From Sulfurimonadaceae bacterium (GTDB lineage: Bacteria > Campylobacterota > Campylobacteria > Campylobacterales > Sulfurimonadaceae): a stretch of 43,718 nt of DNA. The stretch spans positions 18,333 to 62,050 of the forward strand of contig JAQUHB010000016.1 in NCBI GenBank assembly GCA_028683835.1, in the 5' to 3' direction. The position numbers were made by a program, and so were the translations under genes. The notes beneath the pieces were generated by a model, which saw only the letters and a list, made by a program, of their open reading frames with translations, had not been told where the DNA came from and ran no database searches. How positions within the stretch are numbered: the first letter of the stretch is position 1; every line of letters begins with the position of its first letter. Shown in pieces: positions 1-43,718 of this stretch.

Positions 1-127
1 TAGCAACGCTCAGTGTGTTGTCTATATCTGTATCATTGCTGAGTACGCCATGAGCCGCGTCTACTATAAGGGTTGTATCCTCGTTGGTGTTGGAGCTATC
101 AGGTTGAAGGACGCTTGGATCATCTAT
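1..127. repeat. Adhesin repeat unit, copy B (partial, 324-bp period)
   Basis: Bases 1-127 are identical to 325-451, an offset of 324 bp or 108 codons. They encode the start of successive adhesin repeats, including an Asp-Asp-Pro-Ser-Val-Leu-Gln-Pro stretch. The array continues beyond the left edge. Confidence 0.95.
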
Positions 128-976
128 CGGGTTGATTGTAATAGTAAGATCTGCCGTTGCACCTGTGTTGGTTGTATAGCTTACAACCGGAACAGCTCCG
201 TCATAGTTTGCTGCTGGAGTAAATGTATATGAACCATTCCCATTGAGCTGAATGGTACCGACATTGAGGATCGTTGCAGTATCAGCTGCGTTATAAACGG
301 TAGTATCTCCGGCAACTTTAAATGTAGCAACGCTCAGTGTGTTGTCTATATCTGTATCATTGCTGAGTACGCCATGAGCCGCGTCTACTATAAGGGTTGT
401 ATCCTCGTTGGTGTTGGAGCTATCAGGTTGAAGGACGCTTGGATCATCTATTATCCGTATTGGAATTCCATTATTATCTACTTTTGTTCCTAGATTATTA
501 AAAGTTGCATCGCGTAAAGTACTATTTACATCAACAGCATTTCCACTGCGCAAAACAAATACATCTTCTGTCGAATGGCTTTTTATTTGATGATTTCCTG
601 CTGCTGTTTCTTCACTGACCATATCGTCTTGTTTATTTTTAGTACCATCCGTAACAGTATCCTCTTTAGTTAAAACACCGGCATTCCAAGCTGCTAATAC
701 ACTCTCTTTTGCAATGACATCACCAACTGTACTTGCATCTTGAACAAGTGAAGCATCAAAAAGCTGCTCTTGTAAACCATTTAAAGTTATAACATGATTG
801 TGATCCGTCACCATTGTAATTTTTATAAATGCCGAAGCTGGGTTATTCGTATCACCAAAAATAATTTTATTTTCAGTAATCCTATCGCCAACTTTCAATT
901 CAATTACGTTGCCGTGTGAATCCCTCTCAAAAAATTTACCGACAATGCTTTGTACAATTCCAATAGGTGTTTTCAT
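1..976 (-). CDS. Giant repeat adhesin, N-terminal part (LapA-like, partial)
   Basis: The gene reads leftward from an ATG at 976-974 and stays open to the window edge, giving about 325 residues of a much longer protein. Residues 1 to about 110 are a compact non-repetitive region like the retention module of LapA-type adhesins. A Thr-Ala-Ala-Gly site follows at residues 124-127, the same tetrapeptide that the periplasmic protease LapG cuts in Pseudomonas LapA. From about residue 170 there are VCBS/cadherin-like repeats of 108 residues, rich in Asp, Asn and Thr. There is no Sec signal peptide, as expected for a type I substrate with a C-terminal secretion signal, which would lie outside the window. 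It is the last visible gene of the type I secretion operon. The inferred role is surface adhesion or biofilm formation; the ligand is unknown. The adhesin assignment is strong and the LapA-type release mechanism is inferred. Confidence 0.85.
   Translation of the reverse strand, partial: MKTPIGIVQSIVGKFFERDSHGNVIELKVGDRITENKIIFGDTNNPASAFIKITMVTDHNHVITLNGLQEQLFDASLVQDASTVGDVIAKESVLAAWNAGVLTKEDTVTDGTKNKQDDMVSEETAAGNHQIKSHSTEDVFVLRSGNAVDVNSTLRDATFNNLGTKVDNNGIPIRIIDDPSVLQPDSSNTNEDTTLIVDAAHGVLSNDTDIDNTLSVATFKVAGDTTVYNAADTATILNVGTIQLNGNGSYTFTPAANYDGAVPVVSYTTNTGATADLTITINPIDDPSVLQPDSSNTNEDTTLIVDAAHGVLSNDTDIDNTLSVA
325..451. repeat. Adhesin repeat unit, copy A (324-bp period)
   Basis: This is the first copy in reading direction, identical base for base to 1-127. 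The flanking sequence diverges at 452 because the first repeat joins the unique N-terminal region there. Confidence 0.95.
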
Positions 977-1045
977 GATATGGCCTTTTAGGTGTTGATA
1001 ATTTCAATTAAGGTAGTAGTATAGAGAAAAAACGAAAAAATTGCT

Positions 1046-1063
1046 ATTGTCCACATGGACAAT
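1046..1063. promoter_or_regulatory. 8-bp inverted repeat between regulator and adhesin gene
   Basis: ATTGTCCA-CA-TGGACAAT is a perfect 8-bp inverted repeat with a 2-bp centre. It lies 11 bp past the regulator stop and 69 bp before the adhesin start. Read on the minus strand it is followed by a T-rich run, so it could be a weak intrinsic terminator separating transporter and adhesin transcription. Its compact symmetry also fits an operator for the adjacent LuxR-type dimer. The sequence does not decide between the two. Confidence 0.5.
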
Positions 1064-1074
1064 ACTTCAAAAAA

Positions 1075-1662
1075 TTATCTTAGTAATAAAGCCAGAGAAA
1101 GGCGATCTTTAACATTTAGCTTAGAATAGATATGTTTTGCATGTTCTTTTATTGTTCGTGGTGTGATATCAAGTTGTTCTGCTATACTGTTATAGGTAAG
1201 GCCCTCTTTCAATAGAGATGCGACTTCACGTTCCCTATCACTGAGTTTTTCTAAATTTACCTTTTGTTTTCTCTCTGATTTTTCATTGATTTGTAAAATC
1301 AGTTTTGTTGTAAACTCTGGATATAACCAAACCATTCCCTCTTCTATCGCATTGATAGCAGAAATCAGAAAGTGCTCTCTCATCAAGGCATTGCCATAAC
1401 CCATGGCACCAAGCATCAAAAGATTTTTAGCAGTTTCAAAATCAGGAACACGATGTAACACCAAAACTCTATTATCATTAGTATTTAATTTATGTAACAC
1501 ATCTTTACATGTAGGCTTACATGCAGAATAGTTGATCACTATCAAACTAGAGTTTATCTTATATAAATCCTCTAGCTCGTAGACAATGTGGCATTCACTA
1601 GCGATGCTCTGCTTCCAATAATCAAGAAGATTAATATCATCACTAAAGAGTACTATTTTCAT
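1075..1662 (-). CDS. LuxR/NarL-type regulator with a degenerate receiver domain
   Basis: This is a 195-residue DNA-binding protein. Residues 1 to about 115 resemble a response-regulator receiver: the acidic pair Asp8-Asp9 is kept, but the phospho-acceptor position in the strand Leu-Ile-Val-Ile is Asn44, and no conserved Lys is seen near Gly-Tyr-Gly. It is therefore probably not controlled by classical phosphorylation. Residues about 132-190 form a clear LuxR-type helix-turn-helix with the LSDREREVASLL and TPRTIKEHAKHIYSKL motifs. It starts 2 bp after the HlyD-like gene ends, so it is co-transcribed with the exporter, and it directly precedes the adhesin gene. It probably controls that gene or the operon; whether it activates or represses is not visible. 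Confidence 0.85.
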   Translation of the reverse strand: MKIVLFSDDINLLDYWKQSIASECHIVYELEDLYKINSSLIVINYSACKPTCKDVLHKLNTNDNRVLVLHRVPDFETAKNLLMLGAMGYGNALMREHFLISAINAIEEGMVWLYPEFTTKLILQINEKSERKQKVNLEKLSDREREVASLLKEGLTYNSIAEQLDITPRTIKEHAKHIYSKLNVKDRLSLALLLR

Positions 1663-1664
1663 TA

Positions 1665-3002
1665 TTATCTCTCTGTAAACATATATTGCTTCGTTTTCAA
1701 TATAGGTTTGAGGATATAGTCTAAAACTGATTTTTTACCAGTAATAATATCCACACTTGTTGTCATTCCAGGAATAATTCTTAGATGTTTGCCGAGATGG
1801 TTAATATAATTTTTATCTGTTTGGATGCGAACTGTATAAAAAGTATTTCCTTTCTCATCTTTGATACTATCTGGACTTATCAGTACGACTTTACCTTGAA
1901 GGCCACCATAGATAGAAAAATCATACGCGGTAAACTTTACAATCGCTTTTTGTCCATAATAGATAAATGCGATATCTGCAGGTTTAATCTTCACTTCTAC
2001 TAAAAGTGCTTGACCGCTTGGTACTACTTCGACGATATTATCTCCAGGCTTGATAACTCCACCGACTGTATGTACGTAGAGTTTTTGCACAATCCCTTTC
2101 ATCGGAGAACGTACAAGTGTGCGATCAACTTGATCTTGGAGTGCGGTTGAGTTTGCATTCGTACCGCGAAAATCGGACACTGCTTCATTAAGTTTAGTTT
2201 TCGCATCGCTTCGAAAGAGATATGTTGCTTCATTCATGTTACTTTGAACTTCTTTTATGGCCGCTTCAAGACGTGGAATATCGATAGTCGCACTTGCATA
2301 GTCTTGAGATATTTGATTCGCTTCACGCTGCAACTTTAAAAAATCTACTTTTGAACGTACACCCTTTAAGACCATCGGTTCAGTCATTTTAACCTCTTCT
2401 TGAATCATATTGAGAGAATTTTTAAGATGATCTTTTTTCATCTTTGCATCTGCAAGCTGATTTTTACTCTGTTCGAGTTTTTCCCCTAAAGAGCTGAGTT
2501 TGGAACGCAGTTGTTCTTTATTTGTCTGAAAGAGACTTCTTTCATTAGCAACAAGTTCAGGAACCGTTTTGAGAAGCTCTGGACTTGGATTAAATTCTCC
2601 TCCGCTTGCTTCAGCTTTTAGACGAGCAATTTTTGCATCAAGAGAATCTCCTTTTATAGCATTAGTACTGTAATTAGATTGTGATTTTTCATTGCTGATT
2701 TTCACAAGTATCTGATCCTTTTTGACTTCATCACCCTCATTGACAAAAATTTTCTCGACAATTCCCCCTTCAAGGTTTTGTATCATCTGATTTTCACCGC
2801 TTGGGATAATATCTCCATTACCTCTTGCAATCTCATCGATCTGCGTGAAAGACGCCCAGATAATAAACACAAAAACGGTTCCAATCCAAAAGAAAAGAAT
2901 GATGCGAAGTCTTGTAGGCGTTACCTCAAGCATAGCGGCACTCAGGCTGTTCATAAACTCATAATCTTTAGGAGAAAGTTTTTTCTTTGGATCTTTATCC
3001 AT
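1665..3002 (-). CDS. Type I secretion membrane-fusion protein (HlyD/LapC-like)
   Basis: This is a 445-residue periplasmic adaptor that links the inner-membrane ABC transporter to the TolC-like outer-membrane channel. A short cytoplasmic N-terminus is followed by one membrane helix at about residues 33-53. Next come a first biotinyl-lipoyl half with GGIVEKIFVNEGDEV, a long coiled-coil hairpin (about 120-290), the second lipoyl half (VRSPMKGIVQKL) and a C-terminal beta domain. This is the standard order for the HlyD family of RTX and adhesin exporters. Its start overlaps the end of the ABC gene by 8 bp (ATGGATAA), indicating translational coupling. The family assignment is firm. Confidence 0.93.
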   Translation of the reverse strand: MDKDPKKKLSPKDYEFMNSLSAAMLEVTPTRLRIILFFWIGTVFVFIIWASFTQIDEIARGNGDIIPSGENQMIQNLEGGIVEKIFVNEGDEVKKDQILVKISNEKSQSNYSTNAIKGDSLDAKIARLKAEASGGEFNPSPELLKTVPELVANERSLFQTNKEQLRSKLSSLGEKLEQSKNQLADAKMKKDHLKNSLNMIQEEVKMTEPMVLKGVRSKVDFLKLQREANQISQDYASATIDIPRLEAAIKEVQSNMNEATYLFRSDAKTKLNEAVSDFRGTNANSTALQDQVDRTLVRSPMKGIVQKLYVHTVGGVIKPGDNIVEVVPSGQALLVEVKIKPADIAFIYYGQKAIVKFTAYDFSIYGGLQGKVVLISPDSIKDEKGNTFYTVRIQTDKNYINHLGKHLRIIPGMTTSVDIITGKKSVLDYILKPILKTKQYMFTER

Positions 3003-5151
3003 TCAATCCTCCTTGAAGTTTTTCAATAACAAACTTTTTCTCACCGTCTAATACTAATTTCGATTGGTGCATTACCATAACCCTATCTGCAAGGTCTAAA
3101 AGGGAAAGTTTTTGTGTTATCAAGATAAATGTCTTATCTTTAAATTCTTCATGTAAATTTGCGAGAAGTCTTGTTTCTGTTGTTTGATCCATTGCATTAC
3201 TTGGTTCATCCATAAGCATGATTGTCGAGTTTTGCATCAATGCTCTGGCAATTCCGACACTCTGTTTTTGTCCACCGGAAAGGCCCATACCACGCTCACC
3301 TACAGGCATATCATACCCTCTTGGATGTGTATGTATGAACTCTTCCGCAGTACTTATCTTCGCCGCTCGTAAAATATCTGCATCATTTGGATGACGCTCT
3401 GATGAAACAATATTGTCTTTGATCGTTCCACGGAAAAGATGAATATCTTGCGGAACATATCCAATGTACTTTCTAAGATCTGCCGGATCAAGTTGTGATA
3501 TATCTATGCCATCTATCAAAATAGCACCGCTATCAGGTTCATACAGCTTCAAAATAAGCTTAGCGATCGTACTTTTACCAGAACCAATACGCCCGATAAT
3601 AGCTACTTTCTCACCAGAATTGATAACGAAGCTGACATTGTCCAAAGCTGGTATTTCAGAGTCCGGGTATTTAAAGCTTACATTTTGAAATTCGATTTTA
3701 CCATTCATTTGAGGAAGCTGTAAAAACTGCTTTGCAGCTGGGCGTTCAGAGGGCTTTGAAATAATGTCATTTAAGTTCTTATAGGCAGTTCTTGCATCTG
3801 AATAGTTTGTAATAAGTGCCGCAGCCTGCCCGATAGGTGCGACTGTTCTTGATGTAAGAATCACAACACCGATAAGACCACCCATCGTCAGTTCAAAATT
3901 TTTGATAAGATAGACTCCAACTACTACGATAAATACAGTATTGAGTTGGATAAATAGATTTGTGATTGTCGGGATAGACGAAGAAAGTAACCTTGACTTA
4001 AGATTTTTTACGGCTATCTCGCCTGTCGCTTCCTCCCACTCCCATTGACGTTTTCCAAGCATTCTCATCACTTTTACCGTTTCGATATTTTGGAGTGTTT
4101 CGATCAAGATACCATTTTTCTTCGCACTTGCTTCGTAAGAGCTTTCAATACTTTCTTGAAGTGGTTTTTTTATAAAAAAAGCATATGCCAACATCAGCAC
4201 CATCGTAAAGATAGGAATAAAAACGAGCACTCCGCCTATGTAATAAATTACTGCTAAAAATATAATGGCAAAAGGGAGATCGATAACTGCTGTCATAGTG
4301 GCTGTCGTAAAAAATGAACGAACAGATTCAAAATCTTTCAATGTACTTGCAAATGAACCCACTGAACGAGGATGTTCAGAAAGCTTGAGATCTTGAACTT
4401 TCTCAAAAATGATAGAAGACATAATAATATCGCTCTTTTTACCAGCGAGTTCAAGCATGTAAGAACGTGTGAATTTTAAAAATGAATCCAAAAGATAAAC
4501 AAATACGATACCCAAAGTAAAGACCAAAAGTGTTTCCTCTGCATTATTTGGAATAACTCTGTCATACACATTCATCGTAAAAAGAGGAGTTGCCAAAACA
4601 AAAATATTTATAAGAAGCGATGCCCAAAGCACATCTTTGTAGATACTTCCAGAGAGTTTTAGTGTGCTCCAAAACCAATCTTTTTGTCTTATCTTGATCG
4701 TATTTGAACTTTGTGTATCATACTGAAACTCTTTTTTTATCAAGAATCCAAATCCCAGATATTCAGCTTCAAGATCTACTGAACGCACCCAAGCTTCAAG
4801 TCCATCTCCTTCTGGATATATAATTTTTGCTTCTGTTTTATCTTCTGAAAATTTTTCTAAAATACAAGCATTGTCATTACTTAAAAGTAAAATCATAGGA
4901 AGCTGAAGTTGAAGGATATCACTTATCTTCCGTTCAACCAGAGTGGTTTTAAGCCCAGCACGTCCTGCTGCTCTAGAAAAAAGTGATTTTGATTTTTCAA
5001 GAGAAAAAAGTTCTTTGTTTCCTTGAATATTATGTACAGGAAGCCCAGCCATCATAGCTTCTGCCGTAAAAGGCTTGTGAAAAAGTTTCGTATAAAGTAC
5101 TAAAGTTTGTAATAATGCGTCTTGCCTGACGACAGTGGTTTGTTCACTCAT
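2995..5151 (-). CDS. Type I secretion ABC transporter (LapB-like)
   Basis: This is a 718-residue fused permease-ATPase that energises adhesin export. Residues 1 to about 135 form a C39-peptidase-like domain without the catalytic Cys, so it is a docking domain rather than a protease, as in LapB and HlyB. Six membrane helices span about 165-440. The ATPase has Walker A GRIGSGKST, signature LSGGQKQ and Walker B IMLMDEPSNAMD with the catalytic Glu. The H-loop His of the usual ITH motif is Gln680 here (ILITQKLSLL), which is unusual. The gene lies between the OmpA-like and HlyD-like genes. The substrate is inferred to be the adjacent giant adhesin. Confidence 0.93.
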   Translation of the reverse strand: MSEQTTVVRQDALLQTLVLYTKLFHKPFTAEAMMAGLPVHNIQGNKELFSLEKSKSLFSRAAGRAGLKTTLVERKISDILQLQLPMILLLSNDNACILEKFSEDKTEAKIIYPEGDGLEAWVRSVDLEAEYLGFGFLIKKEFQYDTQSSNTIKIRQKDWFWSTLKLSGSIYKDVLWASLLINIFVLATPLFTMNVYDRVIPNNAEETLLVFTLGIVFVYLLDSFLKFTRSYMLELAGKKSDIIMSSIIFEKVQDLKLSEHPRSVGSFASTLKDFESVRSFFTTATMTAVIDLPFAIIFLAVIYYIGGVLVFIPIFTMVLMLAYAFFIKKPLQESIESSYEASAKKNGILIETLQNIETVKVMRMLGKRQWEWEEATGEIAVKNLKSRLLSSSIPTITNLFIQLNTVFIVVVGVYLIKNFELTMGGLIGVVILTSRTVAPIGQAAALITNYSDARTAYKNLNDIISKPSERPAAKQFLQLPQMNGKIEFQNVSFKYPDSEIPALDNVSFVINSGEKVAIIGRIGSGKSTIAKLILKLYEPDSGAILIDGIDISQLDPADLRKYIGYVPQDIHLFRGTIKDNIVSSERHPNDADILRAAKISTAEEFIHTHPRGYDMPVGERGMGLSGGQKQSVGIARALMQNSTIMLMDEPSNAMDQTTETRLLANLHEEFKDKTFILITQKLSLLDLADRVMVMHQSKLVLDGEKKFVIEKLQGGLNG

Positions 5152-5170
5152 GTGGTACCTTGTATTAATA

Positions 5171-5206
5171 TTTACATGTAAAAATTTACTTCATCCTACA
5201 TGTAAA
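5171..5206. repeat. Paired TTTACATGTA palindromes in the ompA-lapB gap
   Basis: The exact word TTACATGTAA (5172-5181) and a second TACATGTAA (5197-5205) face each other across 16 bp. The arms 5171-5180 and 5197-5206 are 10-bp perfect inverted repeats, so operon mRNA could form a hairpin between the OmpA-like and ABC genes. There is no run of T directly after it on the minus strand, so attenuation, mRNA processing or protein binding is more likely than full termination. Confidence 0.6.
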
Positions 5207-5211
5207 CTTTT

Positions 5212-6348
5212 TTAGTATAAAAGTTTTGCTTCAATACGGCGATTAGCTTCTCGTCCTGAAGCATACGTATCGTCGGCGATAGGGTCAAGTTCACCACGTC
5301 CATCGCTTGTAATTCTCGAAGCTTCTACACCTTCATGGATTAATGCAGTTTTTACAGACATTGCTCTTGCTTGAGAAAGTTTCATATTAGCATCATATGA
5401 CCCAATACTATCAGTGTGACCTATTATTTGTACTTTATACATTGGATTTTTTTTCAAAAAATCTGCAAATGAAACCACTTTTGGATAAGACTCTTTTGAT
5501 ATCTCACTCGAATTTGTTGCAAAATTAAGAGATAAGTTTTGAGTAATTGGGCAACCATTCACATCAACAACAGAATTTTTTGGAGTGTTTGGACATTTAT
5601 CGAGAGAATCAGGAGTACCATCTCCGTCGCTATCATTTATCACGACGCTTGAGACGATTGGTGCGACGACAATAGTGCATCCTTCTTTATCGACCTTTAC
5701 ACCTTTTGGAGTATCTGGACATTTATCATGAATATCTAAGACACCATCTCCATCACTATCTTTTTCTTCCGGATTTAAAATATACATCGTGACCATAACA
5801 CGATTAGAAAGATCCCGTCCTTCTGTAGTTGCATCGTTAAAAAACATATCTTTACCGCCTCTATACTCTACAACGGTCACATTTTTATCGATACCACCAT
5901 CAACAAGAGCATCTTGAATCTTTAAAGCATATTTTTTACTTTTTTCCATACTAGTTTTTGAATCTAAAGAGTAACGAAACCAGCGCTGTATTTTACTTGC
6001 ATAAGCGCGTGATTGAACTGATACTTCATTCATATCATCTGTTGGCTCATTCGTATGTCCTATAATTGTGACTAGAATTCTCTCACCTTTAGAGCTAGTT
6101 TCCTTAATGTTATTTATGATCTCTTTAAGATGAGTTTTATATTTTGAACTCAATGAATCTCCATCAAACCAAAGCATATCAAAACGTTTGATTTGTTTAA
6201 AATCTCCATCCATAAAAATATCAGGCTTAACATTAGCACTTACTTTTTGATCCATTAAGGGAGAATAACTATCATCATAAGTTCCAGCATATAAAGACAA
6301 AGAACAAACTAATGATAATAAGATTGGTTTTATAAGTAATTTTCTCAT
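5212..6348 (-). CDS. OmpA-family outer-membrane protein with TSP3 calcium repeats
   Basis: This is a 378-residue protein with a Sec signal peptide (residues 1 to about 21, ending near LYAG). Residues about 50-185 look like a first, divergent OmpA-like domain, with IIGHTNEP and a late GRDLSNRVMV. Two thrombospondin type 3 repeats follow (DSDGDGVLDIHDKCPDTP and DSDGDGTPDSLDKCPNTP), which bind calcium in known examples. A canonical OmpA peptidoglycan-binding domain ends the protein (IIGHTDSIGS; GREANRRIEAKL). It starts 4 bp after the tolC-like gene ends and precedes the ABC gene, so it is probably an accessory part of the secretion system that anchors the exporter or adhesin to the cell wall. 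That role is inferred from context. Confidence 0.88.
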   Translation of the reverse strand: MRKLLIKPILLSLVCSLSLYAGTYDDSYSPLMDQKVSANVKPDIFMDGDFKQIKRFDMLWFDGDSLSSKYKTHLKEIINNIKETSSKGERILVTIIGHTNEPTDDMNEVSVQSRAYASKIQRWFRYSLDSKTSMEKSKKYALKIQDALVDGGIDKNVTVVEYRGGKDMFFNDATTEGRDLSNRVMVTMYILNPEEKDSDGDGVLDIHDKCPDTPKGVKVDKEGCTIVVAPIVSSVVINDSDGDGTPDSLDKCPNTPKNSVVDVNGCPITQNLSLNFATNSSEISKESYPKVVSFADFLKKNPMYKVQIIGHTDSIGSYDANMKLSQARAMSVKTALIHEGVEASRITSDGRGELDPIADDTYASGREANRRIEAKLLY

Positions 6349-6352
6349 ACTA

Positions 6353-7897
6353 TCACTCCTTGCTTGATACTGTTTTTTGTGTATTTGAAGGTTGTTTTTG
6401 AATCTCTACCATTGTATTTGTATTACTTTCTTTTGCACTCTTCTTACAACCATCAGGCATAATATTGTCTTCATGCAAAGAGTTATCGCACAGATCAAGA
6501 TTATCAGGGACATTATCATGATCAACATCAAGTTTCGTAGGAACAATGTCTAAGATCTCTTTTGCTTCACTATTAGTATAAAGATTTACTTGTGATGTAT
6601 ATTTTGATTCGTCTCCCGTCACTGCCAAGACTAGAAGTCCCATCGCATCAAGAACTCTGTACTTTGCAAGAAGATAATCATATTCAGCCTTAATAATCTG
6701 AGAGCGAGCATTGATAACATCATTTTGAGATGAGAGAAGATCTAGTAACGATCTACGTCCTAAATCATACTCCTCTTTATAAAGCTCCAATGTTTTATCG
6801 CTAAACTTACTATATTCTCGTAGAGACTGAAGTTGTTTTCCAATATTTTCATACGCATTCCAAGAGAGATCCAACCCTTCAATAACTTGACGTTTAAGAT
6901 CTCTTTTAATCTCTATCTCTTGATCTATACTGCTGACACTTTTTTGTATATCTGCACTGTCTGCACCACCGCGGAAGAGATTGTATGTCAACACTAAACG
7001 TGCACGAAAACGATCATCTGGTTGATCAAAAGCATTGGTCTTTGACGCATCATTATAAAACTGACTTACCTCCATATCCACCTTTGGATAGTAGTCTTTT
7101 TTCTTTTGCTTCCAAAGAGCTTGAGCACCTTTAATGTTATAACGACTTACAAGCAGAGATGGATTGTGATCTACCGCATAAAGTGTTGCGCGTTCTTGAC
7201 TTTGTGGCATAGGAAAATCAAAGTTAGGACGCTGCATCTCGCTTGGCTCTGGCATACGGCCTAAAAGACGTTTGAAATTGTACTCGGTATCATGCGTATT
7301 TGTTTCCTGCACAATATAATTTGAATGAGCGAGTGCAAGTGATGATTCTACTTTCTTGACTTCAGAAGCAGTTGTAAGACCAGCATCATAAAGGTCTTTA
7401 ACTTTTTTATAAATATCATCATTGATCGATACATTCTCTTTTTCTGTTTTCAAAAGCTCATAAGAACGCATTACGTTTAAGTAAGCACTCGTCATCTTCA
7501 GCGCACTGTCATTTGATTTTTCTACATAGTTATAAGCCGCCGCTAATATTCTAGCTTGTTGGTAATCTACTTTATACATCGTTCCAAAACCGTCAAAAAG
7601 ATTTTGAGTCAACTGAAGTGATGTTTCGTAATTTGTATAATCAGTATTCACTACATGATCATACTGTTTCCCCGCATTATTCGTTCCTGCTGTAGCCCGT
7701 AAATCTATCGTTGGATAGTACTCTGATTCTGCGATATTGAGATCTTGCTGAGTTGCTCTATAGTTCTTGAGTCGTTCTTGGACTACTGGGTTTGTGTTTA
7801 ATACTTCAATAACACTCTCTTTAAGTGTTAAACCAAAAGCTGATACCGAAAATATACAGCTTATGGCTGCCAATGATAAAAAATACTTTTGTACCAT
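6353..7897 (-). CDS. TolC-like outer-membrane channel of type I secretion (LapE-like)
   Basis: This is a 514-residue outer-membrane efflux protein with a signal peptide (residues 1-22, ending FSVSAFG). Two OEP repeats are visible, starting around TLKESVIEVLNTNPVV and again around ATLYAVDHNPSLL, with the long helices and the GRRSLLDLLSSQNDVINAR motif typical of adhesin-exporting TolC proteins. After the barrel/tunnel part there is an extra tail from about residue 457 containing one thrombospondin type 3-like calcium motif (DVDHDNVPDNLDLCDN) and a polar end. This matches the motif in the OmpA-like protein next door. It is the first gene of the operon, with an extended -10 promoter upstream. Confidence 0.92.
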   Translation of the reverse strand: MVQKYFLSLAAISCIFSVSAFGLTLKESVIEVLNTNPVVQERLKNYRATQQDLNIAESEYYPTIDLRATAGTNNAGKQYDHVVNTDYTNYETSLQLTQNLFDGFGTMYKVDYQQARILAAAYNYVEKSNDSALKMTSAYLNVMRSYELLKTEKENVSINDDIYKKVKDLYDAGLTTASEVKKVESSLALAHSNYIVQETNTHDTEYNFKRLLGRMPEPSEMQRPNFDFPMPQSQERATLYAVDHNPSLLVSRYNIKGAQALWKQKKKDYYPKVDMEVSQFYNDASKTNAFDQPDDRFRARLVLTYNLFRGGADSADIQKSVSSIDQEIEIKRDLKRQVIEGLDLSWNAYENIGKQLQSLREYSKFSDKTLELYKEEYDLGRRSLLDLLSSQNDVINARSQIIKAEYDYLLAKYRVLDAMGLLVLAVTGDESKYTSQVNLYTNSEAKEILDIVPTKLDVDHDNVPDNLDLCDNSLHEDNIMPDGCKKSAKESNTNTMVEIQKQPSNTQKTVSSKE

Positions 7898-7934
7898 AAA
7901 CTTACCTTTTTTAGGATATGTAATTTAATGTGTG

Positions 7935-7943
7935 ATTCTACCA
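7935..7943 (-). promoter_or_regulatory. Extended -10 promoter for the type I secretion operon
   Basis: Read on the minus strand the site is TGGTAGAAT, an extended -10 box about 38 bp before the tolC-like ATG. A purine-rich ribosome site (AAAAAAGGTAAG) precedes the start codon. I see no good -35 box. The rest of the 282-bp gap to hisF is AT-rich without an ORF. Confidence 0.5.
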
Positions 7944-8142
7944 CATGATTTCTTGATTTATAGTTTCTTTTGTTATTATAAGTTATATATGACACACTAA
8001 TTTGAATTTCTCTTATATATCAGATGAAAGTATCCAATATTTTATCATCTATATTGCCACTTTACTCAAGACTTTCATATATCTTTCTCTTATATAAAAA
8101 TCAGAAACTCATTCTTTATATCTATCATAAGATAAATATGGC

Positions 8143-8164
8143 TAGAATTGCGTAACTATATAAT
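8143..8164 (+). promoter_or_regulatory. Candidate -10 boxes for the hisF operon
   Basis: Two boxes lie just upstream of hisF: TAGAAT at 8143-8148 and TATAAT at 8159-8164. The second would leave only about 9 nt of leader before the ATG at 8180, so the first fits better with the purine-rich ribosome site at about 8167-8173. Confidence 0.45.
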
Positions 8165-8179
8165 ATAAGAAAGCCTTCT

Positions 8180-8938
8180 ATGGATTATTTTGCAAAACGT
8201 ATTATTCCCTGTCTTGATGTTAAGGATGGACGCGTCGTTAAGGGCGTAAATTTCGTCGGCTTGAAAGATGCCGGAGATCCCGTAGAAGTCGCGCGTCGCT
8301 ATAATGAAGAGGGCGCAGACGAACTAACATTTTTAGATATTACTGCTTCTAGTGATAATCGCGATACTATTGTGGATATTGTCGCTCAAGTAGCTCGTGA
8401 AATTTTCATCCCCCTGACCGTCGGTGGCGGAATACGCAAACTTGAAGACATCTATAAACTTTTAAATGTTGGCTGTGACAAAGTCAGTGTGAACTCAGCG
8501 GCTGTACAGCGTCCAGAACTCATAGATGAGGGTGCAAAAAGATTTGGTTCTCAATGTATCGTCACAGCAATCGATGTCAAAAGAATCGGTAATAAATATC
8601 ATGTCTTTTTAAATGGTGGACGTATTGATACTGGCAAAGATGCCCTCGAATGGGCAAAAGAAGTTGTAAATAGAGGCTCAGGAGAGATTCTTTTAACTTC
8701 AATGGATGCAGATGGTACAAAAGCGGGATTTGAACTTTGTATTACTGAACAAATCAGTAAAGCTGTCAATGTTCCCGTCATAGCAAGCGGTGGAGCTGGA
8801 ACTATGCAGCACATAAAAGAAGCATTTGAGCATGGTGCGGACGCGGCACTTGCAGCGAGTATTTTTCACTACAAAGAGATAGATATTATGGATTTAAAAC
8901 ATTATCTTCATGCCAATAATATACCGGTGCGTTTATGA
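8180..8938 (+). CDS. hisF: Imidazole glycerol phosphate synthase cyclase subunit HisF
   Basis: At 252 residues it has the usual HisF length and is a TIM barrel. With the glutaminase HisH it converts PRFAR plus ammonia to imidazole glycerol phosphate and AICAR in histidine synthesis. The start [20 protein letters not shown] holds the catalytic Asp (LDV). The phosphate-binding motifs VGGGIRK and ASGGAG and the second catalytic Asp (TSMDADG) are all present. No other his gene is in the window, so histidine genes are dispersed. The stop overlaps the next start (ATGA), coupling it to the phosphorylase-like gene. Confidence 0.97.
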
Positions 8939-9477
8939 TCATCTGCGCGGGAAATAGTGAGAATTTTGATTTTGCTACGCCTATAGGAGTGGGTCTCATA
9001 GAAAGTACCATCCATCTTACGAGGCTTTGTTTGTTTGATAAGCCGGAGTTTTTACTTTTTGTAGGATCTGCTGGGAGTTATGGAGAACAAAACATTTTTG
9101 ATATTGTAGAGTCTAAAACGAGCGCTAACATAGAGTTAGCCTTCTTAAGCAATGATGCATATACACCTTTAGACAATGTAGTTTCTACTAACACTACAAA
9201 CAAACAAGAGATTATAGTCAACTCATCAAACTATATAACCACAAACGAAGAACTCTCTAAAAAATTTTTAAAACTAGGCATTGGCATAGAAAATATGGAG
9301 TTTTTTGCGGTTTTAAAAGTTGCTCAAGAGTTTAACATCCCCGCTGGTGGAGTATTTTGTATCACTAATTATACTAACAAAAATGCTCACGAAGATTTTA
9401 TGAAAAACCACGAACAAGCAAAAGAGCTTTTGAGCTTACATGTGAAGAAAAGAGTAGAGGAACTAACAAAAAGATGA
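8935..9477 (+). CDS. Purine/uridine phosphorylase-family protein (short)
   Basis: This 180-residue protein looks like a shortened member of the PNP/UDP/MTA nucleosidase superfamily. It has a glycine-rich VGSAGSYGE motif near residue 43, an Asn-Met-Glu motif ([10 protein letters not shown]) matching the ribose-binding Met-Glu of the family, and [12 protein letters not shown] near the C-terminus. At the last site Asn stands where nucleosidases have Asp, which is closer to trimeric PNPs. At 180 residues it is well below the 230-280 typical of the family and lacks the early phosphate-binding part, so its substrate and activity are uncertain. It overlaps hisF and rlmN by 4 bp each, in one operon. 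Confidence 0.7.
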
Positions 9478-10550
9478 ATCAATTAAAACCTTCACTTTTA
9501 GATTTTACAAAAGAGGAACTCGCTTCAAAAATCAAACCTGCTTTTCGGGCAAAACAGATATTTGGCTGGTTATATCACAACTATGTGGAAAACTTTGATG
9601 AGATGCAAAATATCCCAAAAGTGCTTCGTAAAGAACTTTCACAAAATTACCTTATCAATCCTCTTAAAATCGCAAAAAAAGAGGTTTCATCTGATGGAAC
9701 TATAAAATATCTTTTTGAACTTCAAGACGGCAAAACCATGGAAACCGTTTGGTTGAAGATGAAAGATGATATTTATGAAGATGGCAAGCTGATCCAAGAA
9801 GCGAAATATACGGTTTGTGTATCCTCTCAAGTGGGATGTAAAGTAGGGTGTAGCTTTTGTTTGACTGCTAAAGGCGGCTTTACAAGGGACTTAAGTGCTG
9901 GAGAGATCGTAGCGCAAGTACTAGCCGTCAAAAAAGATAATAATCATGAGCACAACCGCCGAGTCAACATTGTATATATGGGCATGGGTGAACCCCTTGA
10001 TAATCTCGATAATCTTACACAGGCAATCAAAATCTTTCAAGATGAAGAGGGTCTCGCAATATCTGGAAAACGTCAAACGGTTTCTACAAGTGGACTAAGC
10101 AATAAAATAGATAAGCTCGGAGAAATGGATCTAGGCGTGCATATAGCCATCTCTCTTCACGCTGTCGATGATGCGCTTAGAACTGAACTCATCCCTATGA
10201 ACAAAGCGCATAATATCTCATCTATTATTGATGCAGTTAAACGCTTTCCAATAGACACAAGGAAACGTGTCATGTTTGAATACCTTGTTATCAAAGATAA
10301 AAATGATGATATAGGATCAGCAAAAAAACTTGTCAAGCTTCTAAGTGGGATAAAAGCAAAAGTAAATCTTATCTATTTTAATCCATATCCTGGAACAGAC
10401 TATAAACGTCCAAGCAGAGATGATATGGTCAAATTTCAAGAGTATCTTGTAAACCACGGACTTTTGTGTACTATACGTGATTCAAAGGGAATAGATATTA
10501 GTGCTGCATGTGGACAACTTAAAGAAAAAGAATTAAACGTAACAAATTGA
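9474..10550 (+). CDS. rlmN: 23S rRNA (A2503-C2)/tRNA (A37) methyltransferase RlmN
   Basis: This 358-residue radical-SAM enzyme methylates C2 of A2503 in 23S rRNA, and A37 of some tRNAs in known homologues. The CxxxCxxC cluster motif is CKVGCSFC, followed by the GEP motif ([10 protein letters not shown]). The C-terminal catalytic Cys is in SAACGQL and the second in the QVGCKVGC region. The N-terminal RlmN domain ([15 protein letters not shown]) is present. Start and stop are clear, and the ATG overlaps the previous stop (ATGA). Confidence 0.96.
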
Positions 10551-10616
10551 TTTTTCTAAGTAAATAGCTTTTTATATATACTTCTGCTTTCGAGGTGTTT
10601 ACAGCAAAGGATCTAT

Positions 10617-10730
10617 ATGCAAGAAGCAGGATTGACGTCAGCGGATGTCGTTCAAGTTATATTTATAATATTGGTTGTTGGTTCAGGTGTGGGTGGTTTT
10701 TTATATGCTGCCTTAAAAAACGACAAATAA
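10617..10730 (+). CDS. 37-residue single-span membrane protein
   Basis: This small ORF has an AAAGGA ribosome site 7 nt before an ATG and ends with TAA at 10728. The predicted peptide starts MQEAGLTSADVVQ, then has one hydrophobic span of about 20 residues (VIFIILVVGSGVGGFLY) and a short charged tail (KNDK). A start signal, clean membrane helix and following hairpin argue that it is real. It resembles the small single-helix subunits of oxidases or transporters (CcoQ, KdpF types) in shape only. I do not recognise a family. It lies 66 bp after rlmN and may be part of that transcript. Confidence 0.6.
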   Translation: MQEAGLTSADVVQVIFIILVVGSGVGGFLYAALKNDK

Positions 10731-10736
10731 TAAAGC

Positions 10737-10765
10737 AAACGGTCAACACTCCAGGGAGACCGTTT
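10737..10765 (+). terminator. Hairpin after the small membrane protein
   Basis: AAACGGTC (10737-10744) pairs with GACCGTTT (10758-10765), and the loop can form a further CTCC/GGAG stem. It begins 6 bp after the 37-codon ORF. No U-tract follows, so it may be a stability hairpin or a Rho-linked end rather than a classical intrinsic terminator. Confidence 0.5.
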
Positions 10766-10881
10766 ATGGTTGTAATGGTAGCATACTATTCTTATAGAAA
10801 ACAAAATTTCCTCAACTGTTTATTTTCTGCTTAAACAAAATTAATTTTCAAAAAAACTTCTCTTTTTTAGCAAAATGTGTA

Positions 10882-11079
10882 GATTTCACACTGTGCTCTA
10901 AAATGTGAATAAACTTGTAAAAAATTGTAAAACTTTTCTTACATGTAAGGTTTATTTTATATAAATTTTCTCTTAATCAGAATTTTATTCACAAAGTATA
11001 ACATCCCTAAAATAGGTACTTTCTTGAGACCCGTTAAGAAAACAGTGAATGTGAATTGTAATAAAAAAAGTTATTCACA
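10882..11079. other. Extra DnaA-box cluster outside the dnaA locus
   Basis: Within 198 bp of noncoding DNA there are three exact TTATTCACA 9-mers (10904-10912 minus, 10985-10993 plus, 11071-11079 plus). Three weaker TTCAC-core sites are also present (10882-10890 plus; 11044-11052 and 11050-11058 minus). TTATTCACA is also found in the dnaA-flanking clusters here. The cluster sits about 8.7 kb from dnaA, next to parS. This 403-bp gap (10731-11133) otherwise holds only the hairpin and one TTACATGTAA word. It could titrate DnaA, recharge it, or be an additional origin module; function is inferred. Confidence 0.6.
10939..10948. repeat. TTACATGTAA palindrome
   Basis: An exact copy of the dispersed palindrome, lying between DnaA-box-like sites in noncoding DNA. 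Confidence 0.85.
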
Positions 11080-11133
11080 TATATTTTATTTTTGATATAA
11101 TCTAGTATGTATTAAAGCAACTATGTTTATTTT

Positions 11134-12057
11134 CTATTTTGTTTCACGTGAAATAGATTTAAAGATCTCATCCAAAAAATCGACATTACTACTCACTTGA
11201 TATGAAACATTTTTATATTCAAAACAAAGCTCATCAGCATGTAAAAGTAATCTTGATGCTCCTGTAATTTTTAAGCGTTCTTCCATTGATAGTTCTCTAT
11301 CCAAATATTTTGTTGTTACCCATTCATCAACTCCATAAAGTGGATCACCAACAATCGGATGTTTCACGTGAAGCAAATGAACTCTAATCTGATGTTGTCT
11401 TCCAGTATGTGGATAGCAAGCTACAAGTGTCATATCAAGATCGCTAAAATACTCTAAAGGTTTGAAATAGGTCTCAGAACTTTTACCCATTTCATCAACT
11501 TTTACGATAGAACGAAGTACCCCTGATTTTTCATCTTTGTTTACCTTCAAAGGTTCGTTACATGTAAGCTCATTTTTAAACTCTCCACGGACCAATGCAA
11601 GATATTTTTTTTTCATATCTCTTTCTTGAAACATCATCTTGATATCTCGTTCACTCTTTTTGTTTTTAGCACATAATACAAGCCCACTTGTCTCCATATC
11701 AATACGATGGGTGATATTTGCATCCATTCCATATTGATACTTAACTTCGTCTATAAGAGAATAGGGCGTATAGCGATTTTGAGGATGGATAAGTACTCCC
11801 GTCGGTTTATCAAATAGAACAAACTCTTCTGTTTCAAAGGTGGCTTCTAAACCTCTTGAAATTGGCTCAAATGTGATGAACTCTATGTTTCCACATATTT
11901 CATCTTTATCTTTTACAACAGCTTCACCGTTAGCAAAAACTCTTTTACGCGCTATAAATCTTTGTGCATCACTTTGAGAAAGCCCTAGCTCTCGCATTAA
12001 GAATAAAAAGGCTTTTTGTTTCTCTTCTATATGAAATTTTTTTATGACAAATGGCAA
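11134..12057 (-). CDS. RluA-family 23S rRNA/tRNA pseudouridine synthase
   Basis: This is a 307-residue pseudouridine synthase. An S4-like RNA-binding region covers about residues 20-55. The catalytic motif is HRIDMETSG with the essential Asp, and later come GRQHQIRVHL and HPIVGDPLYG, both typical of RluA/RluD. The start is a TTG at 12057-12055 preceded by an AAAGGGA ribosome site; no ATG fits better. The gene is divergent from purB, as I recall for Campylobacter jejuni (pseudouridine synthase-purB-nrdA). Two near-consensus parS sites lie inside it, one at its extreme 3' end. The exact uridine target is not determinable from sequence. Confidence 0.9.
   Translation of the reverse strand: MPFVIKKFHIEEKQKAFLFLMRELGLSQSDAQRFIARKRVFANGEAVVKDKDEICGNIEFITFEPISRGLEATFETEEFVLFDKPTGVLIHPQNRYTPYSLIDEVKYQYGMDANITHRIDMETSGLVLCAKNKKSERDIKMMFQERDMKKKYLALVRGEFKNELTCNEPLKVNKDEKSGVLRSIVKVDEMGKSSETYFKPLEYFSDLDMTLVACYPHTGRQHQIRVHLLHVKHPIVGDPLYGVDEWVTTKYLDRELSMEERLKITGASRLLLHADELCFEYKNVSYQVSSNVDFLDEIFKSISRETK
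11140..11155. other. parS centromere-like site 1
   Basis: TGTTTCACGTGAAATA matches the ParB-binding consensus TGTTTCACGTGAAACA at 15 of 16 positions. It overlaps the last codons of the pseudouridine synthase gene. The central palindrome is perfect over 12 bp. Confidence 0.8.
11360..11375. other. parS centromere-like site 2
   Basis: TGTTTCACGTGAAGCA matches the parS consensus at 15 of 16 positions. It lies inside the pseudouridine synthase gene, 220 bp from site 1. Two such sites close together near the origin support a real ParB loading region. parA and parB are not in the window. Confidence 0.8.
11558..11567. repeat. TTACATGTAA palindrome
   Basis: An exact copy inside the pseudouridine synthase gene, encoding Leu-Thr-Cys-Asn. 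Confidence 0.85.
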
Positions 12058-12100
12058 AATTAATCCCTTTAAAAGTCAATGTCGGGTAACATAAATAACT

Positions 12101-12106
12101 TATAAT
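12101..12106 (+). promoter_or_regulatory. -10 box for purB
   Basis: A perfect TATAAT lies 34 bp before the purB ATG in the 82-bp divergent gap. No clear -35 box is seen, which is usual for epsilonproteobacterial promoters. Confidence 0.55.
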
Positions 12107-12139
12107 TTTCGAGATTTTAACATAATTAAGGTGGCTTAC

Positions 12140-13471
12140 ATGGTAGAGCGTTACGCACGTGAAGAGATGAGTTCTAAATGGACAATGCAGGCAAAATATC
12201 AAGCATGGCTAGATGTAGAAGTAGCTGCAGTAAAAGCTTGGGCAACTCTAGGAAAGATTCCTAAAGAAGATGCAGATAAGATAGTAAAAAATGCTGGTTT
12301 TGATATTAAGAGAATAGATGAGATCGAAGCAATTACTCGTCATGACTTAATCGCATTTACAACAAGTGTTTCTGAAACACTTGGCGAAGAGAGTAGATGG
12401 TTTCATTATGGAATGACGAGTTCTGATACCGTCGATACTGCTGTTGCTCTTCAGATGAAATCTTCACTAGAGCTTATCATCGAAGATGTGAAGATGCTTA
12501 TGGAATCTATCAAGAAAAGAGCGATGGAACATAAGATGACTTTGATGGTTGGACGATCACACGGTATCCACGGTGAGCCTATTACATTTGGTCTTGTACT
12601 AGCTGTCTGGTATGATGAGATGGCACGCCATTTGGAAAACTTACAACAAACACTTGATGTTATAAGCGTCGGACAAGTAAGCGGAGCAATGGGCAACTTT
12701 GCTCACGCTCCGCTAGAACTTGAAGAGCTTACATGTAAAGAGTTGGGACTCAAACCTGCACCTGCATCTAACCAAGTTATTCAGCGTGATAGATATGCTC
12801 GTCTTGCAACATCATTAGCTCTTATGGCAAGTTCTATTGAAAAGTTTGCAGTTCAAATCCGTCACTGGCAGCGTACAGAAGTTTATGAGTGTGAAGAGTA
12901 TTTTGCAAAAGGGCAAAAAGGTTCATCTGCCATGCCACATAAACGCAACCCAATCCTAACAGAAAATATAACGGGTTTGGCACGTATGATACGTGCTTAC
13001 GCGATACCAGCTATGGAAAACGTTGCGTTATGGCATGAGCGTGATATCTCTCACTCATCAACTGAGCGTTTCTGGCTTCCTGACTCATTTATAACATCTG
13101 ACTTTATGCTTCACCGTATGAATAACGTTATTGCTAACTTAACAGTCTATCCTGAGAACATGATGAAAAACCTAAACCTAACAGGCGGACTTGTATTTTC
13201 TCAACGCGTACTTCTTGAGCTTCCGCTCAAAGGGGTCTCACGCGAAGATGCATATAGAATCGTTCAACGCAATGCAATGAAAGTTTGGGAAGAAATTCAG
13301 CAAGGCAAACCTACTACAAATGAAGCTGGTGAAAGCTTGTATCTAAACCATCTTTTAGCAGATGAGGAGTTACGTAATTCTCTAAGTGAAGAACAAATCA
13401 GAGAGTGTTTCGATTATGCTTACTATACAAAAAATGTGGATAGAATATTTTCTAGAGTTTTCAAAAATTAA
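12140..13471 (+). CDS. purB: Adenylosuccinate lyase PurB
   Basis: This 443-residue enzyme of the fumarase/aspartase superfamily splits SAICAR and adenylosuccinate, releasing fumarate, in purine synthesis. The signature SSAMPHKRNP is complete, and the catalytic His regions (TSSDTVDTA; GRSHGIHGEPI) are present. I place the start at the ATG at 12140 (MVERYAREEMSSKW). An upstream in-frame GTG at 12131 is part of the AAGGTGG ribosome site and so is unlikely to be the start. It is followed 30 bp later by nrdA in the same direction, so the two are probably co-transcribed. Confidence 0.97.
   Translation: MVERYAREEMSSKWTMQAKYQAWLDVEVAAVKAWATLGKIPKEDADKIVKNAGFDIKRIDEIEAITRHDLIAFTTSVSETLGEESRWFHYGMTSSDTVDTAVALQMKSSLELIIEDVKMLMESIKKRAMEHKMTLMVGRSHGIHGEPITFGLVLAVWYDEMARHLENLQQTLDVISVGQVSGAMGNFAHAPLELEELTCKELGLKPAPASNQVIQRDRYARLATSLALMASSIEKFAVQIRHWQRTEVYECEEYFAKGQKGSSAMPHKRNPILTENITGLARMIRAYAIPAMENVALWHERDISHSSTERFWLPDSFITSDFMLHRMNNVIANLTVYPENMMKNLNLTGGLVFSQRVLLELPLKGVSREDAYRIVQRNAMKVWEEIQQGKPTTNEAGESLYLNHLLADEELRNSLSEEQIRECFDYAYYTKNVDRIFSRVFKN
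12729..12738. repeat. TTACATGTAA palindrome
   Basis: An exact copy inside purB, encoding Leu-Thr-Cys-Lys. Confidence 0.85.
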
Positions 13472-13501
13472 TAATAAAAATTTATAAAGTTAGGATAATT
13501 C

Positions 13502-15868
13502 ATGATTACAATTATCAAAAGAAATGGTAGAACAGAACCATTAGATATTACAAAAATTCAAAAGTATACTTCTGCAGCTGTGAAAGGCTTGGAGAATGTA
13601 TCTCAAAGCGAACTAGAAGTCGATGCACAGATACAGTTTCGCGATGGAATCACTTCCGAAGAGATACAAAAGACACTGATCAAAACGGCCGTTGATAAGA
13701 TAGATATCGATGCACCAAACTGGACGTTTGTTGCATCAAGACTCTTTTTATTCAACCTATATCACCAAGTCAACGGATTTACCGGATATGGTTCACTGAG
13801 TAAGTATATGGAGCGTGGTGAGGAAGAGGGTCGCATACTCAAAGGTCTTAAAGAAATGTACGATCTTGAAAGATTAGAAAAACATCTTGTTCCTGAGCGC
13901 GATTTAGAATTTAACTACCTTGGAATTAAAACTCTTTATGATAGATACTTGATTAAAGATAGAAAAAATAATCCTATCGAACTTCCTCAACACATGTTCA
14001 TGGCTATCGCTATGTTCTTGGCACAAAACGAAGAAGACAGACACGGTTGGGCTATAAAATTTTATGATATGATCTCAAAATTTGAAGTGATGCTTGCAAC
14101 TCCGACACTTTCAAATGCACGTACAACAAGACACCAACTTAGCTCATGCTACATCGGTTCATCTCCAGATAATATCGAAGGGATCTTTGACTCTTACAAA
14201 GAGATGGCTATGCTTTCCAAATTTGGCGGCGGTATCGGCTGGGATTGGACACAGGTTCGCTCTATGGGTTCATCTATAGATGGACATAAAAATGCAGCAG
14301 GCGGAACAGTGCCATTTCTAAAAATCACCAACGACATCGCTATCGCTGTCGATCAATTAGGTACTAGAAAAGGTGCAATTGCTGTTTACCTTGAACCTTG
14401 GCATATTGATATTCATGACTTTTTAGATTTGAAGAAAAACTCAGGTGAAGAGCGTCGTCGTGCGCATGATCTTTTCCCTGCACTTTGGATCAACGATCTT
14501 TATATGAAGCGTGTTGAGCAAGATGGCATCTGGACTCTTTTTGATCCTTACGATTGTAAAGAACTTACAAACATGTATGGTGAAGAGTTTGAAAAAAGAT
14601 ACTTGGAACTCGAACAAGACGAATCAATTATCAAAGAAAGAGTAAAAGCGAAAGATCTTTGGAAAAAAATCTTACTCAGTTATTTTGAGTCAGGTTCACC
14701 GTTTTTATGTTTTAAAGACAATGCAAATCGTGCAAATCCTAACAACCATTATGGAATCATCAGAAGCTCAAACCTTTGTACGGAGATATTTCAAAACACT
14801 GAACCAAACCATTACCTCATAAAAATTATATTTGAAGATGGGCAATTCCTAACATACGAAGAGGATGAGTTAGTCAAAGTAGACAGTGGAATAGAAAAAC
14901 CTGCTAACAAAGTAACAGCACTAGATTACCTTGGCGGACAACCGATTTACATCGTAGAAAAAGAGAAAGTAAATGGGGCAACTGCTGTTTGTAACTTGGC
15001 TTCAGTCAATCTTTCACGTATCAACACAAAAGAGGAGATAGATAGAATCGTGCCGACTGCAATTCGTGCTTTGGACAATGTTATCGATCTTAACTTTTAC
15101 CCGATGGAAAAAGTAAAACGCACTAACATGAGAAGCCGCTCGATCGGACTTGGTGTTATGGGTGAAGCACAAATGTTAGCTGAGCAAAAAATCGTTTGGG
15201 GAAGTCAAGAGCACTTTGATAAAATAGATGAGATTATGGAAGCTGTGAGTTTTAATGCTATCTCCTCTTCTTCTGATTTGGCACTTGAAAAAGGGAAATA
15301 TCCTGAGTTTGCCGGTTCAAAATGGAGCCGTGGAATCATGCCTCATGACCATGCAAATGCAGAAGTGCTAAATCTTGTCGACCGTGGCGGACTTTTTGCA
15401 CCAACGTATGAGTGGGACGATCTTCGTAAAAAAGTAAAAGAGCAGGGAATTAGAAACGGTTACTTAATGGCTGTTGCTCCGACGAGTTCTATCTCAATCC
15501 TTACTGGAACTACTCAAGCGATTGAGCCTGTATTTAAACGTAAATGGTTTGAAGAGAACTTGAGCGGACTTATTCCTGTTGTTGTTCCTAAACTTTCACC
15601 TGATACTTGGAGTTATTATACTTCAGCGTATGAGCTTGACCAGCGTATACTCATCAGAGCTGCTGCAATACGTCAAAAATGGATAGACCAAGGTCAAAGC
15701 TTGAATATCTTTATAACGCTCGATAAAGCAAGCGCAAAGTATCTCAACGACATCTATATGTTAGCTTGGAAACTAGGACTTAAATCTACATACTATCTAC
15801 GTTCTCAGTCACCTGAAACTGCAAGTGATGTTGAAGACCGCTCTATGGAATGTGTGGGTTGTCAATAA
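13502..15868 (+). CDS. nrdA: Ribonucleoside-diphosphate reductase alpha subunit, class Ia
   Basis: This 788-residue catalytic subunit makes dNDPs from NDPs with the NrdB radical subunit. The order is an N-terminal ATP-cone (MITIIKRNGRTEPLD), the 10-stranded barrel with active-site cysteines in SSCYIGSS and VCNLASVNLS and with the NLCTEI motif, the conserved MGEAQML region, and a C-terminal redox CVGC pair just before the end. An AGGAT ribosome site precedes the ATG. Its partner nrdB is about 17 kb away in the window rather than adjacent. The length is normal, with no intein. Confidence 0.97.
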   Translation: MITIIKRNGRTEPLDITKIQKYTSAAVKGLENVSQSELEVDAQIQFRDGITSEEIQKTLIKTAVDKIDIDAPNWTFVASRLFLFNLYHQVNGFTGYGSLSKYMERGEEEGRILKGLKEMYDLERLEKHLVPERDLEFNYLGIKTLYDRYLIKDRKNNPIELPQHMFMAIAMFLAQNEEDRHGWAIKFYDMISKFEVMLATPTLSNARTTRHQLSSCYIGSSPDNIEGIFDSYKEMAMLSKFGGGIGWDWTQVRSMGSSIDGHKNAAGGTVPFLKITNDIAIAVDQLGTRKGAIAVYLEPWHIDIHDFLDLKKNSGEERRRAHDLFPALWINDLYMKRVEQDGIWTLFDPYDCKELTNMYGEEFEKRYLELEQDESIIKERVKAKDLWKKILLSYFESGSPFLCFKDNANRANPNNHYGIIRSSNLCTEIFQNTEPNHYLIKIIFEDGQFLTYEEDELVKVDSGIEKPANKVTALDYLGGQPIYIVEKEKVNGATAVCNLASVNLSRINTKEEIDRIVPTAIRALDNVIDLNFYPMEKVKRTNMRSRSIGLGVMGEAQMLAEQKIVWGSQEHFDKIDEIMEAVSFNAISSSSDLALEKGKYPEFAGSKWSRGIMPHDHANAEVLNLVDRGGLFAPTYEWDDLRKKVKEQGIRNGYLMAVAPTSSISILTGTTQAIEPVFKRKWFEENLSGLIPVVVPKLSPDTWSYYTSAYELDQRILIRAAAIRQKWIDQGQSLNIFITLDKASAKYLNDIYMLAWKLGLKSTYYLRSQSPETASDVEDRSMECVGCQ

Positions 15869-16240
15869 ATGAAACCTTTACATGTAAGCGGGATTCAGAC
15901 ATTCTTATCCCGTTTTGAAAGATTCTCTCTTTGTGAGATAAAAATTATAACAATCAAATCCCCCAGCGTTATAGAGATACAGTTCAGTGTTCAAGACACT
16001 GGACGTGCATTTGATTGGATCGATGTGGCATTTGAATTATCAAATGTTAGCGATGCCAAACTTATCGAAAACAGTAAGCTTGCATTTTTAGATATGAGTG
16101 AAGGGATAAATATAATTTCTGAAGAGAACAAATTCGTACTTTGTCATGGGCAATATAGCTCATGGCAAACGGCTAAAGATTCACCGCTTTATATCATCTG
16201 CGAAAGCATAAAATTTAAAGAGTTGCCTTTTTCAGGCTAA
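15869..16240 (+). CDS. Unknown 123-residue protein coupled to nrdA
   Basis: The ATG follows the nrdA stop codon with no gap, so translation is probably coupled. The protein is soluble-looking, with no signal peptide or membrane span, three Cys and a mixed alpha/beta pattern. The stretch KSPSVIEIQFSVQD followed by AFDWIDVAFEL looks like a beta-rich core. I do not recognise a family. Its 3' end overlaps the convergent phosphatase gene by 9 bp. The dispersed palindrome TTACATGTAA covers codons 4-7. Confidence 0.7.
   Translation: MKPLHVSGIQTFLSRFERFSLCEIKIITIKSPSVIEIQFSVQDTGRAFDWIDVAFELSNVSDAKLIENSKLAFLDMSEGINIISEENKFVLCHGQYSSWQTAKDSPLYIICESIKFKELPFSG
15878..15887. repeat. TTACATGTAA palindrome
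   Basis: An exact copy at codons 4-7 of the unknown gene after nrdA, encoding Leu-His-Val-Ser. Confidence 0.85.
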
Positions 16241-16672
16241 CTCTTCAAACAGATTTCTAACACAAATCTCTATCATCTCATACACTTTATCAAAACCCTC
16301 AAAACCGTTATAAAAATATGGGTCAGGAACATCTTCATTGTTAAAGCCAAATGAACCGAGTTTATAGAGATTTTTAGCACCAAGATTTTTTAGATAATTA
16401 TAATTATTTTCATCCAAAGCTATAACAAGCTCAAACTCTTGAAGCTCATTTTTTGTGATCTGGGAAGCTCTCAAAGAGGAGATATCTATCCCATTTTTTT
16501 GAGCGACTTTGATAGAGTTTGTACATGGAGGCTCTCCAGTATGCCAACTCCCAGTTCCAGCTGATGTAACTCTTACATGTAAAGATTTTTGCTCTATGAT
16601 TTTTTTGGCAATCCCCTCAGCGAGAGGTGAACGGCAGATATTTCCAAGGCAAACAAAAATAACAGAGTTCAT
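16232..16672 (-). CDS. Low-molecular-weight protein-tyrosine phosphatase
   Basis: This 146-residue phosphatase has the P-loop CLGNICRS (Cys8, Arg14) at the N-terminus and the general-acid motif DVPDPYF at about residue 116, both diagnostic of the family. The length is normal. In bacteria, relatives dephosphorylate tyrosine kinases of capsule or exopolysaccharide export or act on arsenate; no such partner gene is nearby, so the target is unknown. The gene starts 6 bp after the PhnA-family gene on the same strand, so they probably share a transcript. Confidence 0.93.
   Translation of the reverse strand: MNSVIFVCLGNICRSPLAEGIAKKIIEQKSLHVRVTSAGTGSWHTGEPPCTNSIKVAQKNGIDISSLRASQITKNELQEFELVIALDENNYNYLKNLGAKNLYKLGSFGFNNEDVPDPYFYNGFEGFDKVYEMIEICVRNLFEELA
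16573..16582. repeat. TTACATGTAA palindrome
   Basis: An exact copy inside the tyrosine phosphatase gene, encoding Leu-His-Val-Arg. Confidence 0.85.
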
Positions 16673-16678
16673 AACAGA

Positions 16679-17230
16679 TTATGCTTTTTTCAAAAACTCT
16701 GTTTTTAAATAAATTTTAGCACCGTTCACGCGACCTTCGATGTGACCTTCTACGTCTGCAGGAATCGTAATATTTCTCACAGTCGTTCCGCGTTTTGCAG
16801 TAAAACCGGCACCTTTGACATCTAAATCTTTTAAGATAACAACGCTGTCTCCATGTTGTAAAATAACACCATTAGCATCTTTGACTATAACATCGCTAGC
16901 AGTTTTTAGACCCGCTTCAGCCCAAGATTTTTCTTCATCTTCAAGATACATCATCTCTAAAAGGTCTTGACGACCAAGTTTAGTTAAAAGTCTATAAGCC
17001 ATCACTTTCACTGCAGGGACTTCGCTCCACATAGAATCATTTAAACAATTAAAGTGACTTTCATCAAGCTCATCAGATTCGATTTGACCTTTACATCTAG
17101 AGCAAACTAAAACTGACTGCCCAGCACTTGAATCTGATGGTGACACTTCTAAAACTGATAAATTTTCTTCACTTCCACAAAGTTCACACTTATTTCCGCT
17201 ACGCGCTATTAACTCTTTTTCTACGCTCAT
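16679..17230 (-). CDS. PhnA/YjdM-family zinc-ribbon protein
   Basis: This 183-residue protein has an N-terminal zinc ribbon formed by two Cys pairs (CELCG and CSRCKG), a helical middle (VMAYRLLTKLGRQDLLEMMYL), and a C-terminal PhnA domain. The latter has the family hallmark DANGVILQHGDSVVILKDLDVKG and ends in IKIYLKTEFLKK-like sequence. The family is named after the phn locus of E. coli, but a direct role in phosphonate use is doubtful and no phn genes are nearby. It is probably co-transcribed with the downstream phosphatase gene. Confidence 0.88.
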   Translation of the reverse strand: MSVEKELIARSGNKCELCGSEENLSVLEVSPSDSSAGQSVLVCSRCKGQIESDELDESHFNCLNDSMWSEVPAVKVMAYRLLTKLGRQDLLEMMYLEDEEKSWAEAGLKTASDVIVKDANGVILQHGDSVVILKDLDVKGAGFTAKRGTTVRNITIPADVEGHIEGRVNGAKIYLKTEFLKKA

Positions 17231-17284
17231 TATAAACCTTTTAATTAATTTGAAGTGCTATTTTACACTCATTGGGATTAAAAG

Positions 17285-17770
17285 CTAATTTTGCGCTGCC
17301 AACCTCACCCTTTGTGAGTGTGTGATAGCAACCGCCATCGCATCTGTAATGTCAAGCGGTTTGATCTCCTTTTTGATATTTAAAAGATTTTTTACCATAA
17401 AAGCCACTTGTTCTTTACCCGCTTTTGCTTTTCCAGTTAATGCTTTTTTTATCTGCAAAGGCGTATATTCACTAAACTGTCCAAACTCCTGTAAGAGTTT
17501 TAACATCAAAGCGCCGCGAAACTGTGCAAGCTTTATAACAGTTTTTGGATTGTGCGCATAAAACATACTCTCAACTGCGACTTCATCTATCTTAAACGAT
17601 TTAAAAAGCTGTTCTAATGCTTCAGCCATCTGAGGGATTTGAAACTGTAGATCTTCTGCTTTCATTTTCACAAGTCCTGCTTCGACCAAAGAGGTCTTAC
17701 CTTTATCCAAAGAGATAATTGCATACCCCATATTTTTTGTTCCCGGATCTATTCCTAAAATATTTATCAT
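17285..17770 (-). CDS. ruvC: Holliday junction resolvase RuvC
   Basis: This 161-residue endonuclease cuts Holliday junctions with RuvAB. The RNase H-like fold shows the catalytic acidic residues: Asp8 in [13 protein letters not shown], Glu in [14 protein letters not shown], and the Asp pair in [12 protein letters not shown]. The length is normal. The gene is separated from the PhnA-family gene by 54 bp and is divergent from sixA. ruvA and ruvB are not in the window. Confidence 0.96.
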
Positions 17771-17871
17771 ATCTGTCCAATTCTATTTTAGCTATTATAT
17801 ATCTGAAATTATTTTATCGTGAAAATTATGACAAAAAGCAACTTATTAAAGAATCGGAAGTGACCCATAAA

Positions 17872-18360
17872 ATGAAAAAACTCTATATTATACGTCATGC
17901 TAAATCTAGCTGGAAAGATGAAACACTCGATGATTTTGAAAGACCACTCAATAAAAGAGGTGAAAATGATGCGTCATTTATGGCAAAGATTCTAAAGCAA
18001 AAAGGTGTCATGCCGGATATAATCATCTCTAGTGCTGCGCTAAGAGCAAAAACAACAGCCGAACTGATTGCCAAAGAGCTAAACTTTAAAAAACAAATAA
18101 CATATAATCCAAAACTTTATGAAGCTAATACAGATAATATATTTGATACAATTTTAACAATAGATGATTCGTGTAATATTGTTTTTTTAATAGGACACAA
18201 TCCAAGTCTCAACATGTTTGTTGAGACTCTTGTCAATTTTCAAGAGAACATTCCGACATGCGGTATTATTGAACTCGAAATTGATTGTGAATATTTTAAA
18301 ACTTTCAACTCTACATGTACGAAACTGCTCTCTTTTGATTTTCCTAAAAAGAAGAGATAA
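17872..18360 (+). CDS. sixA: Phosphohistidine phosphatase SixA-like
   Basis: This 162-residue histidine-phosphatase-superfamily protein has the catalytic RHAK motif at residues 8-11 (YIIRHAKSSW), and the second His in FLIGHNPSLN. The pattern FERPLNKRG and SSAALRAKTTAE is typical of SixA. In E. coli SixA removes phosphate from histidine phosphotransfer proteins. I choose the ATG at 17872 because the RHAK motif then sits at the usual distance from the start. A longer in-frame reading from 17719 would overlap ruvC and has no family support. The target here is unknown. Confidence 0.88.
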   Translation: MKKLYIIRHAKSSWKDETLDDFERPLNKRGENDASFMAKILKQKGVMPDIIISSAALRAKTTAELIAKELNFKKQITYNPKLYEANTDNIFDTILTIDDSCNIVFLIGHNPSLNMFVETLVNFQENIPTCGIIELEIDCEYFKTFNSTCTKLLSFDFPKKKR

Positions 18361-18396
18361 ATATCATAAAAATAAAATTTGTAAAAAGATGATGAG

Positions 18397-19665
18397 ATGA
18401 AAAAAATCAATGAGATAACTGAAGAATTAAAACTTCAGATTATGGATGCCAATAGTAAAGTTTTTTATACTGAAGATGAGAAAAATTGTATTTTGGATTA
18501 TTATAGACAAGCGTTATGTGCACTTTTTTTAGGTAAGAAAACTGAAGTATTAGAAAAATTTTATGAACTTTCAAATCTAAAATTATTCCGCAATATTCCT
18601 TATTCAATTTTTTTCAGTGAAATCGAATTTATAAAAAATAAAGTTGCAAATGAGATTTTACTAAAAAAAGATGCCAGCAAGCTTTTTGAACTTTTTGAAC
18701 TTTTTAAAGAAATAGAAAATAGTATTGCTAAGATTTTTTTAAATTCTTATACAGAGGAATTAAAAAACAAGAATGCACTTAGAATACGTGCTATCGAGAT
18801 ATTTAAAGAGAAAAAAATCATCAAATATTATGAGCACCATCTTGATTGGCTCAATGATCTTGCACTCTCCATCCGTAATCTTGATATTAGTCTATTCCCA
18901 CAAACGAATTCAAAATTATGTGAATTTGGAAAATGGCTTGATGCCGAGGGCAAAATAACTATCTCCAACAACAGTCAATATAGAACACTTAAGTTAGCTC
19001 ATGACAAACTTCACCAACTTTCATCAAGAATTAAATCTCATATAACTTCAAAAAAAGAGATTGAATATATGCTTATTTTATCTATGCTTCAAAAATGTGA
19101 ATATCTTTCTATTGATGTAGGAATAGAACTCTCTTTTATAAAAAGTTCAGAATATATGCAAAAAGCACATTATGACACGCTCACAAATGTCCTAAATAGA
19201 AACTATCTTGATGATATCTACGAAAATGAGTTTAAACTAGCAAAACTTACAGGCAAAAGATTTTCTGTAGCGATGTGCGACCTTGATCACTTTAAAACAA
19301 TCAATGACACCTATGGACATGACAGCGGTGATATTGTTTTAAAATCATTTGCATCTTTTCTCAAATCAACATTAAGAGAAACCGATTACATCATAAGATA
19401 CGGAGGAGAGGAGTTTGTCATTATTTTCCCATCGACTTCAATTGAAAATGGTATAAAACTTTTAGAAAGATTTAGAGAAAATTTGGAACATTTTGATATT
19501 GAAACAAATATAAAAACCATAAATATTACAGCATCATTTGGCATAATTGAGGTAGATCCTAATGACTCAGATAGATATGAATTCAATATTGAAAACAGTA
19601 TACGAAAAGTTGATGAAAAACTTTACCTTGCAAAAGAGAAGGGAAGAAACCGAATAGAGTTTTAA
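18397..19665 (+). CDS. CZB-GGDEF diguanylate cyclase (DgcZ-like output module)
   Basis: This 422-residue enzyme is predicted to make cyclic di-GMP. Residues 1 to about 135 are all-helical and unrecognised. Residues about 145-210 form a chemoreceptor zinc-binding (CZB) domain: His147 or His148, Cys175 in CEFGKW, His202 and His206, with the Cys-His-His spacing (27 and 4) matching the zinc ligands of E. coli DgcZ as I recall them. A GGDEF domain follows with CDLDHFK, the active-site GGEEF at 336-340 and an intact inhibitory I-site RETD at 327-330. It is predicted to be active, feedback-inhibited and possibly zinc-controlled. It has no membrane span. It ends just before oriC1. Confidence 0.9.
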   Translation: MKKINEITEELKLQIMDANSKVFYTEDEKNCILDYYRQALCALFLGKKTEVLEKFYELSNLKLFRNIPYSIFFSEIEFIKNKVANEILLKKDASKLFELFELFKEIENSIAKIFLNSYTEELKNKNALRIRAIEIFKEKKIIKYYEHHLDWLNDLALSIRNLDISLFPQTNSKLCEFGKWLDAEGKITISNNSQYRTLKLAHDKLHQLSSRIKSHITSKKEIEYMLILSMLQKCEYLSIDVGIELSFIKSSEYMQKAHYDTLTNVLNRNYLDDIYENEFKLAKLTGKRFSVAMCDLDHFKTINDTYGHDSGDIVLKSFASFLKSTLRETDYIIRYGGEEFVIIFPSTSIENGIKLLERFRENLEHFDIETNIKTINITASFGIIEVDPNDSDRYEFNIENSIRKVDEKLYLAKEKGRNRIEF

Positions 19666-19673
19666 AATAGACT

Positions 19674-19771
19674 CTATTCACATAAGTGAATATCTCTTAT
19701 TCACATTTATCTATCCTCCTATTTAATGTACTTATATGCTAATTCATGCTAGTATTCACATTTCATTCACT
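19674..19771. other. oriC1: DnaA-box cluster upstream of dnaA
   Basis: There are five TTCAC-core DnaA boxes in 98 bp: CTATTCACA (19674-19682), ATATTCACT on minus (19685-19693), TTATTCACA (19697-19705), GTATTCACA (19752-19760) and TCATTCACT (19763-19771). The TTCAC core is the epsilonproteobacterial form of the box. The last box abuts the dnaA ribosome site, so DnaA probably also controls its own gene here. Confidence 0.8.
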
Positions 19772-19782
19772 TAAGGCAATTT

Positions 19783-21099
19783 ATGAATATTGGCGAAAAA
19801 ATCCTTCTCAAACTCAAAGAAGAAATCCCTGATATAGAATATAAACGTTATATCAAACAACTCACATTTGATGAAAAAAATTCTAGTAGTGACCAAGCTA
19901 TCTATTATGCACCAAATACTCTTATAGCAAATTACATTAAAACGAAGTTTTCTGAAAAAATATCTCATCTTTTTGAAGTTTACAGCTCAAGTAAAGTTAA
20001 TGTTCTTATAACATTGCCATCCAAACTGGAGTTAGATACAAAAGAGGTGAAAAATGTTATAGATAAAGAAAAAATAAAACACTCTATGCTTAACCCTTCT
20101 CATACTTTTGACAACTTTGTCGTCGGCGGCTCCAACCAGTTTGCATATGCAGCAGCAAAAAGTGTCAGCGAAAAGCCTGGAGGCATTTACAATCCTCTTT
20201 TTATTTATGGCGGTGTCGGAATTGGAAAAACACACCTTATGCAGGCTATTGGAAATGTGCTTCAAAACCAAGGTAAAAATGTTATCTATACCTCTGTAGA
20301 ACAGTTTTTAAATGATTTTCTTCGCCATCTTAGAAATGGAAATATGGATAGATTTAAAGATAAATATAGAAAGTGTGATGTTTTACTTATTGATGATATT
20401 CAATTTCTTAGCGGAAAAGACTCTGTTCAAGAAGAATTTTTCCACACTTTTGAAGCTCTTAAAAATGATAAAAAACAGATTATAATTACATCTGATAAAC
20501 ATCCAAAACAGATAGGCGGTCTTGAGGCAAGACTTAAAAGCCGTTTTGAATGGGGACTTATAGCTGATATCCAGCCTCCAGAACTTGAAACTAAAATCAA
20601 TATTATTAAAAAGAAATGTGAGATCAACCGTATTAAACTCAGTAATGATGTTATCAACTACATTGCAACTATTATCGAAAATAATGCGCGTGAGATAGAG
20701 GGAATTCTTTCAAAACTTCATGCATATGCAAAACTCATGAATATTGACATCAATATAGAGTTCGCAAAAAATGTTTTAAAAGAGCAACAAAGAGAAAACC
20801 GTGCAAATATTACCATAGACCTTATTATGGATGTTGTAGCAAAAGAACTCAATGTAAAACCAAGCGAAGTAAAATCAAAAAGCAGATCAAAAAATATTGT
20901 TTATGCAAGAAGAATTGCCATCTATCTTTGTCGCGATCTTACAACAAACTCTATGCCTCAACTAGCTCAGTATTTTGGTATGAAGGACCATACTGCTATC
21001 TCACATACCATGAAAAAGATCAATGAACTCATCAAAGATGATGAAGATTTTAAAACAAAAATTGAAGAATTAAACAATAAAATAAAAACTGCTTCATAG
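19783..21099 (+). CDS. dnaA: Chromosomal replication initiator DnaA
   Basis: This 438-residue initiator has domain I at residues 1 to about 80, a short linker, and an AAA+ ATPase with Walker A GGVGIGKTH (about 143-151) and Walker B VLLIDDIQFL. The box VII/sensor region is REIEGILSKL. A C-terminal helix-turn-helix carries the DnaA signature (TNSMPQLAQYFGMKDHTAISHT), which contacts the boxes. An AAGG ribosome site lies 6 nt before the ATG. It is flanked on both sides by DnaA-box clusters, the bipartite origin arrangement known for epsilonproteobacteria. Confidence 0.98.
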   Translation: MNIGEKILLKLKEEIPDIEYKRYIKQLTFDEKNSSSDQAIYYAPNTLIANYIKTKFSEKISHLFEVYSSSKVNVLITLPSKLELDTKEVKNVIDKEKIKHSMLNPSHTFDNFVVGGSNQFAYAAAKSVSEKPGGIYNPLFIYGGVGIGKTHLMQAIGNVLQNQGKNVIYTSVEQFLNDFLRHLRNGNMDRFKDKYRKCDVLLIDDIQFLSGKDSVQEEFFHTFEALKNDKKQIIITSDKHPKQIGGLEARLKSRFEWGLIADIQPPELETKINIIKKKCEINRIKLSNDVINYIATIIENNAREIEGILSKLHAYAKLMNIDINIEFAKNVLKEQQRENRANITIDLIMDVVAKELNVKPSEVKSKSRSKNIVYARRIAIYLCRDLTTNSMPQLAQYFGMKDHTAISHTMKKINELIKDDEDFKTKIEELNNKIKTAS

Positions 21100-21137
21100 A
21101 TAAAATAAAATTTATTTGTAAGGTACTTAAAAAAAGA

Positions 21138-21143
21138 TATAAT
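21138..21143 (+). promoter_or_regulatory. -10 box for dnaN
   Basis: TATAAT lies directly upstream of the oriC2 DnaA boxes, so a dnaN transcript from here would cross the box array and be sensitive to bound DnaA. The leader would be about 140 nt. Confidence 0.45.
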
Positions 21144-21149
21144 TTTGGA

Positions 21150-21284
21150 AGTGAAAAGATGTGAAAGATGTTAATACGTCTGTTCACACAAGTATATTCG
21201 AGTGGAGCGGGTGAATAATGTTTTTTTCACATACTCACAACCCCCTACTACTACGTACTAATAATTTAAAAAATAAATAGGAAA
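21150..21284. other. oriC2: DnaA boxes, DnaA-trios and unwinding element
   Basis: TTCAC-core boxes lie at 21150-21158 and 21160-21168 (minus), 21180-21188 (plus), 21210-21218 (minus, TTATTCACC) and 21223-21231 (plus), with a weaker TCAC site at 21231-21239. Next comes a C-run (21241-21245), three CTA trios (21245-21253) plus an offset TACTAATA, then an AT-rich stretch to about 21280. Box, GC spacer, trios and AT-rich DNA in that order match the basal unwinding element described for bacterial origins. Strand opening is therefore predicted at about 21255-21284, just before dnaN. Confidence 0.85.
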
Positions 21285-21288
21285 AATC

Positions 21289-22356
21289 ATGAAAATTACA
21301 ATAGAAAAATCTATTCTTGAAAACATACTTCTTTCTTCTCAACCTTTTCTAGAAAAAAAAGATACTTCACAAATTACATCTCATGTTTATATTAAAGTTG
21401 AAAACTCTACTTTAACTTTAAAAGCAACTGACTATGAAATAGGTTTACATGTAAAAATTGAACAAATACATGCAACAGAAGATGGAGAAGTAACCGCAAA
21501 TGGTAAAAAACTATTGGACATTATCAGAATATTAAAAGATAAAGAAGTTACTTTAGAAACTAAGAATGAAATTTTATATATTACTCAAGCAAATTCTAAA
21601 TTTAAACTTCCAACATTTTTATCAAATGAATTTCCTATATTTCCAAATTATGAAGGTAAACCAAGCATATCTATTGAATCTCATACTTTGGTTGGATCAC
21701 TAAAAAAGATAACACCTGCAATCGATTCAAATAATCCTAAATTTGAACTTAACGGCGCTCTCTTAGATATCAAAAATAATAGCATATCGTTTGTTTCAAC
21801 AGATACAAGACGTTTAGCTTTAGTAAACATAGAAAATTCTACTGAAAATGAACTTTCACTTATTATCCCAAAAAAAGCAATTATTGAAATCCAAAAACTT
21901 TTTTTTGATAATATAGAGATTTACTATGACAATACTTATCTCATAGTTCACTCTAATCAATACACATTTTTTACAAAACTTATTAATGGAAAATTTCCAG
22001 ATTATTCTCGAATCATTCCAAAAGAGATTGCAAAAACAATTGTTCTGCCAAAATCAAATATAATTGATTCTATAAAACAAATTACTACTATTTCTAATGA
22101 TATGAAAATTACTCTTTTAAAAGGTACTATTATATTTGAAAGTTTGAGTAATGACAATATTGAAGCAAAAACTGAAATTACTCATGAAACAGGATTTGAA
22201 GAACCATTTGTACTTGCGGTAAATAGTAGATATATTTTAGATTTTCTTGCTCAAATAGATTCTCAAGAATTTACATTAGGGTTAAACAGTTCTAATCTAC
22301 CCTTTGTTTTAACTGATAATAATTTTAAAACAATAGTTATGCCTATCGTAATATAA
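21289..22356 (+). CDS. dnaN: DNA polymerase III beta sliding clamp
   Basis: This 355-residue clamp protein tethers DNA polymerase to the template as a dimeric ring. Three clamp domains of about 120 residues each are readable, with characteristic stretches VTANGKKLLDIIR, FVSTDTRRLALV and KFPDYSRIIP. It ends in MPIVI, a shortened form of the usual MPMR-type tail. AGGA precedes the ATG by 6 nt. The protein is Lys-, Ile- and Asn-rich, in line with the AT-rich DNA. A TTACATGTAA word encodes Leu-His-Val-Lys near residue 53. Confidence 0.97.
   Translation: MKITIEKSILENILLSSQPFLEKKDTSQITSHVYIKVENSTLTLKATDYEIGLHVKIEQIHATEDGEVTANGKKLLDIIRILKDKEVTLETKNEILYITQANSKFKLPTFLSNEFPIFPNYEGKPSISIESHTLVGSLKKITPAIDSNNPKFELNGALLDIKNNSISFVSTDTRRLALVNIENSTENELSLIIPKKAIIEIQKLFFDNIEIYYDNTYLIVHSNQYTFFTKLINGKFPDYSRIIPKEIAKTIVLPKSNIIDSIKQITTISNDMKITLLKGTIIFESLSNDNIEAKTEITHETGFEEPFVLAVNSRYILDFLAQIDSQEFTLGLNSSNLPFVLTDNNFKTIVMPIVI
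21445..21454. repeat. TTACATGTAA palindrome
   Basis: An exact copy inside dnaN, encoding Leu-His-Val-Lys. Confidence 0.85.
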
Positions 22357-22368
22357 ATTTTTTTATTA

Positions 22369-22394
22369 AAAAGAGTCTTTAAAATGACTCTTTT
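22369..22394 (+). terminator. Intrinsic terminator after dnaN
   Basis: AAAAGAGTC (22369-22377) and GACTCTTTT (22386-22394) form a perfect 9-bp stem with an 8-nt loop, ending in T's, 12 bp after the dnaN stop. A-rich sequence on the other side makes it potentially bidirectional. It separates dnaN from gyrB transcription. Confidence 0.8.
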
Positions 22395-22441
22395 CTTACA
22401 ACTTGTCATAAAAAATCTTCCTCTCAACAATTTTTAGCTAA

Positions 22442-24787
<2,346 letters not shown>

Positions 24788-24792
24788 CAAAT

Positions 24793-26199
24793 ATGCTATT
24801 ACCCGAAAAAAAAGAGAGAGAAAATAGATTTAAACTTGCACTTCGCATGGGTTTACCTATCTTTTTTTTGGGTCTTTTATCTATCGTTTCATTTATTAAT
24901 CAACCTGCTCAAAATATAACATCTTCATTCTACATTGGCGCCACCCTTATACTTGCCATTATGATTTACTTCTTTTTATATATGATTTATAGAGGATTTG
25001 ATGAGAGAATTACTGATCCAATCACACATATATTTACTCGTGAATATCTTTATAAACTTTTAAAAAAAGAGATTCAAAAAGAAAATTATTCCATAATCCT
25101 TGTTAGTATAGATAATCTTCATACAATTAATGAAGTATATGGAATAAAAAATGGAGATAATATTCTTTATGGCATTGTTAAAGAGATTTCAACTTTTTTA
25201 TCATCAAAAGGAATTAATGATTTTCCACTTGGTCATATAAAAGGGGGAGATTTTTTAATAGGTCTCGATGGAGAGAAAAGTGAATACACCTCTATTATTG
25301 ATCTGATGTGTTTAAAACTTTCTACATGCAATCTTTACGGCATTGAAGTTCAAATAATAGCTTCTATTGCTGATAACAACTTTTCAAAAAATTTAGATTA
25401 TTTGATAGATCATCTTTTTGAACAACAAATTCTCAATAAATCTTCAAAAAATATTCTCAAAGAAGATGATATTATTGATCCAAATGATGTACAAATATCT
25501 ATAATTGATGCTATAAAAAATAGTAATTTTAAAATATACAGTCAAAATGTCTATGATAAAGATGGAAATATATTTTTAGAAGACTTATCAATAAAACTTC
25601 AGATAGAAAATAAAATAATTCATCAAAATACTTTTATCCCCGTTGTAAATAGGTTAGGGCTTTCAAAAGAGTTTGATCTTGTTCTCTTGGATAAAGTTGC
25701 AAAAATGGCATCTACAAATGAAAGAATATATTCAATTTGTGTTTCACCCACTACACTTAGAGAACCCTCATTTGTATCACATATGAAAAACTTATTAGGC
25801 ACGTACACATCTATACAAAATAAAATAGTCCTTTTAATCTCTGAAATTGATTATTATAATAATATTTTGCGTTATAATCAAACAATTCAAAATTTGAGAA
25901 CAATGGGTGTGTACATTGCTATAGACAGATTTGGAGAATATCATTCGAGTTTTTTATATTTTAGAGAAATAGAAGTAGATATGGTTCGATTTGATTCAAG
26001 ATATACAAAAAGCTTGAGTTCTACACGGTATAGAGATATTGTGAAGGGCTTACATGGAAGTATAAATACTCTTCATTCAAAGTCGTGGATGAAAATGATA
26101 GAAGATAAAGAAATATATGAAATATCCAAAGAACTAAGAATAGATCTTTTACAAGGTCGGTATTGTGATAATAAAAATTTTACGGGAGAAATAGATTGA
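24793..26199 (+). CDS. Membrane protein with degenerate GGDEF and EAL domains
   Basis: This is a 468-residue protein. Two membrane helices at about residues 19-37 and 44-65 are followed by a GGDEF-like domain in which the active motif is reduced to KGGDFLIGL. An EAL-like domain follows in which the EAL signature is LEDLSIKL and the metal-binding DDFG is IDRFG; later landmarks are DMVRFD and LQGRYC. Both domains have lost key catalytic residues, so it is probably a c-di-GMP receptor or scaffold rather than an enzyme. It follows gyrB by 5 bp, with no clear ribosome site, and overlaps the queF start. Confidence 0.8.
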   Translation: MLLPEKKERENRFKLALRMGLPIFFLGLLSIVSFINQPAQNITSSFYIGATLILAIMIYFFLYMIYRGFDERITDPITHIFTREYLYKLLKKEIQKENYSIILVSIDNLHTINEVYGIKNGDNILYGIVKEISTFLSSKGINDFPLGHIKGGDFLIGLDGEKSEYTSIIDLMCLKLSTCNLYGIEVQIIASIADNNFSKNLDYLIDHLFEQQILNKSSKNILKEDDIIDPNDVQISIIDAIKNSNFKIYSQNVYDKDGNIFLEDLSIKLQIENKIIHQNTFIPVVNRLGLSKEFDLVLLDKVAKMASTNERIYSICVSPTTLREPSFVSHMKNLLGTYTSIQNKIVLLISEIDYYNNILRYNQTIQNLRTMGVYIAIDRFGEYHSSFLYFREIEVDMVRFDSRYTKSLSSTRYRDIVKGLHGSINTLHSKSWMKMIEDKEIYEISKELRIDLLQGRYCDNKNFTGEID

Positions 26200-26579
26200 A
26201 ATACGGTGAAAAGGTAGTTTTAGAATTTGATATTGAAAAAGATATAGAGATATGGCCAAATATACATAAAAGAGATTATCTCATTAAATTAACTCTCCCA
26301 GAGTTTAGTTGTTTATGTCCTAGAAGCGGTTATCCAGATTATGCAACGATTTATATCGAATACACACCAAATGAATGGGTTATAGAATTAAAAGCAATAA
26401 AACTTTATATAAATTCATTTAGGAATAGATATATTTCTCATGAAAATAGTGCAAATGAGATTTATGAACTTTTAGAAACAAAATTAAAACCAAAATATCT
26501 TAAAGTTGTTGCTGATTACAATCCAAGAGGAAATGTACATACACTTATAGAGATAGATAGTTCAAAAATAGAGCATTAA
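26196..26579 (+). CDS. queF: 7-cyano-7-deazaguanine reductase QueF
   Basis: This 127-residue NADPH-dependent nitrile reductase converts preQ0 to preQ1 in queuosine synthesis. The short type I form is seen, with nucleophile Cys41 and Asp48 in LCPRSGYPDYAT, the QueF motif ELKAIKLYINSFRN, and ISHEN. The start is a TTG at 26196 with a GGGAGA ribosome site 7-8 nt upstream. The TTG overlaps the stop of the preceding gene, and no ATG in frame would keep the conserved N-terminus. Other queuosine genes are not in the window. Confidence 0.94.
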   Translation: MKYGEKVVLEFDIEKDIEIWPNIHKRDYLIKLTLPEFSCLCPRSGYPDYATIYIEYTPNEWVIELKAIKLYINSFRNRYISHENSANEIYELLETKLKPKYLKVVADYNPRGNVHTLIEIDSSKIEH

Positions 26580-26605
26580 ACAATAATAAAACAGGAGAGT
26601 ATCCA

Positions 26606-27070
26606 ATGTTTGGTAGATTGTTAAAAAAGAGTGAAAAAACGGGTGCTAACAGTTCAAAAGAGCTTCCTGAATATCTTTCAAATATAGGTATTTCTGAAAT
26701 GAGAAATCTTTTACTTGGACAAATTGAAAAGTTTCCTGTTAATGAAGAGATGATAGTAGAAATACTAAAAAAAATGATTTATCAAGATGAAAAAACAGGA
26801 AAACGATTTCTTGAGAGCAGTGATGCTGATAGTAAACTCAAAAAAGCATTTGAAATAGTTATTACAGCTGCAAGCAGTAAAAAAATGTCTGTTGAAGCAA
26901 TTGAATTAATTCAAAAGTTTATCCTTATGTATACAGATCTCATAGATGGTTTTGATGCGAGAAATAAACAGATATATATGCATAAATTAACAAAAGCGAT
27001 AGAGCTTTCTATAAACACGGTAGAACAGCTTACCGCTTACATAAATAAAATGGCCGTAATCAATAGATAA
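26606..27070 (+). CDS. Unknown 154-residue helical protein
   Basis: A strong AGGAGA ribosome site precedes the ATG. The protein is nearly all alpha-helical by composition, with no signal peptide or membrane span and a basic N-terminus (RLLKKSEK). The pattern NEEMIVEILKKMIYQDEKTGKR followed by AIELIQKFILMYTDLIDG suggests a helical bundle. I do not recognise a family. It follows queF by 26 bp on the same strand and its 3' end overlaps the convergent CCA-type gene by 11 bp. Confidence 0.65.
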   Translation: MFGRLLKKSEKTGANSSKELPEYLSNIGISEMRNLLLGQIEKFPVNEEMIVEILKKMIYQDEKTGKRFLESSDADSKLKKAFEIVITAASSKKMSVEAIELIQKFILMYTDLIDGFDARNKQIYMHKLTKAIELSINTVEQLTAYINKMAVINR

Positions 27071-28301
27071 GTGTATTAATATGGTTTTTAAGCCATATTT
27101 TTGCGTCTTTTGTATTTGTAAAATTTTTTTGAAGTTGAGCATCATACGCTGCTTCTAAAATAGTTGAAAATAAAGTAGATGGATTTAGTCCAAGTTCTAT
27201 AAGATCTCGTCCATACAGCAAAGGTTTTGGCTTACATGTAAGCACGCTGAGTTGTTCTGCTCTCCTTTTTATCTCTTTAAAATCTTTACCTTGCGCTTGA
27301 CCTAAGATCAGTAAATTTTGAATTATTGTTTTTGTACTTAATAATAAAATATCATAATTTATCAGTGGCTTTTGTGCAAGATCATTTAAAGCATATCTAT
27401 ACATGTAAAGATTTAGTACTTCTTTTATTATTTGTGTTTCATTTAAAAATTTTTGTAAAAAAAGTTTCACATCTTCGGTAGAACTAAAATGGAAAACTAT
27501 CAAACTTAACATCAAAACCATATCTCTTTTAGAATTTTTAGTTTTAAGATTTACCATAACATCTATATGTTCAAATAGATTGTTTTTATTGGAGATTTCT
27601 GGAAAATATTTTGTAAGTCCAAATGTTTCAAAAAGAGCCAAACCGATAGAAGGCTTTTTGGATTTTAGCAAAAGCTTTGAAAATTCTTCATACATTCGCT
27701 CTTTTGGCAGTTCTTTTATAAGACCTTTTTCACAAATATAACGAGATAATTCAATGAGTTCTTCTTTACTTGAAAGCTCAAATCTTGCACAAAACTGTAC
27801 TGCTCGCAAAACACGTAGTGGATCTTCTATAAAAGTCTCTTTATTCACATAGGTAAGTATTTTATTGTTTAAATCTTTTTGTCCGTTGTAAGGATCAAGT
27901 AAGGTATGACTATTAAGATCAAAACCCATTGCATTTATTGTAAAGTCACGTCGCGCAGCAGCTTCAACAAACGAGAGTTTTGGATCAAGAAAAACATCAA
28001 AACCTTTATGTCCCGGTCCTATCTTTTTTTCAAGCCGAGGAAGGGAAAAATCTAACTCATAGCCAGAATATGAAAGTTTTAAAATTCCAAAGCTTTTTCC
28101 AACAAGATTTATACTTCCAAAGAGCTTTAAGATTTTAATCATCGCATCAAAATCGGAGATATTATATACCTCGATATCGATATCTTTTATCGCAATACCA
28201 AGTAAAGAATCTCTTACAAATCCGCCAACCAAAACAGGTGAAGCACCACCGTTTTGTAAAGCTGTGATAATAGGCTCTAAAAACTTTGGTATTTCTATCA
28301 T
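27060..28301 (-). CDS. CCA-adding/poly(A) polymerase family nucleotidyltransferase
   Basis: This 413-residue class II nucleotidyltransferase has the active-site motif VLVGGFVRDSLLG followed by the metal-binding Asp40 and Asp42 in KDIDIEV. The motifs RRDFTINAMGFD, DPYNGQKDL and DPLRVLRAVQFCARF are all typical of tRNA CCA-adding enzymes. No separate HD domain is obvious. It probably builds or repairs the 3' CCA of tRNA; in some bacteria the work is shared between two such enzymes. It overlaps the next upstream gene (histidine kinase) by 4 bp, so they are co-transcribed. Confidence 0.88.
   Translation of the reverse strand: MIEIPKFLEPIITALQNGGASPVLVGGFVRDSLLGIAIKDIDIEVYNISDFDAMIKILKLFGSINLVGKSFGILKLSYSGYELDFSLPRLEKKIGPGHKGFDVFLDPKLSFVEAAARRDFTINAMGFDLNSHTLLDPYNGQKDLNNKILTYVNKETFIEDPLRVLRAVQFCARFELSSKEELIELSRYICEKGLIKELPKERMYEEFSKLLLKSKKPSIGLALFETFGLTKYFPEISNKNNLFEHIDVMVNLKTKNSKRDMVLMLSLIVFHFSSTEDVKLFLQKFLNETQIIKEVLNLYMYRYALNDLAQKPLINYDILLLSTKTIIQNLLILGQAQGKDFKEIKRRAEQLSVLTCKPKPLLYGRDLIELGLNPSTLFSTILEAAYDAQLQKNFTNTKDAKIWLKNHINTLIY
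27232..27241. repeat. TTACATGTAA palindrome
   Basis: An exact copy inside the CCA-type gene, encoding Leu-Thr-Cys-Lys. A one-mismatch copy (ATACATGTAA) lies 167 bp away at 27399-27408. Confidence 0.85.
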
Positions 28302-29680
28302 TTTATAAGTGGTTTAAGGTCAAAACCAAATGAAGAACCTACATTTGGTTTACTAGAGATTAAAAGAGTTGTATGATGAAGTTTGAGAATAAATGAAACG
28401 ATAGCAAGTCCAAGTCCCATAGAATTATCCCAGCTATTTGTTCTTACTCTGTAAAATTTAGAGGTAATTTTATCTATTTCAGATTCGGCAAAACCGATGC
28501 CGTTATCATTGATATATATGATATTATCTGTCATTTTAATTTCGATATTATCCTCAGAATATTTTAACGCATTATCTGCAAGGTTGATAAGTACAAGTTC
28601 GAGCATAGTTTTATCTGCGTGTATATTTTGATGTTCTATTTTAAGATCGATACCTCTGTCTTTGTATTTTGCTTTAAGATTATTTGCTACTTCAATGCAA
28701 AGATCGAAAATATCAAACTCAATAAAAGAGATGGAAAGATCATTATTTTCGAGTTTGATGGAAAGTGCAAGTCTGTCTATCATTGAAGACATTTTTTTAC
28801 CGTTTGAAAGGATTTTATCGAGAAATTTATTGCGTATATTAATATTAATTTTTTCATCTTCTCGGATAGTTTCTGTATAACCCATAATTGCCGCAATAGG
28901 ATTTTTAAACTCATGTGAGATAGCCGAGAGGATATCATTTCTTTGTTTATTGATAAGTCTCATTTTTGCTTCATGCTTTCGTTTTTTCTTATCTCGATTT
29001 GCAAGTTTTTTTACAAGATTTTTTAAGAGGAGTGATATTTGCAAAAACTCACTGAAATATTGAGTTTTGATGACCGCCTTATAATTTTTATTGGAAATTT
29101 CATTGAGATATTTAGAAATCTGATTGATATCGTAACTGACTCGTTTGCTCACCTTGCTTGTAATAACGAGGGCGATAAACATAAAAAGAGTATACACAAT
29201 AATAATTTTGATATAGATACTATAAAACTCTTTTTCGATAGAACTGAGATTTTGCGCAACTCTTATATATTTCTTTGAATTTGTATATTTTGCGACATAT
29301 AAAAAGCGGCTATTGAGTGTTGCTGAGAGTCGTACAGAAGAGCCAAAAGTTGATTGTTTAGCTTGTATAATTTCGATTCTTTTGAGATGATTTTCCATCT
29401 TTTCTTTATTAAAATTTGTTTCTGCAAGAACTTTACCATTTTCATCGATAATTGTAAGACGTCTGTCTGCTAGCGTATGGATGCTGTTTATGTACTTGGT
29501 GAGATTGTCAACGTTTTCTAAATTAAGATCTACAATGTTAACAATATCAATCAGCTCTCTTTTGGAATTTTCTAAAATAATTGATTTGAGAGCATAATAG
29601 CTGACAAGAGAAGAGATTAAAAGTGTTGCAATATACAGACCTAAAAAATTATATAAAAAATATTTATGAAGTTTTATCAA
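28298..29680 (-). CDS. Sensor histidine kinase
   Basis: This 460-residue inner-membrane kinase has transmembrane helix 1 at about residues 10-30 and a periplasmic sensor of about 120 residues. Helix 2 is at about 155-175, then a linker without a clear HAMP domain. The H-box is SHEFKNP with His256, followed by the ATPase with N-box LADNALKYS, DNGIGF and GLGLAI. It sits just after its response regulator in the same transcript (14-bp gap). The pair resembles PhoR/PhoB-type systems, but the signal cannot be told from the sequence. Confidence 0.92.
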   Translation of the reverse strand: MIKLHKYFLYNFLGLYIATLLISSLVSYYALKSIILENSKRELIDIVNIVDLNLENVDNLTKYINSIHTLADRRLTIIDENGKVLAETNFNKEKMENHLKRIEIIQAKQSTFGSSVRLSATLNSRFLYVAKYTNSKKYIRVAQNLSSIEKEFYSIYIKIIIVYTLFMFIALVITSKVSKRVSYDINQISKYLNEISNKNYKAVIKTQYFSEFLQISLLLKNLVKKLANRDKKKRKHEAKMRLINKQRNDILSAISHEFKNPIAAIMGYTETIREDEKININIRNKFLDKILSNGKKMSSMIDRLALSIKLENNDLSISFIEFDIFDLCIEVANNLKAKYKDRGIDLKIEHQNIHADKTMLELVLINLADNALKYSEDNIEIKMTDNIIYINDNGIGFAESEIDKITSKFYRVRTNSWDNSMGLGLAIVSFILKLHHTTLLISSKPNVGSSFGFDLKPLIK

Positions 29681-29694
29681 AATTTTTCCTTAAC

Positions 29695-30369
29695 TTATGA
29701 AATTGTATAGCCAATACCACGCACACTCTTGATATATTCTTTTTCTTTTGTCGGATCAATTTTTTCTTTGAGTCTGTTTATTGCAACATTGACAGTACGG
29801 TCTTGATAGATTTCATCATTTCCCCAAACTTTTTCAAGTAAATAATCGCGGTCTAGAACAATATTTTGATTTTGTATCAGAGTTAAAAGAAGTTCAAATT
29901 CCAGTTTTGTAAGATCGATTTTTTCCTCAGAGACAAAAACGGTTCTCGCTTCAAGATTTAATATAATATCTTTATACTCTATCTCTTTCATTGAAGAGAG
30001 AGGATTTGTTCTTTTGAGGACAGCTTTGATTCTTAAAACAAGCTCTTTCATATTGAAAGGTTTTGTGATGTAGTCATCTCCGCCGCTTAAAAAACCTTCC
30101 TCGATATTTTGTTCACTATTTTTTGCGCTGAGGTAGATTACAGGCGTCGTAACACCATTTTTACGTAAATTCGCAACGAACTCACTGCCTTCAACTCCGG
30201 GAAGATTTCTATCCATGATGATGAGATCGACCTTCTCCTCTTCAAGAAGATCTTTGACATTTTTAGTGTTTAAAAAACCGATAGTTTCAAATCCTTCTTT
30301 GTTTAGAGAATACTCGATAAGTTCTAAAATGTCCTCTTGATCTTCGACTATTACAATTAAATTACTCAT
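29695..30369 (-). CDS. OmpR/PhoB-family response regulator
   Basis: This 224-residue regulator has a receiver with the acidic pair Glu9-Asp10, phospho-acceptor Asp53 (LIIMDRNLPG) and Lys103 (ITKPF), all intact. A winged-helix DNA-binding domain of the OmpR class follows (LTKLEFELLLTLIQN; GNDEIYQDRTVNVAINRLKEKI; SVRGIGYTIS). It is the first gene of a three-gene minus-strand unit with the kinase and the CCA-type gene, and is divergent from typA. It is probably the partner of the downstream kinase. Confidence 0.93.
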   Translation of the reverse strand: MSNLIVIVEDQEDILELIEYSLNKEGFETIGFLNTKNVKDLLEEEKVDLIIMDRNLPGVEGSEFVANLRKNGVTTPVIYLSAKNSEQNIEEGFLSGGDDYITKPFNMKELVLRIKAVLKRTNPLSSMKEIEYKDIILNLEARTVFVSEEKIDLTKLEFELLLTLIQNQNIVLDRDYLLEKVWGNDEIYQDRTVNVAINRLKEKIDPTKEKEYIKSVRGIGYTIS

Positions 30370-30475
30370 ATTTTGACAACTTTTTGTTTATGATATCGAA
30401 ATAATGATTACTATCTGATTACAAGCTAAATTTTCAATATTGAACCTGATAACCAAAATAACAGCAGTTTTTAGG

Positions 30476-30481
30476 TATAAT
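30476..30481 (+). promoter_or_regulatory. -10 box for typA
   Basis: TATAAT lies about 47 bp before the typA start in the 158-bp divergent gap shared with the response regulator gene. The rest of that gap is AT-rich without an ORF. Confidence 0.5.
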
Positions 30482-30527
30482 CCCGAAAATTTATCTCTTT
30501 CATTTAGAGAACTACGAGGAAAACACC

Positions 30528-32330
30528 TTGCAAAAGATTAGAAATATAGCCGTTATCGCGCACGTTGACCACGGTAAAACTACATTAGTTGATGGTTTGT
30601 TAGAGCAATCAGGAACATACGGAGCTCACGAGCAACACGATGAAAGAGCAATGGATAGCAATGCTTTAGAAAAAGAAAGAGGGATCACGATTCTTTCTAA
30701 AAATACAGCAATTCGTTACAAAGATTACAAAATCAATATTATTGACACTCCGGGCCACGCCGATTTTGGTGGAGAAGTTGAACGTGTTTTGAAAATGGTT
30801 GATGGTGTTTTAGTCCTTGTTGATGCGTATGAGGGTGTTATGCCTCAAACAAAATTCGTTGTTAAAAAGATGCTAGCACTTGGTAAAAAACCAATCGTTG
30901 TTATCAATAAAATCGATAAACCTTCAGCTGAACCGGATCGTGTTGTAGATGAGATGTTTGACCTTTTTGCTGCGATGGATGCGACAGAAGATCAACTTGA
31001 TTTCCCAGTTATTTACGCTGCAGCACGTGATGGTATCGCAAAACTAGATATGGCAGATCCAGATGGCAACTTCGAATGTATCTTCGAGACTATTTTGGCA
31101 CAAATTCCAGAACCTGAAGGTGACAAAGAAAATCCTGTTCAAGCTCAAGTATTTACACTTGATTATGATAACTACGTTGGAAAAATTGGTATTTCTCGTA
31201 TTTTCAATGGTGTTGTTAAAAAGGGAAGCAACATTCTTCTTGCTAAAGCAGATGGAGAGATGGTTAAAGGGAAAATTACTAAACTTATTGGTTTTCATGG
31301 TTTAAACCGTATGGAGATCGACGAAGCAGAAGCTGGCGATATCGTTGCATTTGCAGGTATTGAGACTGTTGATGTTGGAGATACTGTTTGTGACCCAAGT
31401 AAACCAATGCCACTTGATCCGCTTCATATTGAAGAGCCGACTTTAAGTGTTGTATTTTCAGTAAATGATTCTCCACTTGCAGGTCAAGAGGGTAAACACG
31501 TTACTTCAAACAAAATCAAAGAGCGTTTAGAGTCAGAAATGCAGACAAACGTTGCTATGAGATATGAAACTGTAGGTGAAGGTAAATTTAAAGTTTCAGG
31601 ACGTGGTGAACTTCAAATTACAATTTTGGCTGAAAATATGCGTCGTGAAGGTTTCGAGTTCGGTATTTCTCGTCCGGAAGTTATCGTTAGAGTAATTGAA
31701 GGGGTAAAATGTGAACCATTTGAGCACCTTGTAATCGACGTTCCTGCGGATTTCAGTGGTTCGATTATTGAGCGTCTTGGTAAGCGTAAAGCTGAGATGA
31801 AATCTATGATTCCAATGGGTGAAGGTTTTCAACGTATTGAGTTTGAAATTCCTGCACGTTCATTGATCGGTTTCCGTGGTCAGTTCTTGACAGATACTAA
31901 AGGTGAGGGTATTATGAACCACTCATTCTTAGAGTTTAGACCATTCAGCGGAACCGTTGAGTCTCGCCAATATGGAGCACTTATCTCTATGGAAACGGGT
32001 GTTACGCTTGCATACTCACTATTTAATTTACAAGACCGTGGTGTTATATTCATTGGTCCACAAGTTAAAGTTTATGAAGGTATGGTTGTTGGTGAACATT
32101 CACGTTCAAATGATTTGGTTGTTAATCCGATTAAAGGAAAAGCACAGTCAAACGTACGTTCATCAGGTGCTGATGAAGCGATTAAACTTGTTCCACCACG
32201 TGACATGAGTTTAGAACGAGCGCTAGAGTGGATCGAAGATGATGAGCTTCTTGAGATCACACCTTTAAATATCCGTATACGTAAACGTTTCTTAACTGAA
32301 AGTGAACGTAAACGTAATACTCGTAAATAA
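30528..32330 (+). CDS. typA: Ribosome-associated GTPase TypA/BipA
   Basis: This 600-residue translational GTPase supports ribosome assembly and stress adaptation. G motifs are [28 protein letters not shown] and NKIDKPSA, followed by EF-G-like domains and the TypA-specific C-terminus with [14 protein letters not shown]. The start is a TTG at 30528 with an AGGA site 7 nt upstream; the protein then begins [16 protein letters not shown], as in other TypA proteins. Codon use is smoother and more GC-rich than in its neighbours, consistent with high expression. Confidence 0.97.
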
Positions 32331-32340
32331 TCAAACACTC

Positions 32341-32372
32341 TTACATGTAAGGTTTTCGCCTTACATATGTAA
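32341..32372 (+). terminator. Terminator-like hairpin after typA, built on TTACATGTAA
   Basis: The exact palindrome TTACATGTAA (32341-32350) plus GG pairs with CC plus TTACATATGTAA (32359-32372) across the 6-nt loop TTTTCG. The result is a 12-bp stem with a 2-nt bulge, followed by TCCTCTTTT. It begins 10 bp after the typA stop. It is probably the typA terminator and shows the dispersed palindrome used as a hairpin arm. Confidence 0.65.
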
Positions 32373-32451
32373 TCCTCTTTTAAGTGGTTTTGCTGATGCA
32401 TTCATCACGCTCAATCAACAATATATTTATTAATTTACAAGGTGAGATAAA

Positions 32452-32865
32452 ATGAAAAAAATCATAGTATTAGCAGTAAGTACGTCAGTTTTATTTTTAA
32501 GTGGATGTACAAAACAAGAAGATCCAAAAGAGACTGCAACAAAAATTTGTAAAGCGCTTCAGGTTATGGATTTCAATGAATTGAAAAAATATACCGATGA
32601 AGAGTCAACAAAAGAGATAGACGCTGGTCAAAAGAAACTAGAAGAAGCGAAAACTCAAATAGCTGCTCTTCCAGCAGAACAACGTGATAGCATACAAAAA
32701 GTTTTTGATGGCCAAATGGCTATGGTGAAACAAAAAATGGCAGATATCAACTGTACAAATATCACAGTTCAAGATGGTTCAGATAAGGAAAGTAAAGTTG
32801 TTATGATAGATGGAAAACCAACAAAACTTAAACTCATTGAAAACAAATGGAAGCTTACAAAATAA
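32452..32865 (+). CDS. Small periplasmic lipoprotein, function unknown
   Basis: This is a 137-residue protein. The signal peptide MKKIIVLAVSTSVLFLSGC ends in a lipobox with the lipidated Cys at residue 19. The mature part has a predicted helix pair (DFNELKKYTDEES; KKLEEAKTQIAALPAEQRDSIQKV) followed by a beta-rich end (SKVVMIDGKPTKLKLIENKWKL). This layout recalls the DUF4878-type lipoproteins with a cystatin-like fold, but I am not sure. The ribosome site is AAGGTGAG. It stands alone between typA and nrdB. Confidence 0.8.
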   Translation: MKKIIVLAVSTSVLFLSGCTKQEDPKETATKICKALQVMDFNELKKYTDEESTKEIDAGQKKLEEAKTQIAALPAEQRDSIQKVFDGQMAMVKQKMADINCTNITVQDGSDKESKVVMIDGKPTKLKLIENKWKLTK

Positions 32866-32914
32866 GTTTCTAGCGCCTCTATAACCAATAAACTTTTCTT
32901 AAAGAGTTTAGGAC

Positions 32915-32920
32915 TATAAT
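32915..32920 (+). promoter_or_regulatory. -10 box for nrdB
   Basis: TATAAT lies 25 bp before the nrdB start, after a T-rich stretch. It indicates that nrdB has its own promoter, separate from nrdA. No NrdR box is apparent by eye. Confidence 0.5.
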
Positions 32921-32944
32921 CATGGACTTATAAAGAGGTGCAAA

Positions 32945-33967
32945 ATGATCAATAGAAAAAAGATTTACAATCCAGAATCAACAGAACACGTCAACGACAG
33001 ACAAATTTTTGGCGGAAATCCTACGGGTATTTTTGAGTTAAATAATATCAAATATCAGTGGGCATATAATCTTTGGGAAGTTATGCTCAATAACACTTGG
33101 TTTCCAAAAGAGGTTGACCTCACACGTGATGCGAATGATTATAAAAATCTTACGGATGCTGAAAAAACAGCGTATGATAAAGCACTTTCCCAGCTCATCT
33201 TTATGGATTCACTTCAAACAAATAACATTATAGATAATATTAATCCTTATGTAACAGCACCGGAAGTCAATCTTATCTTGGTTCGTCAATCTTTTGAAGA
33301 AGCACTTCACTCTCAAAGTTATGCTGTTATGGTTGATAGTATCTCTCAAAACTCTGCTGAGATATATGATCTTTGGCGTAAAGATATGATGTTAAAACAT
33401 AAAAATGATGCGATCGCGGCTGTGTATGAACAACTCTCAAAAGAGCCAAGCGAAATTAATTTTTTAAAAGCTTGTTTTGCAAACCAAATATTAGAAGGCA
33501 TCTATTTTTACAGTGGTTTTGCTTACATCTATACGTTAGCACGTTCTGGAAAGATGCTTGGTTCTGCGCAGATGATTCGTTTTATCCAAAGAGATGAAGT
33601 GACACATTTGGTGCTTTTTAAAAACCTTATTAATACACTTCGTCGTGATAAGCCTTATCTTTTTACAGAACAGTTAAAAGCAGAAGTGATTGAGATGTTT
33701 AAAAAAGCAGTTGAACTTGAAAGTAATTGGGGTCAGTATATCACTCAAGGGCAGATTCTTGGGCTTACAAATGAGATTGTGGATCAGTATATAAAATATC
33801 TTGCAGATGATCGTTTGACTTCTGTGGGATTTGAAAAGCTTTATAATGTGACAAATCCGATTAAATGGGTCGAAGATTTTGCAAAATTTAACGATCAAAA
33901 AACAAACTTTTTTGAGGGAACAGTTACAAACTACTCAAAAGGTAGCTTAAGCTTTGATGATTTTTAA
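32945..33967 (+). CDS. nrdB: Ribonucleoside-diphosphate reductase beta subunit, class Ia
   Basis: This 340-residue radical-generating subunit pairs with NrdA. The di-iron ligands are readable: Asp88 (FMDSLQ), Glu119 and His122 (EALH), and a later Glu pair with His (QILEG; RDEVTH). The radical-bearing residue is Tyr126, four residues after His122, so it is a tyrosyl-radical class Ia enzyme and not the Phe-containing class Ic. The C-terminal tail [10 protein letters not shown] is the usual NrdA-docking peptide. AGAGGTG precedes the ATG. Confidence 0.97.
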
Positions 33968-33979
33968 AAAGGTTCTTTT

Positions 33980-35356
33980 ATGAATGAAGAGGAGTTGATC
34001 ACTCTTGCGTATGAATTTCATATGCATAACGATCTTAATAACGCACAAAAATATTATCTTCTTGCACTAACTCTTAATCCCCAACATCCACAAGTACATA
34101 ATAATCTTGGAACAATATATCAGTCAGAGCAAAACTATGAAACCGCTAGATTTCATTATGAAAAAGCGCTTACATATAAGCCGGATTATCTAGATGCAAT
34201 AAAAAATAAGATAAACGTTTTAAATAAGCTGACCATAGTTTACAAACTGGGTAATGAACTAGAGAAAGCCAAAGAATGCGCACTTCAAGTGATAGATCTT
34301 GATCTTAAAAATTCTGACGCGTACAATAATCTGGGTGTCATCTATAAAGAAAATAATGATCTTGTAAAAGCAGAAAATTGTTATAAAAAAGCGATCGAAC
34401 TCGATCCGACAAGCGTGGATACACTTTTAAATATTTCATTGCTTTATCTCCTTCAAAAAGAGTATGAAAAGGGTTTTGAACTTTATAAATATAGATATCA
34501 CAAGTATGATCTCTATACTAATGCTGAATTAGTAAAAAATATGAGTTTGATTCAATCCTTTGAAGAGGCAGAAGGAAAAAAGGTTTTGATAAGCTTCGAG
34601 CAGGGATTTGGAGATGCAATTCAGTTTATAAGGTTTAGTTCTTTACTTGCAACTGTGAACGTGGAATTTTCATTTTATATACAAAAGCCATTGAAAAAAC
34701 TTTTTGCGTATAATTTTCCCTATGCTCGTTTTGTGGAGTATAAGCAATTAAAAGAGTTTCATTACTACTTTCCCATTATGGATGCGAGTCATCTTTTGGG
34801 ACTTACATATGAGAATATCCCAAGCAGCGGGGGTTATCTAAAAGTAGACGAAAAAGATGTAAGTGATTTTAGAGTGGCAAATAGCTTGGAAACTTCTATT
34901 CAAAAAATAGGGTTTGCTTTTAAAGGAAGTTCTTTGCATCAAAATGATGCAAACCGTTCTATCGAACTTTCCATTTTTTTAGAAGGAATTTTGGGGCTTC
35001 AAGAAGATGTCAAACTCTACTCTTTGCAGTATGGCCTTAATGAGAACGAAAAGAAGCTTCTAAAAAAGCATAGTATTATTGACTTTGGCAGTGAGATTAA
35101 AGACTTTTACGACACCGTCGTGATGACTGAGTGTATGGATATGATCATCACTATTGATAGTTCTCTTGTACATATAAGTGGTGCTTTGGCTAAAAAAACA
35201 TTTTTATTACTTCCTTTTGCACCCGATTGGAGATGGGGCATTGATGATAGTCAAACAAATTGGTATGATTCGGTAAAGATTTATAGACAGCAAGAACGGA
35301 TTCAATGGGATACTGTATTTGATGCAGCGATAAAGGATATTCGAAATGAATTATAA
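33980..35356 (+). CDS. TPR protein with a glycosyltransferase-family-9-like domain
   Basis: This is a 458-residue protein. Residues 1 to about 170 are tetratricopeptide repeats (ALTLNPQHPQVHNNLGTIYQ; DAYNNLGVIYKENNDLVKAE; KKAIELDPTS). Residues about 190-455 look like the heptosyltransferase-type fold, with ISFEQGFGDAIQFIRF, TIDSSLVHISGALAKKT and DWRWGIDDSQTNWYDSVKIYRQ. Such proteins are predicted to transfer sugars, sometimes onto flagellin or surface glycans; the acceptor here is unknown. It follows nrdB by 12 bp and overlaps the nitrilase-like gene by 11 bp, in one transcript. Confidence 0.82.
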   Translation: MNEEELITLAYEFHMHNDLNNAQKYYLLALTLNPQHPQVHNNLGTIYQSEQNYETARFHYEKALTYKPDYLDAIKNKINVLNKLTIVYKLGNELEKAKECALQVIDLDLKNSDAYNNLGVIYKENNDLVKAENCYKKAIELDPTSVDTLLNISLLYLLQKEYEKGFELYKYRYHKYDLYTNAELVKNMSLIQSFEEAEGKKVLISFEQGFGDAIQFIRFSSLLATVNVEFSFYIQKPLKKLFAYNFPYARFVEYKQLKEFHYYFPIMDASHLLGLTYENIPSSGGYLKVDEKDVSDFRVANSLETSIQKIGFAFKGSSLHQNDANRSIELSIFLEGILGLQEDVKLYSLQYGLNENEKKLLKKHSIIDFGSEIKDFYDTVVMTECMDMIITIDSSLVHISGALAKKTFLLLPFAPDWRWGIDDSQTNWYDSVKIYRQQERIQWDTVFDAAIKDIRNEL

Positions 35357-36068
35357 ATTATGCTCGTTATCGTTTGAAACGATACAAAATTATGAAGAGA
35401 ATCTTCAAACACTTTTGAAGCTTATAAGTGAAACTCCCAATAATTCGTTGATCGTTGCACCAGAAGTATGTTTGACTGGCTTTGATTATGAGTATTTTGA
35501 TAAAGTTTTAGAATTTGCCTCTTATGCGACAGCTAAGATTAAGAAGGTTTCAAAAAATCGAATAATTGTTTTAACTATAATTGAAAAGAGGGATGACAAA
35601 GTCTATAATATGGCAAAAATCTTTCATAATAGCGAAGTAGTTTATGAAAGAGGAAAATGCCAACTTTTTCGTTTTGGCGGCGAACAAAATTACTTTTTTG
35701 AAGAGAGTGATGAGAAAGTCGAGATAGTCGAAGTGGATGGATTAAAGCTTGGTGTTTTAATCTGTTTTGAACTTCGTTTTAAATCGTTATGGCAGAAGTT
35801 AGAGGCTGCAGACATCATTGCAACCCCTTCATGGTGGGGAGTTTTAAGAACTGAACACTTTAAAGTGCTAACACAAAGTTTGGCGATTATGAATCAGTGT
35901 TATGTCGTTGCAAGCGACAGTACTAACAAAGAGTGTACAGGACAAAGCGGAATTATCACACCTTTTGGGATAGTGGAAAGAAATGAGAACAAGGCTTGCT
36001 TACAAGTGATATATGATAAAAAAGAGGTGCAAACTATGCGCCGGTATTTGGATGTAGGTATTGGATAA
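35346..36068 (+). CDS. Nitrilase-superfamily carbon-nitrogen hydrolase
   Basis: This 240-residue amidohydrolase of the nitrilase superfamily has the complete catalytic triad: Glu40 in IVAPEVCLTGF, Lys in YERGKCQLF, and Cys in GVLICFELRF. A following TPSWWGV segment is also typical. It is shorter than most members (about 260-300). The substrate, an amide or omega-amide, is not predictable. It overlaps the TPR gene by 11 bp and the pcm gene by 8 bp, so the three are translated from one mRNA. Confidence 0.88.
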   Translation: MNYKLCSLSFETIQNYEENLQTLLKLISETPNNSLIVAPEVCLTGFDYEYFDKVLEFASYATAKIKKVSKNRIIVLTIIEKRDDKVYNMAKIFHNSEVVYERGKCQLFRFGGEQNYFFEESDEKVEIVEVDGLKLGVLICFELRFKSLWQKLEAADIIATPSWWGVLRTEHFKVLTQSLAIMNQCYVVASDSTNKECTGQSGIITPFGIVERNENKACLQVIYDKKEVQTMRRYLDVGIG

Positions 36069-36702
36069 TATAACAGCAATGAAGACAGCGCGTTTGGCGC
36101 AGGAGATAGAAAAAAGGTTTCCCATTTCAAAGGAGGTATCTGCAGCTATTGCCAAAACAAATCGTGAAGTTTTTGTACCTAAAGGTTTTACGCATAACGC
36201 TTATAAACTTGATGCTTTGCCGATGGGTTCTTACCAGTGGATAAGTTCTCCTCTTACGGTTGCGAAGATGAGTGAGTATCTGATGTCTCATGGAGCGGAT
36301 AGAGTTTTGGAAGTAGGATGTGGAAGCGGTTATCAAGCGGCAGTACTTTCTCACCTTTTTCGTGGTGTATTTACGATTGAACGGATAGAATCTTTAATGC
36401 TTGAAGCTAAAGAGCGTTTTAAAAAATTAGGTATCCATAATGTCCACACAAGAGTCGACGATGGACAAAATGGCTGGGAACGTTATGCACCATTTGAGCG
36501 AATACTTTTTTCAGCAACTGCTAAAGAAGTTCCAAAAAAACTTTTTGATCAGTTATGTGATGGCGGTATTTTAGTTGCACCGATCCAAAAAGGGAACAAG
36601 CAAGTAATTATGAGATATATAAAAAAAGGATTTTCTATCAAAGAGGAGGAACTCGAAGATTGTGAGTTCGTTCCTATTTTAGATGGAATACAAAAGTCCT
36701 AA
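36061..36702 (+). CDS. pcm: Protein-L-isoaspartate O-methyltransferase
   Basis: This is a 213-residue SAM-dependent repair enzyme for damaged Asp/Asn residues. The SAM-binding motif is VLEVGCGSGYQAAVL, preceded by the family region YKLDALPMGSYQWISSPLTVAKM and followed by RILFSATAKEVPKKLFDQL and GILVAPI. The start is uncertain: the TTG at 36061 overlaps the previous stop, while an in-frame ATG at 36079 would give a protein 6 residues shorter; neither has a strong ribosome site. The gene converges with the rhodanese gene (4-bp overlap). Confidence 0.92.
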   Translation: MDNITAMKTARLAQEIEKRFPISKEVSAAIAKTNREVFVPKGFTHNAYKLDALPMGSYQWISSPLTVAKMSEYLMSHGADRVLEVGCGSGYQAAVLSHLFRGVFTIERIESLMLEAKERFKKLGIHNVHTRVDDGQNGWERYAPFERILFSATAKEVPKKLFDQLCDGGILVAPIQKGNKQVIMRYIKKGFSIKEEELEDCEFVPILDGIQKS

Positions 36703-37148
36703 ACAAGACTGAGTTCTCCGAGATAACTGTGAATTGTGTTGCCTTTTGCAAGCCATTCTAAGATACCCCCTTTGAGATTTTTTACATTGGTAAACCCAAG
36801 TTTTTGAAGCTGATAAGCTGCAAGCGTACCGCGAGGCCCTTTAAGGCAGTAGGTGATGATCTCGGCATCTTGTCCAAACTGTTTTGCTAGTTTGTCTATA
36901 GCCATGAACTCTAGTTTTCCTCTGGGCATCGTGACAACTGTGTGCGCACCGATATATCCAGATGCGAACTCTTCAGGTTCTCTAACATCTACAAGGACAA
37001 CAGCTTTTGCGATGTCATAAAGCTCTTCAACTTCGATTGTTTTAATTTGACTGTTCGCCTCATCGATAAGTGCTTTGAGATGTTCTGAAAGAAATGCTTC
37101 GTCACATCGTTTCGCATATTCTTCTAGTTTTGTGTTGAGATTTTTCAT
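36699..37148 (-). CDS. Rhodanese-domain protein
   Basis: This is a 149-residue, probably cytoplasmic, single-domain sulfurtransferase. The rhodanese landmarks are VVLVDVREPEEFASGYIGAH and the active-site loop ITYCLKGPRG with the catalytic Cys, then NVKNLKGGILEW. The N-terminal 35 residues are helical and polar. No partner gene tells the sulfur donor. It is divergent from thyX and convergent with pcm. Confidence 0.92.
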   Translation of the reverse strand: MKNLNTKLEEYAKRCDEAFLSEHLKALIDEANSQIKTIEVEELYDIAKAVVLVDVREPEEFASGYIGAHTVVTMPRGKLEFMAIDKLAKQFGQDAEIITYCLKGPRGTLAAYQLQKLGFTNVKNLKGGILEWLAKGNTIHSYLGELSLV

Positions 37149-37215
37149 CTATGCCTCTTTAAAATGTGATTTTAAAAAGAGTATCACAGCTAACATATGG
37201 GAAAGATTAATTGGA

Positions 37216-37221
37216 TATAAT
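37216..37221 (+). promoter_or_regulatory. -10 box for thyX
   Basis: TATAAT lies 25 bp before the thyX ATG, in the 97-bp gap divergent from the rhodanese gene. Confidence 0.5.
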
Positions 37222-37245
37222 AAGAATAAAAAAAAGAGTGTTCAC

Positions 37246-38085
37246 ATGTACGGAATTGATTATTCTAAGCCAGAAGTAGTTCTTTTACAAGATACGGGTA
37301 TAGGCGTTGCAGAAGCCGCAGCTAGAACTTGTTATGACTCATTTCAAAACAGTGAGAATGAGGTCATAAAATCTTTAGAATGTGTTCTTCCCGATGAGAC
37401 CATGTGTGCAGATATTAATGCTATTGAAGAATCTTCCCTACTTGATGATCTGGCATGGACTTATTTTCATCATTCGATCTTAGAACATGCAAATTTGAGT
37501 TTTCTTATTCGAGGAACGAGTCGTGGCGTTCTTCAAGAACATGCACGTCATCGCATTCAGGCTATTAGTGTGCGAAGCACGAGATATACGATGAGTTCAG
37601 TTATCAATGCTTTTGTTGCTTCGCTTCAAGATGTTAATCCAAAAGAGTTTTTTACAAAGAAAGTTTTGGGCTTTAATATGCTTGTCACAACAAATGAAGT
37701 ATATAATCGTTTGGAAATCGGCGCCATATTTGACAAACTCTCTTATCAGCTTCAAGTGGTTGAAGATTTCTATGAGCTTGCAGTTGCGAAAAGTTCTTTA
37801 TCTCTTTTGGAGATACATCAAGACGATAGTGAAGCTCTTTTTACAGCTTTGCAAGCTGGTAAAAAGAAACGAAATGTTGGGGATGCTTTCAAACATATTG
37901 TTACAGATAACTTCAAAGTAGATATGGTTATAACGTTTAATCTCAGGAGTCTCAAAAATTATTTCACTCTTCGTGAGAGTGGTGCGGCTTATTTTCAAAT
38001 ACGCTGGTTGGCTCAAGAGATGATGAAAGTAACTCCAAAAAAATATATGGATCTTATAATTAAAAAAGGAAAAGAAAATGCGTAA
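37246..38085 (+). CDS. thyX: Flavin-dependent thymidylate synthase ThyX
   Basis: This 279-residue enzyme makes dTMP from dUMP using FAD and methylene-tetrahydrofolate. The ThyX motif RHRx7S is present as RHRIQAISVRS, and LRESGAAYFQIRWLA is a typical C-terminal region. The start MYGIDYSKPEVVLLQDT at the 37246 ATG fits the family. A longer in-frame reading from 37075 overlaps the rhodanese gene and is rejected. The 3' end overlaps the next gene by 8 bp (ATGCGTAA). It forms a transcript with the lipoprotein and the dGTPase-like gene. Confidence 0.96.
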   Translation: MYGIDYSKPEVVLLQDTGIGVAEAAARTCYDSFQNSENEVIKSLECVLPDETMCADINAIEESSLLDDLAWTYFHHSILEHANLSFLIRGTSRGVLQEHARHRIQAISVRSTRYTMSSVINAFVASLQDVNPKEFFTKKVLGFNMLVTTNEVYNRLEIGAIFDKLSYQLQVVEDFYELAVAKSSLSLLEIHQDDSEALFTALQAGKKKRNVGDAFKHIVTDNFKVDMVITFNLRSLKNYFTLRESGAAYFQIRWLAQEMMKVTPKKYMDLIIKKGKENA

Positions 38086-38302
38086 ACTTTTACATGTAAG
38101 TCTTTTTGTTCTACCGTTTGCAATTGGCGGATGCTCTTTCACTGTCAATGCTGCAATGTGTGATCAGATACGAACAGACCCAAATGCTGTCATTCCTCAA
38201 GAGTGTCGAAATTATGATGAAAAAGAAGCAGAAAAAGCTTCTGTGATCAATCATGAAATTAATGGTAGTGATATCATCAAATTTTCTCCAAAAGAGAAAT
38301 AA
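38078..38302 (+). CDS. Small lipoprotein between thyX and dgt
   Basis: This 74-residue protein has a signal peptide (MRKLLHVSLFVLPFAIGGC) with a lipobox Cys at residue 19, then a short polar mature part with two further Cys (AAMCDQIRT; PQECRNYDEK). It overlaps thyX by 8 bp and dgt by 1 bp, so it is a true coupled gene. I do not recognise a family and its link to nucleotide metabolism is only positional. Confidence 0.75.
   Translation: MRKLLHVSLFVLPFAIGGCSFTVNAAMCDQIRTDPNAVIPQECRNYDEKEAEKASVINHEINGSDIIKFSPKEK
38090..38099. repeat. TTACATGTAA palindrome
   Basis: An exact copy at codons 5-8 of the small lipoprotein gene, encoding Leu-His-Val-Ser in its signal peptide. Confidence 0.85.
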
Positions 38303-39399
38303 TGCAACCCTATGAGCGTTTTTTTAGAGTAGAAGATGATTTTCGCTCCGCTTATTCAAGAGACCGCGACCGAATTATTCACTCGGGAAGTTTTCGAAAG
38401 CTTGAATATAAAACTCAGGTTTTTTTAAACCATGAGGGGGATTTTTTTCGTACGCGTCTCACCCACTCTATCGAAGTTTCTCAGATAGCTCGCTCTATTT
38501 CAAATAATCTTGGACTACAAGAACCTCTCGCAGAAGCGATTGCGCTCGCTCATGATCTGGGTCATACACCTTTTGGACATATTGGCGGAGATACGCTTGA
38601 TGAGTGTTTGAAAAAAGATGGCTTTCATAATGGTTTTGAGCACAATTTTCAGAGTTTTCGTGTAGTGAGTTCTTTGGAGAAACGCTATAAAGCTTTTGAT
38701 GGTTTGAATCTTACTTTCGCAACTTTGGAAGGGATTCTCAAACACTCTTATCCATACAAAAAAAGCTTTCTTCCTTCTATTATTGATGAGTATTTTCATC
38801 TCTCTACGCATCCATCTATTGAAGCGATGGTTGTTGATCGTGCCGATGAGATCGCTTATATCAGCCATGATATTGATGATGGGATAAATTCTGGACTTAT
38901 CACTTTTGATGATTTAAAAGAGAGCGAACTTGTCGCGTTGATACTCGAAAAAGTCCATGCTGAAGGGATAGACGCAGAAAATGATGAGATGTTTCGTTAC
39001 CGTTTTAGTTCACATCTTATCAACCATCTTGTCTACTCTCTTTTGGAGCACTCCAAGGATAAAGTCATTGATAGTGGAGTTCTCAGTGGTGTTATTGATG
39101 CCAAGCAGGAAATTCCAATCGGTATGGATAAAGAGCTGGAAACACAAATCAAAAAGCTGAAAAAGTTACTTTTTGTCAAACTGTATCAGAGTAAAGAGAT
39201 TACGCGTAAGATGTTTGCAGGAAAACAGGCTATTAAAGGTTTATACAGCGCTTTAATGGAGGATGAAAAGATACTTCCAAACTATTATAGAGAACGCTTA
39301 CATGTAAGGGCAAAACACAGAGTCGTGTCAGATTATATAGCTTCCATGAGTGATAGATATGCTATGAAGCTTTATAATGAGCTGTATGGAAGGATATAG
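38302..39399 (+). CDS. dGTP triphosphohydrolase-like HD-domain protein
   Basis: This 365-residue HD-domain phosphohydrolase of the Dgt family is predicted to remove triphosphate from dNTPs. The hallmarks are RDRDRIIHSGSFRKLEYKTQVF, RTRLTHSIEVSQIARSI, the metal-binding AIALAHDLGHTPFGH, and VVDRADEIAYISHDIDDG, all in the right order. It is close in length to Dgt-like proteins, which are often named deoxyguanosinetriphosphate triphosphohydrolase-like. In the thyX transcript it could balance dNTP pools. The substrate is inferred. Confidence 0.92.
   Translation: MQPYERFFRVEDDFRSAYSRDRDRIIHSGSFRKLEYKTQVFLNHEGDFFRTRLTHSIEVSQIARSISNNLGLQEPLAEAIALAHDLGHTPFGHIGGDTLDECLKKDGFHNGFEHNFQSFRVVSSLEKRYKAFDGLNLTFATLEGILKHSYPYKKSFLPSIIDEYFHLSTHPSIEAMVVDRADEIAYISHDIDDGINSGLITFDDLKESELVALILEKVHAEGIDAENDEMFRYRFSSHLINHLVYSLLEHSKDKVIDSGVLSGVIDAKQEIPIGMDKELETQIKKLKKLLFVKLYQSKEITRKMFAGKQAIKGLYSALMEDEKILPNYYRERLHVRAKHRVVSDYIASMSDRYAMKLYNELYGRI
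39298..39307. repeat. TTACATGTAA palindrome
   Basis: An exact copy near the 3' end of the dGTPase-like gene, encoding Leu-His-Val-Arg. Confidence 0.85.
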
Positions 39400-39421
39400 G
39401 CCAAAAAGCCTATATAAAAGA

Positions 39422-41668
39422 TTATTGTTTTAGACCTATAAGGGTCTGAAGAAGTTGATCTGAAGTAGTGATCGTTTTAGAGTTTGCTTGATATCCTCTT
39501 TGGATAACGATCAGCTCAGTAAGTGAGCGTGAAAGATCGACGTTCGATGATTCAAGCGCAGAACTTTGGATAAATCCGCGTCCGCCCGTTGCAGCAGTTC
39601 CATAAATTGGATCTCCAGAGTTTGCTGATTGTGTATAAAGATTTCCTCCATCAGCTGAAAGACCGCCGTTGTTTGCAAATTTTGCCATTGCGATCTGTGC
39701 GAGCCCAAAACTTCTACCATTTGTAAATGAACCTACTAAAGTACCACTTTGATCGATACGAATCCCTACTAAATCCCCACCAGTATAACCATCTTGGCTA
39801 ATACCTGATGTTGCAGATTTACTATCAAAACTTGTCAATCCATCAAATGCACCTGTAGTTCCTAAACTAAGGTTAATCGGCTGGTTTGGTAGAGAACCAT
39901 TGTTGCCTGAAAATGTTAAATTTGTTATGACATTGCTCGCATTTCTTAATGATCCATCAGGATTGAATTCAACAGAGCCGATTACGATATTTGACGGCTC
40001 ACCAAGAGTACCTGCTGGTGATGCATTGAGCGTACTTGGTATCGGAACTGTGACAGTCACATCCCAAGTACTTCCTTGAGTAGGATCGAAAGAGGATTTT
40101 CTAAAATCTATTTTCACTGTATGTTTTGAACCAAGCGAATCATAAACATCAATACTCGCAGAGTGAGTTGGTACATTAAAAGCTTGGGATGAACGAGTTG
40201 ATGCACTTCCAGCCGGAAGGGAACCACTTAATGCCCCAATCATAGAATTGAAAGTTGTATTTGCAATAGTCGTTGCACTTGTGACAGGCGTCACTGTGAT
40301 ATTAATATTTTTTCCATTAGCAGAAGAATCAGGATTGGAGACTTGAAATTTTCCAGCTGAATCTACTGTGACTGTTGCAAGTGGATTTTGGTCTGCTGTA
40401 TATGGTCCACCAACTGTAGGCCCAATTAAAGGATTATTATAATCACGTGCAAGCTGTTGTAGTCCATTACGGAGATCTTCACTTGTTGTAAAATAATAGG
40501 TATCATTTGCTCCATTCCATCCAACTTGATTGACACTACCATCAGTGTAAATAAATGATTTCATCGGAGCATCCGTTGCGCCATTGGTCAATCCTGAAAC
40601 TGCTGTTCCATTTCCTGTCGTTGTTACAGAAATGTTTTTTTGACTTCCTGAGTTATCATTTGAAAGAACAATATGTTCAGAACCAACAGTAGAATCGACT
40701 GTTGCGGTGACTCCAGTTGAAGTCTGCATGGAGTTAATTGCTGCTGCCACAAGAGTTAGATCTGCTACTGCATTAACACCGGAAGTTGTAACTGCGGGTA
40801 TATCATAACCATTTATATTGATATCACCTGCTGCGGCTACAGTAGCACTAAGAGCTGGAGTGGATCCAGAAACTTGTGCGCTTTTAAATCCAATATTTTC
40901 CCCTTGCCCATTTTGTAGAAGAAGTGCATTGCCACTTCCATCAACCATGACATTCATATTTTCCGCATGCTCAGTTCTAAGGCCATTGGCATCTTGTAGA
41001 ATTAGATTTGATGTTTCATTATTGAGCTCACCCGGTGCGTCTAGTGTTCCATTACCATTTAAATCTATTCCGCCATGAACTGAATCAAGAGCACTGATAG
41101 CTCCAAAAGTATTAACTGTAGCTCCAGAATCTAGATTTGCTTTGAGCACAACTTCAGTACTTGCCTGAGCCGGAGTTGTTAGTCCTGGAGGGATACTAAT
41201 TGGTGCGATAGGAGCTGTTGAGTCAACTTTTCCAGTCACTGGATCACGGAGCCAGCCTTGAACAACATAGCCATTATTGTCTACAAAGTTACCAGATGCA
41301 TCAAAACTGAAATCTCCATTACGAGTATAAGAGTTTGTTTTACCACCGTCACTACTGACAACAAAAAAACCATCGCCTTGAATAGCACAGTCTGTATTTT
41401 TGTCGGTATTTTGCACAGAACCTTGAGAATCGATACGAGTCATAGAGCTGACTGTTGTTCCAAGACCGACACCTGTAGAGTTTTTACCTCCAAGATCACC
41501 CTGGGGAGCTGTTGCAATCTGATTTACTTGTGAGAGTAGGTTTGAAAAGTTTGCACGAGAATATTTAAAACCTACAGTGTTAACGTTTGCGATATTGTTT
41601 GATTCGACATCCATCGCAATTTGATGCGCCTGAAGACCAGAAACGCCAGAAGACAGAGACTTTAACAT
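39422..41668 (-). CDS. flgE: Flagellar hook protein FlgE, long form (second hook gene)
   Basis: At 748 residues it matches the long hook proteins of epsilonproteobacteria. The N-terminal rod-type region is MLKSLSSGVSGLQAHQIAMD and NNIANVNTVGFKYSRANF, and the C-terminal helix region is ESSNVDLSRSLTELIVIQRGYQANSKTI; these form the hook core. The middle is a Thr/Ser/Asn-rich variable domain exposed on the hook surface, including DVYDSLGSKHTVKIDF. A sigma54-like promoter and a GAAAGGA ribosome site lie just upstream. It is probably the main hook subunit. Confidence 0.93.
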   Translation of the reverse strand: MLKSLSSGVSGLQAHQIAMDVESNNIANVNTVGFKYSRANFSNLLSQVNQIATAPQGDLGGKNSTGVGLGTTVSSMTRIDSQGSVQNTDKNTDCAIQGDGFFVVSSDGGKTNSYTRNGDFSFDASGNFVDNNGYVVQGWLRDPVTGKVDSTAPIAPISIPPGLTTPAQASTEVVLKANLDSGATVNTFGAISALDSVHGGIDLNGNGTLDAPGELNNETSNLILQDANGLRTEHAENMNVMVDGSGNALLLQNGQGENIGFKSAQVSGSTPALSATVAAAGDININGYDIPAVTTSGVNAVADLTLVAAAINSMQTSTGVTATVDSTVGSEHIVLSNDNSGSQKNISVTTTGNGTAVSGLTNGATDAPMKSFIYTDGSVNQVGWNGANDTYYFTTSEDLRNGLQQLARDYNNPLIGPTVGGPYTADQNPLATVTVDSAGKFQVSNPDSSANGKNINITVTPVTSATTIANTTFNSMIGALSGSLPAGSASTRSSQAFNVPTHSASIDVYDSLGSKHTVKIDFRKSSFDPTQGSTWDVTVTVPIPSTLNASPAGTLGEPSNIVIGSVEFNPDGSLRNASNVITNLTFSGNNGSLPNQPINLSLGTTGAFDGLTSFDSKSATSGISQDGYTGGDLVGIRIDQSGTLVGSFTNGRSFGLAQIAMAKFANNGGLSADGGNLYTQSANSGDPIYGTAATGGRGFIQSSALESSNVDLSRSLTELIVIQRGYQANSKTITTSDQLLQTLIGLKQ

Positions 41669-41702
41669 TTTAAATCCTTTCTGCTAAATAAGTAAAGATG
41701 AT

Positions 41703-41719
41703 AAGCAATTTATATTCCA
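41703..41719 (-). promoter_or_regulatory. Sigma54-like promoter before the long hook gene
   Basis: On the minus strand TGGAATATAAATTGCTT keeps the invariant GG and GC at 10-bp spacing and the TTGCT of the -12 element; the rest of the -24 element is weak. It sits 35 bp before the FlgE start. Hook genes in Campylobacter and Helicobacter are sigma54-dependent, which supports the call. Confidence 0.5.
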
Positions 41720-41721
41720 TA

Positions 41722-42987
41722 TTACTTATGCATCTGTAAAGCTTTTTGTATCATCTGGTCACCAGTTGTTATAAGCTTTGCTGCGGCATCATAGGCACGC
41801 TGATAAATAATAAGATCCGTAAGTCCTGCCGTAGGGTCTACATTTGAACTCTCTAGAGTGTTTGTCATAACGGTCGAACCATTGATATTGTTGCCATTGG
41901 CATCTTGATAAAAAAGTGGCTTTCCACTGTTTGCACTTTGTAAAAAGTTTGTTCCGTTGATATTATTTAAACCCTGATCGTTTGCAAAATGAAAAACACC
42001 TATTTTTGCCATGGAAACTTGTCTGCCATTTGTAAAGGCTGCGATAACTTCAGCATTTTCATTAATTTTGTATCCAATTAGATCTCCTTGAAGGAGTCCA
42101 TTCACTTGAGAAGAAGAGCTTATGGGCGTGTCATTTGATGTAATCCCAGTATAACCAGTTCCTAAGTTGAGAGTCACAGCAGTTCCATTATTATTTATAG
42201 AACCAAGAGTTGAGCTCAATAAAGATCCAGTAGAATCAAAAAGCATAGTTCCCGTAACTGTATCATATATAGTTGCTGTGCTGTTGGAGGTAGTAGGCGA
42301 ACTTGTTTTTGCAGTTACATCCCAAGAGAGGCCGCTTGCCGGTTGCGGAACTGTTTTGGTAAATGTTAAAGAGAGAGCATTTTTATTGCCCTGTGCATCG
42401 ATTATGGTCGCACCCATAGTTTGTGTAGCATCAGCTTGTCCTAGATTTCCAGTAAAGGAGACAAGGGTGGTTGGCTCGGCAGGATAGGTTAAAGTCTCAG
42501 GAAGTTTAATACTGGTTTGTGAGCCTACTGTACCAAGATTTGTTGTGGTCTGTTTGGAAGTTAAAACATTGTTAGCATTAAAATTACTTGCGAGTGTCCC
42601 AAGTACGTAATATCCATCCGCATTGACAAGGTCTCTTGAAGCACCAAAATTAAAGATACCATTTCTGGTATACATTGTTTGCCCTTGACCTTGTAGACCA
42701 AACCACCCCTCTCCGTTGATGGCAAGATCAGTTCCATTTCCAGTATTGTTGATGGTGCCTTCTTTGAGTATAGTTGGAGTAGCTTGAAGACCCACACCTA
42801 CACCAATAGTCGAGTTAACGGGCCCTTTTGAACTAGATGAGACAGCATTTTCAAAGAGAGACTGAAACTCAATTCCATTTCCTTTAAATCCTACCGCATC
42901 TGCATTTGAAAGGTTATTTGCAGTGACATCAATGCCGGATTGTTGAGCCATAAGAGCGCTAATCCCTGTGTAATATCCCTGTGTCAT
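41722..42987 (-). CDS. Flagellar hook-family protein, short form (first hook gene)
   Basis: At 421 residues it has the size of the classical FlgE. The N-terminus is GYYTGISALMAQQSGID and NNLSNADAVGFKG; the centre has FlgE/F/G core motifs (GTDLAINGEGWFGLQ; YTRNGIFNF). The C-terminus is ESSNVDPTAGLTDLIIYQRAYDAAAKLI. It follows flgD by 8 bp, with its ribosome site overlapping the flgD stop, so it is in the same transcript. With the long hook gene next to it, it may form a cap-proximal or specialised hook segment, or be the classical hook subunit; the sequence cannot decide. Confidence 0.88.
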   Translation of the reverse strand: MTQGYYTGISALMAQQSGIDVTANNLSNADAVGFKGNGIEFQSLFENAVSSSSKGPVNSTIGVGVGLQATPTILKEGTINNTGNGTDLAINGEGWFGLQGQGQTMYTRNGIFNFGASRDLVNADGYYVLGTLASNFNANNVLTSKQTTTNLGTVGSQTSIKLPETLTYPAEPTTLVSFTGNLGQADATQTMGATIIDAQGNKNALSLTFTKTVPQPASGLSWDVTAKTSSPTTSNSTATIYDTVTGTMLFDSTGSLLSSTLGSINNNGTAVTLNLGTGYTGITSNDTPISSSSQVNGLLQGDLIGYKINENAEVIAAFTNGRQVSMAKIGVFHFANDQGLNNINGTNFLQSANSGKPLFYQDANGNNINGSTVMTNTLESSNVDPTAGLTDLIIYQRAYDAAAKLITTGDQMIQKALQMHK

Positions 42988-42995
42988 TTGTGTTC

Positions 42996-43703
42996 CTAAT
43001 AAATTGTCTGAACGCTTGAAAGCGGAACGTAGTTAGGACCAACACCTAAGAGAGTGTTCGTGCCGTCAAATTTTACAGAGTCGATGGGATAAACACCGAC
43101 TTTTGTTGCTTTTGAGTTTCCACTTGTATCAGAATAAGCAACATTTACGCTATATGCACCAGCATCTGCAACTTTTCCAGTGGAATCTTTTCCATCCCAT
43201 GAAAATGAGTACGTTCCTGCGGAGTTTGCACCGATAGCAATAGTTGAAACAGTGTTACCATTTGTGTCAGTAATAGTAGCTGTTCCACTTGAAACATCCG
43301 AAGGGAAATAGATGGGAAAAGTAACAGAAGTACCATCTCCTGCTGTAGTAATGGTGTTATCGCCGAGATCAGCGATTTTGCCGATTGCAGAGACGGTTGA
43401 GAGCTGCTGTGAACCTTGAAGTGATGCAGCAAGAGCTGTTAGCGTGTTATTTGTATTGTCAGCTGATTCCAATGTTGCTAGTTGTGATGTTTGTGTTAAG
43501 ATCTTATCTGTATCCATTGGCTGTGTTGGATCTTGGTACTGCATCTCTGTAAGGAGAAGTTTTAAAAAGTCATCTTTACCTAATGCTGCAGAGGGGTTGT
43601 TTGCTGTTCCGGTAGATGTTGTTCCTCCTGTTGCCGCTGTTTGTACGGTTGAAGTTGTTGCGGCAGCGGCTGTTGTTGTTGAACCTGTGCTTGTTACTGA
43701 CAT
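42996..43703 (-). CDS. flgD: Flagellar hook-capping protein FlgD
   Basis: This 235-residue protein caps the growing hook and guides FlgE assembly. The conserved N-terminal motif is LGKDDFLKLLLTEMQYQDPTQPMD followed by QLATLES. A Tudor/Fn3-like C-terminal part holds SFSWDGKDSTGKVADAGAYSV, typical of FlgD. The first 35 residues are a Thr/Ser/Ala-rich low-complexity stretch. AAGGA precedes the ATG by 6 nt; the upstream promoter is outside the window. It leads a flgD-hook-hook unit. Confidence 0.94.
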   Translation of the reverse strand: MSVTSTGSTTTAAAATTSTVQTAATGGTTSTGTANNPSAALGKDDFLKLLLTEMQYQDPTQPMDTDKILTQTSQLATLESADNTNNTLTALAASLQGSQQLSTVSAIGKIADLGDNTITTAGDGTSVTFPIYFPSDVSSGTATITDTNGNTVSTIAIGANSAGTYSFSWDGKDSTGKVADAGAYSVNVAYSDTSGNSKATKVGVYPIDSVKFDGTNTLLGVGPNYVPLSSVQTIY

Positions 43704-43718
43704 GACTTATCCTTTATA

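Follow-up and report, generated by a model that had tools for sequence, protein, structure and literature searches.

The analysed stretch of DNA (hereafter the window; 43,718 nucleotides, C82:18333-62050 in our contig numbering) belongs to contig JAQUHB010000016.1 of a Sulfurimonadaceae bacterium, whose assembly (GCA_028683835.1) comprises 2.5 Mb in 88 contigs. It begins with the N-terminal part of an adhesin gene on the minus strand (1..976, start codon at 974-976), defined by its ORF and its translation, which begins MKTPIGIVQSIVGKFFERD; the gene runs past the window edge to C82:16051. The cadherin-like repeats of the adhesin, which start within 2..451 on the minus strand (PF17803 and related matches, repeat positions), have a period of 108 residues with copies at residues 176 and 284. 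Beyond the window the C-terminus contains RTX-like glycine-aspartate stretches, where PF00353 is matched only at E 0.07. Directly outside the window edge, inside the repeats, there is a run of exactly 100 N (C82:18233-18332), which probably hides further repeats. The ORF as assembled reads through this gap and has 1085 aa, a size that does not bear out the word 'giant' in the original prediction.

A complete type I secretion system (T1SS) adjoins the adhesin gene on the same strand. It consists of an HlyD-type adaptor (1665..3002; TIGR01843, 408.9 bits, cut-off 208.65), an LssB-type permease/ATPase (2995..5151; TIGR03375, 864.4 bits, cut-off 693.1) and a TolC-type outer membrane pore (6353..7897; TIGR01844, 265 bits, cut-off 225.15), all of which exceed the cut-offs of their models. 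Also on the minus strand are the genes for an OmpA-domain protein with TSP3 repeats (5212..6348; PF00691 E 5.5e-31, PF02412) and for a LuxR-type regulator (1075..1662; PF00196 E 6e-16). The latter was considered as a VpsT-like c-di-GMP sensor and rejected, since no W[FLM][TS]R, which we take to be the motif of such sensors, was seen in it by eye. As had been predicted, the window encodes two c-di-GMP-related proteins, a CZB-GGDEF protein (18397-19665) and a GGDEF-EAL protein (24793-26199), and Pfam scans of the window's ORFs with a length of 150 aa or more (34 of 34) detected neither lapG nor lapD. The genes for the CZB-GGDEF and GGDEF-EAL proteins flank dnaA, gyrB and the gene for the beta subunit of polymerase III.

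N-terminal module and TAAG motif of the adhesin

Residues 1-80 of the adhesin (737..976, minus strand) were assigned to a retention module with a predicted beta-rich fold on the basis of AlphaFold2, Foldseek and a profile match. In the AlphaFold2 model, built from a 10-row alignment, these residues are confident (pLDDT block means 77-95), and the chain around the TAAG site is disordered. In the PDB, the sole Foldseek match at E <= 0.001 is 5ix9, a cell surface anchoring domain (E 5.2e-4, TMt 0.80; rmsd 2.0 across 77 columns, 17% identity), which is also the only match at E <= 1 in a sequence-profile search (E 3.4e-6). The domain 5ix9 comes from the adhesin of Marinomonas primoryensis, in which it serves as the membrane-anchoring domain; the species is named in PMC13090378. 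The modelling of the N-terminus against a retention module, which had been proposed as a check, therefore returned a predicted fold like that of an anchoring domain. The NF033682 model (retention_LapA) gives 25.6 bits on the N-terminus against a cut-off of 50, and the adhesin is its sole match at E <= 0.001 in this genome. As proof of a retention module this match was rejected, because it is below the cut-off and the model also matches 55 of the 149 genomes sampled from the order, many of these matches being short ORFs that span positions 3-69 only, which we suspect to be FecR-like proteins. For both reasons the fold, the alignment and the gene association were relied on instead. After the module, a weakly predicted helix at residues 90-100 (677..709, minus strand; DSSP on the model, pLDDT about 50) is a candidate targeting helix, an element known for LapG substrates (PMC13090378).

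The motif TAAG, of the form [T/A/P]AAG, occupies residues 124-127, between the module and the repeats (from about residue 176). As the original prediction had said, it follows a non-repeat N-terminal module. The position given there needs correction, because 599-607 codes only for T-A-A and the four codons occupy 596-607 on the minus strand. From the translation, the alignment and the analogy with LapA, in which LapG cuts between two Ala residues, LapG is predicted to act at this site and to cut between Ala125 and Ala126. The residues up to the site read DDMVSEETAAG, and there is no DP motif before it. Such a motif has been described just before gammaproteobacterial sites and as part of the optimal substrate of the P. 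fluorescens LapG (PMC13090378). DP was treated as not defining, since the Thiomicrospira site in the table of PMC3032553, DALEETAAG, is also without it.

When residues 76-165 were shuffled 100,000 times, TAAG arose in 0.6% of the cases and [TAP]AAG in 1.0%. At the level of sequence, the motif in one protein alone can be taken as modest evidence, which is made strong by its conservation among relatives. Among 41 distinct related N-termini (phmmer E <= 1e-3; loci L003-L005 left out), TAAG is found at the same aligned column in 28 and within residues 76-165 in 33, compared with 0.33 expected from shuffling, although these rows lean slightly towards TAAG because the phmmer query included the TAAG region. 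Once the N-termini are clustered at 70% identity, the count is 21 of 32. TAAG is missing from the column in 13 N-termini and from residues 76-165 in eight. In four of the 13 the column reads TNAG and a TAAG lies upstream of it, and the other nine have TTAG (2), TALG, TAVG, TSSG, TAAK, SAAE or SDAE or are siteless (one), the N-terminus with SDAE carrying TAAG further on, at 153. Between the adhesin and its nearest relative (L094), 8 of 21 residues of the linker before the site are identical, compared with 6/6 in EETAAG and one of the next four. In two loci of genus g7 in the same order (L061 and L065, of genomes G002 and G076) the site reads TALG or TAVG and LapG and LapD are no more than about 6 kb away, a hint of relaxed specificity at the second Ala.

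LapG and LapD in this genome and its relatives

The genome search for LapG and LapD, another check that had been proposed, found one of each on contig C16, encoded by genes that overlap by 4 bp; the adhesin is on a separate contig. Neither of the two results that were to speak against the original prediction was therefore obtained. The LapG (C16:4615-5232, minus strand) is the sole Peptidase_C93 match of the genome (PF06035, E 2.3e-14, over the cut-off), and its only PDB matches at E < 0.1 are the LapG proteins of L. pneumophila and P. fluorescens (E 1e-36 and 2e-35). Aligned to 4fgo and 4u65, it has the Cys-His-Asp triad and the GDCED calcium motif, and its score on the LapG equivalog model is 163 bits, below the cut-off of 320. 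In 21 Campylobacterales LapGs, namely this one and those taken from 20 of the 34 LapG genomes in the order sample, Cys and His are present in 21/21 and Asp in 19/21. The LapD-linked LapGs L147 and L149 (genomes G072 and G015) have Gly in the column of the catalytic Asp (ILILGNN); judging from the alignment, they may be inactive, or the alignment may be shifted at this column. A further LapG match is present elsewhere in the G015 genome. Many genomes of the family have two to four LapG-type matches, some of them away from LapD, and the present genome has one. Moreover, a dCache-PAS-GGDEF protein is encoded on the lapG-lapD strand of contig C16 (L005:6951-8807, minus), one radical-SAM gene away from the pair; this protein is a candidate for the diguanylate cyclase of the circuit.

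The LapD matches LapD_MoxY_N (PF16448, E 6.4e-34; domain 113.7 bits, over the cut-off) as well as PF00990 and PF00563. It covers positions 1-640 of 647 in the NCBIfam LapD model with 291.9 bits, below the cut-off of 1020, and its best PDB matches are LapD structures. It was compared with 66 other LapDs drawn from 70 loci, after merging of copies identical in residues 201-400 and removal of L176, whose ORFs all fall short of 560 aa. The GW loop and the PxWF face are kept in this set (W in 67/67, PWF in 66/67); the role of the Trp in the hold of LapD on LapG is described in PMC3032553 and PMC4359373.

Among the 149 genomes of the order, LapG was found in 34 and LapD in 38. All 34 genomes with LapG also have LapD, and each of them has one or more LapG matches no farther than 1.6 kb from a LapD match. 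In a sample of 151 family genomes, LapG is present in 58 of the 62 with this N-terminus versus 37 of the 89 without it (Fisher p 7e-12, related genomes not being independent). In the four genomes with the N-terminus (G229, G245, G281 and G283) that were counted as misses, no LapG match was found; the LapG of G281 may lie past the contig end, because LapD is at base 71 of the contig, and the completeness of G245 and G283 is 81% and 88%. Of 33 retention-matching ORFs that were chosen by hand and measured, 15, which come from 13 genomes, are no more than 13 kb from a gene for LapG.

The EAL pocket of LapD

The GGDEF and EAL domains of this LapD are degenerate, with NGTEF in place of GGDEF and NVLSI or VLSIT in place of ExLxR. 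Six pocket positions were scored, taking ExLxR as listed for LapD (PMC10333796) together with the Asn and Glu common to the LapDs of P. fluorescens and V. cholerae. Three of them are kept (the middle Glu, Lys and Gln), and the changes are Asn to Arg, the Glu of ERVE to Met, and ExLxR without its Arg, the last position of which is Ile in pairwise and Thr in multiple alignments, neither being Arg. The canonical EAL pocket for c-di-GMP is thus not found in this protein, whereas the V. cholerae LapD keeps 5/6. In all five LapDs of the same genus the Asn and Glu are changed, with Ile replacing Met in one.

When the 67 LapDs were divided by us into two classes according to the pocket score (four or more, class A; lower, class B), 31 keep four to six pocket residues and 36, including the present one, keep two or three. 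The two classes are separated by one branch with 99/96 support in a tree built with the trait columns included. The low-score class has lost ExLxR and has Arg in place of the pocket Asn in 25/36, Tyr at position 456 in 94% (versus Ala in 97% of the high-score class) and Tyr at position 473 in 81% (His in the present LapD; Asp throughout the high-score class). Because this class has conserved residues of its own, its EAL pocket looks rewritten, not merely decayed, as far as the alignment goes. The periplasmic face that binds LapG is kept in both classes, and the Arg of the GGDEF site in 62/67, the present LapD having Lys there. In the V. cholerae LapD, the EAL domain and the GGDEF domain both bind c-di-GMP (PMC6890996), and the R450 position of ExLxR is Ala; R450 was therefore rejected as decisive for binding. 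The V. cholerae EAL residue R423 is uninformative, because the P. fluorescens LapD has Phe at the same position.

Proposed retention and release, and the possible input signal

The adhesin is probably of the retention-module type, exported by a T1SS, held in the pore and freed by a LapG cut at the predicted TAAG site. Export by a T1SS proceeds with the C-terminus first. The neighbouring HlyD/LssB/TolC-type system would export the adhesin, and the beta-rich module would remain in the periplasm, where it would anchor the chain in the TolC-like pore. Periplasmic LapG would cut TAAG between Ala125 and Ala126 and so remove the module, after which the adhesin would leave the cell; LapD would bind and restrain LapG through its intact Trp loop. 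We infer retention, cleavage and sequestration by analogy; what comes directly from computation is the TAAG motif, the predicted fold of the module, which genes are present and how they are arranged, the catalytic residues of LapG, the grip of LapD and the conservation. For the prediction of retention and release by a c-di-GMP-controlled protease, LapG and LapD, the fold, the conserved site and the T1SS speak in favour, but its c-di-GMP part is weaker owing to the lost EAL contacts. We incline slightly to the view that cytoplasmic c-di-GMP is the signal read by LapD here. Such control is plausible rather than established, because the EAL pocket is without the canonical contacts.

The changed Asn, Glu and Arg of the pocket, the first two of which are shared by all LapDs of the genus, and the separate branch of 36 LapDs with conserved residues of its own and an unaltered face towards LapG would also fit another input, in place of the canonical pocket or besides it, namely a site on the GGDEF side, a different ligand or a protein partner, with the LapG-adhesin part unaffected. 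An additional input is known for the LapD homologue BpfD of Shewanella, which responds to cAMP-CRP (PMC10333796). On the other hand, a degenerate signature alone is no proof of lost binding: the V. cholerae LapD, whose ExLxR is likewise altered, binds c-di-GMP in its EAL and GGDEF domains (PMC6890996), the middle Glu, Lys and Gln are still present here, and the GGDEF site keeps Arg in most LapDs and Lys in ours. We regard this other input as a real possibility, though not the one we favour. For the low-score LapDs as a class (36/67), release of adhesins in response to another ligand or partner, or by way of a GGDEF-side site alone, is a somewhat more doubtful proposal; if true, it would describe a Lap circuit with an unchanged output and a new input.

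The assignment of LapG to this adhesin could be questioned as well, since lapG-lapD and the adhesin gene are on different contigs and LapG occurs in 37 of the 89 family genomes that have no match to this N-terminus. The protease might then serve another protein, or the TAAG of a genuine retention module might be a relic. We consider this improbable, because the genome has only one retention_LapA match (E <= 0.001) and only one Peptidase_C93 match, EETAAG is fully kept while the surrounding linker drifts, and the N-terminus is strongly associated with LapG in the family. It is harder still to believe that TAAG is a chance tetrapeptide and that the N-terminus is a beta-rich domain, FecR-like or otherwise, without a role in retention. 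A [TAP]AAG motif does arise in 1.0% of the shuffles of one sequence, and the NF033682 match is weak and of a kind also found on short ORFs elsewhere; but TAAG occurs in this region in 33 of the 41 relatives, where 0.33 would be expected, the sole Foldseek match in the PDB at E <= 0.001 is 5ix9, an anchoring domain, and LapG co-occurs with the N-terminus. The preferred reading, retention in the pore and release by LapG, places a predicted LapG/LapD-controlled retention adhesin in Campylobacterales, with Sulfurimonas MAGs and S. indica among the named relatives. In the accessible parts of the literature searched, which included few subscription papers, no description of such an adhesin in this order was found, and absence is not proven by that. 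Should the changed pocket of the receptor reflect a new input, this would show that a circuit for biofilm release is able to exchange its signal while its output stays the same.

Compared with known Lap systems, the adhesin resembles LapA of P. fluorescens in its N-terminal module, TAAG site, repeats and export by a T1SS, and the catalytic residues of LapG and the Trp loop of LapD are the same in both. The differences are that the predicted cut is at 125|126 rather than 108|109 as reported for LapA (PMC3032545), no DP precedes the site, lapG-lapD are away from the adhesin gene, and the EAL pocket of LapD is altered. The module is like the anchoring domain of the M. primoryensis adhesin (5ix9) in predicted fold, although the sequence identity is low and residues after about 80 are outside the match. 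In V. cholerae, one LapG/LapD pair acts on two adhesin classes, FrhA and CraA (PMC6890996). The V. cholerae LapD and the present one both depart from ExLxR, but the former retains the pocket Asn as well as the Glu of ERVE, both of which are missing here. In Desulfovibrio vulgaris, DvhG is a LapG-type protease reported to act on [T/A/P]AAG after a retention domain, together with the c-di-GMP receptor DvhD (PMC13090378). DvhD has dCache and HD-GYP domains and no such Trp, whereas the receptor here is of the LapD type with the Trp kept. The adhesin thus adds to a known kind, and the altered receptor pocket makes its circuit a variant.
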